39,987 nucleotides of DNA, taken from Pyrinomonadaceae bacterium (GTDB taxonomy: Bacteria; Acidobacteriota; Blastocatellia; Pyrinomonadales; Pyrinomonadaceae). Location of the stretch: positions 1-39,987 of the forward strand of contig JAHCHG010000017.1 of assembly GCA_026129865.1 (NCBI GenBank). The letters run 5' to 3'. Below, one piece after another: positions 1 to 39,987 of this stretch. Positions within the stretch are counted from its first letter, which is position 1; each line of letters begins with the position of its first letter. The translations under genes and the position numbers were made by a program. The notes beneath the pieces were generated by a model, which had not been told where the DNA came from, did no database searches, and worked only from the letters and a program-made list of their open reading frames with translations.

Positions 1-8
1 ACAAACAA

Positions 9-449
9 ATGGTTAGGACTATTCTAGGAGTTATCGCCGGCTACATCGTGTTTTCGATCACGCTTTTCGTCTTGCTTTCAATTCTTTACATGATCCTTGG
101 AACTTCAGGATCTTTTCGGGCGGGAAATTACGATCTGACAATGGCTTGGCTGCTCGCAAGCGTGGTGATTTTTTTCATCGGCGGCGCGATTGCGGCGGCG
201 GTGTGCGCAATGATCTCAAAAAGCGCAAAAGCCGGACTTTATATGGGCGGAACGATCTTTGTTATCGGGATTCTGGTGGCGATCTTTCAGATCGCGGTCG
301 ATCCCGGCATTGTCCCGCGCGAAGTTGGCGAGTTAGCGCTGATGGACGCGATGAACCGGGCGCACGGACCGCTTTGGTCGCATTTCGTTAACCCGATCGC
401 TGCGTTTACCGGCGCGCTGGTCGGCGGCGGGATGCTGAAAAATAGCTGA
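9..449 (+). CDS. Small integral membrane protein, unknown function
   Basis: The 146-residue product has about four hydrophobic segments, near residues 5-30, 45-68, 77-98 and 125-142, with glycine-rich stretches (GVIAGY near the start, GALVGGGM near the end). It has no signal peptide distinct from its first membrane segment and no catalytic motif that I recognise. The ATG lies only eight bases from the window edge, so a ribosome binding site cannot be judged and an upstream start is not excluded. A hairpin terminator follows 24 bases after the stop, so it probably ends a transcript. Its topology resembles that of the small membrane protein at 943-1305, but no specific homology is claimed. Confidence 0.75.
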   Translation: MVRTILGVIAGYIVFSITLFVLLSILYMILGTSGSFRAGNYDLTMAWLLASVVIFFIGGAIAAAVCAMISKSAKAGLYMGGTIFVIGILVAIFQIAVDPGIVPREVGELALMDAMNRAHGPLWSHFVNPIAAFTGALVGGGMLKNS

Positions 450-472
450 AAACCGATCGCCTTCAACAAACC

Positions 473-507
473 GCAAAAAGCCAGTGCACCCGACGCCGGC
501 TTTTTGC
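473..507 (+). terminator. Intrinsic terminator-like hairpin
   Basis: GCAAAAAGCC at 473-482 pairs perfectly with GGCTTTTTGC at 498-507 across a 15-base loop. The T run lies inside the descending stem. It sits just after the membrane protein gene and before the EVE gene, as expected for a terminator. It is nearly symmetrical and could act on either strand. Confidence 0.65.
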
Positions 508-541
508 AATTGCAGGATTTCAGTGTTAAAAACTAGAAATT

Positions 542-946
542 ATGAACTATTGGCTGATCAAACAAAATCCTGAAAGTTATTCATTTTCCGACTTAAAAAA
601 AGAAAAAAAGACCGATTGGGTCGGCGTCAGAAATTACCAGGCGCGAAACTTTATGCGCGATATGAAAAAAGGCGATCAGGCGCTTTTTTATCATTCGGGC
701 AAAGAAAAAGCGGTTGTCGGAATTGCCGAAATTGAAAAAGAAGCTTTCCCCGACCCGACGGCGAAAGAAGGAGATTGGGTAGCGGTCGTTTTAAAAGCCA
801 AATCTACGTTCAATGAACCGGTTACGCTCGAAAAGATTAAAACGACAAAACCGCTTGAGAATATGCTTTTGTTAAAGCAATCGCGTTTGTCGATAGTGTC
901 GGTCGAGAAAAAAGAATTTGATCAAATAGTTAAGATGGGCAGTTAA
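542..946 (+). CDS. EVE domain protein (PUA-like fold)
   Basis: The 134-residue product is a single EVE domain. It opens with MNYWLIKQNPESYSF and continues with a DWVGVRNYQARNFMRDMKKGDQALFYHSG segment (in pieces: DWVGVRNYQA, then KGDQALFYHS), the family signature. EVE proteins belong to the PUA superfamily and bind modified bases in DNA or RNA, and are often found near restriction or DNA-modification genes. Length matches the usual family size of 130-150 residues. The stop codon overlaps the stop of the convergent gene at 943. The nearest restriction gene is about 27 kb away, so a functional link is not supported here. Confidence 0.9.
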   Translation: MNYWLIKQNPESYSFSDLKKEKKTDWVGVRNYQARNFMRDMKKGDQALFYHSGKEKAVVGIAEIEKEAFPDPTAKEGDWVAVVLKAKSTFNEPVTLEKIKTTKPLENMLLLKQSRLSIVSVEKKEFDQIVKMGS

Positions 947-1305
947 CGATTCAGATATCCGCCGACTATCGTAAACGGCATTATCGCCAGCAAAAATGCG
1001 ACGTTAAAGAAAACCTGCGGCGATCCGACATTGATCAACCCGAAAAACAGCGAGCCAAAAACGATGAGTGCGCCGACGATCCAGGTGGATTTTCGGCTGT
1101 CTCTCGCAATCGCCGCGGTTACGTAGCCGGCGGCGATCGAACAGCCGATGATCAGCAATAATTTAACTGCGAGCTGCGTGTTTGAGGTTCGAAGCGGTTC
1201 TGCAGCTCCGGCGTTCCAAAATCTTTTCAGGATCGAATCGGCACCGGTAAAAATAACGAACCACGCCGCAAATCCGGCAGCCATGCCGGCGATCAATCTT
1301 CCCAT
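943..1305 (-). CDS. Small integral membrane protein, unknown function
   Basis: The 120-residue product has four predicted membrane segments, at roughly residues 5-25, 45-65, 73-92 and 97-117, joined by short polar loops. I see no conserved catalytic motif. It is read in the same direction as the SRPBCC and ATPase genes, with a 24-bp gap from the SRPBCC stop, so it may be the last gene of that operon. Its stop overlaps the stop of the convergent EVE gene by three bases. Function is unknown. Confidence 0.7.
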   Translation of the reverse strand: MGRLIAGMAAGFAAWFVIFTGADSILKRFWNAGAAEPLRTSNTQLAVKLLLIIGCSIAAGYVTAAIARDSRKSTWIVGALIVFGSLFFGLINVGSPQVFFNVAFLLAIMPFTIVGGYLNR

Positions 1306-1329
1306 TTTCGTTTCTCCGGATCAATAAAT

Positions 1330-1821
1330 TCAGTTTTTGTGGTCGTCGGACGGGATAAAAGATTTCCTTCGGACGACCTGCGCATAAAAATTCTGCCTCA
1401 GATCGCCATGTCCTTCAACCACGCGGCGGAGATTGTCGAGGTAAAAATCCCAATCGTTTTGCTGTTTCATCCGCGCATACGCCGCGCTTTCCGTCCAGTT
1501 ATTATGAAGGATCGAGAGAAACGTGCATTGGTTTGTAACTTTTTTCAGCAGAAATTCAACGGTTGATTCGAAAACACCGTCGCTCCATTCGAGCATCAGA
1601 CGGTCGTACGGCTCAAGCCGGAGAATCGTGCCGAACGCGCGGTGATCAAGGTCGTCGCGTTCGGTTGAAATAAACCAGTATGAAAAGCTGCGTTTGTCGG
1701 CATCAAACTCGCAATCGGTGCCAAACCAACGCTCAAGACGTTCGGCTTCAACCAAATGGTCGAAAACATCGGCGATCGGCGCCCTGATAATTCTCTCTAG
1801 TTTGATGACGTCTTCCGGCAT
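1330..1821 (-). CDS. SRPBCC/AHSA1-like protein
   Basis: The 163-residue product has the AHSA1/START-like pattern: an N-terminal strand with RIIRAPIADVFDHL, then ERLERWFG, and a C-terminal helix ending near DNLRRVVEG. These domains form a helix-grip cavity for small hydrophobic ligands or act as Hsp90 co-chaperone-like modules; no ligand can be inferred here. Its ATG directly follows the stop of the ATPase gene (TAAATG), so it is very probably translated from the same mRNA by coupling. Confidence 0.8.
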   Translation of the reverse strand: MPEDVIKLERIIRAPIADVFDHLVEAERLERWFGTDCEFDADKRSFSYWFISTERDDLDHRAFGTILRLEPYDRLMLEWSDGVFESTVEFLLKKVTNQCTFLSILHNNWTESAAYARMKQQNDWDFYLDNLRRVVEGHGDLRQNFYAQVVRRKSFIPSDDHKN

Positions 1822-4149
1822 TTATTGATCGACAGGTTTCCATCCAAGTGCGACAAGCTTTACGTCAATGTCCGATTTTTTGGGAAGAATCTCGACCTTT
1901 TGAACTTCCAGAAGATCGGAATTTTGAAAATCATTTACCTTTTGCTGAATTTCTTCCTCGAGTTCGAGCAGGCGGGCGTCTATTTCCTCGACCGATTGTT
2001 CCGCGGCGGCGGCTTCTTTGCGCTCCTTCATCGTCGTTCCGATCCGAGAAGCGCTGCGCGCAACGCCGCCGAAACTTTTCCGCGATGAAAAGAGCGATCC
2101 CAAAATGCTCGAACCTATCGATATAACCGTGCCCAAAGTATGCGAACTCGCCTGCGACGCCTGCGTTTCCGCCTTTGCAACCGCTCGTTCACGCTGTCGC
2201 GTCAGCTGAACGATCTCCTTTTCGTAATCTTCACGGATCTTTTCAACAAAACGATCGCGGTTTTCGCGAATCTCATGCGACATTCTTATTCGAAACGCCC
2301 GTTCGTCCTCGCCTTCCTGCGAAACGGCGTCAAGCGCGGGACTTTGAAACACTTCCAAAGGCTTATTCTGATAAAGCCACATGACGAAATCCGTCTGCCA
2401 CGATTTTAGTTTCGATGAAGAAATTTCGGTATCAAGCGTTCCGAAAGCCAATCCTTCACGCGGCTGATTTTCAAGCTCGCCGAGCGAATATTCGATCTTT
2501 TCCGATGAATTCCAGTCGACGATCTGCGAAGACAAAGGTGTCGCGTAATTTCTTTCTTTCGTTAAATTGATGCCGAGATTCCGATCTTCGTAAACCACAT
2601 TTGCCGACCCGAGAACAACCGGTTGATAAACCGCGCCGCCGCCGGGAATGAACGATTGCGGAATTTCCGGATTTATCATCGGTCGCGTCGAAACGGCTGC
2701 AACAGGCTCAGCCGCCGCCGTATTATTGGAAGTCTCTGATGCAGCAGTTACAACATTTTCCGGCATCAATTCTTTGAACCGGTTTCGCATGATCGGTCCG
2801 GCTAAATAAGACAGAACCCAGCGCGTGCTGAACAGTACCGGTTTTGAAGCCGAAGCGCTGTGAAGCATAAAGACGCGCTTGCCAAGTCCGGCAAGCTGTT
2901 TACTCAGTTCGTTCTTGTCCGAACCGCTGTTCGCCGTAACTAAACCTTCTAAAACCTTATCTTTATCGCGTTCGGTCTGAAGCCGTCCGATAAACCAGGT
3001 TCCGACATTTCCGAGAGCTTTGTAATCCAGATCGCCCGGATTCTGCGTCGCCAGCAGAAGCCCGATTCCGAAAGCGCGCGCCTGCTTTAACAATGTCAAA
3101 AACAGCTTTTTCGACGGCGGATTTGCCACCGGCGGCAGATATCCGAATATTTCGTCCATGTAAAGAATTGCACGAAGACTCGACGTTCCCGACTGCTGCC
3201 GCATCCACGAAACCATTTCGTTGAGCAGCAGCGTTACAAAAAACATCCGCTCCTTATCGCCTAAATGTGCGATCGAAATTACGGAAAGCCGCGGTTTGCC
3301 GTTTTTGCCGTAAAGAAGTCTGTCAATATTCAGGCTTTCTCCCTTTGTCCAAACCGAAAATTGCGGAGACGCGAGTAAATTGTTTAGCTTTGTCGCCAGC
3401 TCGAACCGCTCTTTTTTCGGGTAATAAGATTCTAGATCGAAAACACCGATTCGTTCGATCGGAGGATCCTGCAGCGCAAGGATCAACGTGTCGAGCGCGA
3501 CGTTTTTTCCCGCGAGCCATTCGTTTTGGATGATTGTTGAAATTAGAATATGTTCGCGGCTAGTCAGCGGATCGGCTTCGATATCAAGAAGCCCGAGAAG
3601 ACCGCTGACCAGCGTCGAAACGCGTTCGCCGAGCAGTTCTTCATCGTCTATACTCGCCGGTTTATCGAACGATTTCAGTATCGATATCGGAATTGCGGCG
3701 CTGCTTCCCGGAGTGAAAAGAACTCTTTCAGCAGCATTTTCGAACATCCGAATGCGTTCCGGCGACTGCCCCCATTCCGCGAGTCCGTTTCGCCATTTAT
3801 CCGCTTCAGCCTGTGCAAAATCGCTGACGGACATGTTCTTTTGCGAAGCTTCATCCGGATTTACCCACGGTTCGAATTCTTCTTTTGTCAGATTCGGAAA
3901 CGTTAGAAACAGGTTCGTCAGATCGCCTTTCGGATCGATGATGATCGCCGGAATATTGTCGATCGCTGCTTCTTCAAGTGCGGCAACACAAAGCCCGGTC
4001 TTTCCCGAACCGGTCATGCCGATGCAAACTCCGTGAGTTACCAGATTTTTCGATTCATAAAGCAAAAGATCGTCCTGGAGTTTTGCCGTTTCAGCATCGT
4101 AATGCTTCCCAAGATAAAATAGTCCGAGTTTTTCAAAGGCATCTGTCAT
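1822..4149 (-). CDS. HerA/VirB4-like (DUF87-type) ATPase
   Basis: The 775-residue product is a RecA-fold motor of the HerA-FtsK superfamily. A Walker A, GMTGSGKT, lies at residues 44-51, DPKGDL at 72-77, a Walker B, AILYMDEIFG, at 327-336, and the sensor-like ATQNPGDLD at 367-375. About residues 480-580 look like a linker; about 610-745 is highly charged and likely coiled coil, interrupted by a hydrophobic glycine-serine stretch. HerA proteins move DNA and usually pair with NurA, but no NurA-like nuclease is next door; the downstream partner is an SRPBCC protein. The actual substrate is unknown. Start chosen at the first ATG; the gene ends in TAA directly followed by the SRPBCC ATG. Confidence 0.85.
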   Translation of the reverse strand: MTDAFEKLGLFYLGKHYDAETAKLQDDLLLYESKNLVTHGVCIGMTGSGKTGLCVAALEEAAIDNIPAIIIDPKGDLTNLFLTFPNLTKEEFEPWVNPDEASQKNMSVSDFAQAEADKWRNGLAEWGQSPERIRMFENAAERVLFTPGSSAAIPISILKSFDKPASIDDEELLGERVSTLVSGLLGLLDIEADPLTSREHILISTIIQNEWLAGKNVALDTLILALQDPPIERIGVFDLESYYPKKERFELATKLNNLLASPQFSVWTKGESLNIDRLLYGKNGKPRLSVISIAHLGDKERMFFVTLLLNEMVSWMRQQSGTSSLRAILYMDEIFGYLPPVANPPSKKLFLTLLKQARAFGIGLLLATQNPGDLDYKALGNVGTWFIGRLQTERDKDKVLEGLVTANSGSDKNELSKQLAGLGKRVFMLHSASASKPVLFSTRWVLSYLAGPIMRNRFKELMPENVVTAASETSNNTAAAEPVAAVSTRPMINPEIPQSFIPGGGAVYQPVVLGSANVVYEDRNLGINLTKERNYATPLSSQIVDWNSSEKIEYSLGELENQPREGLAFGTLDTEISSSKLKSWQTDFVMWLYQNKPLEVFQSPALDAVSQEGEDERAFRIRMSHEIRENRDRFVEKIREDYEKEIVQLTRQRERAVAKAETQASQASSHTLGTVISIGSSILGSLFSSRKSFGGVARSASRIGTTMKERKEAAAAEQSVEEIDARLLELEEEIQQKVNDFQNSDLLEVQKVEILPKKSDIDVKLVALGWKPVDQ

Positions 4150-4624
4150 AAATTGAATTGGTTTTAAAAAGTTTAGGTTCTCTCAGGAAAATCCTCACGA
4201 ATCGATCGCATCATGCGCGGAAATTTTTATGCGAAAGTTCGCCTCTTCTGTCGGTCAAATGTTTTGTTGAATGCAATGAAATTATACCGATAAACCGCGT
4301 TTGTGCAAGTAATTTACCGAACTGCCGTTACTTGAAATCCACAAGTGGAAATCCGTGATCGACCGGATCCAGCTCAGGTTTAGCAGCGGTTTCGGAAGTT
4401 TGGTTCATTGTTATGCCGACTGGTTTTGCACAGATGTTTTCCACAGCATTTTAGCTGTTTTTACAATCGCTGCGTCGGGTGCGAAGGGTTCGAATTCATC
4501 TTTAGTCGGTTCGTTACTGAATAGATCTGCCAATGCGTTGATTTTTCAAGGTTTCTGTTTTACTCTTTGCGTGATAAAAAATCCGAAACAACACTTTCCC
4601 AGTTTTCCTTAAATTTCCGGTGTA
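4150..4624. other. Intergenic region without a supported gene
   Basis: This 475-bp gap separates the ATPase gene (minus) from the gene at 4625 (plus), so it should hold divergent promoters. Two short open frames, at 4158-4358 and 4355-4612, have unconvincing composition and no family resemblance. I see no RNA gene or strong palindrome. Confidence 0.5.
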
Positions 4625-5464
4625 ATGGATCGAACTTTTTCCAACAACCAGGGCAGTTTGGCATTTGAAGTTTTGCCTGAAAGCTTTGATCTTGCGGGGT
4701 TTTTGTCCGACCTTTTTGGACTTGAACCGGTTGCTGCCTATCCGCTCGGGTCGTGGTTTGACCTTGTTTCCGCAATGCTTGAGTCGTTTGACGCACCGGC
4801 GGTTTCAGCGCTTTTGACCTTTTATGACCTGCGACGCCAGGAAATAAATAATGTTCCGGGCAGAAAGCGGTTTCTTTATCATTTTTACGCTCGCTGCCGC
4901 GCCACCCGTGAATTTGCGCAGCTTGAAGCTTTGATCTCGGAATATGAAGCGAAGAGTTTTTGCATCTTTTCGGATCAGGTTTGCGAAAAATGCGGGCGCG
5001 ACGCGGGAAGAGTTTTTGATTCTAACCCGCTTTGTTTCGGCAAATTCGTAACGCCGGTTCGTGAGAAGAATTCGCGCGAACAAACGTCTTCAACAATCGG
5101 AAAACAGGGCGATGATTCTGACGATTTCGCGCGCGAGATAAGTCTTCAGCTCGGTCAGGATTTCTCGCCCGGCGAGATCAAAGGTTTCCGTTACGATTTT
5201 TTGCTCGGCGATGCGCCGGCATTTATCTGGCGTTTTCGCGATTTTGAAATGGAAAAGGAGGTTTTCCTTGATCTTCTTGAGCGAGCGGCAAAATCCGGTA
5301 TTTCAATGCTTTACGTCGTTGCTTATGCAAATTTGGTAAGTAAAATTCCGGTTTCGATGGTCGGATGCATTCCTTATGTGCTGCTGCCGCTGGCTGCCGA
5401 AGATGAAAAGGTGCAGGTTTTTGATTACAGCACCGGCGAAAACAGTTTTGGAAAATTAAATTAG
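4625..5464 (+). CDS. Unrecognised protein with a Cys cluster
   Basis: I do not recognise this 279-residue protein. It appears soluble, with a first half rich in helices and aromatic residues (LSDLFGLEP; FLYHFYARCRATREF) and a central segment CEKCGRDAG followed by further cysteines, which could bind zinc. Residues around 150-172 are acidic and serine-rich and look like a linker, before a second domain with the pattern DAPAFIWRFRDFEMEKEVFLDL. The likely partner is the coiled-coil gene eight bases downstream. Both point head-on toward dnaE2. No clear Shine-Dalgarno precedes the ATG, so the start is uncertain. Confidence 0.65.
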   Translation: MDRTFSNNQGSLAFEVLPESFDLAGFLSDLFGLEPVAAYPLGSWFDLVSAMLESFDAPAVSALLTFYDLRRQEINNVPGRKRFLYHFYARCRATREFAQLEALISEYEAKSFCIFSDQVCEKCGRDAGRVFDSNPLCFGKFVTPVREKNSREQTSSTIGKQGDDSDDFAREISLQLGQDFSPGEIKGFRYDFLLGDAPAFIWRFRDFEMEKEVFLDLLERAAKSGISMLYVVAYANLVSKIPVSMVGCIPYVLLPLAAEDEKVQVFDYSTGENSFGKLN

Positions 5465-5472
5465 GTGAGAAT

Positions 5473-5778
5473 ATGGATAATCACTTCGGTTCGACCGGTT
5501 TTCAAAAATTTGGGCATCTTGAAGATAAGATCAAACGAACTACGATTCTTTGTGATGAACTCGAAAACGAGCTTGCCCTGATCCGCGGCGCACACGACGA
5601 ACTTACGAACCGGCGCAATTCGCTGATGCGCGAAACGACCATTCTTGAACATAAATGCACACTGCTCGAAGATTCTAATGCGGTGACGTTTGCCAAAGCG
5701 TCCGAGATTCTGTCGCGGCTCGACGATTTTATCGAGCTTTTTAGTGAAAATCGTGCGATTGCGCGTAAAGCGTCATAA
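5473..5778 (+). CDS. Small coiled-coil protein, unknown function
   Basis: The 101-residue product is almost entirely heptad-like from about residue 15 to 90 (KIKRTTILCDELENELALI; LTNRRNSLMRETTILEHKC; LLEDSNAV), which predicts a coiled coil or helical hairpin. It begins eight bases after the preceding gene's stop, with GGTGAG upstream of the ATG, so the two are probably one operon. Its 3' end overlaps the 3' end of the convergent dnaE2 gene by 38 bp. No family assignment is possible. Confidence 0.65.
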   Translation: MDNHFGSTGFQKFGHLEDKIKRTTILCDELENELALIRGAHDELTNRRNSLMRETTILEHKCTLLEDSNAVTFAKASEILSRLDDFIELFSENRAIARKAS

Positions 5779-8700
5779 ACGACAGTTTTTCAAAATACAA
5801 ACCCTTTATCAGCGTTGAATCTCCGTTGTTTTCGATCTGACCTTTTATCAATAAATAAGGACTTTCAATTATCGTTTTCCGGTATTTATCGAACATATCC
5901 GGCAAAACCAGAAAATTCGATATTCCCGTTTCGTCTTCCATGCTGATAAACAAAACGCCTTTCGCCGTTCCCGGACGCTGGCGGCAGATGACCCCGCCGG
6001 CGACCATTACGACCGATTTCGGTTTGACGGTTTTCACCGCTTCCGCACTTAATATCCCTTTTCTATTCATCGTTTCGCGGATCAGCGCCATCGGATGGCG
6101 GCTTAAGGTCATTCCCGTTACTTGAAAATCAGCCTGCAGATCTTCGATCTCGGACATCAGCGGCAGCGGGTTTTTCTCCCGCTTTTGCATTGTATTCTTA
6201 AACAATGGTCCGACCGGCTGGATCTCTTTTTCAGCCGTCCAAAGATTAAATCTGCGGTCGGTTTTTTCGCCCGAAAAATTCAAAGCGCCGCTCATTGAAA
6301 GCCTTCTGATCTCAGTCTTGTTTATCTCCGGAACGCGGCTTAGAAGATCGCCGATGTTTTTGAATTTACCGTTCTTTTCACGTTCTTCGACGATCTTCAG
6401 CGCGGTCAATTTCCGCAAACCTTTTACATAAAGCAGCCCGATGCGGATCGCCGGATTTTTTTCCTCGCCTTCGAGCGTGCAGAGATGATCGGAATACTGA
6501 ATATCGATCGGGCGAAATTCCTGCCCGTGGCGTTCGGCGTCTTTTACCAGGGTTGCCGGCGCATAAAAGCCCATCGGCTGATTATTGAGCAAACCGCAGG
6601 TAAACGCGGCGAGATAATGAACTTTTAAATACGCGCTCGCATATGTGATCAAGGCAAAGCTTGCCGCGTGCGATTCGGGAAAACCGTAAATGGCGAATGA
6701 GTTGACCGCTTTTGCGATCTTTTCCTGCGTCGCTTTGTTGATTCCCTTGCGCTCCATTCCGTCGATAAGGCGTTTCGTTATCTCGGGAACTCGCTTGTCC
6801 GCGCGTTTGAAACCGAACGCCCGGCGCAGCTCTTCCGCTTCGCCGCCGGTGAAATCCGATGCGATCATTGCTATCTGAAGAAGCTGTTCCTGAAAAAGCG
6901 GCACGCCGAGCGTTCTCTCCAAAACAGGTTTCAGCAGCGGATCCATATAATCGACATTTTCTTTCCCGGTTCGCCGTCTGATATACGGTCCCAACATTTG
7001 CCCGACGATCGGTCCCGGGCGAATGATCGCCACCTGAACGACCAGATCGTAAAATTTCTGCGGCAGAGTTTTCGGCAAAGAGCTCATCTGTGCGCGGCTT
7101 TCAACCTGAAACATTCCGACCGTGTCTGCTTTTTGCAGAGTTTCATAAACCAGCGGATCGTCCTTTGGAAGCCGGGCAAGATCGACCTCTTTTTTGTAAT
7201 GCGTCGAGATCAAATTGATCGTATCGCGCACGGCGGAAAGCATGCCGAGCCCCAAAAGATCGACCTTGATAATGCCGACATGCGCGCAATCGTCCTTGTC
7301 CCATTGAATGACGACGCGGTCTTCCATCGAAGCCGGTTCGAGCGGAACGACATGGTCTAGCCGACCCTTAAAAACGACCATTCCGCCCGAATGCTGACCT
7401 AAATGCCGGGGAAAATCCTGAATCCGCGCGACCAGATTTGCGAAAAGCACGACATCGTTTGTCAGTTCAAGCGACGTATTTTCCTTTATCCGCGCCAGAA
7501 ATTCGCCTTTTTGATCTGAATTAAAATGCGAAGCCAGCTTTGAGATCTTGGCGATCTCGATTTCGGGCAATCCAAAAACTTTTCCGATCTCGCGGATCGC
7601 GGATTTCTGCCGGTAAGTGATGACATTTGCCGTCATCGCCGCGCCGCGTGCGCCGTACTTTTGATAAAGATATTGAATGACAAGCTCGCGGTCGGGTCCG
7701 CTCGGCAGATCGAGATCGATGTCCGGACATTCCTGTCTTTGTTCGGAGATAAATCTTTCAAAAAGCAGATTGCTCGTCGCCGGATCGACCGCCGTAATGC
7801 CGAGACAATAGCAAACCGCGCTGTTCGCCGCCGAACCGCGTCCCTGCACCAGAATATCGTGCCGCCGGCAAAAATCGACGATGTCCCAAACGACGAGAAA
7901 ATATCCGCAAAGATCGAGTTTTTCTATCAGATCGAGCTCTTTATTGACCTGGTCGCGAACCTTTTGCGGAACATGCATGCCGTATCTTTCAAACGTTCCT
8001 TTGCGCGTAATTCGCCTTAAGAAACCGATCATTGTTTCGCCCGGCGGCACGTCGTAATCGGGAAATTTATAATCGATCTTTGCCATTGAAAAATCGACCA
8101 TTTCAGCAATTTCAAAACTATTTTCGACCGCATGCGGATGATCTGCGAAAAGCCGGAGCATCTGTTTTTCCGTCTTCAGATACCGCTCGGCGTTTGCCGA
8201 AAGCAGGCGACCGGCTTGTTTTATCGTCGTTTTTTCACGAATGCAGTTGAAAACGTCCGAGATCTCGCGATCGCTTTTGTCGGCATAAAGTACACCGTTG
8301 GTCGCGACAAGCGGCAGGTTATTTTCGCCGGAAAGATCTATCAGACGTTTGTTTACAAACTCTTCGTCGCGCAAGAGATGCCTTTGAATTTCAATGCAAA
8401 AACGGTCTTTGTAAATATTTTTAAGACGTTCGACATAATGTTTATGCGGCGCGCCGGTTCTTACAGCAGTTGGCAGAAAACCGTCAAAGCTTCCGCCGGA
8501 AAGACAGATAAGGTCTTTTGAAAATTTTTCCAGATCGTCAAAAGTGGTGTGATGTTCGCCTTTTTTTGCGCGGAGTTTCGTTTCGGTAAGCAGCCGGCAG
8601 AGATTTTGATAGCCTTTTAGAGACGTCGGTATCAGCGGCAAAACGCCGCCGTCAAACATCGTAACTTCCGCGCCGACAATGGCTTTCACGCCTTGTTTTT

Positions 8701-8860
8701 CGGCTTCGCGATGAAAACGCACCGCGCCGGAAAGCGTGTCGCGATCGATCTGTGCTATCGCCGGCATGTTTTGCGCAGCGGCGCTTTTCACGATCTCCTC
8801 AGGCAAAGACCCGCCCCGCAAAAAACTGAACGCCGACGATGTATGAAGTTCGGTAAACAT
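5741..8860 (-). CDS. dnaE2: Error-prone DNA polymerase III alpha subunit DnaE2
   Basis: The 1039-residue product is a C-family polymerase of the DnaE2/ImuC type, the translesion polymerase of the ImuA-ImuB-DnaE2 mutasome. It opens with a PHP domain (TELHTSSAFSFLRGGS at 3-18; the second histidine of the usual HxH pair is replaced by Ser). The palm contains LVQGRGSAANSAVCYCLGI at 337-355, the catalytic PDIDLD at 379-384, and a third acidic residue in KVDLLGLGML (Asp534). A helix-hairpin-helix region and an OB-fold domain (about 940-1025) follow. Length matches DnaE2 and is shorter than replicative DnaE. It is the last gene of the lexA-imuA-imuB-dnaE2 array and is expected to be induced by DNA damage. 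A palindromic repeat separates it from imuB, so it may depend on read-through. Confidence 0.95.
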   Translation of the reverse strand: MFTELHTSSAFSFLRGGSLPEEIVKSAAAQNMPAIAQIDRDTLSGAVRFHREAEKQGVKAIVGAEVTMFDGGVLPLIPTSLKGYQNLCRLLTETKLRAKKGEHHTTFDDLEKFSKDLICLSGGSFDGFLPTAVRTGAPHKHYVERLKNIYKDRFCIEIQRHLLRDEEFVNKRLIDLSGENNLPLVATNGVLYADKSDREISDVFNCIREKTTIKQAGRLLSANAERYLKTEKQMLRLFADHPHAVENSFEIAEMVDFSMAKIDYKFPDYDVPPGETMIGFLRRITRKGTFERYGMHVPQKVRDQVNKELDLIEKLDLCGYFLVVWDIVDFCRRHDILVQGRGSAANSAVCYCLGITAVDPATSNLLFERFISEQRQECPDIDLDLPSGPDRELVIQYLYQKYGARGAAMTANVITYRQKSAIREIGKVFGLPEIEIAKISKLASHFNSDQKGEFLARIKENTSLELTNDVVLFANLVARIQDFPRHLGQHSGGMVVFKGRLDHVVPLEPASMEDRVVIQWDKDDCAHVGIIKVDLLGLGMLSAVRDTINLISTHYKKEVDLARLPKDDPLVYETLQKADTVGMFQVESRAQMSSLPKTLPQKFYDLVVQVAIIRPGPIVGQMLGPYIRRRTGKENVDYMDPLLKPVLERTLGVPLFQEQLLQIAMIASDFTGGEAEELRRAFGFKRADKRVPEITKRLIDGMERKGINKATQEKIAKAVNSFAIYGFPESHAASFALITYASAYLKVHYLAAFTCGLLNNQPMGFYAPATLVKDAERHGQEFRPIDIQYSDHLCTLEGEEKNPAIRIGLLYVKGLRKLTALKIVEEREKNGKFKNIGDLLSRVPEINKTEIRRLSMSGALNFSGEKTDRRFNLWTAEKEIQPVGPLFKNTMQKREKNPLPLMSEIEDLQADFQVTGMTLSRHPMALIRETMNRKGILSAEAVKTVKPKSVVMVAGGVICRQRPGTAKGVLFISMEDETGISNFLVLPDMFDKYRKTIIESPYLLIKGQIENNGDSTLIKGLYFEKLSFMTLYAQSHDFH

Positions 8861-8867
8861 CTTAATC

Positions 8868-8978
8868 GGGAGCGCAGGCTGCCAGCCTGCATGAGCGCGA
8901 CAGCGCGAAAACAGGATTCATATCTAAATCGCTTACGCTTTTTTCAAAAGCGTCGCAGGCTGGCAGCGCGGCGCTCCC
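8868..8978. repeat. REP-like inverted repeat between imuB and dnaE2
   Basis: GGGAGCGC followed by GCTGCCAGCCTGC at 8868-8890 is matched in inverted orientation at 8955-8978 (GCAGGCTGGCAGC, then GCGCTCCC). Each arm is itself partly palindromic around GGCTGCCAGCC. The element fills the whole imuB-dnaE2 gap, stopping five bases short of the imuB stop and seven bases from the dnaE2 ATG. It could form a large hairpin in the mRNA. Confidence 0.8.
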
Positions 8979-8982
8979 GTTT

Positions 8983-10218
8983 TCAATCATATCCACCCTC
9001 AATAAATCCCTCGCCGTTTTGCGATAAAACAACCCGGTAAACCGCGCCGGTTTCGATCTCGATGTCCCATTCATCGCGCTTGACCGAATCTTGCTCAAAC
9101 CAATTTGAACTCGCGCGCCACGGACCGCCGAAATTTTTTACACGAAAGCTTCGTCCCTGCATAAACAATGTGGACGGCTGACCTTTGAAAAATTTTACGC
9201 TGACCGGAATACGCCGGTAATAAAAAACCGGCGCGATCTCCGTTTTGTCGGGAACAATTTCCGTCGATCTTTCCGTCAGCAGCGAAAGATCGGTCAAAAG
9301 CGTAAACGGCTTTGGTCGCCGCGAATCCAAAAGCTGCGGAATTCCCATATTTTCATCGCCGACAAGCTTTTGAATTTTTGAAGCAACAAGTCCCAGATTT
9401 GCCGGCTCTGCCTGAAATCCTGAAAAAAGGTCGCTCTGAATGGAGCGCGGCTTTGCCGGTTCGAACTGAAGTTCGACACGCGAAATATCATCTTCCGGCA
9501 GATCTTTTTCCAGCCCGAGCATAATTTGTTTGAGCCAGAGCTTTTCATTTCTAGTGGGAAAAACGGTCTTTATCTCGTAGCATTTTTCCGCTTTCCGGCT
9601 GAAAAGCGTGATCTCCGCTTTCTGAGTAGAAAGCCCGAAATTGTTCAAACGATCGAAGATCCGCCGGATTCCGGACGAAAGGACAAACATCAGCGGTTCC
9701 AGATTTGTTATCTCTTTTTCAAAATTCTGTTCCCAGCGATATTCATTTTCCTTTACGTTCCAATTGCCGGCGCGGAAAAATTCGCCGGTAATTTTCCGCA
9801 GATTTTCAACCGCAATTTCGCCGAAACGAACGACCAGTTCGTCATGCGGAAGATCCGCAAAGCTGCCGAGATCGAAAATTCCCCAATCATGCATCAGCTC
9901 GGCAAATTTTTTGTTTTCAAAAAGCGATTCAACCGGCAGTTTTCGCAGATCTTCAAAGAAACTGATGCCTTTTACGAATCTGACAAGAAGCAGTGAGCTG
10001 AACATATCCGCTGTCGCAGATACATTCGCGTGGGGAACTTGATGAAAGATATTTTGGACGACATTTTTAAGATCAGCCGTCTCCTTTCCGGAAAGATCAA
10101 AGACGATGGTCATATCATCGACCACCTCAATATTTGGCGAAAATCCTTTCGCCAGGTCTATCAAAGATGCAAAACCGCGTTCCGAACGGATCGAAATGTA
10201 AACACGTTTATTCACCAT
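8983..10218 (-). CDS. imuB: ImuB-like inactive Y-family polymerase, short N-terminus
   Basis: The 411-residue product lies between imuA and dnaE2 and has the layout expected of ImuB, the catalytically dead Y-family protein that links DnaE2 to the sliding clamp. A QSDLF motif at residues 261-265 fits the beta-clamp-binding consensus. A little-finger-like region precedes it (about 155-255) and an extended C-terminal tail follows (about 320-411). The segment VVDDMTIVFDLSG, which matches the strand usually found about 110 residues into ImuB, lies here at residues 32-44, so most of the N-terminal palm appears to be missing. The ATG overlaps the imuA stop (ATGGTGA), leaving little room for an upstream extension. 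ImuB is supported mainly by context plus the clamp motif. Confidence 0.85.
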   Translation of the reverse strand: MVNKRVYISIRSERGFASLIDLAKGFSPNIEVVDDMTIVFDLSGKETADLKNVVQNIFHQVPHANVSATADMFSSLLLVRFVKGISFFEDLRKLPVESLFENKKFAELMHDWGIFDLGSFADLPHDELVVRFGEIAVENLRKITGEFFRAGNWNVKENEYRWEQNFEKEITNLEPLMFVLSSGIRRIFDRLNNFGLSTQKAEITLFSRKAEKCYEIKTVFPTRNEKLWLKQIMLGLEKDLPEDDISRVELQFEPAKPRSIQSDLFSGFQAEPANLGLVASKIQKLVGDENMGIPQLLDSRRPKPFTLLTDLSLLTERSTEIVPDKTEIAPVFYYRRIPVSVKFFKGQPSTLFMQGRSFRVKNFGGPWRASSNWFEQDSVKRDEWDIEIETGAVYRVVLSQNGEGFIEGGYD

Positions 10219-10859
10219 AATGCCCGTAAAACCAGATCGCGCGTATCAAAAACAGGTCTAATCTGCCGCATTTCCGAAGAACAGTTTTCCAGAAGACGAA
10301 AATTCGTTGCACCGTTCCATTTCAAGAATTTTCGCTCAAGCCGGATCGATTGGTGCGCCGCCGAACGCAGCCGCGGGTGGGTCAGCAAAACAAGAAAGGA
10401 CGATTTTGTGTTCTGCAGGCAAACCTTAAAACGAAACCAGAACGAGCTTGAAACAACGTTCAGCGATCTTTCATCGCACAAACTCAGATCGAGCCAAACT
10501 AATCCGAAGAGTTTTGACTGCAGAAGATGATCGGTTATCAAAAGCGCCTTCTGCAGATCGCCGCCGCAGCGTATCCACAGTATTTTGTTTAAATTTACAC
10601 CGACCTTTGCCGCCGATTCGGGATCAAAAGCATTGGACATATCTACAATGGCGGATATGTAATTGCGCCGCGTCAACCCGCCGAGGATCGCAAGCGCCAA
10701 ACCGCGTTTGCCGGAACTTTCCGAACCGGAAATTTCGCACACTCCGCCGCGGAGCAGTCCACCCGTAAAGTCATCAAAAGCCGCAACTCCCGTTTCCTGT
10801 TTCTCGGGTTTCTGCAGCTCCGACAGCTCTCTTAAATTTCTTACGCCATGCGCTATCAT
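10212..10859 (-). CDS. imuA: ImuA-like RecA-fold protein
   Basis: I chose the ATG giving MIAHGVRNLRELSELQ (215 residues) because upstream in-frame codons lie inside a dispersed ACACAGAT repeat and encode a low-quality LLICVYLCASVV leader. The chosen start is further supported by a second, decayed copy of this same start at 11107. The RecA-like core has GGLLRGGVCEISG followed by a degenerate Walker A, GSESSGKR (45-52), and AIVDMSNAFDP. ImuA proteins are SOS-induced accessory factors of ImuB and DnaE2. The 7-bp overlap with imuB implies translational coupling. No strong ribosome binding site is visible. Confidence 0.85.
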   Translation of the reverse strand: MIAHGVRNLRELSELQKPEKQETGVAAFDDFTGGLLRGGVCEISGSESSGKRGLALAILGGLTRRNYISAIVDMSNAFDPESAAKVGVNLNKILWIRCGGDLQKALLITDHLLQSKLFGLVWLDLSLCDERSLNVVSSSFWFRFKVCLQNTKSSFLVLLTHPRLRSAAHQSIRLERKFLKWNGATNFRLLENCSSEMRQIRPVFDTRDLVLRALW

Positions 10860-10879
10860 TTGAAAAAACCGAAGAGGTT

Positions 10880-10988
10880 TAACCACAGATGCACACAGAT
10901 AAACACAGATTAAAAGCAAAATAAAACATTATTTTTCAGCTTTTTATCCTGTATTTATCTGCGTTCATCCGTGTTTATCTGCGGCTAA
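10880..10988. repeat. ACACAGAT-type inverted repeat, copy 1
   Basis: The left arm at about 10881-10915 repeats CACAGAT three times (ACCACAGATGCACACAGAT, then AAACACAGATTA). The right arm at about 10951-10986 is its degenerate inverse (TTTATCTGCG, TTCATCCGTG, TTTATCTGCGG). It sits immediately upstream of the imuA start. A second copy lies at 11529-11607. Confidence 0.8.
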
Positions 10989-10999
10989 ATATTTCTTCA

Positions 11000-11107
11000 T
11001 CCCTCACTTCTTTTAATACCTGTTCAACCCAACGACGGCTCTCTGGATCGTTACCCTCGCCGCTTCGATAGCTCTCTTATATTTTTTCTAAAGCCATGCG
11101 CTATCAT
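11000..11107 (-). pseudogene. Fused relic of imuA start and lexA 3' end
   Basis: Read on the minus strand from 11107, the sequence encodes MIAHGFRKNIRELSK, a near copy of the imuA N-terminus, then runs directly into EAARVTIQRAVVGLNRY, a near copy of the LexA C-terminus EASRVTIQGTVVGLIRYYK, with stop codons. The junction is near 11065-11070 and shares CGA. This is the junction expected from a tandem duplication of the lexA-end to imuA-start interval. It is not a working gene. Confidence 0.85.
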
Positions 11108-11109
11108 TT

Positions 11110-11525
11110 GAATAAAGACAAAACAAGCCGTCGAGGACGGCGGTATATTTATAGCCCACATCGCCAGATGTAGGGACAACGTGATCAATTTTGACAAGCC
11201 ATTGAAAATGGCGGCATATGTCTTGATGTGTCAGCAGCTTGCCCGTAGCGAATGCCCTAACCTTCTTAATCAAAACCCATAGGTTGATAAATCGAATGTC
11301 GCATAGCGACAAAATGACTTTAGCCGTGTCTTTAAAGGCACGGTTCGGATGATCAGAGAATTCCGCGTCGCGTTAGCGACGCCTGAATATTTATTCAATT
11401 GTCGCTGACGCGACAACATGCTCTGTTCGCTTTTGTTCCGTGCCTTAAAAGACACGGCTACATTCATAAAATCGCTACGCGATCAAAACAACAATTCTTT
11501 CTTTTTCCGTAAAATCAACCTCGTT
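11110..11525. repeat. Cluster of short palindromes, no gene
   Basis: This stretch between the duplicated lexA and imuA pieces is built of small inverted repeats: GCCGTC-GAG-GACGGC near 11129, CCCACATC against GATGTAGGG near 11156-11175, GCCATT-GAAA-ATGGC near 11198, and a pair TAGCCGTGTCTT...GGCACGG (about 11321-11345) against CCGTGCCTTAAAAGACACGGCTA (about 11438-11460; arms given in parts). GTCGCGTTAGCGAC lies between them. Short open frames here follow repeat sequence and are not credible genes. Confidence 0.75.
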
Positions 11526-11528
11526 TTG

Positions 11529-11607
11529 TTTCCACAGATTAAAGCAGATAAAACAACATCTTTATCAATGCTCCATCTCGTATTAATCTGTGTGCATCTG
11601 TGTCCAA
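11529..11607. repeat. ACACAGAT-type inverted repeat, copy 2
   Basis: The left arm TTCCACAGATTAAAGCAGAT at 11529-11548 and the right arm ATTAATCTGTGTGCATCTGT near 11582-11601 form an imperfect inverted repeat of the same family as 10880-10988. It follows the true lexA stop in the same relative position as copy 1 follows the lexA relic. Confidence 0.75.
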
Positions 11608-11623
11608 ACTTTTTCCCAACACC

Positions 11624-12226
11624 TTACCTCTTGTAATACCTGATCAACCCGACAACGGTTCCCTGAATGGTAACGCGCGACGCTTCGACCGTAATCGTTT
11701 GAAAATCTTTATTCGCCGGAATCAGATCGATCAAATTTCCTTTCTTTCGAAAACGCTTGACGGTCGCGTCGCGCCCGTCGACAAGTGCGACTACCAGATC
11801 GCCGTTTTCCGCATTCTTCGCGGCGCGGACGACGATCTTGTCCTTTTCGAAAATATGCTCTTCGATCATGCTTTCGCCGCGCACTTCCAATCCAAAATGA
11901 TCGAAACCGGGTTTGAGCATATCCGGCGGAACCAAAACCTGTTCGGGAACAAGCACCGCCTCGATCGGGTTACCGGCGGCAACAATTCCAAGCAGCGGAA
12001 TGCCGATCTGCTGTTTTTCACCGGAACTTTTTGAATTTTTTATCGAAATACCGCCCCATTTTCCCTTCTCGCGCTCGATCAGATCTTTTTGTTCTAAATA
12101 ATCCAGCGCGCGATACAAAGAAGAGGTCGAACGAATCCCGAGCGCGTCCTTTATATCCGAAACGGTAAAAAACTCATCTCTTTCCGATCGCGATTTTATG
12201 TATTCGAGTATTTGTTGTTCGTTCAT
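11624..12226 (-). CDS. lexA: LexA repressor (SOS regulator, S24 self-protease)
   Basis: The 200-residue product has an N-terminal winged-helix domain (about 1-65), a short linker, and a C-terminal S24 protease domain. The self-cleavage site is Ala84-Gly85 in IVAAGNPIEA; the catalytic serine is Ser119 in RGESMIEEHI and the lysine is Lys157 in RDATVKRFRK. RecA-DNA filaments normally trigger cleavage, which releases SOS genes. The DNA-binding domain (DIKDALGIRSTSSLYRALDYL) differs from the enterobacterial one, so its box cannot be assumed to be the E. coli sequence. It leads the imuA-imuB-dnaE2 array, separated by a rearranged 764-bp gap. A TTGACG/TAAACT promoter and possible operators lie upstream. 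Confidence 0.95.
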   Translation of the reverse strand: MNEQQILEYIKSRSERDEFFTVSDIKDALGIRSTSSLYRALDYLEQKDLIEREKGKWGGISIKNSKSSGEKQQIGIPLLGIVAAGNPIEAVLVPEQVLVPPDMLKPGFDHFGLEVRGESMIEEHIFEKDKIVVRAAKNAENGDLVVALVDGRDATVKRFRKKGNLIDLIPANKDFQTITVEASRVTIQGTVVGLIRYYKR

Positions 12227-12228
12227 AA

Positions 12229-12257
12229 GAATCTTTAGGAATATTCTGGAATCTTTA
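12229..12257 (-). promoter_or_regulatory. Candidate operator in lexA leader
   Basis: Plus-strand GAATCTTTA occurs at 12229-12237 and again at 12249-12257, exactly 20 bp apart. The perfect palindrome GAATATTC (12239-12246) lies between them. The block lies between the likely transcription start and the lexA ATG, where an autoregulatory site would be expected. Binding by LexA is inference. Confidence 0.4.
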
Positions 12258-12262
12258 CCGGA

Positions 12263-12305
12263 AGTTTAACAGAGAGACACAGCGGCGTCAAAAGAAATTT
12301 TGACG
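12263..12305 (-). promoter_or_regulatory. Predicted lexA promoter with 20-bp palindrome
   Basis: On the minus strand a -35 TTGACG (12291-12286) and a -10 TAAACT (12268-12263) are separated by 17 bp, a good sigma-70 promoter, giving a start near 12256. A perfect inverted repeat, CGTCAAAA-GAAA-TTTTGACG at 12286-12305, covers the -35 box and is a second operator candidate for LexA. Confidence 0.6.
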
Positions 12306-12381
12306 TAAAAAATCATCGAAAATGTGAGCCGGGAAATGATAACAGCAAGTAAACAGCGCAGTTTTAGCTAGATACCCCTCA

Positions 12382-12873
12382 TTACTTAAGACGTTGGTCG
12401 AACATAAAATCCTGGGGTTCACCGAGGAATAATGTGGGAAACTTTGGATGATCGACATTGACTAGATAATTCGATTCTAAAGGAATTACAGCGGACGGAA
12501 CTTTTAGAACGACCGAAATTTTGGACGCTGCCCATCTATCGCCGATCTTCTGCAGATCGCGCGGTGCGGGCGATGAACTCCAATTATCAGGAAGAGCCGA
12601 AACATCCGAAACGGGTAAAACAAATTTATCGTCAAAGGTTAGAGCGGCGAAAGAGTAAGAAAAAAGAATTGACTGTTGTTCGAGATGAACGAGCATTTCG
12701 AGCGCTGCAAGCGAAAGACTCGAAGCTGTGTAAAGAATGCGTGTGCCGCGTGAATTCCAGCGACCGCCGAAAAGATAAGAACCTTCACCGTCAGACCAAT
12801 TTTGACTGCGATTTGATTTGAAAATTCTGTAAGCGGTGAGACGCAAAATCTTATGTAAAAACGCCGTGTTCAA
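12382..12873 (-). CDS. RES-domain toxin (NAD+-targeting family)
   Basis: The 163-residue product has the RES signature: Arg in TAYRIFKS, GRWNSRGTRILYTASSLSLA with the following LEMLVHLE (Glu), and a C-terminal VPSAVIPLESNYLVNVDHP. RES toxins of the Res-Xre type are ADP-ribosyltransferase-fold enzymes that deplete NAD+ or modify a target protein. The start overlaps the antitoxin's 3' end by 23 bp, typical of this type II pair in antitoxin-toxin order. It lies 155 bp upstream of lexA in the same orientation. Confidence 0.88.
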   Translation of the reverse strand: MNTAFLHKILRLTAYRIFKSNRSQNWSDGEGSYLFGGRWNSRGTRILYTASSLSLAALEMLVHLEQQSILFSYSFAALTFDDKFVLPVSDVSALPDNWSSSPAPRDLQKIGDRWAASKISVVLKVPSAVIPLESNYLVNVDHPKFPTLFLGEPQDFMFDQRLK

Positions 12874-13288
12874 GCCTGCCGATCAACGATTCTACCTCAC
12901 GCACACCTGTTTCCGTGGCTGCCATTTCCATCGGAGAACGACCGCCAAGCGCGCGGTTCGGGCTCAAAAGCCAATCAAGACCGGCGCCGGTTTCTCCTTC
13001 AAAAAGCTCGAATGCAAGCGAAACAATTCTAGACACAGAAACAAGCCGGTCCGATTCTTCCGGAGAAAGTCTGTTCTCTTTTCGCCGCCGGGTAAAGGTA
13101 CGCGGCGAGATGCGAACGGCGGCGCGCACGCTGTCGAGCGGCAAACCGGTGCGATCGCTCAACCTCTCCAAAACGCCGAAAGAAAAACCTTCCTCAATTC
13201 TATCGGCGAGTTCGAGGTTATCGGAAAACTTGATTCCCAAAAGCTCTTCCGATCCGAGACGCTTATTTTCCTTAACGATCGACGACAT
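12851..13288 (-). CDS. Xre/MbcA/ParS-type antitoxin
   Basis: I chose the ATG giving MSSIVKENKRLGSEEL (145 residues) because GGGAGG sits nine bases before it; an upstream in-frame start would put that site inside the gene. An Xre-like helix-turn-helix (RTGLPLDSVRAAVRISPRTFTRRR) is followed by the C-terminal toxin-binding domain (RIVSLAFELFEGETGAGLDWL, shown as seen; LSPNRALGGRSPMEMAATETG), formerly DUF2384. It neutralises the RES toxin and probably represses the operon. Confidence 0.88.
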   Translation of the reverse strand: MSSIVKENKRLGSEELLGIKFSDNLELADRIEEGFSFGVLERLSDRTGLPLDSVRAAVRISPRTFTRRRKENRLSPEESDRLVSVSRIVSLAFELFEGETGAGLDWLLSPNRALGGRSPMEMAATETGVREVESLIGRLEHGVFT

Positions 13289-13310
13289 AATAAAACCTCC
13301 CGACACGAAC

Positions 13311-13356
13311 ACGCCACCTGGCTGTTTATTATACGCCACAAATCATCAAAAACCAA
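13311..13356 (-). promoter_or_regulatory. Toxin-antitoxin promoter with direct repeats
   Basis: On the minus strand a -35 TTGGTT (13356-13351), a 17-bp spacer and a -10 TATAAT (13333-13328) precede the antitoxin. GTGGCGT occurs at 13339-13333 and 13317-13311, 22 bp apart, flanking the -10, and is a plausible operator for the Xre antitoxin. Confidence 0.55.
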
Positions 13357-13363
13357 AAAATCC

Positions 13364-13990
13364 TTAGATCGCGTCAAGCAGATCGGCGGAATTATTCTTC
13401 GGGCTGTTCACTTCCATCGAAACTTCATAAAACTCCAGCGAGTCCGAAGCGACGGAACGGAAGACGGAATCGTCGCCGTCTTCGAGCCACGACTGGATCT
13501 GAAATTCTTCCAAAATAACAGGCATGCGGCTGTGGACGGGTTTTACGGTCTCATTGGCTTCGGTCGTTAAAATGAGGAATGTTTTATCGTCAGATTCTTT
13601 GTCTTTTTCCCAGAAACCGGCGAATGCAAAGGGTTTATCGAGGTGAAAGAAAACAGGCTGTTTGCCGCCTGCGACCTTTTTCCATTCGTAAAAACCGTCC
13701 GCGGGAATGACGCAGCGATTCGATTTCATCAGATATTTGAACGACGGTTTTTCCAAAACCGTTTCCGAACGCGCGTTGATAAAAGGTTTTCGGTCGGCTT
13801 TCATCCACGAGGGAAGCAAACCCCATTTCGCATAAATTCCTTCAAAAACATCGTCGTTCTTCAAAACGATAAGAGCTTTCTGCGAAGGCGCGACGTTATA
13901 GTTCGGTCTAAACTCCGGATATTTGAATTTTCCGGGAAAAAGTTCGCTGATCTCTTCGATGTCCGATTTTACCGCGTATCTGCCGCACAT
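13364..13990 (-). CDS. SRAP/HMCES-family abasic-site protein (YedK-like)
   Basis: The 208-residue product begins MCGRYAV, so Cys2 becomes the N-terminal residue after Met removal and can form a covalent adduct with abasic sites in single-stranded DNA. Other family residues are visible: NVAPSQ (31-37), INARSET with Asn72, GFYEW with Glu102, and HSRMPVIL with His153. The open frame runs further upstream, but the start must be the MCGRY methionine, which has AGGCG nearby and leaves room for the divergent gene at 14051. Its position upstream of the toxin pair and lexA fits a DNA-damage neighbourhood. Confidence 0.93.
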   Translation of the reverse strand: MCGRYAVKSDIEEISELFPGKFKYPEFRPNYNVAPSQKALIVLKNDDVFEGIYAKWGLLPSWMKADRKPFINARSETVLEKPSFKYLMKSNRCVIPADGFYEWKKVAGGKQPVFFHLDKPFAFAGFWEKDKESDDKTFLILTTEANETVKPVHSRMPVILEEFQIQSWLEDGDDSVFRSVASDSLEFYEVSMEVNSPKNNSADLLDAI

Positions 13991-14050
13991 AATGTTCGCC
14001 TCGCAAAATAATTTATTGACTAATTTTAACAATCGGACAAAAATACCACA

Positions 14051-15088
14051 ATGAAGACGATATTTGCGGGCACAGCGAAAGGGCTTTTCCGTCTGCAGCC
14101 GAACGGAAACGGGCATTGGAACAACACGCTTTATAACAAAGGACAAAGTGTTTTCGCCGTCGGCGGAGACGCGAAAAAGATCTGGGCGGCGCCGTTTACG
14201 GAATGGACGGGAACCGATCTGCTCTATTCCGAAGATTTGGGCGAAAGCTGGACAAACACCGAAAAGAATCTGCTCTTTCCGGAAGAAAGCGGTGCAGCGC
14301 TGGCAAAGATCTGGCAGATCACGGTCGACCGCGAAAATGGACGTTTGTTTGCCGGGGTCGAACCGGCGGCGCTTTTCGTTTCGGATGACGACGGCGCAAG
14401 CTGGCAGCTCTGCGAAGGTCTGTGGAATCATCCTCACCGCGAACAATGGGGTCCGGGTTACGGCGGACTTTGCCTGCATACCGTTCTGATCGTCGATAAA
14501 GACACGTGGGTCGTAGGAATTTCAACCGGCGGAGTTTACCGCACCGAAGACGGCGGGAAAACATGGGAAGCTTCGAACCAGAAAATACTCGCGCCGTTCC
14601 TGCCCGAACCTGAAGCCGAATTCGGACAATGCGTTCACAAGATCGCTAAAGACCCGGAAAATCCGCAAAACTTGCTGCTGCAGCATCATTGGGGCGTTTA
14701 CCGGAGCACCGACGCGGGTAAAAATTGGGTAAATATCGGAGAAGGAAAACTGCCGTCAGATTTCGGCTTTGCCTGTACCATGAACAAGCGAGATCAGGGA
14801 TTTATAATTCCCATCGAAGCCGATGTATTCCGTTGTTTTCCCGAAGGAAAATTAAGAGTTTATAAAACGCAGGACAGCGGCGAAACATTTACACCGCTGG
14901 AAAAAGGTCTGCCGCAAAAGGATGTGTACGACGGAGTTTTGCGCGATTGTCTCGATTCTTCCAATGAAAATATCGCGTTCGGAACATCGGGAGGAAAGGT
15001 CTTTTTATCTGAAAATGACGGTGAACAGTGGACAATGATCGCAGACAATCTGCCGCGAATTACCTGCGTTCGAATTTTTGAAAGTTAA
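14051..15088 (+). CDS. BNR/Asp-box beta-propeller (sialidase-like fold)
   Basis: The 345-residue product contains six Asp-box repeats: YSEDLGESW, VSDDDGASW, RTEDGGKTW, RSTDAGKNW, KTQDSGETF and LSENDGEQW. These mark a six- or seven-bladed propeller of the sialidase/sortilin/YCF48 type. I see no convincing glycosidase active site and no signal peptide, so a cytoplasmic structural or binding role is at least as likely as a glycosidase. The MoaD/ThiS-like gene follows five bases later, suggesting a functional pair. Confidence 0.85.
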   Translation: MKTIFAGTAKGLFRLQPNGNGHWNNTLYNKGQSVFAVGGDAKKIWAAPFTEWTGTDLLYSEDLGESWTNTEKNLLFPEESGAALAKIWQITVDRENGRLFAGVEPAALFVSDDDGASWQLCEGLWNHPHREQWGPGYGGLCLHTVLIVDKDTWVVGISTGGVYRTEDGGKTWEASNQKILAPFLPEPEAEFGQCVHKIAKDPENPQNLLLQHHWGVYRSTDAGKNWVNIGEGKLPSDFGFACTMNKRDQGFIIPIEADVFRCFPEGKLRVYKTQDSGETFTPLEKGLPQKDVYDGVLRDCLDSSNENIAFGTSGGKVFLSENDGEQWTMIADNLPRITCVRIFES

Positions 15089-15092
15089 AAAA

Positions 15093-15368
15093 ATGCCGAA
15101 AGTAATACTGCAGCCGCATCTTGCGAACGAGATCGGCGTCGAGGCGGAAACGAATATCGAAATTTCAGGAAACGAGATCCGTTTGGAAGAATTTCTGGAA
15201 AAACTCTTCGGCGGCAACCGCGTATTTCGGTACTCAATTACAGACGAAACAAAGGCGATTCGCCGGCATATAAATGTCTTTGTGGATAATAGATCGACCA
15301 AAGATCTCGATCATAAAATAGAATCCGAAGCCGAGATCTATATTTTCCAGGCTCTAAGCGGCGGATAA
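15093..15368 (+). CDS. MoaD/ThiS-like beta-grasp protein
   Basis: The product (91 residues from the ATG) ends in ALSGG, the exposed diglycine typical of MoaD, ThiS and other ubiquitin-like sulfur carriers, and contains HINVFVDNR and ESEAEIYIFQALSGG. A TTG start at 15078 would add five residues and overlap the preceding stop. Sulfur carriers are adenylated at the C-terminal glycine by an E1-like enzyme such as MoeB or ThiF; none is present here. The close link to the BNR propeller suggests a dedicated role. Confidence 0.82.
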   Translation: MPKVILQPHLANEIGVEAETNIEISGNEIRLEEFLEKLFGGNRVFRYSITDETKAIRRHINVFVDNRSTKDLDHKIESEAEIYIFQALSGG

Positions 15369-15405
15369 AAAAAGTCTCCGGCACATTGGCGTGAACCGGA
15401 GACTT
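15367..15405 (-). terminator. Intrinsic terminator after the YegP-like gene
   Basis: AAGTCTCCGG (15372-15381) pairs with CCGGAGACTT (15396-15405). On the minus strand the hairpin runs directly into a seven-T tract. It lies 22 bp past the stop of the minus-strand gene at 15427. It may also slow transcription of the plus-strand MoaD-like gene, since T residues follow at 15411. Confidence 0.85.
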
Positions 15406-15426
15406 CACAAGTTTTTAAAAATCAAC

Positions 15427-15756
15427 CTAAACTTCGACCGTCGGTGCGTCGGGCGCGTTTTTCATGACAGATTGAATTCCGTTTTCCATCGCCGCTTTCG
15501 AACTATACTGTTCACTTTGTCCTATTACCTGACTGTTTCCGGCTTTCAGGACAAAATACGGCGAACCGTTTTTCGCTTCTTTCCGCTCAAACCGGCTTTC
15601 GTCGCCGCCGTTCTTCTGAACCGAAGAGATTCCGTTCGCAGCCGAAGCTTTTGATTCGTACATCTGACTCGAAAAAATTATCTGTCCATTTCCCGCCAAT
15701 AGATTGAAATGAAATTTTCCGTTCTTTGCCTGTTTTAATTCAAATTTTCCCGCCAT
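15427..15756 (-). CDS. YegP/DUF1508 double-repeat protein
   Basis: The 109-residue product from the MAGKFELKQ start contains two tandem YegP repeats: FELKQAKNGKFHFNL...SKASAANGISSVQKN and FERKEAKNGSPYFVLK...SKAAMENGIQSVMKN. The family is a small, widespread, soluble alpha-beta protein of unknown biochemical role. The start is chosen because GGAGAA lies about 11 bases upstream; further upstream codons look non-coding. A strong terminator follows. Confidence 0.88.
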   Translation of the reverse strand: MAGKFELKQAKNGKFHFNLLAGNGQIIFSSQMYESKASAANGISSVQKNGGDESRFERKEAKNGSPYFVLKAGNSQVIGQSEQYSSKAAMENGIQSVMKNAPDAPTVEV

Positions 15757-15905
15757 TAATTTAGTTCTCCGTTTTTGAAATGTAATGATCCCGCCCGAAG
15801 AATCGAGCAATTTTCGAAGAGAACTCGAAAGGGGCGGTGTTTCTCCGGCATTATAACGAACAATAACAACGGTTTAAATCAAAAGCCCGGAAAAAACGCC
15901 AAATC

Positions 15906-16313
15906 TCAATTTCCCTGGAGCTCACAATTGACCATCCAGTTTATGCCGAATTTATCGGTGAACATTCCGAATTTAGCGCCCCAAAAAGTATCTTGAAGCG
16001 GCATCGTTACCGTTCCTCCGTCGCTTAAACCGTTGAAAACACGTTCCGTTTCGGCTACGTCGTCAAACCCGAGCGCAAGCGTGATATTGCTTTCCTTTGC
16101 GACCGGATAGCCTATCGAATCCGCCGCCATGATCGTATTTCCATCGCCGAATGTGTAATCCGTGTGCAGGATCTTTCCTTTGCTTTCGGGCGATTCCATC
16201 GGCGAACCGTCGTAAAGGTTCTTTTCGCCGATCTCGCCGCCCAACACCGACTTGTAAAAGTTTAAGGCTTCCTCGCAAGTGCCCGGATAAGATAAATATG
16301 CATTTAGTTTCAT
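15906..16313 (-). CDS. VOC-family protein, PhnB-like
   Basis: The 135-residue product follows the PhnB/glyoxalase-like pattern: MKLNAYLSYPGTCEEALNFY, KSVLGGEIGE, ILHTDYTFGDGNTIMAAD and the C-terminal TFWGAKFGMFTDKFGINWMV. VOC proteins bind metal and small molecules and have very varied activities; the substrate cannot be told from sequence. It stands alone, with its promoter upstream of 16313 near a short palindrome. Confidence 0.85.
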   Translation of the reverse strand: MKLNAYLSYPGTCEEALNFYKSVLGGEIGEKNLYDGSPMESPESKGKILHTDYTFGDGNTIMAADSIGYPVAKESNITLALGFDDVAETERVFNGLSDGGTVTMPLQDTFWGAKFGMFTDKFGINWMVNCELQGN

Positions 16314-16365
16314 CGTTTTCCTCGTTTGATATATTTAATGTTCAAATTAAGAATACAGATCTTTA

Positions 16366-16394
16366 TTCCGCCTTACACCCTTTTTAAGGCGGAA
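16366..16394. repeat. Short palindrome TTCCGCCTT/AAGGCGGAA
   Basis: TTCCGCCTT (16366-16374) and AAGGCGGAA (16386-16394) form a perfect 9-bp stem with an 11-base loop. It resembles the GTTCCGCCTT half of the tandem array at 34339. It lies between divergent genes and may be a dispersed repeat rather than a terminator. Confidence 0.6.
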
Positions 16395-16441
16395 CGAGCG
16401 GAGTATAACACGGAAAACTGCTTCAAAAGGAAAGGACCCGA

Positions 16442-17116
16442 ATGAGCAAAATAGAACCTTCAGTTTTCAAATTCCTATCGGAACTTGAAAAAAACAACGA
16501 TCGCGATTGGTTTACGGCGAACAAAAAGCGCTTTGAATCGGAGGCGAAAGAACCGTTTCTCAATTTTTTGGAAGATCTGCGAACTCGTCTGGCAAAATCG
16601 GAACCCGAACTTTCGAAAATTCCGGTGAAGAAGATGATGTTTCGCATTTACCGGGACATTCGGTTTTCAAAAGACAAAAGTCCGTATAAAACACATCTTA
16701 CCGCGCTTATTTCACCTGAAGGAACGAAGAACAAGACATTTCCGGCGCATTATCTGCATATTTCGGCGGACGAATGTTTTCTTGCCGGCGGGGCGTATTT
16801 TATTGAAAATGCAGACGTTTTATATCGCGTTCGACGGTTTGTGTTCGATAATTCCGAAAGGTTTGAAAAGTTGATAAACGCCGGATCGTTCAAGGAAAAT
16901 TTCGGCGAAATGCAGGGCGAAAAACATAAAAGAATTCCGCCGGAATTTAAGGAATTTCACGAACGGCAGCCGCTTATCGCTAACAAGCAGTTTTACTGGA
17001 GTGCGAATCTTTCACCGAAAAATCTGCAAAAAGACGGCGCGGCGGAATTAATAGTCGAAAAAATCCAAGCCGCCGCGGAAATTAGAAAATTCTTTATCGA
17101 AGCTTTGGACGAATAG
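16442..17116 (+). CDS. DUF2461 family protein
   Basis: The 224-residue product matches DUF2461 (TIGR02453-like): FKFLSELEKNNDRDWFTANKK near the start, then KMMFRIYRDIRFSKDKSPYK, FPAHYLHIS and PLIANKQFYW. The family is widespread and its function is unknown. AAAGGA lies shortly before the ATG. It appears to be a single-gene unit. Confidence 0.9.
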   Translation: MSKIEPSVFKFLSELEKNNDRDWFTANKKRFESEAKEPFLNFLEDLRTRLAKSEPELSKIPVKKMMFRIYRDIRFSKDKSPYKTHLTALISPEGTKNKTFPAHYLHISADECFLAGGAYFIENADVLYRVRRFVFDNSERFEKLINAGSFKENFGEMQGEKHKRIPPEFKEFHERQPLIANKQFYWSANLSPKNLQKDGAAELIVEKIQAAAEIRKFFIEALDE

Positions 17117-17179
17117 AAAAGTTGAACCGCAATTGAAAGATCGTTAAAAAAGTGAGAGATCTGGATAGATTCGCTGGAT

Positions 17180-17575
17180 TCAGTTTATGTAAACCGCAAG
17201 GAATACGCCCGAAAAATAGATCCAGGTTGCGGCAAACAAAATGTGAACCACAGTTTCAAAGCGTTTTCCCCGCCATAGTTCGGCAGAATAGCCGAAAAAC
17301 TGAACAACAAGGCGCGCGAACCAGAAAATTCCGATCCCAAAACAAACACGCTTTCCAAGCTCCGTTTCGACCAGATCTCTTGCCGAGGTCAGACAAAGCG
17401 CACCCATCAAAAGCAGTATGAATGCGACGAAAAACGTGTGAACGTACATCATTTCCCGGTTGATCAGGCTAAGCGGTTTCAGCTCGGTCGACCATTGAAA
17501 ATATCGCGGAAAAATGACATGCACCAAAGCGAGTGAGATCATCAACGCGCCGGCGATCTTAAGATGAAGTTCCAT
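17180..17575 (-). CDS. Four-helix membrane protein, unknown function
   Basis: The 131-residue product has four hydrophobic segments, at about residues 5-25, 45-65, 80-97 and 105-128. A histidine within the first segment (LALVHVIFPRYF) and another near residue 46 could bind haem or metal, but this is speculation. It overlaps the preceding methyltransferase gene by 17 bp and ends the overlapping minus-strand series that begins at 19427. Confidence 0.7.
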   Translation of the reverse strand: MELHLKIAGALMISLALVHVIFPRYFQWSTELKPLSLINREMMYVHTFFVAFILLLMGALCLTSARDLVETELGKRVCFGIGIFWFARLVVQFFGYSAELWRGKRFETVVHILFAATWIYFSGVFLAVYIN

Positions 17576-18323
17576 TCTTTTCTAAGATAAAAGATGTCAC
17601 AAAGGGAGTTATTTTTATTTCTCTAGCGATTTTCAGTCCCGCGGAATCAAACGCATTAACCCAGGTTTTGCGCGAATGAAAGTGAAACGCTCCGGCTGTG
17701 TACGCCAATAAATTCGGCAGATCGCGCAGATGTTCGGTAACAACTATTCGACCGTCGGGTTTAACTATCCGAGAAAGCTCTTTGAAAAGCGCTGAGCGTT
17801 CGTCCGAATCTCTAATCTCGTGCGCTGAAAGAATTAGAAAAACGGCATCGGCAAAATTGTTTTCGAGCGGAATTTTTCCGGTTCTTGTTTGTAACGTTCC
17901 GCGAAACGGCGGATAGGCTTTTCGTGCCCTTTTAATGGATATTTCCGTGTGCTTTTCCGGATCGTAAAAATCGAGAACCATAAGATCGGCATCAGGAAAT
18001 TTCGAATTAAGCAATTCACTTGTTTCGTCAAAACCCGCATTTATATTGACGATCGCGGCGCCTTTTTTGAATTTGATTTTGCCGAGCCAATCCAGCGTAT
18101 AAAGATTTGAAAGATCGTAAACGTAAAACGAAACTACGAGCGAGACCAGGATCGAAACAAAAGCCGGAAGACAAATAATGACAATAACGACCCGCGCGGT
18201 TCCGCCGAGAAATTCTCCGAGCGCGATCAGCATCCAGATACCGCCGACCGCCAAAACATAATAATGCCAGTTGAACCGGACGATATTTGCGACACCTTCG
18301 AAGGTCTTTCTCATCCGTTCCAT
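17559..18323 (-). CDS. Membrane-anchored class I methyltransferase-like protein
   Basis: The 254-residue product has two membrane segments near residues 22-40 and 45-70, then a methyltransferase-like domain: GAAIVNINAGFDETSELL in place of the usual glycine-rich motif I, PDADLMVLDFYDP, IPLENNFADAVFLILSAHEI and LSRIVKPDGRIVVTEHL. The last two are typical SAM-methyltransferase motifs. An alternative ATG at 18314 would overlap the upstream stop as ATGA, a classical coupling arrangement. Substrate unknown; genes on both sides are membrane or DUF2071 proteins. Confidence 0.75.
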   Translation of the reverse strand: MERMRKTFEGVANIVRFNWHYYVLAVGGIWMLIALGEFLGGTARVVIVIICLPAFVSILVSLVVSFYVYDLSNLYTLDWLGKIKFKKGAAIVNINAGFDETSELLNSKFPDADLMVLDFYDPEKHTEISIKRARKAYPPFRGTLQTRTGKIPLENNFADAVFLILSAHEIRDSDERSALFKELSRIVKPDGRIVVTEHLRDLPNLLAYTAGAFHFHSRKTWVNAFDSAGLKIAREIKITPFVTSFILEKNGTSS

Positions 18324-19042
18324 TTTTCGATCACACCTTTCTCCCAGCGGTACGGTATCTGTTCAACGATAAATGCATTTGCCGGAATCGCGCGGGGAAA
18401 TTTCTTCAGAAATCCGATCTCCTGTTCGATGATCTCCAGCGGCTGAGGTTTCCAATTCTGCCGAACGCCTTCGATGATCGTAACGTTTCGTGTTTCCTCG
18501 TTAAAAGTAAACGTAAAGGGAAGCGGACCGGCAAATTTTCGCGCCTGTTTCCAGTTCTGAAACGGCGAATTTACGGGAAGAGGCGCTTCGTCGTCCATTT
18601 CAACAACGATCCTCACATCCGAATTCTTTGAAACGATCTCGATGCGATTGCCCGCTTTTTCCATCGAAATTTCCTTAACCGAGTAATTGTAATGAGTAAA
18701 AATATTCCCGAAAAATGCGAGCCGGCGGCTGCTTGTCTCGGATTTTAAGATATAAAGCCCGCGCATGCTGCGCCCGGCGTTATTTACATATCTGACAAAA
18801 ACTCGATAGCCGATGAGGAAAAAACTGTTGCCAAGAGCTTCGGGAATTCCTTTCGGACGCAGCGCCCTCGTTTGAACCAGCGCGACTGCTACAAAAGCGT
18901 GGCTATCATCAAAGAGATCCGGTTCCAGACACGCGGGTAAATGATCTTTAACGTCTTCTTTCGGAACCGCGAACGCCAGAACGACGGAGCTTTCGAAAAA
19001 AGCGTCGACAGCGAAGGGGTGATTTTTAAGAAATGACAGCAT
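18311..19042 (-). CDS. DUF2071 family protein (YqjF-like)
   Basis: I start at the ATG giving MLSFLKNHPFAVDAFFESS (243 residues); the longer frame adds an unlikely leader that overlaps the DoxX-like gene further. Features include ESSVVLAFAVPKEDVKDHLP, DDSHAFVAVALVQTRALRPKG, YRVFVRYVNNAGRSMRGLYI and GPLPFTFTFNEET, which match DUF2071 acetoacetate-decarboxylase-like proteins. No catalytic lysine can be assigned confidently. The DUF2071 and DoxX-like pairing is common in bacteria. Confidence 0.8.
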   Translation of the reverse strand: MLSFLKNHPFAVDAFFESSVVLAFAVPKEDVKDHLPACLEPDLFDDSHAFVAVALVQTRALRPKGIPEALGNSFFLIGYRVFVRYVNNAGRSMRGLYILKSETSSRRLAFFGNIFTHYNYSVKEISMEKAGNRIEIVSKNSDVRIVVEMDDEAPLPVNSPFQNWKQARKFAGPLPFTFTFNEETRNVTIIEGVRQNWKPQPLEIIEQEIGFLKKFPRAIPANAFIVEQIPYRWEKGVIEKWNG

Positions 19043-19427
19043 TCTGCGGGTTTTTGCCGATGATAAATTCGTTATAGTAAACAACGAAAACAAAGAAACC
19101 CGCAAACAGAAGGTTGAAATATCCGAAAAGTAAAAGCTCTTTCGCGAAAACGATTTCAATGAGGTTCATGATAAGAACAAGCGCTATCTGAACCGCTGCG
19201 TTAATCCGGCTCCAAATACGGCTGACGATCCAGACCGCCATTGCGATCTCGGCAAGACCGATCATTTTCGTCAGACTTTGTGCGTGCTCTTCGCCCAGAA
19301 TTCGTCCAACGATCTGCGCGTGCCGCGGAACAAAGTCTAATAATTTGGCGATCAAACCGTTTGCAAACCAGACGAGCGCGATCGCAAAAACTAAAATTTT
19401 ATGAATTTGCCGGTTCCGTTTTTTCAT
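19026..19427 (-). CDS. DoxX-like membrane protein
   Basis: The product from MKKRNRQIHKILVFAIALVWF (133 residues) has four membrane segments and the pattern WFANGLIAKLLDFVPRH, with a following MIGLAEIAMAVWIVS, typical of DoxX-like (DUF4345/PF13781-type) proteins. The earlier in-frame start is rejected because it lies deep inside the VOC gene. It overlaps both the VOC gene upstream and the DUF2071 gene downstream, which supports one operon. Confidence 0.8.
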   Translation of the reverse strand: MKKRNRQIHKILVFAIALVWFANGLIAKLLDFVPRHAQIVGRILGEEHAQSLTKMIGLAEIAMAVWIVSRIWSRINAAVQIALVLIMNLIEIVFAKELLLFGYFNLLFAGFFVFVVYYNEFIIGKNPQNAVIS

Positions 19428-19821
19428 CGCTCGAAGGCATGAACAGAGCATTCCAGCGATGTCCGTCCAAATCAACAAATGCGAAACCGTACATCCAATC
19501 CATCACATCGCCCGGTTCGGAAAATATCACACCGCCTGCGGCGCGCACTTTTTCGGCTAGATCTTCAACGTCTTCGCGGCTGTCGGCGCTGAACGAGACC
19601 AGAATTTCCGTCCCGGCAGATGGGTCGCTTATCGGATTTTTCGAATAAAATTTAAACTGTTCCTCTTCGACGAGCATAATCACGTTTTTTCCGAAACGCA
19701 GCGCCGTCATTTGCGGAGTTTCGCCCGGACCGCTCTGAAATTCAAATCCGAGTTTCGTAAAAAACTGCCTCGACCGCGCCACGTCTTTGACGGGCAAATT
19801 TAACCACACTTCTCTATTCAT
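19399..19821 (-). CDS. VOC-family protein (glyoxalase-like)
   Basis: The 140-residue product shows the VOC pattern: VWLNLPVKDVARSRQFFTKL, GFEFQSG, VIMLVEEEQF and the C-terminal DWMYGFAFVDLDGHRWNALFM. This subtype often occurs with PhnB-like and AHSA1 genes, as here. It begins with ATGA overlapping the DUF1801 stop. The substrate is unknown. Confidence 0.85.
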   Translation of the reverse strand: MNREVWLNLPVKDVARSRQFFTKLGFEFQSGPGETPQMTALRFGKNVIMLVEEEQFKFYSKNPISDPSAGTEILVSFSADSREDVEDLAEKVRAAGGVIFSEPGDVMDWMYGFAFVDLDGHRWNALFMPSSDEKTEPANS

Positions 19822-20186
19822 TTTCTTTTCCCCTTTTTTAGATTTTCAGCCACGCGAAATTTCGTGATCTCTTCGACAAGGTCCAGCGGCAGCGTTTGGT
19901 CAAGCGGGAACTGAAGCGCGCCTTTCGACGTTTTTAAGCCGTCGAACCGATGCTTGAAAGTTTCCATCGCCGCCGCTCCCGGATAAAAACCGATATGATT
20001 TTTGAACGCCGCAAAATGAACTAGATTGCCGTTTAATTCAAATGTCGGAATCTGGTAGCTGATCGCTTCTGCCGCGTCGGGCGCCGCTTTTCGAATAGTT
20101 TTCCGAACCTCTTCCAATTTGCTTTGCACTTTCGACGGAAACGCTTGAATGTAACTGTCAATGTTTTTGAACTTTTCGTTTTCCAT
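19818..20186 (-). CDS. DUF1801 family protein (YdhG-like)
   Basis: The 122-residue product from MENEKFKNIDSYIQAFP has the DUF1801 pattern: KLEEVRKTIRKAAPDAAEAISYQIPTF (in parts: EEVRKTIRKAAPDA, EAISYQIPTF), LVHFAAFKNHIGFYPG and LDLVEEITKFRVAENLK. Members include the frataxin-like B. subtilis iron chaperone YdhG, though many are uncharacterised. The longer start overlaps the PhnB-like gene and is less likely. Confidence 0.83.
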   Translation of the reverse strand: MENEKFKNIDSYIQAFPSKVQSKLEEVRKTIRKAAPDAAEAISYQIPTFELNGNLVHFAAFKNHIGFYPGAAAMETFKHRFDGLKTSKGALQFPLDQTLPLDLVEEITKFRVAENLKKGKRK

Positions 20187-20202
20187 AAATTCACGCGCCC
20201 GC

Positions 20203-20679
20203 TTACGCATTTTTCAATGCTTCGATATCAAGCTTTTTCATTTTTAAGAGCGCTTTCATCACGCGTTCCGACCGTTGCGGATCGCTTGTAAGATCGCTCA
20301 ATACGGCAGGAACGATCTGCCAGGAAAGTCCAAATTTGTCTTTCACCCAGCCGCATTGAACTTCTTCGCCTTCTTCTGTGAAGTTTTCCCAGAAATAATC
20401 GATCTCTTCCTGCGTTTCACAAATGACCTGAAGCGAGATCGCTTCGTTAAACTCGAACAAAGGTCCGCCGTTAAGCGCCGTGAAAGGCTGACCGTCTAGT
20501 GTAAATTCGACGGTCATTACGCTGCCCGCTTTTTTGCCGTGAATCTCGAAACCTTCGTTTGTATAAAGACTTACCTTTCCAACGGACGAGTTCTTGAAGA
20601 CCGAAACATAGAAATTCGCCGCGTCTTCGGCTTGGTCGTCAAACCATAAACAAGGCTTTATTTTCTGTCTGATAGACAT
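20203..20679 (-). CDS. VOC-family protein, PhnB-like
   Basis: The 158-residue product has the PhnB pattern: QKIKPCLWFDDQAEDAANFY, VSVFKNSSVG, VMTVEFTLDGQPFTALNGGP, and WVKDKFGLSWQIVP followed by a helical tail with SERVMKALLKMKKLDIEAL. Many such proteins were once annotated as 3-demethylubiquinone methyltransferases, which is not supported. AGGAGG lies close upstream of the ATG. It lies 15 bp after the SRPBCC gene. Confidence 0.87.
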   Translation of the reverse strand: MSIRQKIKPCLWFDDQAEDAANFYVSVFKNSSVGKVSLYTNEGFEIHGKKAGSVMTVEFTLDGQPFTALNGGPLFEFNEAISLQVICETQEEIDYFWENFTEEGEEVQCGWVKDKFGLSWQIVPAVLSDLTSDPQRSERVMKALLKMKKLDIEALKNA

Positions 20680-20694
20680 TTCGATACCTCCTGT

Positions 20695-21111
20695 TCAGCG
20701 GCTTTCCGCGTATTTCTTAAAATTATCGAGAATCGCCTGCCAGCCGTCGCGCTGCATCTCGACGGAATTTTCAGATTCGGCTTCGAAGGTTGTTTTGATG
20801 TGCGTTTCACCGTTTTTTTCTTCGAAATTCGTTTCGACCTTTCTTCCGTCAGAAATTGTGTACTCGATTCTTCGATTCTCGATAACTTCGTCGTAAACGC
20901 CTTCAAAATCGAAACCGAAGCTTCCGTCCCTGGCTTCCATGCGGCTTAAAAATTTGCCGCCTTTCCGCAGGTCGTTTTCCGCATGCGGAGTATGCCATTC
21001 GTCCGAGGCGTTGTTCCAATTCTTTATATGTTCGGGTTCGGTCCAATATTCCCAGACCTTTGCGACCGGCGCATCAACCGCCGCATTTATAGTTATTTTT
21101 TCTCCTGCCAT
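20695..21111 (-). CDS. SRPBCC/AHSA1-like protein
   Basis: The 138-residue product from MAGEKITINAAVDAPVAKVW has the AHSA1 pattern, EYWTEPEHIKNWNNASDEWH, and the C-terminal RDGWQAILDNFKKYAES helix. GGGAG lies nine bases before the ATG, which favours this start. It begins two bases after the VOC gene at 21114 and belongs to the same operon. PhnB-like and AHSA1 genes often occur together. Confidence 0.87.
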   Translation of the reverse strand: MAGEKITINAAVDAPVAKVWEYWTEPEHIKNWNNASDEWHTPHAENDLRKGGKFLSRMEARDGSFGFDFEGVYDEVIENRRIEYTISDGRKVETNFEEKNGETHIKTTFEAESENSVEMQRDGWQAILDNFKKYAESR

Positions 21112-21113
21112 TT

Positions 21114-21569
21114 TTAATTCTCCCTTTGTTCGTTTGAATATCCGATCATCCATTGGATCCCGAATTTATCGACCAGCATACCGAAATAATCGCCCCAAAA
21201 GGCATCATCCATCGGCATGACTTTGTTTCCGCCTTCGGAAAGCTTTTCGAAAAGTCTGTCCGCTTCCGCCTTGCTTTCGGTGTCGATGGCGATGTTAAAA
21301 CGGCTTTCGCCGTCAAAATTGGCGTTCATAAACTTCGGCGTATCGTTTCCCATCAGCGTATTGTTTTTGCCGACCGGCAGCGAAATATGCATTATCTTTT
21401 CCATTTCGTCCGGCGCGAGTTCGCCCATGCCGCCGCAGCCTTCTTCGTCTTTCGGCATATCTTTCCAACGCATAACCGCGGTAAATTCGCCGCCGAAAAC
21501 CGATCTGTAAAAATTAAAAGCTTCTTCCGCGTTACCGTCGAACGCGATTGACGGATTGATTGATTTCAT
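21114..21569 (-). CDS. VOC-family protein, PhnB-like; first gene of operon
   Basis: The 151-residue product has MKSINPSIAFDGNAEEAFNF, YRSVFGGEFTAVMRW and the C-terminal AFWGDYFGMLVDKFGIQWMI, all PhnB-type. AGGAGAT lies eight bases before the ATG. It appears to open the overlapping minus-strand series down to 17180. The 71-bp conserved element at 21601-21671 lies just upstream, with a possible -10 TAAATT at its gene-proximal end. Confidence 0.88.
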   Translation of the reverse strand: MKSINPSIAFDGNAEEAFNFYRSVFGGEFTAVMRWKDMPKDEEGCGGMGELAPDEMEKIMHISLPVGKNNTLMGNDTPKFMNANFDGESRFNIAIDTESKAEADRLFEKLSEGGNKVMPMDDAFWGDYFGMLVDKFGIQWMIGYSNEQREN

Positions 21570-21600
21570 AAAATATCTCCTGAAAATAATTTGATGTCTG

Positions 21601-21671
21601 AAAATTTACCACCAAAAACCGGTTCTGTCGCTGTGCGATTACGTCGATTCGCAAGGTTGATTGCGACAAAA
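21601..21671. promoter_or_regulatory. Conserved 71-bp control element, copy A
   Basis: This block aligns without gaps to 33537-33607, with about 53 of 71 identities by hand count. Shared pieces are AAAATTTACCACC at one end and GCGACAAAA at the other, with TCGC, GTGCG and ATTCGC between. It holds an inverted pair TGTCGC...GCGACA. Both copies stand 26-32 bp upstream of a VOC gene; this copy is also 20 bp upstream of the GlxA-type regulator. It is probably an operator and promoter; the binding protein is inferred. Confidence 0.7.
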
Positions 21672-21691
21672 TATTCGATTACCTTTTTTGT

Positions 21692-22678
21692 ATGAAAAAG
21701 ATCTCTATTCTCGTACCGAAGATGGCTGTCATCGAAGCCGTGGCGGATCCGAATTATATATTCAAAACCGTAAACCGGTTTCGTGAACAAGCCGGAATGC
21801 CGCCGGTTTTCGCCGTTGAAACCGTCGGTCTTGAAAAGAACGTAATGCTCGAAAACGGACTTTTTACCGTAAACGTCGATAAATTGACCGGCGAAGTTGA
21901 AGAAACCGACCTGATCGTAATTCCCGCAATGAAAGGAGATCTCGATGCGGCGATCGACGAGAACCGCGGATTTCTGCCGTGGATCAGATCGATGTCGGAA
22001 AACGGAGCGGAAGTCGCTTCGCTTTGCATCGGGGCATTTTTGCTTGCGGAAACCGGATTGCTCGACGGCAGAAAATGTTCGACTCACTGGATCTTCGCGG
22101 ACGAATTTCGGCGGTGATTTCCGCGCGTCGATCTCGTCGACGACAGGATAATTACCGAAGAGAACGGCGTCTATTCCTCCGGCGGCGCGACGAGCTATTG
22201 GAACCTTTTGCTCTATTTGGTCGAAAAATTTACCGATCGCGAAACCGCTGTTTTGATCTCGAAATTTTTCGCGATCGACATCGACCGCGACTCTCAATCC
22301 GCTTTTATCTTGTTCAACGGGCAGAAAGATCACAACGACGAAGAGGTTAAACAGGCGCAGGAATATATCGAGCAAAATTTCGAAGAAAAGATAAATGTCG
22401 AAAATCTTGCAGGAAAGTTTGCCGTCGGACGACGAAGTTTTGAGCGTCGTTTTAAGAAGGCGACGAACAATTCGATCATTGAATATGCCCAGCGCGTTAA
22501 GATCGAAGCCGCAAAACGCGAATTTGAACGCAGCGCGAAAAATGTCAACGAGGTGATGTTCGACGTCGGTTATTCCGATAACAAAGCTTTTCGCTCCGTT
22601 TTCAAAAAGATCACCGGTTTGACGCCGGTCGAATACCGCAAAAAGTTTTCAAAGATCGCGGAATCTGCCGGGGCGTGA
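21692..22678 (+). pseudogene. GlxA-type AraC regulator with in-frame TGA
   Basis: The first 141 residues form a DJ-1/PfpI-like domain (ETDLIVIPAMKGD, SLCIGAFLLAETGLLDGRKC with Cys112, STHW). A TGA at 22115-22117 interrupts it. Reading continues in the same frame with FPRVDLVDDRIITEENGVYS, SGGATSYWNLLLYLVEKF and a C-terminal AraC domain (NVENLAGKFAVGRRSFERRF, YAQRVKIEAAKREFERS, DVGYSDNKAFRSVFKKITGL). One base change would restore CGA (Arg). The DNA-binding part could still be made from ATG 22208. Options are a recent nonsense mutation, a sequencing error or read-through. Confidence 0.85.
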
Positions 22679-22786
22679 AAGCGAGCTGTTGAAACGGCGG
22701 CGATTTGCCGGTAATCTTAAAAAGTTTGAAAATACTTTTTCCGGTTTCCCGATTTATCTAACATTTAGCCTACAGGAGCTTTTTCG

Positions 22787-23554
22787 ATGGATTCGCAGCG
22801 AGCGGGCTCGTATTTCCCACTGACAAAACGAACGAAACAGGGCGAGCTTTATGTGCGGCGCGACGACGCGCAAATGCAGATCGAAGCTGTCGCGGAACGC
22901 GAGATCGCCGAAATTCGACCTCGCTTGTATGTTACAGATCGTGCAGACGAACTTTATTTACTCGATGAAACCCTCGTATTTCTCTACCGCCGCGCGCTTT
23001 TCGAGCGCGACGATTCGCTTGCCGAAGCGATCTTCATTGCCATGGACGTTCGCATCGTAAAACTTTTATTGAAACATAAGAATAGCGGATTTATTCACGG
23101 CTGCGAATTTGACGATTTTCTTCAGGACGTCCGAATTTCCGTCCTCAGAAAGATCGGCGACCTCGCGTCCGATATCGGCGATTTTGCACAGGTCCAATTC
23201 GGTTCTTTCGTTTCCAGCGAGGCAAAATGCGTCGGGAAAAAGAATTTCGGACTTAAAGAGCGCGAACGGATCGACGATCATTCGGGGCGCGATGACGATA
23301 ACGATTCGGACTTGCTGGAAAATGCGGTTTCGCCCGATCCGGGACCGGAGTTCAAAGCTATGCTCCGGCAGGGATGGTCGCAATTTTCAGACGAACAAAG
23401 GACGATCGTTTGTATGCTGCTCGACGGATTTCAGTCGGAAAGCAAGGACCCGAACGAAACAACTATCAGCAGCTATTTGAACGTTACTTCGCGGACGATT
23501 AGAAATAAGATCGGGGAAATTCGCCGGATCGCTGCGGAAGCGGTTGAGAGGTAA
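22787..23554 (+). CDS. Sigma-70-like transcription factor
   Basis: The 255-residue product has a central acidic helical segment (EFDDFLQDVRISVLRKIGDL) like sigma region 2 and a C-terminal helix-turn-helix (ETTISSYLNVTSRTIRNKIG) like region 4, after WSQFSDEQRTIVCMLLDGF. It is shorter than housekeeping sigma factors and diverged from ordinary ECF proteins; a sigma-like regulator is likely but not certain. CAGGAG lies before the ATG. It is followed by the XRE gene four bases later, forming a three-gene cassette with the IrrE-UvrD fusion. Confidence 0.7.
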   Translation: MDSQRAGSYFPLTKRTKQGELYVRRDDAQMQIEAVAEREIAEIRPRLYVTDRADELYLLDETLVFLYRRALFERDDSLAEAIFIAMDVRIVKLLLKHKNSGFIHGCEFDDFLQDVRISVLRKIGDLASDIGDFAQVQFGSFVSSEAKCVGKKNFGLKERERIDDHSGRDDDNDSDLLENAVSPDPGPEFKAMLRQGWSQFSDEQRTIVCMLLDGFQSESKDPNETTISSYLNVTSRTIRNKIGEIRRIAAEAVER

Positions 23555-23558
23555 ACCA

Positions 23559-24149
23559 ATGGACAACAATCAATTAGCCGAGGTCCTTGAAGAATACGCG
23601 CTTGCGTCGCCGGACGAATTCGATCAAAGCGTTTTGCGCCGGTTCAAGGACAAATATCCGCAGTTCTCCGGCGAACTTGAAGATTTTGCGGTAGCGCAGA
23701 CCATCGCGAAATGCTCGCCGGAAGTGGAATTATCGGCGCAGCAAGAAGCGCATTACCGCACATCTGCGCTCGAAGCGCTGCGAAGCGTCCGCGGCGAAAT
23801 GCAGACAGTTTTGCACAGCCTGATCGAAACGGCAAAAGTAAAAGGACTCAATCGAAAAGAACTTGCGGAAAAACTTGGTTTAAGCGTTTCACTCGTTCAA
23901 TATCTCGAAAAACGACGGCTCGAATTTTCATCCATCCCGAAAAAACTCATCGAAAAGATCGCGTCCGTATTGGAGCAAAGCGAAGCATCGGTCGTAGAGT
24001 TTCTTAACCTGCCGTCCGCCGGGACGGCAAACGCAAATTTTAAGACGGCGACGCGACCGGAAGCTCTAAAGCCCAAAAAATTTGAAGAAGCGGTGCGCGA
24101 AGATCAATCGCTGTCGCACGAAGAAAAGCAAAAGCTTTTAGAAATATGA
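23559..24149 (+). CDS. XRE-family helix-turn-helix regulator
   Basis: The 196-residue product starts at the ATG preceded by GAGAGG; an upstream TTG is possible but overlaps the previous gene. The N-terminal part (LEEYALASPDEFDQSVLRRF, DKYPQFSGELEDFA) is acidic and helical. The XRE domain lies near residues 95-145 (NRKELAEKLGLSVSLVQYLE, KRRLEFSSIPKKLIEKIASV). In ImmR/ImmA and DdrO/IrrE systems an XRE repressor is cut by a linked IrrE/ImmA protease; here the protease is fused to the next gene product. That parallel is inference. Confidence 0.85.
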   Translation: MDNNQLAEVLEEYALASPDEFDQSVLRRFKDKYPQFSGELEDFAVAQTIAKCSPEVELSAQQEAHYRTSALEALRSVRGEMQTVLHSLIETAKVKGLNRKELAEKLGLSVSLVQYLEKRRLEFSSIPKKLIEKIASVLEQSEASVVEFLNLPSAGTANANFKTATRPEALKPKKFEEAVREDQSLSHEEKQKLLEI

Positions 24150-24156
24150 AAGTTTT

Positions 24157-27100
24157 ATGAGCCATTGGCAAAAGATAAGAAACCTCGCAAACGACCTCAG
24201 ACGCGAAGTATTCGCGGAAAACTCGATAGATGAAAACGAACTCGTCGAGGCAGAGCGGCTCGTAAATCTCGCCGCCGAACATTTGGGATTAGAACTCATT
24301 CCCGAACACCCCGATTCGATCAATCTTGCAAGCGCGCTTGCGGTTTTAGAAGACGACTGCATTTTTTTCAACAACGGTCTAACTCCCTGGTACAAATGGT
24401 TTTGCGTTGCGCATGAGATCGGGCATTACCGGCTCGAGCATCGCGGAACGCATTGTTCGAGCGATGAGATCGACGGATTCGTTTCCGATTCGGCGGCAAA
24501 TTCCGCGGTTGAAAAGATCGTCGGATACGGTTCGGGCGAGCGCCGCGAACGCGAGGCAAACCTTTTTGCGCTCGAGTTTTTATTGTCGTGCGATTCGTTG
24601 AAAAGAGCTTTTTTCCGCGGCGAAAATGAAACGCGCGGGATCGCCGAAAGGACGGCGCTGCCGTCTGAGATCGCCGCCGTTCAGCTGGCGCGCGCCGTTT
24701 TGGTTCCGGAACCCGAACCCGAAACGAAGGAATCTTTTGACGAAAACCGGACAATTGAACTTGATGAAAGCCAGCGCCGGGCGGCACAGGAAGCGGTTTG
24801 TCCGGCGCTTGTTTCCGCCGGTCCGGGCACGGGAAAAACACGCACGTTGACGGCGCGGATCGCATATTTGATAGAACAAGGCATCGATCCGAAGCGGATT
24901 TTGGCAATGACGTTTTCGAACAAAGCCGCCGAAGAAATGCGCGAACGCATCGCCGCGATCGATGCGCGTGCAGCCGCGGCGATGCAGGTGATGACGTTTC
25001 ATGCTTTCGGGCTCGATCTGCTGCGTGCATTTTGGTCCGAAACCGGACTCGATCCGGATTCGGACCTGATCGAAACGATCGACGCTTTTCTTCTTCTCGA
25101 AAACGGTCTGAACGACTTATCGCTCGACCATTACGAGGTTCTGCACGACCCTTCGGCGAATTTTTCGGCAATCCTGGGCGCCATCTCGCGTGCTAAAGAC
25201 GAACTTTGCACACCGCCGGAATATCGCAAACTCGGCGAAGAAATGCTTGCGAAATCCAAGCTCGAAGACGATGAAGATCTAAAGAAAAAAGCCGAAAAAG
25301 TGCTCGAAACCGCGCGGGTTTATGAGTTTTATCAAGCTCATCTCGAACAGGAGAAATTGCTGGATTTCGGCGATCTCATTCACCGCAGCGTAAAGCTTCT
25401 TCGCGAGCACGAACAAGTAAGATCCGAGGTTCAGGCGCGTTACGATGCGATACTCGTCGACGAATTTCAAGACGTGAACCGCGCCTGCGGAATTTTGCTG
25501 AAAGAGATCGCCGGAAGCGGTAAAACGCTCTGGGCGGTCGGCGATCTTCGCCAATCGATCTATCGCTGGCGCGGCGCATCGCCCGCAAATATGCGGCTTT
25601 TCGAACAAGATTTTCCGGGTGCGCAAAGGATCTCGCTTGAAACCAATTACCGTTCGAACAATGAGATCGTGGAGCTTTTCGCAAATTTCGCGTCAACAAT
25701 GCGTGCTTCCGGCGGCGACGGGTTTTCGGATTGGAACGCGCATCGCGGATCAAATTCCGATCCGGTTCGTCCCGCCGTCACACTTGAGGTTGCCGACACA
25801 ACGGACACCGAGATCGCGCGAATCGCGGAACATGTTCAGGTACATAGAAATAACGGCGTAAAATTTAAGGAAATGGCGGTCATTTGCCGCACCCGTCCGC
25901 AGCTCGACCAAGCCGCGGCGGGTTTGACCGCGGCGGGCGTTCCGGTCTTTTATCTCGGAGAACTTTTTTCACGCAGCGAGGTTCGCGACCTGCTTTCTCT
26001 GCTCGATCTGCGATCTTCCAAAGACGGGCATTCGCTCCATCGCGTTGCGCGGTTTTCGGAATATTCGATCCCGGAAGAAGATGTTCACCGCGTCATTGAA
26101 CATCAGCGGCAGAACGAAAAAACTCTTGCCGGAGCTGCCGGCGACGAGACCCTTTTGGATAACATCTCCGCGACGGGTCGCCCCAAACTTGAAAAGCTTG
26201 CGAAGCATCTTTCCCGTCATTCATCCGATGTTTCGGCATGGACATTTTTGGCAGATCATCTGTTTTTTGAAAGCGGCTATTTGAGAAATTTTTTCAAGCA
26301 TAATGATGTTGAAGAACTTTCAAAAAGACTTGCGATCTATCAATTTTTGAAGTTCGCGCAAAACGCCGAAGAACGGTTTTCGGAAAGAGAAGATCCGACT
26401 GCTGCGTTTCTTTCGCATGTTCGACTTCTGGCAAATTTTAATGAAGACAAAAACTTTTCCCAGCTTCCGTCCGAAGCCGAATCGCTAGATGCAGTTCGTC
26501 TGCTGACTATTCACGGAGCAAAGGGCTTGGAATTTCCCGTGGTTTTCCTGCCGTCGCTTTCGGTGAGCAAAATGCCGCTCAGCCGGCGCGGCGATACGTG
26601 TCCGGTTCCGGACGGAATGATCGAAGGCGAGGAAGATTTTCATTTCGAAGAAGAGGAATGTTTGTTTTTCGTCGCAATGTCGCGGGCGCGCGACCATCTG
26701 CATCTTTCGCGAGCGCAGAAATACGGTGCGTCCACGCGCAGAGAGTCCGAATTTCTTGAAAGATTAACCGATTTTTTGCCGCCGGTGCGCGAACTTGTCG
26801 CCGATGAAATGCAGTATTCCGATCGTCCTGCGGCGATCGACGTGCCGGCGAAAGATCTCTTTTTCACGCACGAGATCGAACGCTATCAGCGCTGCCCGCG
26901 CGATTATTATTACACTCATGTTTTAGGCTTAAAACGCGACGGCGAACGGTCCATTTATCAAAAATTTCACACCGCGGTTTATCAAACGATCGGCGAGATG
27001 AACCGCAGTCTTCGCGTTGAAAAAACTGCGATGAGTGAAGACGCCGCGCTTGCGAAACTCGATGAAAACTGGGAAGCCGCCGAGATCGGCGATCACCCAT

Positions 27101-27570
27101 ACGCGCCGGTTTACCGCCAAAAAGCCGACGAATTGATTCGCCGCGCGCGAAAGCTTTTATCGGAAGACCGCGCGGGAAATTCGGTTCTAAATTCCGGCAT
27201 CGATATCGATCTCGAAAACGGATCGGTGCGCGTGTTGCTTGATTCCGTCGAATTCGAAGGCGAAACCGGCGCGGTCATCCGCAAGTTCAAAACCGGCAAA
27301 ACGCCTTCAAAGACCGATCCTTCCGATTCGGAAGTGCTCGCCTCGATCGGCATTTCGGCAAAATTTCCGGGAAAAACGGCAAAGATCGTTCGAAACTATC
27401 TCGGCGACGAAACCGAACATGAGATCAAGATAACCGACCGCGTCGCTTCAAACCGGCTGAAAAAATACGAATCAGCGATCGACGCCATCAAAAGCGGAAA
27501 TTTCGAGCCGAAACCCTCCGCCGACTGCCCGCGCTGTCCGCATTATTTTATCTGTTCAGACGGTTCGTGA
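24157..27570 (+). CDS. IrrE/ImmA protease-UvrD helicase-RecB/Cas4-like fusion
   Basis: The 1137-residue product joins three domains. Residues 1-185 form an ImmA/IrrE metalloprotease with HEIGH at 86-90 and the third-ligand region EREANLFALE at 131-140. Residues 195-870 form an SF1A UvrD/PcrA-like helicase: Walker A GPGTGKT (222-228), DEFQD (435-439), VGDLRQSIYRWRGA (461-474), ETNYRS (495-500), TIHGAKGLEFP (784-794), VAMSRARDHL (839-848). Residues 900-1137 resemble the RecB/Cas4-like nuclease fold with four cysteines (913, 1124, 1127, 1133) suited to an iron-sulfur cluster, and His938 and Asp1029. The expected DxKTG motif reads KFKTG (1043-1047), so the nuclease may be inactive. The start lacks a strong ribosome binding site. 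Confidence 0.9.
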   Translation: MSHWQKIRNLANDLRREVFAENSIDENELVEAERLVNLAAEHLGLELIPEHPDSINLASALAVLEDDCIFFNNGLTPWYKWFCVAHEIGHYRLEHRGTHCSSDEIDGFVSDSAANSAVEKIVGYGSGERREREANLFALEFLLSCDSLKRAFFRGENETRGIAERTALPSEIAAVQLARAVLVPEPEPETKESFDENRTIELDESQRRAAQEAVCPALVSAGPGTGKTRTLTARIAYLIEQGIDPKRILAMTFSNKAAEEMRERIAAIDARAAAAMQVMTFHAFGLDLLRAFWSETGLDPDSDLIETIDAFLLLENGLNDLSLDHYEVLHDPSANFSAILGAISRAKDELCTPPEYRKLGEEMLAKSKLEDDEDLKKKAEKVLETARVYEFYQAHLEQEKLLDFGDLIHRSVKLLREHEQVRSEVQARYDAILVDEFQDVNRACGILLKEIAGSGKTLWAVGDLRQSIYRWRGASPANMRLFEQDFPGAQRISLETNYRSNNEIVELFANFASTMRASGGDGFSDWNAHRGSNSDPVRPAVTLEVADTTDTEIARIAEHVQVHRNNGVKFKEMAVICRTRPQLDQAAAGLTAAGVPVFYLGELFSRSEVRDLLSLLDLRSSKDGHSLHRVARFSEYSIPEEDVHRVIEHQRQNEKTLAGAAGDETLLDNISATGRPKLEKLAKHLSRHSSDVSAWTFLADHLFFESGYLRNFFKHNDVEELSKRLAIYQFLKFAQNAEERFSEREDPTAAFLSHVRLLANFNEDKNFSQLPSEAESLDAVRLLTIHGAKGLEFPVVFLPSLSVSKMPLSRRGDTCPVPDGMIEGEEDFHFEEEECLFFVAMSRARDHLHLSRAQKYGASTRRESEFLERLTDFLPPVRELVADEMQYSDRPAAIDVPAKDLFFTHEIERYQRCPRDYYYTHVLGLKRDGERSIYQKFHTAVYQTIGEMNRSLRVEKTAMSEDAALAKLDENWEAAEIGDHPYAPVYRQKADELIRRARKLLSEDRAGNSVLNSGIDIDLENGSVRVLLDSVEFEGETGAVIRKFKTGKTPSKTDPSDSEVLASIGISAKFPGKTAKIVRNYLGDETEHEIKITDRVASNRLKKYESAIDAIKSGNFEPKPSADCPRCPHYFICSDGS

Positions 27571-27577
27571 ATTTCTT

Positions 27578-28129
27578 CTAGGGTTTTCGTAGCATTTTCA
27601 GAACCTTTTGACCGCGCGGCGAGAGTTTATAGCCGGGGCGGAGCGATTCGGTTAAGCCGATGGCTTTTAGGCGGCGGACTTTTGCTTTGAATTTCAGTTT
27701 GTCGAGATCGACGGAATCGGCGAGGATCTGGGCGTGAATGTTCGGCTGGTCATGGATCAACTGCAGAAAATCCATACACCAATCGCCCATTTTTCTGAGT
27801 TTTTCGCAGCAGTTTTCAATATCTTTTCTGTCAAGATTTTCGCGCAGCGCGATGCGCGGGTCTTCGCCTTTATAGGCAACGGTTATCCTGTAAAAATCGC
27901 CCTCGCGGTCGGTCTCGCAGAGTTCTTCGAACGATTTCAAACCGGCATTTTTCAGATCCTTTTTCGTCACCTTTTCGCGGTCGATCTTCTCAACCCGCAA
28001 AATATCCAAAACACCTTTTCGCGTTTTCAGAGTTCCGCCGGTCTTTACCGTCGGACGTTTCCAGACGCGAAACACGACGAAGATCTCGCCGTCGATGATC
28101 GCGTCAAGTGTTTTGTTATTTAGGAGCAT
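27578..28129 (-). CDS. ASCH-like domain protein with C-terminal winged helix
   Basis: The 183-residue product from MLLNNKTLDAIIDGEIFVVF has the ASCH/PUA-like pattern G-E-x4-R (DGEIFVVFR), suggesting RNA or nucleotide binding. The C-terminal part (LDKLKFKAKVRRLKAIGLTE, GYKLSPRGQKVLKMLRK) looks like a winged helix. A GTG start at 28156 lies inside a palindromic repeat, so I prefer the ATG at 28129, though no Shine-Dalgarno is visible. It is convergent with the helicase fusion, seven bases away. A role with that cassette is unproven. Confidence 0.65.
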   Translation of the reverse strand: MLLNNKTLDAIIDGEIFVVFRVWKRPTVKTGGTLKTRKGVLDILRVEKIDREKVTKKDLKNAGLKSFEELCETDREGDFYRITVAYKGEDPRIALRENLDRKDIENCCEKLRKMGDWCMDFLQLIHDQPNIHAQILADSVDLDKLKFKAKVRRLKAIGLTESLRPGYKLSPRGQKVLKMLRKP

Positions 28130-28140
28130 AGTTTGTTTTG

Positions 28141-28257
28141 GTGCAGAAACGCGCACGAAGTACGCGTGTTACTGCGTTTGCAAACAAAGAATCGCGAATG
28201 TTGTTTGCGAGCTGTGCGACTAAGAAAAACACGCTTACTCCGTGCGCGTTTCTGCAG
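28141..28257. repeat. MITE/REP-like hairpin element
   Basis: The arms at 28143-28170 and 28228-28255 (both starting GCAGAAACGCGCACG when read inward) are inverted repeats of 28 bp with two mismatches. A second, inner inverted pair (TGCAAACAA and TTGTTTGCG) continues the fold. It lies between the ASCH gene start and the stop codon of the split glyoxalase, ending one base from that stop. Confidence 0.85.
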
Positions 28258-28258
28258 G

Positions 28259-28362
28259 TTAGACTCGCTCGTTAAAGCTCAAACGGTTCTTGAAAGGGTC
28301 TAAAATTTCCATTTCAATCGTTCCAAAGCCCGAATCGCAAATTCCCGGTTTGTAATATTTAT
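28259..28362 (-). pseudogene. 3' fragment of split glyoxalase gene
   Basis: Read from the target duplication, this fragment encodes YYKPGICDSGFG, TIEMEILDPFKNRLSF and NERV before TAA at 28261-28259. It is the missing C-terminus of the glyoxalase at 31084-31351, including the DPFKNRLSF motif typical of bleomycin-resistance/glyoxalase proteins. The two parts join in frame when one copy of the 9-bp duplication is kept, giving 120 residues. The insertion at 28363-31083 separates them. Confidence 0.9.
28354..28362. repeat. Target site duplication, left copy
   Basis: AATATTTAT directly abuts the left inverted end of the insertion. An identical copy abuts the right end at 31084-31092. Only one copy is needed to rebuild the glyoxalase frame, so the second was made by insertion. 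Confidence 0.9.
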
Positions 28363-28386
28363 GGCTTTGCACCTAAATCCTGATTT
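28363..28386. repeat. Left terminal inverted repeat
   Basis: The sequence begins GGCTTTGCAC and continues with TAAA after one mismatch; it matches the right end at 19 of 24 positions. Just inside, CTAAAT (28373-28378) and ATTTAG (28391-28396) form an inverted pair, followed by GTTC/GAAC at 28396-28411. Confidence 0.85.
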
Positions 28387-28418
28387 GAACATTTAGTTCT
28401 TAAAGTTGAACATAAAGG

Positions 28419-30602
28419 CTAGACATAAAATGTCGAATCATTAAAAAGGTTTTTCATTTCATCTCTGGCTTGCGCTCGCAAGTTTATTTTTTGCTTAATA
28501 TCTTTTGAGATTTTTTCGCGCATTTCAACGTGTTTTGGAATAGGTATAACGACTTCGCTCAAACGGTCGCCGATTGTGGAAAGCGTTGCTTGCACGAATG
28601 TTTTTTCATCAATTTGTTTCCTGACAATCGGAATATGCAAAAGATAGAGCAACAGATACGGGTCAAGTTGTTCTTTGTCTAAAGACCGAATAATTAAAAA
28701 ATGGCTTTGGACAAGCATTTTAAGATCGTATTTTGTTAGCAGAAAAGTTTCGCCGATTCGGTATGTGCCGTCTTTAACAAACAAAATGTCGCCTTCGCGT
28801 AATTTTTGTTTGTCTTTGTATTTTAAATAGGTTAATACGCTCACATTTTGAACGGCATAATTTCTGGTTTCCCATGCGCCGACATCGGAGGTTCTAAGAA
28901 ACGGAATTTTCTCATAAATGTCATATTCTTGACTGCCAACGGTCGTGCCTGCGCCTTTAACAGATAGAAGTTTTTCGGTAGTTAATTGTCTGATAGTTTT
29001 TAGCTCAAACTTACCGGATTGTTCCATCTTTTCTAACTCTTTAGATGTTTCGGGGTCGTAATATCGCGGGATTAAAATATCATTTTTCAAGGATTGCTCA
29101 TACAAAGTAAATCCGAGCCGATCATAATCTTTAATTACTCTGCTTGGGTAACTTTTGTAAATCTCCGAAACCTTTGAAAATTCTTCTTCAATCGTTTTAA
29201 TCTCGCCGCCGTCAATATAGGTTTCATTACCGCGTGGGTCGTGTCCGCATTTTTCTACGACGCTCATCATAATCGGATAATTCTTTTGTTTGGTCTTTCC
29301 CCACTTTTTAAGAATTAAAACGCTTGTTTTTGTATGCGTGTGGGGCATAAACGTATTGTGAGAGCAATCAATAACTGCAATGATTTCCGCTTTGTCTTTT
29401 ATCCATTGCCGAATATAACCGTCAGTCGGGTTTCCGAAAATACCATCAGGTAAAACAATAGCCATTCTTCCGCCGTCCTCAAGCAATTTAAGACATAGCT
29501 CAATAAACAGAATTTGCGGTTCGGTTTCTTTCGTCTTACAAGTTTTTACCCAAACATCATTTTCTTTATCACGTTTCCATTTATACCCTAAATCATACTG
29601 CTTTAAAATGTGCTTATGCTTGACTTTAATTTTACTTCCGAACGGCGGATTCGATAAAATCACATCGTATTTTTTGAGTTTTTGTCCGTTTGTGGTCAAA
29701 GTTGATCTAGCCGCATCTTCCCATTCGTCGGGGCTTTTCAAGCTGTCCGCTTTTACAATATTGCTTCTTCCATCGCCAATAATTGACATATAAGCCTTGC
29801 AAATTTTAACGAGATCAATTTCTTTATCAATACCGAAAAAGTTTCTTTGCGCGGTTTCTTTTTTATGTCTTTCCAGATGTTCGCCTTTATATTTCGGGCT
29901 GTTATCCATTATTTCCCAGATATGTTCTAAGGCGTAAATCAAAAATCCGCCGCTTCCGCAAGCAGGGTCTAAAATTTTCTCGTCAGGTTGTGGATTGACG
30001 ATTTCAACCGCCATTTTAACGACAGGGCGTGGCGTGAAAAACTCGCCTTTTTCACCTGCAAATTGTCTTTCGGCAAAAATTTCAAAAGCGTCGCCGACAA
30101 CATCTTTATCTGTTTTGGTAAGACTATATTTCTCTAATTCGCCGACAATATAAACAATAGATTTCGGGTCTAAAACAATTTCTTCGTGGGTTTCAAATAA
30201 ACCGTCATTAGAAAAATAATGTCTGACTTGTTTCCAAAGTTCTACGATATTGGCTTTTACTTGTTCGGGTTTGTCATCGAAACCAATCTTAAATTTCGGC
30301 GGCTTATCTCTGTCATAAAGTTCATCGAAAATCTTACAAAAAAGGAGCCTCACCATCTCACTTCCGAGTTTTTCTTTTCTTGAGATATTCGTATTTGAGT
30401 AAAGCGTGTAAAAAATCCGTCTAAAAATCGGTTTGAGGTTTTTAACAGGTTTCAGGCTATCTTTGGTAATTCGCCCTATATCTTCAAAACTTTCGCCGTT
30501 GCTTGGAATTTGAAAAATGTAATCTTGTTTTAATTCACCTGTTTTGGGATTTCGATAAATGTATTCAATTTCCGCGCCGTTTGTCCAAATCCCCAAAGGC
30601 AA
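28419..30602 (-). CDS. N6-adenine methyltransferase with half-specificity domain
   Basis: The 727-residue frame, read from a TTG, encodes a HsdM-like methyltransferase with LDPACGSGGF (211-220) and NPPF (318-321), preceded by a helical region (FRRIFYTLYSNTNISRKEKL). Residues about 500-727 form a single HsdS-type target-recognition domain with a C-terminal helix. In families of this kind the nuclease domain is fused in front. Here it lies in another frame (30530-30946). A missing base near 30600-30612 would join them as SYMSATCCPLGIWTNG. Methylation could persist if translation begins at this TTG; otherwise the gene is broken. Confidence 0.85.
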   Translation of the reverse strand: MPLGIWTNGAEIEYIYRNPKTGELKQDYIFQIPSNGESFEDIGRITKDSLKPVKNLKPIFRRIFYTLYSNTNISRKEKLGSEMVRLLFCKIFDELYDRDKPPKFKIGFDDKPEQVKANIVELWKQVRHYFSNDGLFETHEEIVLDPKSIVYIVGELEKYSLTKTDKDVVGDAFEIFAERQFAGEKGEFFTPRPVVKMAVEIVNPQPDEKILDPACGSGGFLIYALEHIWEIMDNSPKYKGEHLERHKKETAQRNFFGIDKEIDLVKICKAYMSIIGDGRSNIVKADSLKSPDEWEDAARSTLTTNGQKLKKYDVILSNPPFGSKIKVKHKHILKQYDLGYKWKRDKENDVWVKTCKTKETEPQILFIELCLKLLEDGGRMAIVLPDGIFGNPTDGYIRQWIKDKAEIIAVIDCSHNTFMPHTHTKTSVLILKKWGKTKQKNYPIMMSVVEKCGHDPRGNETYIDGGEIKTIEEEFSKVSEIYKSYPSRVIKDYDRLGFTLYEQSLKNDILIPRYYDPETSKELEKMEQSGKFELKTIRQLTTEKLLSVKGAGTTVGSQEYDIYEKIPFLRTSDVGAWETRNYAVQNVSVLTYLKYKDKQKLREGDILFVKDGTYRIGETFLLTKYDLKMLVQSHFLIIRSLDKEQLDPYLLLYLLHIPIVRKQIDEKTFVQATLSTIGDRLSEVVIPIPKHVEMREKISKDIKQKINLRAQARDEMKNLFNDSTFYV

Positions 30603-30946
30603 CAGGTGGCGGACATATAACTCATTAGTTGCCGGATACCGTCTTTTTTGTTAGGTCGCTTGGTTTCTACAATGCCGAGAATGTCATTGCTTTGATCGCG
30701 CTTCGTTGAATTAGTAGTTTTGTAAATTACAATATCCGCCGCTTCATTTTTATTTTTTTTACTACTTGCTTCACCCCGTTGAATCGGGACTTCAATATCT
30801 ATTTGATCGTAAGAATAACCGTAGTTTTCGTGTAGAATGACTTCATATTCCTGTCTAACATTTTCTTCCGGTTTTCGAATATCAACGGGTTTTCCCGTTG
30901 CTTTGTCAAGAATATAACCGTCTTTTAATGTAAGTGTAACATCCAT
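30530..30946 (-). pseudogene. N-terminal HsdR_N-like nuclease domain, frameshifted
   Basis: From the ATG at 30946, preceded by AGGAT, the first about 113 residues resemble the N-terminal nuclease domain of type I R subunits. They include EENVRQEYEVILHENYGYS, ADIVIYKT with Asp71, and GIVETKRPNK with Glu94-Thr-Lys96, the PD-(D/E)XK set. The ending CCLWGFGQTARKLNT is a frameshifted reading of what should be PLGIWTNG. The domain therefore probably lost its link to the methyltransferase. Confidence 0.82.
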
Positions 30947-31042
30947 TGGCAATATCCTAACATTTTGTGCCTAACCCGCACAAACTGCCTAATTAAAGCC
31001 TGAATTCCGCAAAAAGATTTGAACACAAAGTGTTTAAGGTTC

Positions 31043-31076
31043 CACATAAAGTCTGGGGAAAACTAGACTTTATGTG
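31043..31076. repeat. Subterminal hairpin at right end of the element
   Basis: CACATAAAGTCT (31043-31054) and AGACTTTATGTG (31065-31076) form a perfect 12-bp stem with a 10-base loop, overlapping the right terminal repeat. A related, looser ACATAAAG/CTAGAC arrangement occurs near the left end at 28411-28433. It may be a recognition or protection structure for transposition. Confidence 0.75.
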
Positions 31077-31083
31077 CAAAGCC
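31060..31083. repeat. Right terminal inverted repeat
   Basis: This end finishes in GTGCAAAGCC, the exact inverse of the left GGCTTTGCAC, and is directly followed by the duplication AATATTTAT at 31084-31092. Confidence 0.85.
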
Positions 31084-31351
31084 AATATTTATAATCCTTT
31101 GCGGCGAGCCGCGCGTAATATTCGCGCAGACCGTTCATCTCAAGATAAATGGCGGCGCAGGGCGTGGCGTCGCCGCTGTGTTCGCTCAGATGGAGAATGA
31201 AATTGCCGAGCCTGACGCCCATATAAAGCGGCATATTCTCGGCAAATCGATGCTCGAACTCCAATTCGAATTCGAGAAAATCCAGATAAAATTCTCTTGC
31301 CCGAACCTCGTCAAAGATGCGAAATATCGGCGTTATCTGAGTAAAGTTCAT
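31084..31351 (-). pseudogene. 5' fragment of split glyoxalase gene
   Basis: From ATG 31351 the frame encodes MNFTQITPIFRIFDEVRARE, FYLDFLEFELEFEHRFAEN, PLYMGVRLGNFILHLSEHSG and DATPCAAIYLEMNGLREYYA, a bleomycin-resistance/glyoxalase-superfamily protein. It then enters the insertion after KDYKY and stops in WLCT. The missing C-terminus is at 28259-28362. The gene sits 24 bp after an SRPBCC gene in the same direction, probably one operon before the break. Confidence 0.9.
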
Positions 31352-31375
31352 TTTTCATGACCTTGTCCGGGCGAA

Positions 31376-31813
31376 TTAACTTTCCGAAAGCCGTTTTACG
31401 ATCCCGAGCGCCTGCGGCATTTTTTCGTTCATAAAATCCACGAAAGATGCGACCGCATCTACCTCAACATAAAGTTCCGTTCCGCCGTTATTCTCCGTCA
31501 AACGATACGTTTCATGCGCATTCGCCCAGCCGGAAAGATCGCCTTCAAAAGGAACGTCTTTGCCGTCTTTGAACATGCCGAGATGCTTAAACGACATAAA
31601 TTCGTCTGGCGTCAGGGCGTCGATCTCGCTGTACATGCCGTTGTTATTGCCGTCGTGAAATTCAACACGGCTCCCGAGCTTCCAATCGGAACTTGCATGC
31701 GATTGCTCGGAAAAAGGCTTCGTCCATTGACGATAGGTTTCGTCATTCCAAAGGGTCTGCCAAACTTTTTCGCGCGGCGCGTCGATCTGTTCTGTGTATT
31801 TCAGTTTTTCCAT
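31376..31813 (-). CDS. SRPBCC/AHSA1-like protein
   Basis: The 145-residue product starts at MEKLKYTEQIDAPREKVWQT, preceded by AGGAGTAGG. It continues LWNDETYRQWTKPFSEQSHA and ends with a helix SFVDFMNEKMPQALGIVKRL, the AHSA1/polyketide-cyclase-like pattern. It heads the interrupted glyoxalase operon. Ligand unknown. Confidence 0.87.
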   Translation of the reverse strand: MEKLKYTEQIDAPREKVWQTLWNDETYRQWTKPFSEQSHASSDWKLGSRVEFHDGNNNGMYSEIDALTPDEFMSFKHLGMFKDGKDVPFEGDLSGWANAHETYRLTENNGGTELYVEVDAVASFVDFMNEKMPQALGIVKRLSES

Positions 31814-31888
31814 GTTCCTACTCCTCAATTTTAAGGCGCTTTAAACGATCGATCGAATTCTCCGCATGAACCGTGATCGCAAATTGTT

Positions 31889-32188
31889 CTATTTATTCAA
31901 TCGATTACCAATATCCATCCGCTCATGTAAAACTCTGACAACTTCAATTTCGGACGAACTCGTTTTTCTTAAGAAGATCAGATGAGATTTTACTTTTGAA
32001 TATCGATAGCCCGGTCGAACATGTCCGAAATCAGCAGCTGATTCGAAATATTTTGCGGCAAATTCTATCTCGTCAAAGATCAGGTTGTAATAGCGGTCGG
32101 CTTGTTCAACGGACCAATTCCGGGCGGTATAGATCCAAATTCCATCGATATCTTCGACGGCTTTTTTGCTGATCACGAAACCCGGCAT
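31889..32188 (-). CDS. parE: ParE/RelE-family toxin
   Basis: The 99-residue product has the ParE pattern: FVISKKAVEDIDGIWIYTAR, WSVEQADRYYNLIFDEIE, GHVRPGYRYSKVKSHLIFLR and VVRVLHERMDIG. ParE toxins usually inhibit DNA gyrase, while some relatives are ribosome-dependent nucleases; the target is not proved. Its ATG overlaps the antitoxin stop (TAATG). Confidence 0.88.
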   Translation of the reverse strand: MPGFVISKKAVEDIDGIWIYTARNWSVEQADRYYNLIFDEIEFAAKYFESAADFGHVRPGYRYSKVKSHLIFLRKTSSSEIEVVRVLHERMDIGNRLNK

Positions 32189-32433
32189 TACGGCTCAAAC
32201 CTTTCGTGCAGATCCTTGAGATGGTTATGCCGGTTAAATTCGCGGAGCTTTTCGCTCTTTTCGCCGATCTGTAACTCATCGATTACAAAACGAGCCTTCT
32301 CTTCTTCCTGCTCGAAAACACGAAGCGCGGACCGAACTACCTCGCTGACGGAATTGTACTTTCCTGACGCGATCTGCTCATTTATAAATTTCTCAAAATG
32401 TGCGCCGAGTACTATCGAAGTATTCTTTCCCAT
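32188..32433 (-). CDS. parD: ParD-family antitoxin
   Basis: The 81-residue product begins MGKNTSIVLGAHFEKFINEQ, followed by IASGKYNSVSEVVRSALRVF and EQEEEKARFVIDEL, matching ParD ribbon-helix-helix antitoxins. I choose this ATG over one seven codons upstream because a 15-bp palindrome lies there. The pair should repress its own promoter. Confidence 0.88.
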   Translation of the reverse strand: MGKNTSIVLGAHFEKFINEQIASGKYNSVSEVVRSALRVFEQEEEKARFVIDELQIGEKSEKLREFNRHNHLKDLHERFEP

Positions 32434-32448
32434 ATCCGGATCAAATAA

Positions 32449-32463
32449 TACCAATAATTGGTA
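32449..32463. promoter_or_regulatory. Candidate ParD operator
   Basis: TACCAATAATTGGTA is a perfect palindrome around a central base, ending 16 bp upstream of the parD ATG. Position and symmetry suit a ribbon-helix-helix dimer; binding is inferred. Confidence 0.55.
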
Positions 32464-32526
32464 CCTTGAACAATTAATTATTAGTCTGAAGAGCTTGTGG
32501 TCACTCTCCTAAAACGAGAAACGAAC

Positions 32527-32925
32527 CTATTTCGTAAACTCGATCATCGAAAAATGCGCACCGGCGGGGTCGGCGACCATGCATATCTTGCCGACATTCG
32601 GCGCTTCGAACGGCGGGCAAAAAACCTGTCCGCCGTTCGCCTTTACGGCTTCGAACGCGGCGTCGCAATCGTCAACGGCTATGTAGGTTCCCCAGTGCGA
32701 TGGGATATGTTCCCAACCTTCGCCGAATCCTTCGTTCAGTTCCATCATTCCGCCCTGGGCGTTGTCGCCGACGTGAATCTCGGCATATTCGACGGGCGAG
32801 ATCTTGCTCTGCTGAAGGTTCCAGCCGAGTAATTCTTTGTAAAATTCCTTTGCTTTTTCGAGATCTTTTGTCTGAAGTTCGCGCCAGCAAACTGTGCCGT
32901 GTCTGGGTCGTGTAAATTCTGCCAT
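32527..32925 (-). CDS. VOC-family protein (glyoxalase-like)
   Basis: The 132-residue product opens with RPRHGTVCWRELQTKDLEKA, KEFYKELLGWNL and has HWGTYIAVDDCDAAFEAVKA and CMVADPAGAHFSMIEF, a VOC subtype related to the gene at 33086. The two appear paralogous, sharing the WxEL/WAEI opening, the IAVDD centre and the DPxGAH end. Substrate unknown. Confidence 0.87.
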   Translation of the reverse strand: MAEFTRPRHGTVCWRELQTKDLEKAKEFYKELLGWNLQQSKISPVEYAEIHVGDNAQGGMMELNEGFGEGWEHIPSHWGTYIAVDDCDAAFEAVKANGGQVFCPPFEAPNVGKICMVADPAGAHFSMIEFTK

Positions 32926-33085
32926 TGTTTTTTCCTCTTTCCGAATGCTCTATCAAATCTAAGAGCAAATAATTCGTTTTTCCTTAACGATCACATTAGA
33001 TATCGAAAGATAATTGATCGATCTCTTTTGGATTAATTATCAATTGTTAATTTTTAATTCCTTTGCGCTACTCTCTGCCGTTCGC

Positions 33086-33511
33086 TTACGCTGGCGGTTC
33101 CGGCGGCGTCAATGTGATCAGCGCTACGTGGGCGCCGGTCGGATCTTCGATGACGCAAAAACGACCGGTGTTTGGAATGTCCATCGGCGGCATATGAACC
33201 TTTCCGCCGAGCTCCGTTGTCCGCTGAGCCAGGGCATCGACATCGTCGACGGCGATGTAATTCATAAAATGCGGAGGCGGCATGTTTTCGCCGAACATCT
33301 CCTTCAACATGGTGTACATTCCGCCGATCGGTTCTTCGCCGGGCAGCCCGTAATGGGTGTATTCCATTTCCGCCGCGGCGGGCTGATTTGAATGAAACTC
33401 CCAGCCGAAAACTTTATTATAGAAATCCTTGCATTTTTCCGCGTCGGTCGTAGCGATCTCAGCCCAGCAAAAATCGCCGTGTTTGGGCATCGACATTTGT
33501 TTTTCGTTCAT
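33086..33511 (-). CDS. VOC-family protein (glyoxalase-like)
   Basis: The 141-residue product has PKHGDFCWAEIATTDAEKCK, DFYNKVFGWEFHS, NYIAVDDVDALAQRTTELGG and FCVIEDPTGAHVALITL, closely similar to the protein at 32527. A TGGAGG site is near the ATG. Upstream lies copy B of the 71-bp control element, with a possible -10 TAAATT, which suggests co-regulation with the gene at 21114. Confidence 0.87.
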   Translation of the reverse strand: MNEKQMSMPKHGDFCWAEIATTDAEKCKDFYNKVFGWEFHSNQPAAAEMEYTHYGLPGEEPIGGMYTMLKEMFGENMPPPHFMNYIAVDDVDALAQRTTELGGKVHMPPMDIPNTGRFCVIEDPTGAHVALITLTPPEPPA

Positions 33512-33536
33512 CTGCGCCTCCAGTTTTTAGATATAT

Positions 33537-33607
33537 AAAATTTACCACCGGATATAGGTTTTATCGCGGTGCGTTTGCGACTATTCGCCGAGCCGATCGC
33601 GACAAAA
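33537..33607. promoter_or_regulatory. Conserved 71-bp control element, copy B
   Basis: This aligns without gaps to 21601-21671: AAAATTTACCACC at the gene-proximal end, GCGACAAAA at the distal end and matching TCGC, GTGCG and ATTCGC blocks between. It lies 26 bp upstream of the VOC gene at 33511, and like copy A it reads toward a VOC gene. No regulator gene is next to this copy. Confidence 0.7.
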
Positions 33608-33738
33608 ATAATCTTCTGCGTAATCATCCCGGCACGGATCCTTGTAGAATTGCGAATAAAATAATAAACGAAAATCGCAAAGATCAAAATCCGAAAGGAG
33701 TCTTATCGCAGTGTTCGGAACATTTTTTCTCGTTTGAA

Positions 33739-34311
33739 TTAGTTCGACCGTTCGTACGATTGACGCAATAGATCAACGACGTTTTCATCGAACTGGTCTT
33801 TATCCGTAAAGACAAGCATATGCGAAATGCGCGGCATCGGTCCGGTCAATTTTGCTTTTGAAACCGTGTCGTCAAAAGGACGATCGCCGAGGTCGAGCCC
33901 GACGCGGAGCTCGCCTTTTCTTATATTGATGCCGGCAAACTCGCGCTTTTCCAATAGTGAAACGTATGTCTTTTTCGGCAGGATCGATGCATTCGGGAAA
34001 TTTTTCAAAGCGAATTTTACAAACGCTTCGTAAAGCGGTCTCGTGTCCGGCGCTTTCGCCAATTGGTTTTCGAGCAGTTCTTCGGTGCTCCCGTACACGG
34101 GTCTGCCGCCGTTGAAGAAAATTCCGGCAAGCAGACCGGCGTTCATATGCCCGAATCCGTGGTCGGTTTTGAGCCATTTTACGATGTCGTTTCGCTTTTC
34201 GATCTTTGAAGTTTTGATTTCGGAAAGCCAGGTTTTCAGATCTTTTCCGGTAGATTTTTTTAAGCCGTCGATAAATTCCTTTTCGATTTCGCCAGATGTT
34301 TTTTGTGCCAT
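33739..34311 (-). CDS. DUF4287/DUF5655 family protein
   Basis: The 190-residue product begins with a DUF4287-like domain (KKSTGKDLKTWLSEIKTSK, EKRNDIVKWLKTDHGFGHMN) and continues with a DUF5655-like C-terminal domain (NFPNASILPKKTYVSLLEKR, FAGINIRKGELRVGLDLG). Both domains are uncharacterised. It probably forms its own unit, upstream of a palindrome array. Confidence 0.85.
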   Translation of the reverse strand: MAQKTSGEIEKEFIDGLKKSTGKDLKTWLSEIKTSKIEKRNDIVKWLKTDHGFGHMNAGLLAGIFFNGGRPVYGSTEELLENQLAKAPDTRPLYEAFVKFALKNFPNASILPKKTYVSLLEKREFAGINIRKGELRVGLDLGDRPFDDTVSKAKLTGPMPRISHMLVFTDKDQFDENVVDLLRQSYERSN

Positions 34312-34338
34312 ATTATTCCTCTTTTAATAAATTCCGTA

Positions 34339-34559
34339 CAGAGTTCCGCCTTCAGGCGGGAAACGTTCGCGAGCGAGATCGATCGCCTAAAGGCGATACT
34401 CTGAACCCAGGGCGATACTCTGGGCGGGTGATGTTCAGAGTTCCGCCTTCAGGCGGGAAACGTTCGCGAGCGAGATTGATCGCCTAAAGGCGATACTCTG
34501 AACTAAGGGCGATACTCTGAACTAGGGGCGATACTCTGAATTAAAGGCGATACTCTGCA
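34339..34559. repeat. Tandem palindromic repeat array
   Basis: A unit of about 67 bp starting CAGAGTTCCGCCTTCAGGCG occurs at 34339 and again at 34436, with one base difference over most of its length. Each unit starts with CAGAGTTCCGCC and ends with GGCGATACTCTG, so it can fold on itself. The second unit is followed by four GGCGATACTCTG copies at about 18-bp spacing, to 34557. The array fills the gap between the DUF4287 and DUF1761 genes. Confidence 0.85.
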
Positions 34560-34584
34560 ACAGTAATATCTAGAGTTTCGCTTT

Positions 34585-34983
34585 TTACCGCCAGATGCCC
34601 AGGATGAAGCCGATAACCGCGAAATAAACTGCGATATAACCGGTGTTGATAAGCATTAACTTTAACGAACGCTGTTCAAACAGGCTGATTATCACATACA
34701 TCGCGATCGCCCAAACGGCGGCGAGAAGACCGGCGGTTACGCCCCATTTCCAATCCGTTCCCGGCGCTGCCAGGAAAAATGCAAGGTTGTACGAAACAAG
34801 ATACGCCAGCAAAAAAGAAAGCCCGAACGTCTTTGCCGGGTTGACGTTTTTCAATTGTTCGTCAGACAAACCCGTTTCACGCTGCCAAGCCTTCGCAAAC
34901 ATCAGCGGAGACCACCAAAGCGCGCCGACGACCAAACTCGTCACGGCGCAAACGAAAACTGCTAGATGATTGATGTTTTCCAT
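34585..34983 (-). CDS. DUF1761 membrane protein
   Basis: The 132-residue product has four membrane segments and the DUF1761 pattern: VVGALWWSPLMFAKAWQRET, GLSFLLAYLVSYNLAFFL and WAIAMYVIISLFEQRSLKLM with LINTGYIAVYFAVIGFILG. Function is unknown. It follows no close partner on the minus strand. Confidence 0.85.
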   Translation of the reverse strand: MENINHLAVFVCAVTSLVVGALWWSPLMFAKAWQRETGLSDEQLKNVNPAKTFGLSFLLAYLVSYNLAFFLAAPGTDWKWGVTAGLLAAVWAIAMYVIISLFEQRSLKLMLINTGYIAVYFAVIGFILGIWR

Positions 34984-35014
34984 AATGCGTCGATGATAAA
35001 ACGCATACCGACGA

Positions 35015-35494
35015 TTAGTATTGGAAAAAATTTACCTGATCGGGGATTTTTACGAGTTTCAGAGAAAAGCCTTTTTCACCTTCACCGAAAACGCTGACGG
35101 AAATTTCGGTTGGAGACAGTTTTTTATAAACGATCTTCTTTGGAAAATCATGATCGGGATTTTCGAACGTCAGCTCGTTCGCCGACGATTTTGTCAGAGG
35201 AAACTCAATGGTTTTGCCGTCATTTTGATCCGGTACAGTCGCGAAATATTTAATCTTTCCGTCAACCATTCTTATTTCCAGAGTTTCATAAGTTTTTTCC
35301 AAACCGTTCTCTAGATTAAATCCGCGACCTTCCAGTTTGTCCGGACAAACGGTCCAATGTTCGTACCGCTCCTTTTCATTTATTTTCCAGGTACCCTTGA
35401 GAAAATCGGCGACGTCCGAGATTTTGACTGTTTGCGCGGCTGCGGGCGCAGCCATAATAAACGCCATCAATAAAAGGATGAATTTTCGTTTCAT
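35015..35494 (-). CDS. Secreted DUF6265-like protein
   Basis: From MKRKFILLLMAFIMAAPAAA the product (159 residues) has a clear signal peptide with cleavage after about AAAQ. The mature part (FLKGTWKINEKERYEHWTVC, ELTFENPDHDFPKKIVYKKL) resembles small periplasmic DUF6265-type domains. AGGAG lies before the ATG. It begins seven bases after the AraC gene's stop, so the two are likely cotranscribed. Confidence 0.78.
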   Translation of the reverse strand: MKRKFILLLMAFIMAAPAAAQTVKISDVADFLKGTWKINEKERYEHWTVCPDKLEGRGFNLENGLEKTYETLEIRMVDGKIKYFATVPDQNDGKTIEFPLTKSSANELTFENPDHDFPKKIVYKKLSPTEISVSVFGEGEKGFSLKLVKIPDQVNFFQY

Positions 35495-35501
35495 AAAACT
35501 C

Positions 35502-36341
35502 CTAAAGCACCGGCACATAATTTAAAATGTCAGATTTCCTCTGCAGATAAGCGGCGGGCGTGAAACCGGAGAAGACCTTAAAATCGTTAATAAAATGCGC
35601 TTGATCGTAAAAACCGCAATCTATGCTTATCGATGTCCAATCAACTTCCCGGGCAAGTTCGACCTCGTTTACAGCTTTTTGAAAACGCATTATTTTCAGA
35701 TAATTTTTCGGCGAAACACCAACCTGTCGTTTAAACAACGAGATAAAATGCTTTTGCGAATATCCGATCTTTGACGTTAGTTCTTTAAAAGTTACCTGGT
35801 CGGGTTTGGCGACGATCTCTGATACGGCAAATTCCACACAAAGATCGGCTGTCGATCTTTCCCTAATTTTCCTGAGCAGATGTTCTTCGACAACTTCAAA
35901 TTTTTTCGGCGAATTTCTGTGTTGAAAGATCAATTCCCGTAAAAAAGCAAACTCGTTGCCCCATATCAGATCGGCGTCGACGACCAGATCGGCTATCTCG
36001 TTCAACGGCATCGGAAAAAACGGAAACGCCATTCCGCGCTTAAACGCTATAACGAACATTTCCGATTCGTTTCCCGAAGGGATCGAGATCGGTTCGGTTC
36101 GCACGCCTGATGCCCAGACATTATGGCATGCCTGAATTTCCTTGAGCGTTTCGTTATCGTAAATAAACTGCGGCTGGTCGTTAAGATCAATAATGATCTC
36201 GCAATTTCCGTCCGGCAAAAACCGGTCGATCGTGCTTTCGCGCTTCAAACCTTTGTAGTAAATGAATTGCTCGACAAATCGATCAAGCGGGGAGCCTGGA
36301 ATGTGCGTCTGAAAAATCATATTGGGGGTTGGTGGAGACAT
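35502..36341 (-). CDS. AraC-family regulator
   Basis: The 279-residue product has a DUF6597-like N-terminal sensor (DRFVEQFIYYKGLKRESTID; RFLPDGNCEIIIDL) and a C-terminal AraC double helix-turn-helix (VTFKELTSKIGYSQKHFISL, FKRQVGVSPKNYLKIMRFQK; ISIDCGFYDQAHFINDFKVF, SGFTPAAYLQ). It lies upstream of the secreted protein gene, which is its most probable nearby target or partner. Effector unknown. Confidence 0.9.
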   Translation of the reverse strand: MSPPTPNMIFQTHIPGSPLDRFVEQFIYYKGLKRESTIDRFLPDGNCEIIIDLNDQPQFIYDNETLKEIQACHNVWASGVRTEPISIPSGNESEMFVIAFKRGMAFPFFPMPLNEIADLVVDADLIWGNEFAFLRELIFQHRNSPKKFEVVEEHLLRKIRERSTADLCVEFAVSEIVAKPDQVTFKELTSKIGYSQKHFISLFKRQVGVSPKNYLKIMRFQKAVNEVELAREVDWTSISIDCGFYDQAHFINDFKVFSGFTPAAYLQRKSDILNYVPVL

Positions 36342-36613
36342 ATTAGTTTAACTTCAGTAAGATCTGCAAGAAAATTTCGAAATCCGTCGGCGCCGGTTCG
36401 GTTTTGATTGGCTGTTTTCCGTGTCGGCGCGAAACGGTTCTGTCAAATCGGAGAAATTTCGCGAATCCGCCGCGTCAATGCGGCTGAATTTTCGGCTTTC
36501 AAATTTCAAAGGCGACGCATCAAATCCGAGCGAAAAAAACTTCTTGGAATTAAGTTCATTTTGGAATATATTCCGACTACTAATCCGTAAAAATTAGATT
36601 GGAGAATAATCGT

Positions 36614-36988
36614 ATGAAAATTGCCGCGATAATCGTCCGCACGCTGATGGGTCTGCTTTTTTTGTTTGGTTCGATCGTATTTTTTGCAAAACTGTTCCCG
36701 GAACCGGAACTTGCCGGCGACATGCGAATCTTCAACGAGGGTTTGAAGGCGTCGGGCTATTTTATGCCGCTGCTGAAAATAACCGAATTCGTGTGCGGAC
36801 TCGCTTTTGTATCCGGACAATTTGTTCCGCTCGCTCTCGTAATCATTGCTCCGATCGTTGTTAACATTCTTTTTGTTCACACCGTACTCGAACCCAGCGG
36901 ATTGCCGGTAGCACTGTTTCTATTCGGATCGTGTATTTTTCTTGCCTATTATCATCGCGAAAGATACGCGCCGCTGTTTGAGCGATAA
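36614..36988 (+). CDS. DoxX-family membrane protein
   Basis: The 124-residue product from MKIAAIIVRTLMGLLFLFGS has four membrane helices and the DoxX pattern with FFAKLFPEP, GYFMPLLKITEFVCGLAFVS and HTVLEPSGLPVALFLFGS. GGAG lies nine bases before the ATG, which favours it over a TTG five codons upstream. The promoter region contains GGAATATATTCC near 36560. Role unknown. Confidence 0.85.
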   Translation: MKIAAIIVRTLMGLLFLFGSIVFFAKLFPEPELAGDMRIFNEGLKASGYFMPLLKITEFVCGLAFVSGQFVPLALVIIAPIVVNILFVHTVLEPSGLPVALFLFGSCIFLAYYHRERYAPLFER

Positions 36989-37075
36989 AAGCAGGATGTT
37001 CAAATTTTTTGGATATATCTGTTGACCGTTGATCGAACCCGCAATATTTGTCCGATTATCAAATGAGATTACCAG

Positions 37076-37720
37076 ATGATCTATCAACTGATCGAAAACG
37101 GAAGAGTCGACGAGATCGCAGATATTTTGGCAGATGATCCGAATTGTGCTAACGAACCGGTCGCATTGTCTCAGGATGAAACCGCGACCGCACATCCGCT
37201 TCATCGTGTTTGCGATGCGGTTTTTGAAGGGAAGATCACGGACGAAAAAGCCGTCGAAATTGCCCGCATCTTTCTTGAGCACGGCGCACGGGTCGACGGA
37301 AACGGCTTTGAGGAAAATAAGGACACGCCGCTGATCGCCGCGGCGAGTCTTCACGCTGAAAAGGTCGGAATATTGTATGTCGAAAGCGGTGCCGAACTTT
37401 CGCACGGCGGGTGCCGCGGCGGAACCGCGCTTCACTGGGCAGCGTGGACCGGTTGCGCGAAACTCGTGAAAAGCCTGATCGATGCAGGCGCACCTTTGGA
37501 AAAACGATGTGCCGATTTCAACATGACGCCGCTTGGCTGGGCGCTGCATGGACGAAAATACGGTGGCGACGGTAATTTGCAGCCGCAAACCACCTGCGCA
37601 AAACATTTGATCGGCGCCGGCGCGAAAACTGAAGACTATTCGGGCGAAAATCTCAAATTCCTTTCACCGGACGACGCTGCCGACAAAGAACTGATAGAGC
37701 TTCTCGGAAATGCCGGATAG
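37076..37720 (+). CDS. Ankyrin-repeat protein
   Basis: The 214-residue product carries at least three ankyrin-type repeats: HPLHRVCDAV...ARIFLEHGARVD (about 40-75), DTPLIAAASL...ILYVESGAELS (about 85-113) and GTALHWAAWTGCAKLVKSLI, DAGAPLEKR (about 117-147), plus TPLGWALHGRK and AKHLIGAGAKTEDY. It is likely a cytoplasmic protein-binding scaffold, with no catalytic domain. Its partner is unknown. Confidence 0.88.
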   Translation: MIYQLIENGRVDEIADILADDPNCANEPVALSQDETATAHPLHRVCDAVFEGKITDEKAVEIARIFLEHGARVDGNGFEENKDTPLIAAASLHAEKVGILYVESGAELSHGGCRGGTALHWAAWTGCAKLVKSLIDAGAPLEKRCADFNMTPLGWALHGRKYGGDGNLQPQTTCAKHLIGAGAKTEDYSGENLKFLSPDDAADKELIELLGNAG

Positions 37721-37866
37721 ATCGGTTTTGTCGTGATTTAAATAAAATTTGGCTTTTACAGAATTTCGGATTATTATTCTGGAAATTTGAACAAATAGAG
37801 AAAACGGTCAATTGCCGTGTTCCGATATTTTTCCAAACACGTAGAAAGTTATGTCTGAAGATCGTT

Positions 37867-38574
37867 ATGAATAAAGCAGAGGTTTTGACAGAACTTGAAT
37901 CGCTTGGCAGCGAAAGCACCAAGCGGACTTTGATGAAACACGGCGCGCGCGAGCCGTTTTTTGGCGTTAAGGTCGCCGACCTGAAAAAGGTTCTAAAGAA
38001 GATCAAGAACGATCAAAAGCTCGCGCTCGAGCTCTATCGAACCGGAAACTCGGACGCAATGTATTTAGCCGGTTTGGCTGCCGACGGAGCGAAAATGTCC
38101 GAATCAGAGCTCGACGAATGGGTGAAAAAAGCCTATTGGAGCATGCTCAGCGAATACGCGGTTCCCTGGGTCGCTTCGGAACATGAAAATGCTTTCGAGA
38201 TCGGTCTGCGCTGGATCGAATCGGAAAAAGAGGAAATTGCATGTGCGGGTTGGTGTACGCTGGCAAACGTGATGTCAATGCGCGGCGACGAAGATCTTGA
38301 CATCAAAAAGATCAGAGAGCTTTTGAAACGAATTGAAAAAGTGATCCACTCCGAAAGAAACCGTGTCCGCTATACGATGAACGGTTTTGTCATTGCCGCC
38401 GCGGCGTATGTTGCCGAGCTTACGGACGAGGCGGTGAAAATCGGCGAAAAAATAGGAAAAGTTAGTGTCGAAATGGACGGAACCGCTTGCAAAGTACCGT
38501 TCATTCCCGAGTATGTTCAAAAAATTAAAGATCGCGGACGGATCGGTATAAAGAAAAAGACTGCAAAATGTTAG
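37867..38574 (+). CDS. AlkD-like DNA alkylation repair protein
   Basis: The 235-residue product is a HEAT-like helical protein of the AlkD/AlkC superfamily (KHGAREPFFGVKVADLKKVL, KKIKNDQKLALELYRTGNSD, MYLAGLAADGAKM, RNRVRYTMNGFVIAAAAYVA). AlkD is a DNA glycosylase removing bulky alkylated purines; some relatives are structural or inactive. A catalytic aspartate cannot be assigned confidently by eye. It sits before VOC and SRPBCC genes. Confidence 0.85.
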   Translation: MNKAEVLTELESLGSESTKRTLMKHGAREPFFGVKVADLKKVLKKIKNDQKLALELYRTGNSDAMYLAGLAADGAKMSESELDEWVKKAYWSMLSEYAVPWVASEHENAFEIGLRWIESEKEEIACAGWCTLANVMSMRGDEDLDIKKIRELLKRIEKVIHSERNRVRYTMNGFVIAAAAYVAELTDEAVKIGEKIGKVSVEMDGTACKVPFIPEYVQKIKDRGRIGIKKKTAKC

Positions 38575-38600
38575 CTATTTGAAAAAGCGAGGAAAAAAAT

Positions 38601-38984
38601 ATGGACAGCAGCACAAACGTATTGAATTGGTTCGAGATTCCGACGACCGACATCGAACGCGCAAAGAAGTTTTACGGAGCGATATTCGAGATCGAGATGA
38701 GCGATTTTCCGATCGGCGATCTCAAAATGGCGATGTTTCCGTATGCGCCGGGCAGCGGAAAACTCGGCGGCGCGCTTATCCAGCATGAAATGTATGAACC
38801 GCGCGATAACGGCGTGTTGATCTATTTAAACGCAAATCCGGATATTCAAACGGTTATTGAACGAATTGAGCCCGCCGGCGGCAAGATCGTAATTCCGAAA
38901 ACTCAGATCAGTCCGGATATCGGTTACATGGCGGTTTTTACGGATACCGAAGGAAATCGGATCGCGCTTCATGCGCAAAACTAG
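38601..38984 (+). CDS. VOC-family protein (glyoxalase-like)
   Basis: The 127-residue product begins STNVLNWFEIPTTDIERAKK, FYGAIFEIEMSDFP and ends GYMAVFTDTEGNRIALHA, a VOC protein with the paired beta-alpha-beta-beta-beta pattern. GAGG precedes the ATG. It is followed nine bases later by an SRPBCC gene, again the VOC/SRPBCC pairing seen elsewhere in the window. Confidence 0.87.
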   Translation: MDSSTNVLNWFEIPTTDIERAKKFYGAIFEIEMSDFPIGDLKMAMFPYAPGSGKLGGALIQHEMYEPRDNGVLIYLNANPDIQTVIERIEPAGGKIVIPKTQISPDIGYMAVFTDTEGNRIALHAQN

Positions 38985-38993
38985 AACCGAACT

Positions 38994-39515
38994 ATGTTAA
39001 AAAAGATCGCGCTGGCAGCCGGAGTCTTAATTTTTTTGATCGTTGGCGGTCTGCTGGTGTTCGGCTGGATGAACCCGCAGGTCGAAAGCGAAACATCGGT
39101 TTCGATCGATAAACCGCGCGATGTCGTTTGGGCGTATTTCAGCGATCCGTCCAAGATGGGCGAATGGCTTCAGGGATTTAAAAAGATCGAAACGATCAGC
39201 GGAAATCCGAACGAGCCGGGCAGTAAATTTCGCATAACTTTCGATGATCAGGGAACCGAAATGATAATGATCGAAACGAACAAAGAGTTTCGCCCGCCGG
39301 AGTTTATGGCAATGAATCTCGATCATGAGATCATGTCGAACGATGTCGAAGTTTCGCTCGTAGAAAGAAACGGGCAAACGGTTTTGACTCAGAAAGAAAA
39401 GATCGTCGGAAAGAATATTATCTGGCGGATCTTGTTTGCCGCAATGAGATCTTCGATGCAGGATCGTTCCGAGCAGGCATTGAAAAATTTAAAACGGAAC
39501 GTTGAAAAACTTTAG
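38994..39515 (+). CDS. Membrane-anchored SRPBCC protein
   Basis: The 173-residue product has one N-terminal hydrophobic segment (KKIALAAGVLIFLIVGGLLV) and then an SRPBCC domain (VSIDKPRDVVWAYFSDPSKM, GEWLQGFKKIETISG; C-terminal SSMQDRSEQALKNLKRN). The segment is likely a membrane anchor. It lies between the VOC gene and a small soluble gene in an apparent operon. Confidence 0.83.
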   Translation: MLKKIALAAGVLIFLIVGGLLVFGWMNPQVESETSVSIDKPRDVVWAYFSDPSKMGEWLQGFKKIETISGNPNEPGSKFRITFDDQGTEMIMIETNKEFRPPEFMAMNLDHEIMSNDVEVSLVERNGQTVLTQKEKIVGKNIIWRILFAAMRSSMQDRSEQALKNLKRNVEKL

Positions 39516-39532
39516 CCGAAAAAGGAGCAGCC

Positions 39533-39982
39533 ATGATACCTGAGGGATTTGAAGAATTTAAGGGAAATTGGAGCGGGTTTAACAAGCTTTATATGATGCC
39601 GGAAGATCCGGTTCGCGAGTCAGATTCGACCGCGTCGGTCGATACGGTCGCGAACGGGCAAACGCTCAAGATCGAATATACATGGGAGTTTGACGGCGCT
39701 AAACATGACGGCATTATTCTTCTGACGTCTCCGAAGGATGCTTCGGAAGTCACAATGGTCTGGACCGATTCCTTTCATATGAGCCACAGTTTTATGATCT
39801 GTAAAGGCGAATTTAACGGAAGCGAGATCAATGTTAAAGGCAGCTATCAGATCGGCGACTATCCGGAATGGTACTGGCGAACGATCTTCACGGGCGGTGA
39901 AGTTTTCGCATTCAAAATGTACAATATTTCACCTGAAGGCGAAGAATTTATAGCCGTAGATTCAAGTTTTAAGCGGGTATAA
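39533..39982 (+). CDS. DUF1579-like small protein
   Basis: The 149-residue product contains GNWSGFNKLYMMPEDPVRES, IEYTWEFDGAKHDGIILLTS, VWTDSFHMSHSFMICKGEFN and SYQIGDYPEWYWRTIF. The pattern resembles DUF1579-type beta-barrel proteins but I am only moderately sure. AAGGAG lies before the ATG, 17 bp after the SRPBCC stop. No catalytic residues can be named. Confidence 0.72.
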   Translation: MIPEGFEEFKGNWSGFNKLYMMPEDPVRESDSTASVDTVANGQTLKIEYTWEFDGAKHDGIILLTSPKDASEVTMVWTDSFHMSHSFMICKGEFNGSEINVKGSYQIGDYPEWYWRTIFTGGEVFAFKMYNISPEGEEFIAVDSSFKRV

Positions 39983-39987
39983 AAGAA

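Follow-up and report, generated by a model that had tools for sequence, protein, structure and literature searches.

Several known mobile systems resemble the locus described here. First, MICs (e.g. MIC231) and tIS units combine IS-like ends with a passenger gene, contain no transposase and are mobilised by a cognate transposase, according to the sections of PMC3129680 that deal with them, and methyltransferase passengers are known in MIC/tIS-type units from the corresponding portion of PMC11891212. Second, the restriction-modification (R-M) units of Furuta et al. 2010 are presented, in the part of PMC3874152 devoted to them, as bounded by imperfect inverted repeats and a short target duplication and as having no transposase. 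Third, Tn7-like transposons carry cargo including diverse defence systems (PMC8649781), and the Mutator-like elements and Pack-MULEs of eukaryotes tend to capture host genes (PMC6446971). In the present study, a transposase-less unit of 2,721 bp (28363-31083) was observed within a glyoxalase gene of the window, i.e. the whole stretch of 39,987 nucleotides that was analysed. This unit is similar to MICs and tIS in having the ends of an autonomous element, a passenger gene and no transposase, whereas the transposase of its relatives belongs to another family (SWIM and YREK DDE), the unit itself has subterminal motif arrays and R-M cargo, and the cognate transposase that MICs need in the same genome for activity was not found. 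All of the features listed in those passages for the units of Furuta et al., namely an R-M gene, imperfect inverted repeats, a short duplication and no transposase, are also present here, with the difference that matching autonomous elements and their transposase have now been identified. These elements are mostly 2-8 kb long, with one DDE_Tnp_1 transposase each, in contrast to Tn7, which uses a several-protein machinery and generates a 5-bp duplication. Mutator-like elements have a SWIM finger and a 9-bp duplication; the transposase domain of the relatives is DDE_Tnp_1, and the two at most work alike.

The structure of the insertion is as the original prediction had read it, with 10-bp perfect inverted ends that match at 19 of 24 positions overall, an exact 9-bp flanking duplication and a glyoxalase frame restored by excision. 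The left end is GGCTTTGCACCTAAATCCTGATTT (28363-28386, plus strand) and the right end is GGCTTTGCACATAAAGTCTAGTTT (31060-31083, minus strand), and the duplication AATATTTAT lies directly outside them at 28354-28362 and 31084-31092. The 5' part of the glyoxalase gene, recognised by a Glyoxalase_7 match and the rejoined frame, occupies 31093-31351 on the minus strand, and the 3' part, including one copy of the 9-mer, occupies 28259-28362 on the same strand; once the insert has been deleted together with one copy of the 9-mer, the frame runs on continuously for 120 codons. An uninterrupted homologue from metagenomes (P0124) shares 94% identity with the joined protein at 100% coverage and shows no differences across the junction, and thus the uninterrupted form that was sought exists at the protein level. 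When a glyoxalase half was searched in 60 genomes, only matches of 24-32% were obtained besides itself, in 5 of them, so that the evidence for an empty site comes from the protein search. Other copies of the 24-bp ends were also sought in the source genome (up to 3 mismatches); the unit's own two ends were the only matches and a control pattern gave none, which is more than chance would give. Single pattern matches carry little weight, as a reversed control pattern gave 4 own-genome matches against 2. No Rfam families and no tRNAs were detected in the window, and the 9 matches of an 18-bp end pattern in viral contigs included none paired as an element.

The identity of the unit is indicated by comparison with related genomes, which contain the predicted full-length elements: these have ends of the same type, encode a DDE transposase and are flanked by a 9-bp duplication. 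This transposase has a YREK motif, usually together with a SWIM finger, and the domain DDE_Tnp_1. Elements were delimited in 22 cases, 20 of them with an exact 9-bp duplication. Among 32 fetched transposase loci, delimited by a procedure that set no requirement for the GGCTTTG end sequence, GGCTTTG-type ends with an exact 9-bp duplication enclosed the transposase in 17, and no bounded element was found at the other 15. The end pairs with an exact 9-bp duplication at the fetched loci numbered 23 rows, of which 3 are cross-combinations, compared with 3 in the control at shift +1 and none at nine other shifts. An end matrix was then built from 44 ends of other elements with the window left out; it is not wholly independent because three of the 22 elements (L073, L074 and L075) were first found by the window's own end pattern. 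With this matrix, the right and left ends of the unit rank first and second of all window positions (27.4 and 22.3 bits; next 11.7), and the training ends themselves score 12.3-28.0 bits (median 23.5). The unit also shows the features typical of family ends, namely GGCTTTG and, at positions 13-15, AAA. Chance repeats were rejected on the basis of the shifted controls and the matrix ranking. These results argue that the unit is a transposase-less, cargo-bearing member of this family, and, judged from the sequences, it was probably inserted into the glyoxalase gene by a family transposase acting in trans. Self-movement of the R-M gene, by restriction-driven insertion or recombination with incidental ends and duplication, would be in line with described R-M units that are unlinked to a known element and sometimes show short duplications and imperfect inverted repeats (in the part of PMC3874152 concerned), but it is highly improbable here, as ends matching those of transposase-encoding elements leave little room for an incidental origin.

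Most family members have arrays of a repeated end motif at their ends. In 18 of 20 elements, a subterminal 13-mer was repeated more often than in 10 shuffles, and the unit in the window contains 5 copies compared with at most 3 in its shuffles. The left array (e.g. TTGAACATAAAG) extends over 28387-28440, next to the terminal repeat beginning GGCTTTGCAC, and the right array, which includes an inverted copy, over 30953-31059. The hairpins at both ends, proposed earlier as recognition structures, are inverted neighbours within these arrays, and that reading has to be amended; because the hairpins belong to motif arrays common to most family members, the repeated motifs are probably transposase-binding sites, and binding of the duplex is likelier than recognition of a hairpin. 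Hairpin recognition of the IS200/IS605 type was rejected because of the 9-bp duplication and the DDE transposase of the relatives. In the proposed sequence of events, a family transposase would bind the repeated end motifs and join the ends, and insertion would follow through a 9-bp staggered cut.

The transposase of the relatives was also compared with known families. The YREK signature of the IS4 family was present in all 18 frames examined from the 22 elements, and IS4 terminal bases are CA or CT, both as defined in the relevant part of PMC2266710, whereas the ends of the present family begin with GG or AG. The three transposases scanned against NCBIfam transpos_IS5_2 scored 135.4, 114.6 and 130.7 bits, below the cut-off of 140 bits. 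IS903 has ends of the form GGCTTTGTT... and a duplication of 9 bp. Solved structures compared with the transposase profile gave no matches at E <= 0.1.

The core of the original prediction, a non-autonomous unit mobilised in trans, is supported by the ends and 9-bp duplications of the transposase-bearing relatives and by the uninterrupted glyoxalase protein; present-day mobility in this genome is not. A search of the unit's own genome (assembly 95.8% complete) for family transposases gave no matches at E <= 0.001, nor any at E <= 1e-40, a threshold at which 23 of 119 family genomes matched. Because no related transposase was found there, movement of the unit in its own genome today is unlikely, and the unit looks stranded. 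It probably arrived from outside, and its transposase may have been lost or may never have been present. No element combining the same R-M gene, the family ends and a transposase was found.

Related genomes also contain short units that have family ends, measure 98-165 bp and are empty, some of them with 9-bp duplications, and in one case (L131) an element is flanked by two units of about 99 bp. Such units could suggest that a pair of short MITE-like family units came to enclose the R-M gene and moved with it as a composite, never with a transposase. This is unlikely, since the ends of the window unit show the subterminal layout of transposase-bearing elements rather than a pair of complete short units, each with outer ends on both sides.

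Methyltransferase or R-M genes were carried by 4 of the 22 elements and other predicted defence or toxin-antitoxin genes by 5 more, in a plain tally of PADLOC matches from which no enrichment is claimed; one element (L075) combines the same kind of ends with both a transposase and a methyltransferase. Tentatively, we suggest that an undescribed SWIM and YREK family, with GGCTTTG ends, 9-bp duplications and lineage-specific arrays, might be a standing carrier of small defence systems in the phylum, that it might stack units at one 9-bp site into defence islands, and that its transposase-less offshoots might be the "self-mobile" R-M units for which a mover has been lacking. R-M genes spread between distant microbes, some in units with transposon-like ends and no visible mover. 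Transposase-less R-M units with such ends have already been published, and what is added here is the matching transposase family, identified in relatives whose elements have ends of this type; a likely mover can thus be named, and the movement of naked R-M units is now open to a direct test with supplied transposase. Moreover, these are compact transposons with interchangeable cargo, several with predicted defence genes, and several can accumulate at a single site; this would be a concrete route by which defence islands grow.

The cargo was expected to be one R-M gene without a transposase. The transposase is indeed missing, the only frames of at least 80 aa in the unit being two R-M frames, but the gene is not intact, as a frameshift in this assembly splits it into two overlapping frames on the minus strand: a first of 140 aa with an HSDR_N_2 nuclease-like domain (30530-30952) and a second of 727 aa with N6_Mtase and a C-terminal specificity-like part (28419-30602). 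Restriction activity is therefore doubtful. The gene was found in 1 of 119 family genomes (E <= 1e-60), as for a recent arrival. No loci for the R-M protein were found in viral contigs, its relatives on plasmids (20 records) were all below 60% identity, and a Patescibacteria sample gave 1 of 379 genomes (E <= 1e-100), the one already known. R-M relatives with 84% and 83% identity (P0005 and P0006) were also detected. The closest R-M genes found in named genomes, with 74% protein identity, are those of L004 and L005 from Candidate Phyla bacteria, each inside a complete IS1595 transposon. These transposons resemble the window unit in being small and in having a single R-M gene as cargo, and the unit might be derived from one of them by loss of the transposase only. 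This origin was rejected as very unlikely, largely refuted by the ends: L004 and L005 have another transposase, GGCATATATACC / GGTACTTATCCC-like ends and exact 8-bp duplications, whereas the window unit, which is not a member of IS1595, has no transposase and shows the GGCTTTG ends, 9-bp duplication and end arrays of the other family. Because its nearest relatives found in named genomes travel on IS1595 transposons, unlike the window unit, this type of R-M gene has used two unrelated vehicles. The best match of the L004 R-M protein among solved structures was RM.BsaXI.

First, the 2,721-bp unit at 28363-31083 was confirmed as an insertion in a glyoxalase gene (Glyoxalase_7). The inverted ends match over the first 10 bp and at 19 of 24 positions overall, and the 9-mer AATATTTAT flanks the unit on both sides, as the original prediction had described. 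Once the unit and one copy of the 9-mer are taken out, 120 codons of the glyoxalase are open. The joined protein was searched against 5.8 billion protein sequences, and an uninterrupted full-length relative (P0124) was found at 94% identity, with no mismatch across the junction; the next six relatives showed 83-69% identity, including one named Pyrinomonadaceae and one Acidobacteria. The host is thus probably a Pyrinomonadaceae-like acidobacterium. The insertion follows from the 9-mer on both sides, the open frame and the identity of P0124 across the junction, and the anticipated continuous gene is thus known from a relative at the protein level.

Second, full-length elements with the same type of ends and a transposase, which the original prediction had proposed to look for, were observed in relatives. 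In the source genome, the 24-bp end pattern (up to 3 mismatches) matched the two ends of the unit only. The 18-bp pattern (up to 1 mismatch) was present in 50 of the 119 genomes of the host's family, but single matches mean little because the reversed control also matches (2 matches versus 4 for the control in the source genome). Repeated variants of this pattern reached 10 copies in genome G510, 7 in G456 and 5 in G512, and a shorter exact pattern was found 69 times versus 4 for the control in G510, 45 versus 12 in G455, 30 versus 0 in G512, 17 versus 0 in G520, and 4 versus 5 in the source genome. Long elements were present in 3 of the 20 stretches fetched using the window's end pattern: L073 (1,627 bp, a 458-aa DDE_Tnp_1 and SWIM transposase, no duplication seen), L074 (5,066 bp, duplication CTAGATTTT, a transposase with PDC-M24A/B and other genes) and L075 (4,978 bp, duplication GAACCATAG, a transposase, an N6 methyltransferase gene and a weak match to Methylase_S). 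Short empty units were also observed, with 9-bp duplications in L086 (141 bp), L090 (165 bp), L060 (98 bp) and L131 (99 bp), and a 10-bp duplication in L080 (149 bp). In G455, eleven inverted pairs of GGCTTTGCACAAAAA ends are spaced 166-173 bp apart, a putative MITE-like family.

A profile (A1) built from these three transposases hit 23 of the 119 genomes of the host's family at E <= 1e-40. Of 396 genomes sampled across the phylum, 6 matched at E <= 1e-100, two of them in the host's family. Among 32 transposase loci fetched, judged solely by inverted ends and an 8-10-bp duplication around the transposase, 17 showed GGCTTTG-type ends with an exact 9-bp duplication (the variant AGCTTTG occurs in L125 and on one side of L147, GGCTTTA on one side of L134), and 15 had no bounded element, some being broken or cut by contig ends. 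Adding L073 and L075 gives 19 elements. Four more loci lie in other families: an exact 9-bp duplication borders the element in L156 and in L158, the duplication of L157 matches at 8 of 9 positions and its ends at 18 of 20, and no convincing end pair was found in L155. In total, 22 elements were delimited, 20 with an exact 9-bp duplication; three were found by the window's own end pattern and the others by transposase. A control scan of the fetched loci, minus six containing the window, for pairs of [GA]GCTTTG ends flanked by an exact 9-bp duplication returned 23 rows, three of them cross-combinations within L131; in every row the two ends agreed at 14 or more of 20 positions. Shifted scans returned 3 rows at +1 and none at the nine other shifts tried. 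Moreover, a matrix trained on the 44 ends of the 22 elements, window excluded, scored the window's ends at 27.4 and 22.3 bits (training median 23.5, minimum 12.3) and the next place in the window at 11.7.

In most elements, the terminal 130 bp repeat the element's own end-motif variant in both orientations. Of 20 elements tested (the window's unit and 19 others, L133 and L141 left out), 18 hold more copies of their commonest terminal 13-mer than any of 10 dinucleotide shuffles; the window's unit has 5 copies versus a maximum of 3. These arrays probably bind the transposase. The hairpins predicted as recognition structures are inverted neighbours in such motif arrays, and recognition as hairpins is less likely than binding of the duplex.

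The motif Y-(2)-R-(3)-E-(6)-K was present in all 18 transposase frames checked from the 22 elements, and a CxC...CxH SWIM-like pattern in 15. The best NCBIfam match, transpos_IS5_2, stayed under its cut-off in all three transposases scanned; YREK is described as a hallmark of IS4, the ends of which are unlike those of the elements here (PMC2266710), and we have filed the transposase in neither group. At E <= 1e-40, the L073 transposase matched at least 7,392 proteins among 7,998 candidates scored. In the source genome (95.8% complete), a profile search for the family transposase found none at E <= 0.001; the same profile does match other genomes. Ends, duplication and end arrays are common to the unit and autonomous transposons, but the unit lacks the transposase. 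It is most simply explained as a derivative resembling a mobile insertion cassette (MIC), moved by a borrowed transposase; the jump would have occurred in an earlier host, or could have preceded the loss of a partner.

Third, R-M or methyltransferase cargo was observed in 4 of the 22 elements: L125 (N6_N4_Mtase and Mrr_cat within one protein), L134 (1,007 aa, N6_Mtase/MmeI-like), L075 and L157 (MTase_II). Compared with the window's R-M gene, L075 showed 26% identity over 319 aa and L134 21% over 228 aa, and L125 and L157 gave no match at E <= 0.001. Predicted defence or toxin-antitoxin cargo occurs in 9 of the 22 elements, these four counted in, a plain count that claims no enrichment; the further cargo is PDC-M24A/B in L074, Fic in L135, HTH with Peptidase_M78 in L126 and L141, and HicB in L147. 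The PADLOC tally covered 43 cargo frames (25 of 144 families listed); among the matches listed, SoFic appears once, RmrA in three frames, taken to include L126 and L141, and PDC-M19B in one frame that was assigned to no element. Single Pfam scans covered 30 of the 43 frames, L073-L075 were scanned with three libraries, and 10 more frames were scanned with PADLOC, which matched none of five frames in L156 and L158 and none of four in a tandem array in G520. L073 has no cargo, and the cargo of the remaining elements has no assignment.

The unit's cargo, a single R-M protein, is divided between two overlapping frames of 140 aa (HSDR_N_2) and 727 aa (N6_Mtase), the nuclease-like frame overlapping the start of the methyltransferase frame, with the frame change at 30530-30602. 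The two close relatives retrieved from named genomes, those of the Candidate Phyla bacteria Candidatus Levybacteria (L004) and Roizmanbacteria (L005), at 74% identity, are each one uninterrupted protein (844 and 840 aa), and most close relatives among the matches listed are of about this length; therefore, the gene is frame-broken or contains a one-place assembly error. At E <= 1e-60 it was found in one of the 119 family genomes, its own. A search of 60 genomes of relatives gave, beyond the source genome, a best match of 33% identity over residues 53-537 (E 1.5e-64), with up to 52% in short stretches. The names among the protein matches include Woesearchaeota, Pacearchaeota, a Thermoplasmata and a Halobacteria archaeon; four archaeal-named relatives (P0016, P0021, P0042, P0058; 57-73% identity) indicate that this gene type spans domains. 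In L004 and L005, an IS1595 transposase (PF12762) faces the R-M gene; that of L004 also matches NF033547 (198 bits, cut-off 75), and that of L005 is frame-broken. The transposons, with inverted ends and exact 8-bp duplications, span L004:3560-7247 (3,688 bp, GTAAAATG) and L005:3561-7141 (3,581 bp, ATAATAGA), and are a second vehicle for this R-M gene type.

The original work on R-M units that have imperfect repeats and a short duplication is reportedly that of Furuta and colleagues in 2010. Such units (PMC3874152), IS and transposons carrying R-M genes (PMC4176335, PMC3031569), methyltransferase passenger genes (PMC11891212), MICs and transporter IS (tIS) (PMC3129680; tIS further in PMC7986276) and defence cargo in Tn7-like transposons (PMC8649781) have been reported. 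Among the papers listed, no title or abstract opening described a family of bacterial transposons that bears a SWIM finger and carries defence genes, subscription papers and ISfinder being outside this scope.

Stacking of units was also observed. At G520:C66:7899-61096 (a contig of G520; loci L126, L159, L128 and L127), five units of 2.5, 7.9, 32.4, 5.4 and 5.0 kb lie in tandem with GAACCATAG at the junctions, and one carries a methyltransferase. The exact 9-mer abuts both ends of four units, and the right copy of the first is one base off. It seems that insertion recurs at the same 9 bp, and the 32.4-kb unit is putatively one transposon. At L131:7571-11283, a 3,478-bp element has a 99-bp empty unit on either side; TGTCCTAAA marks every junction, one copy being one base off. 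In the left flanks of L131 and L154, GTCCGATAAC lies directly upstream of the 9-bp duplication and is perhaps a preferred target.
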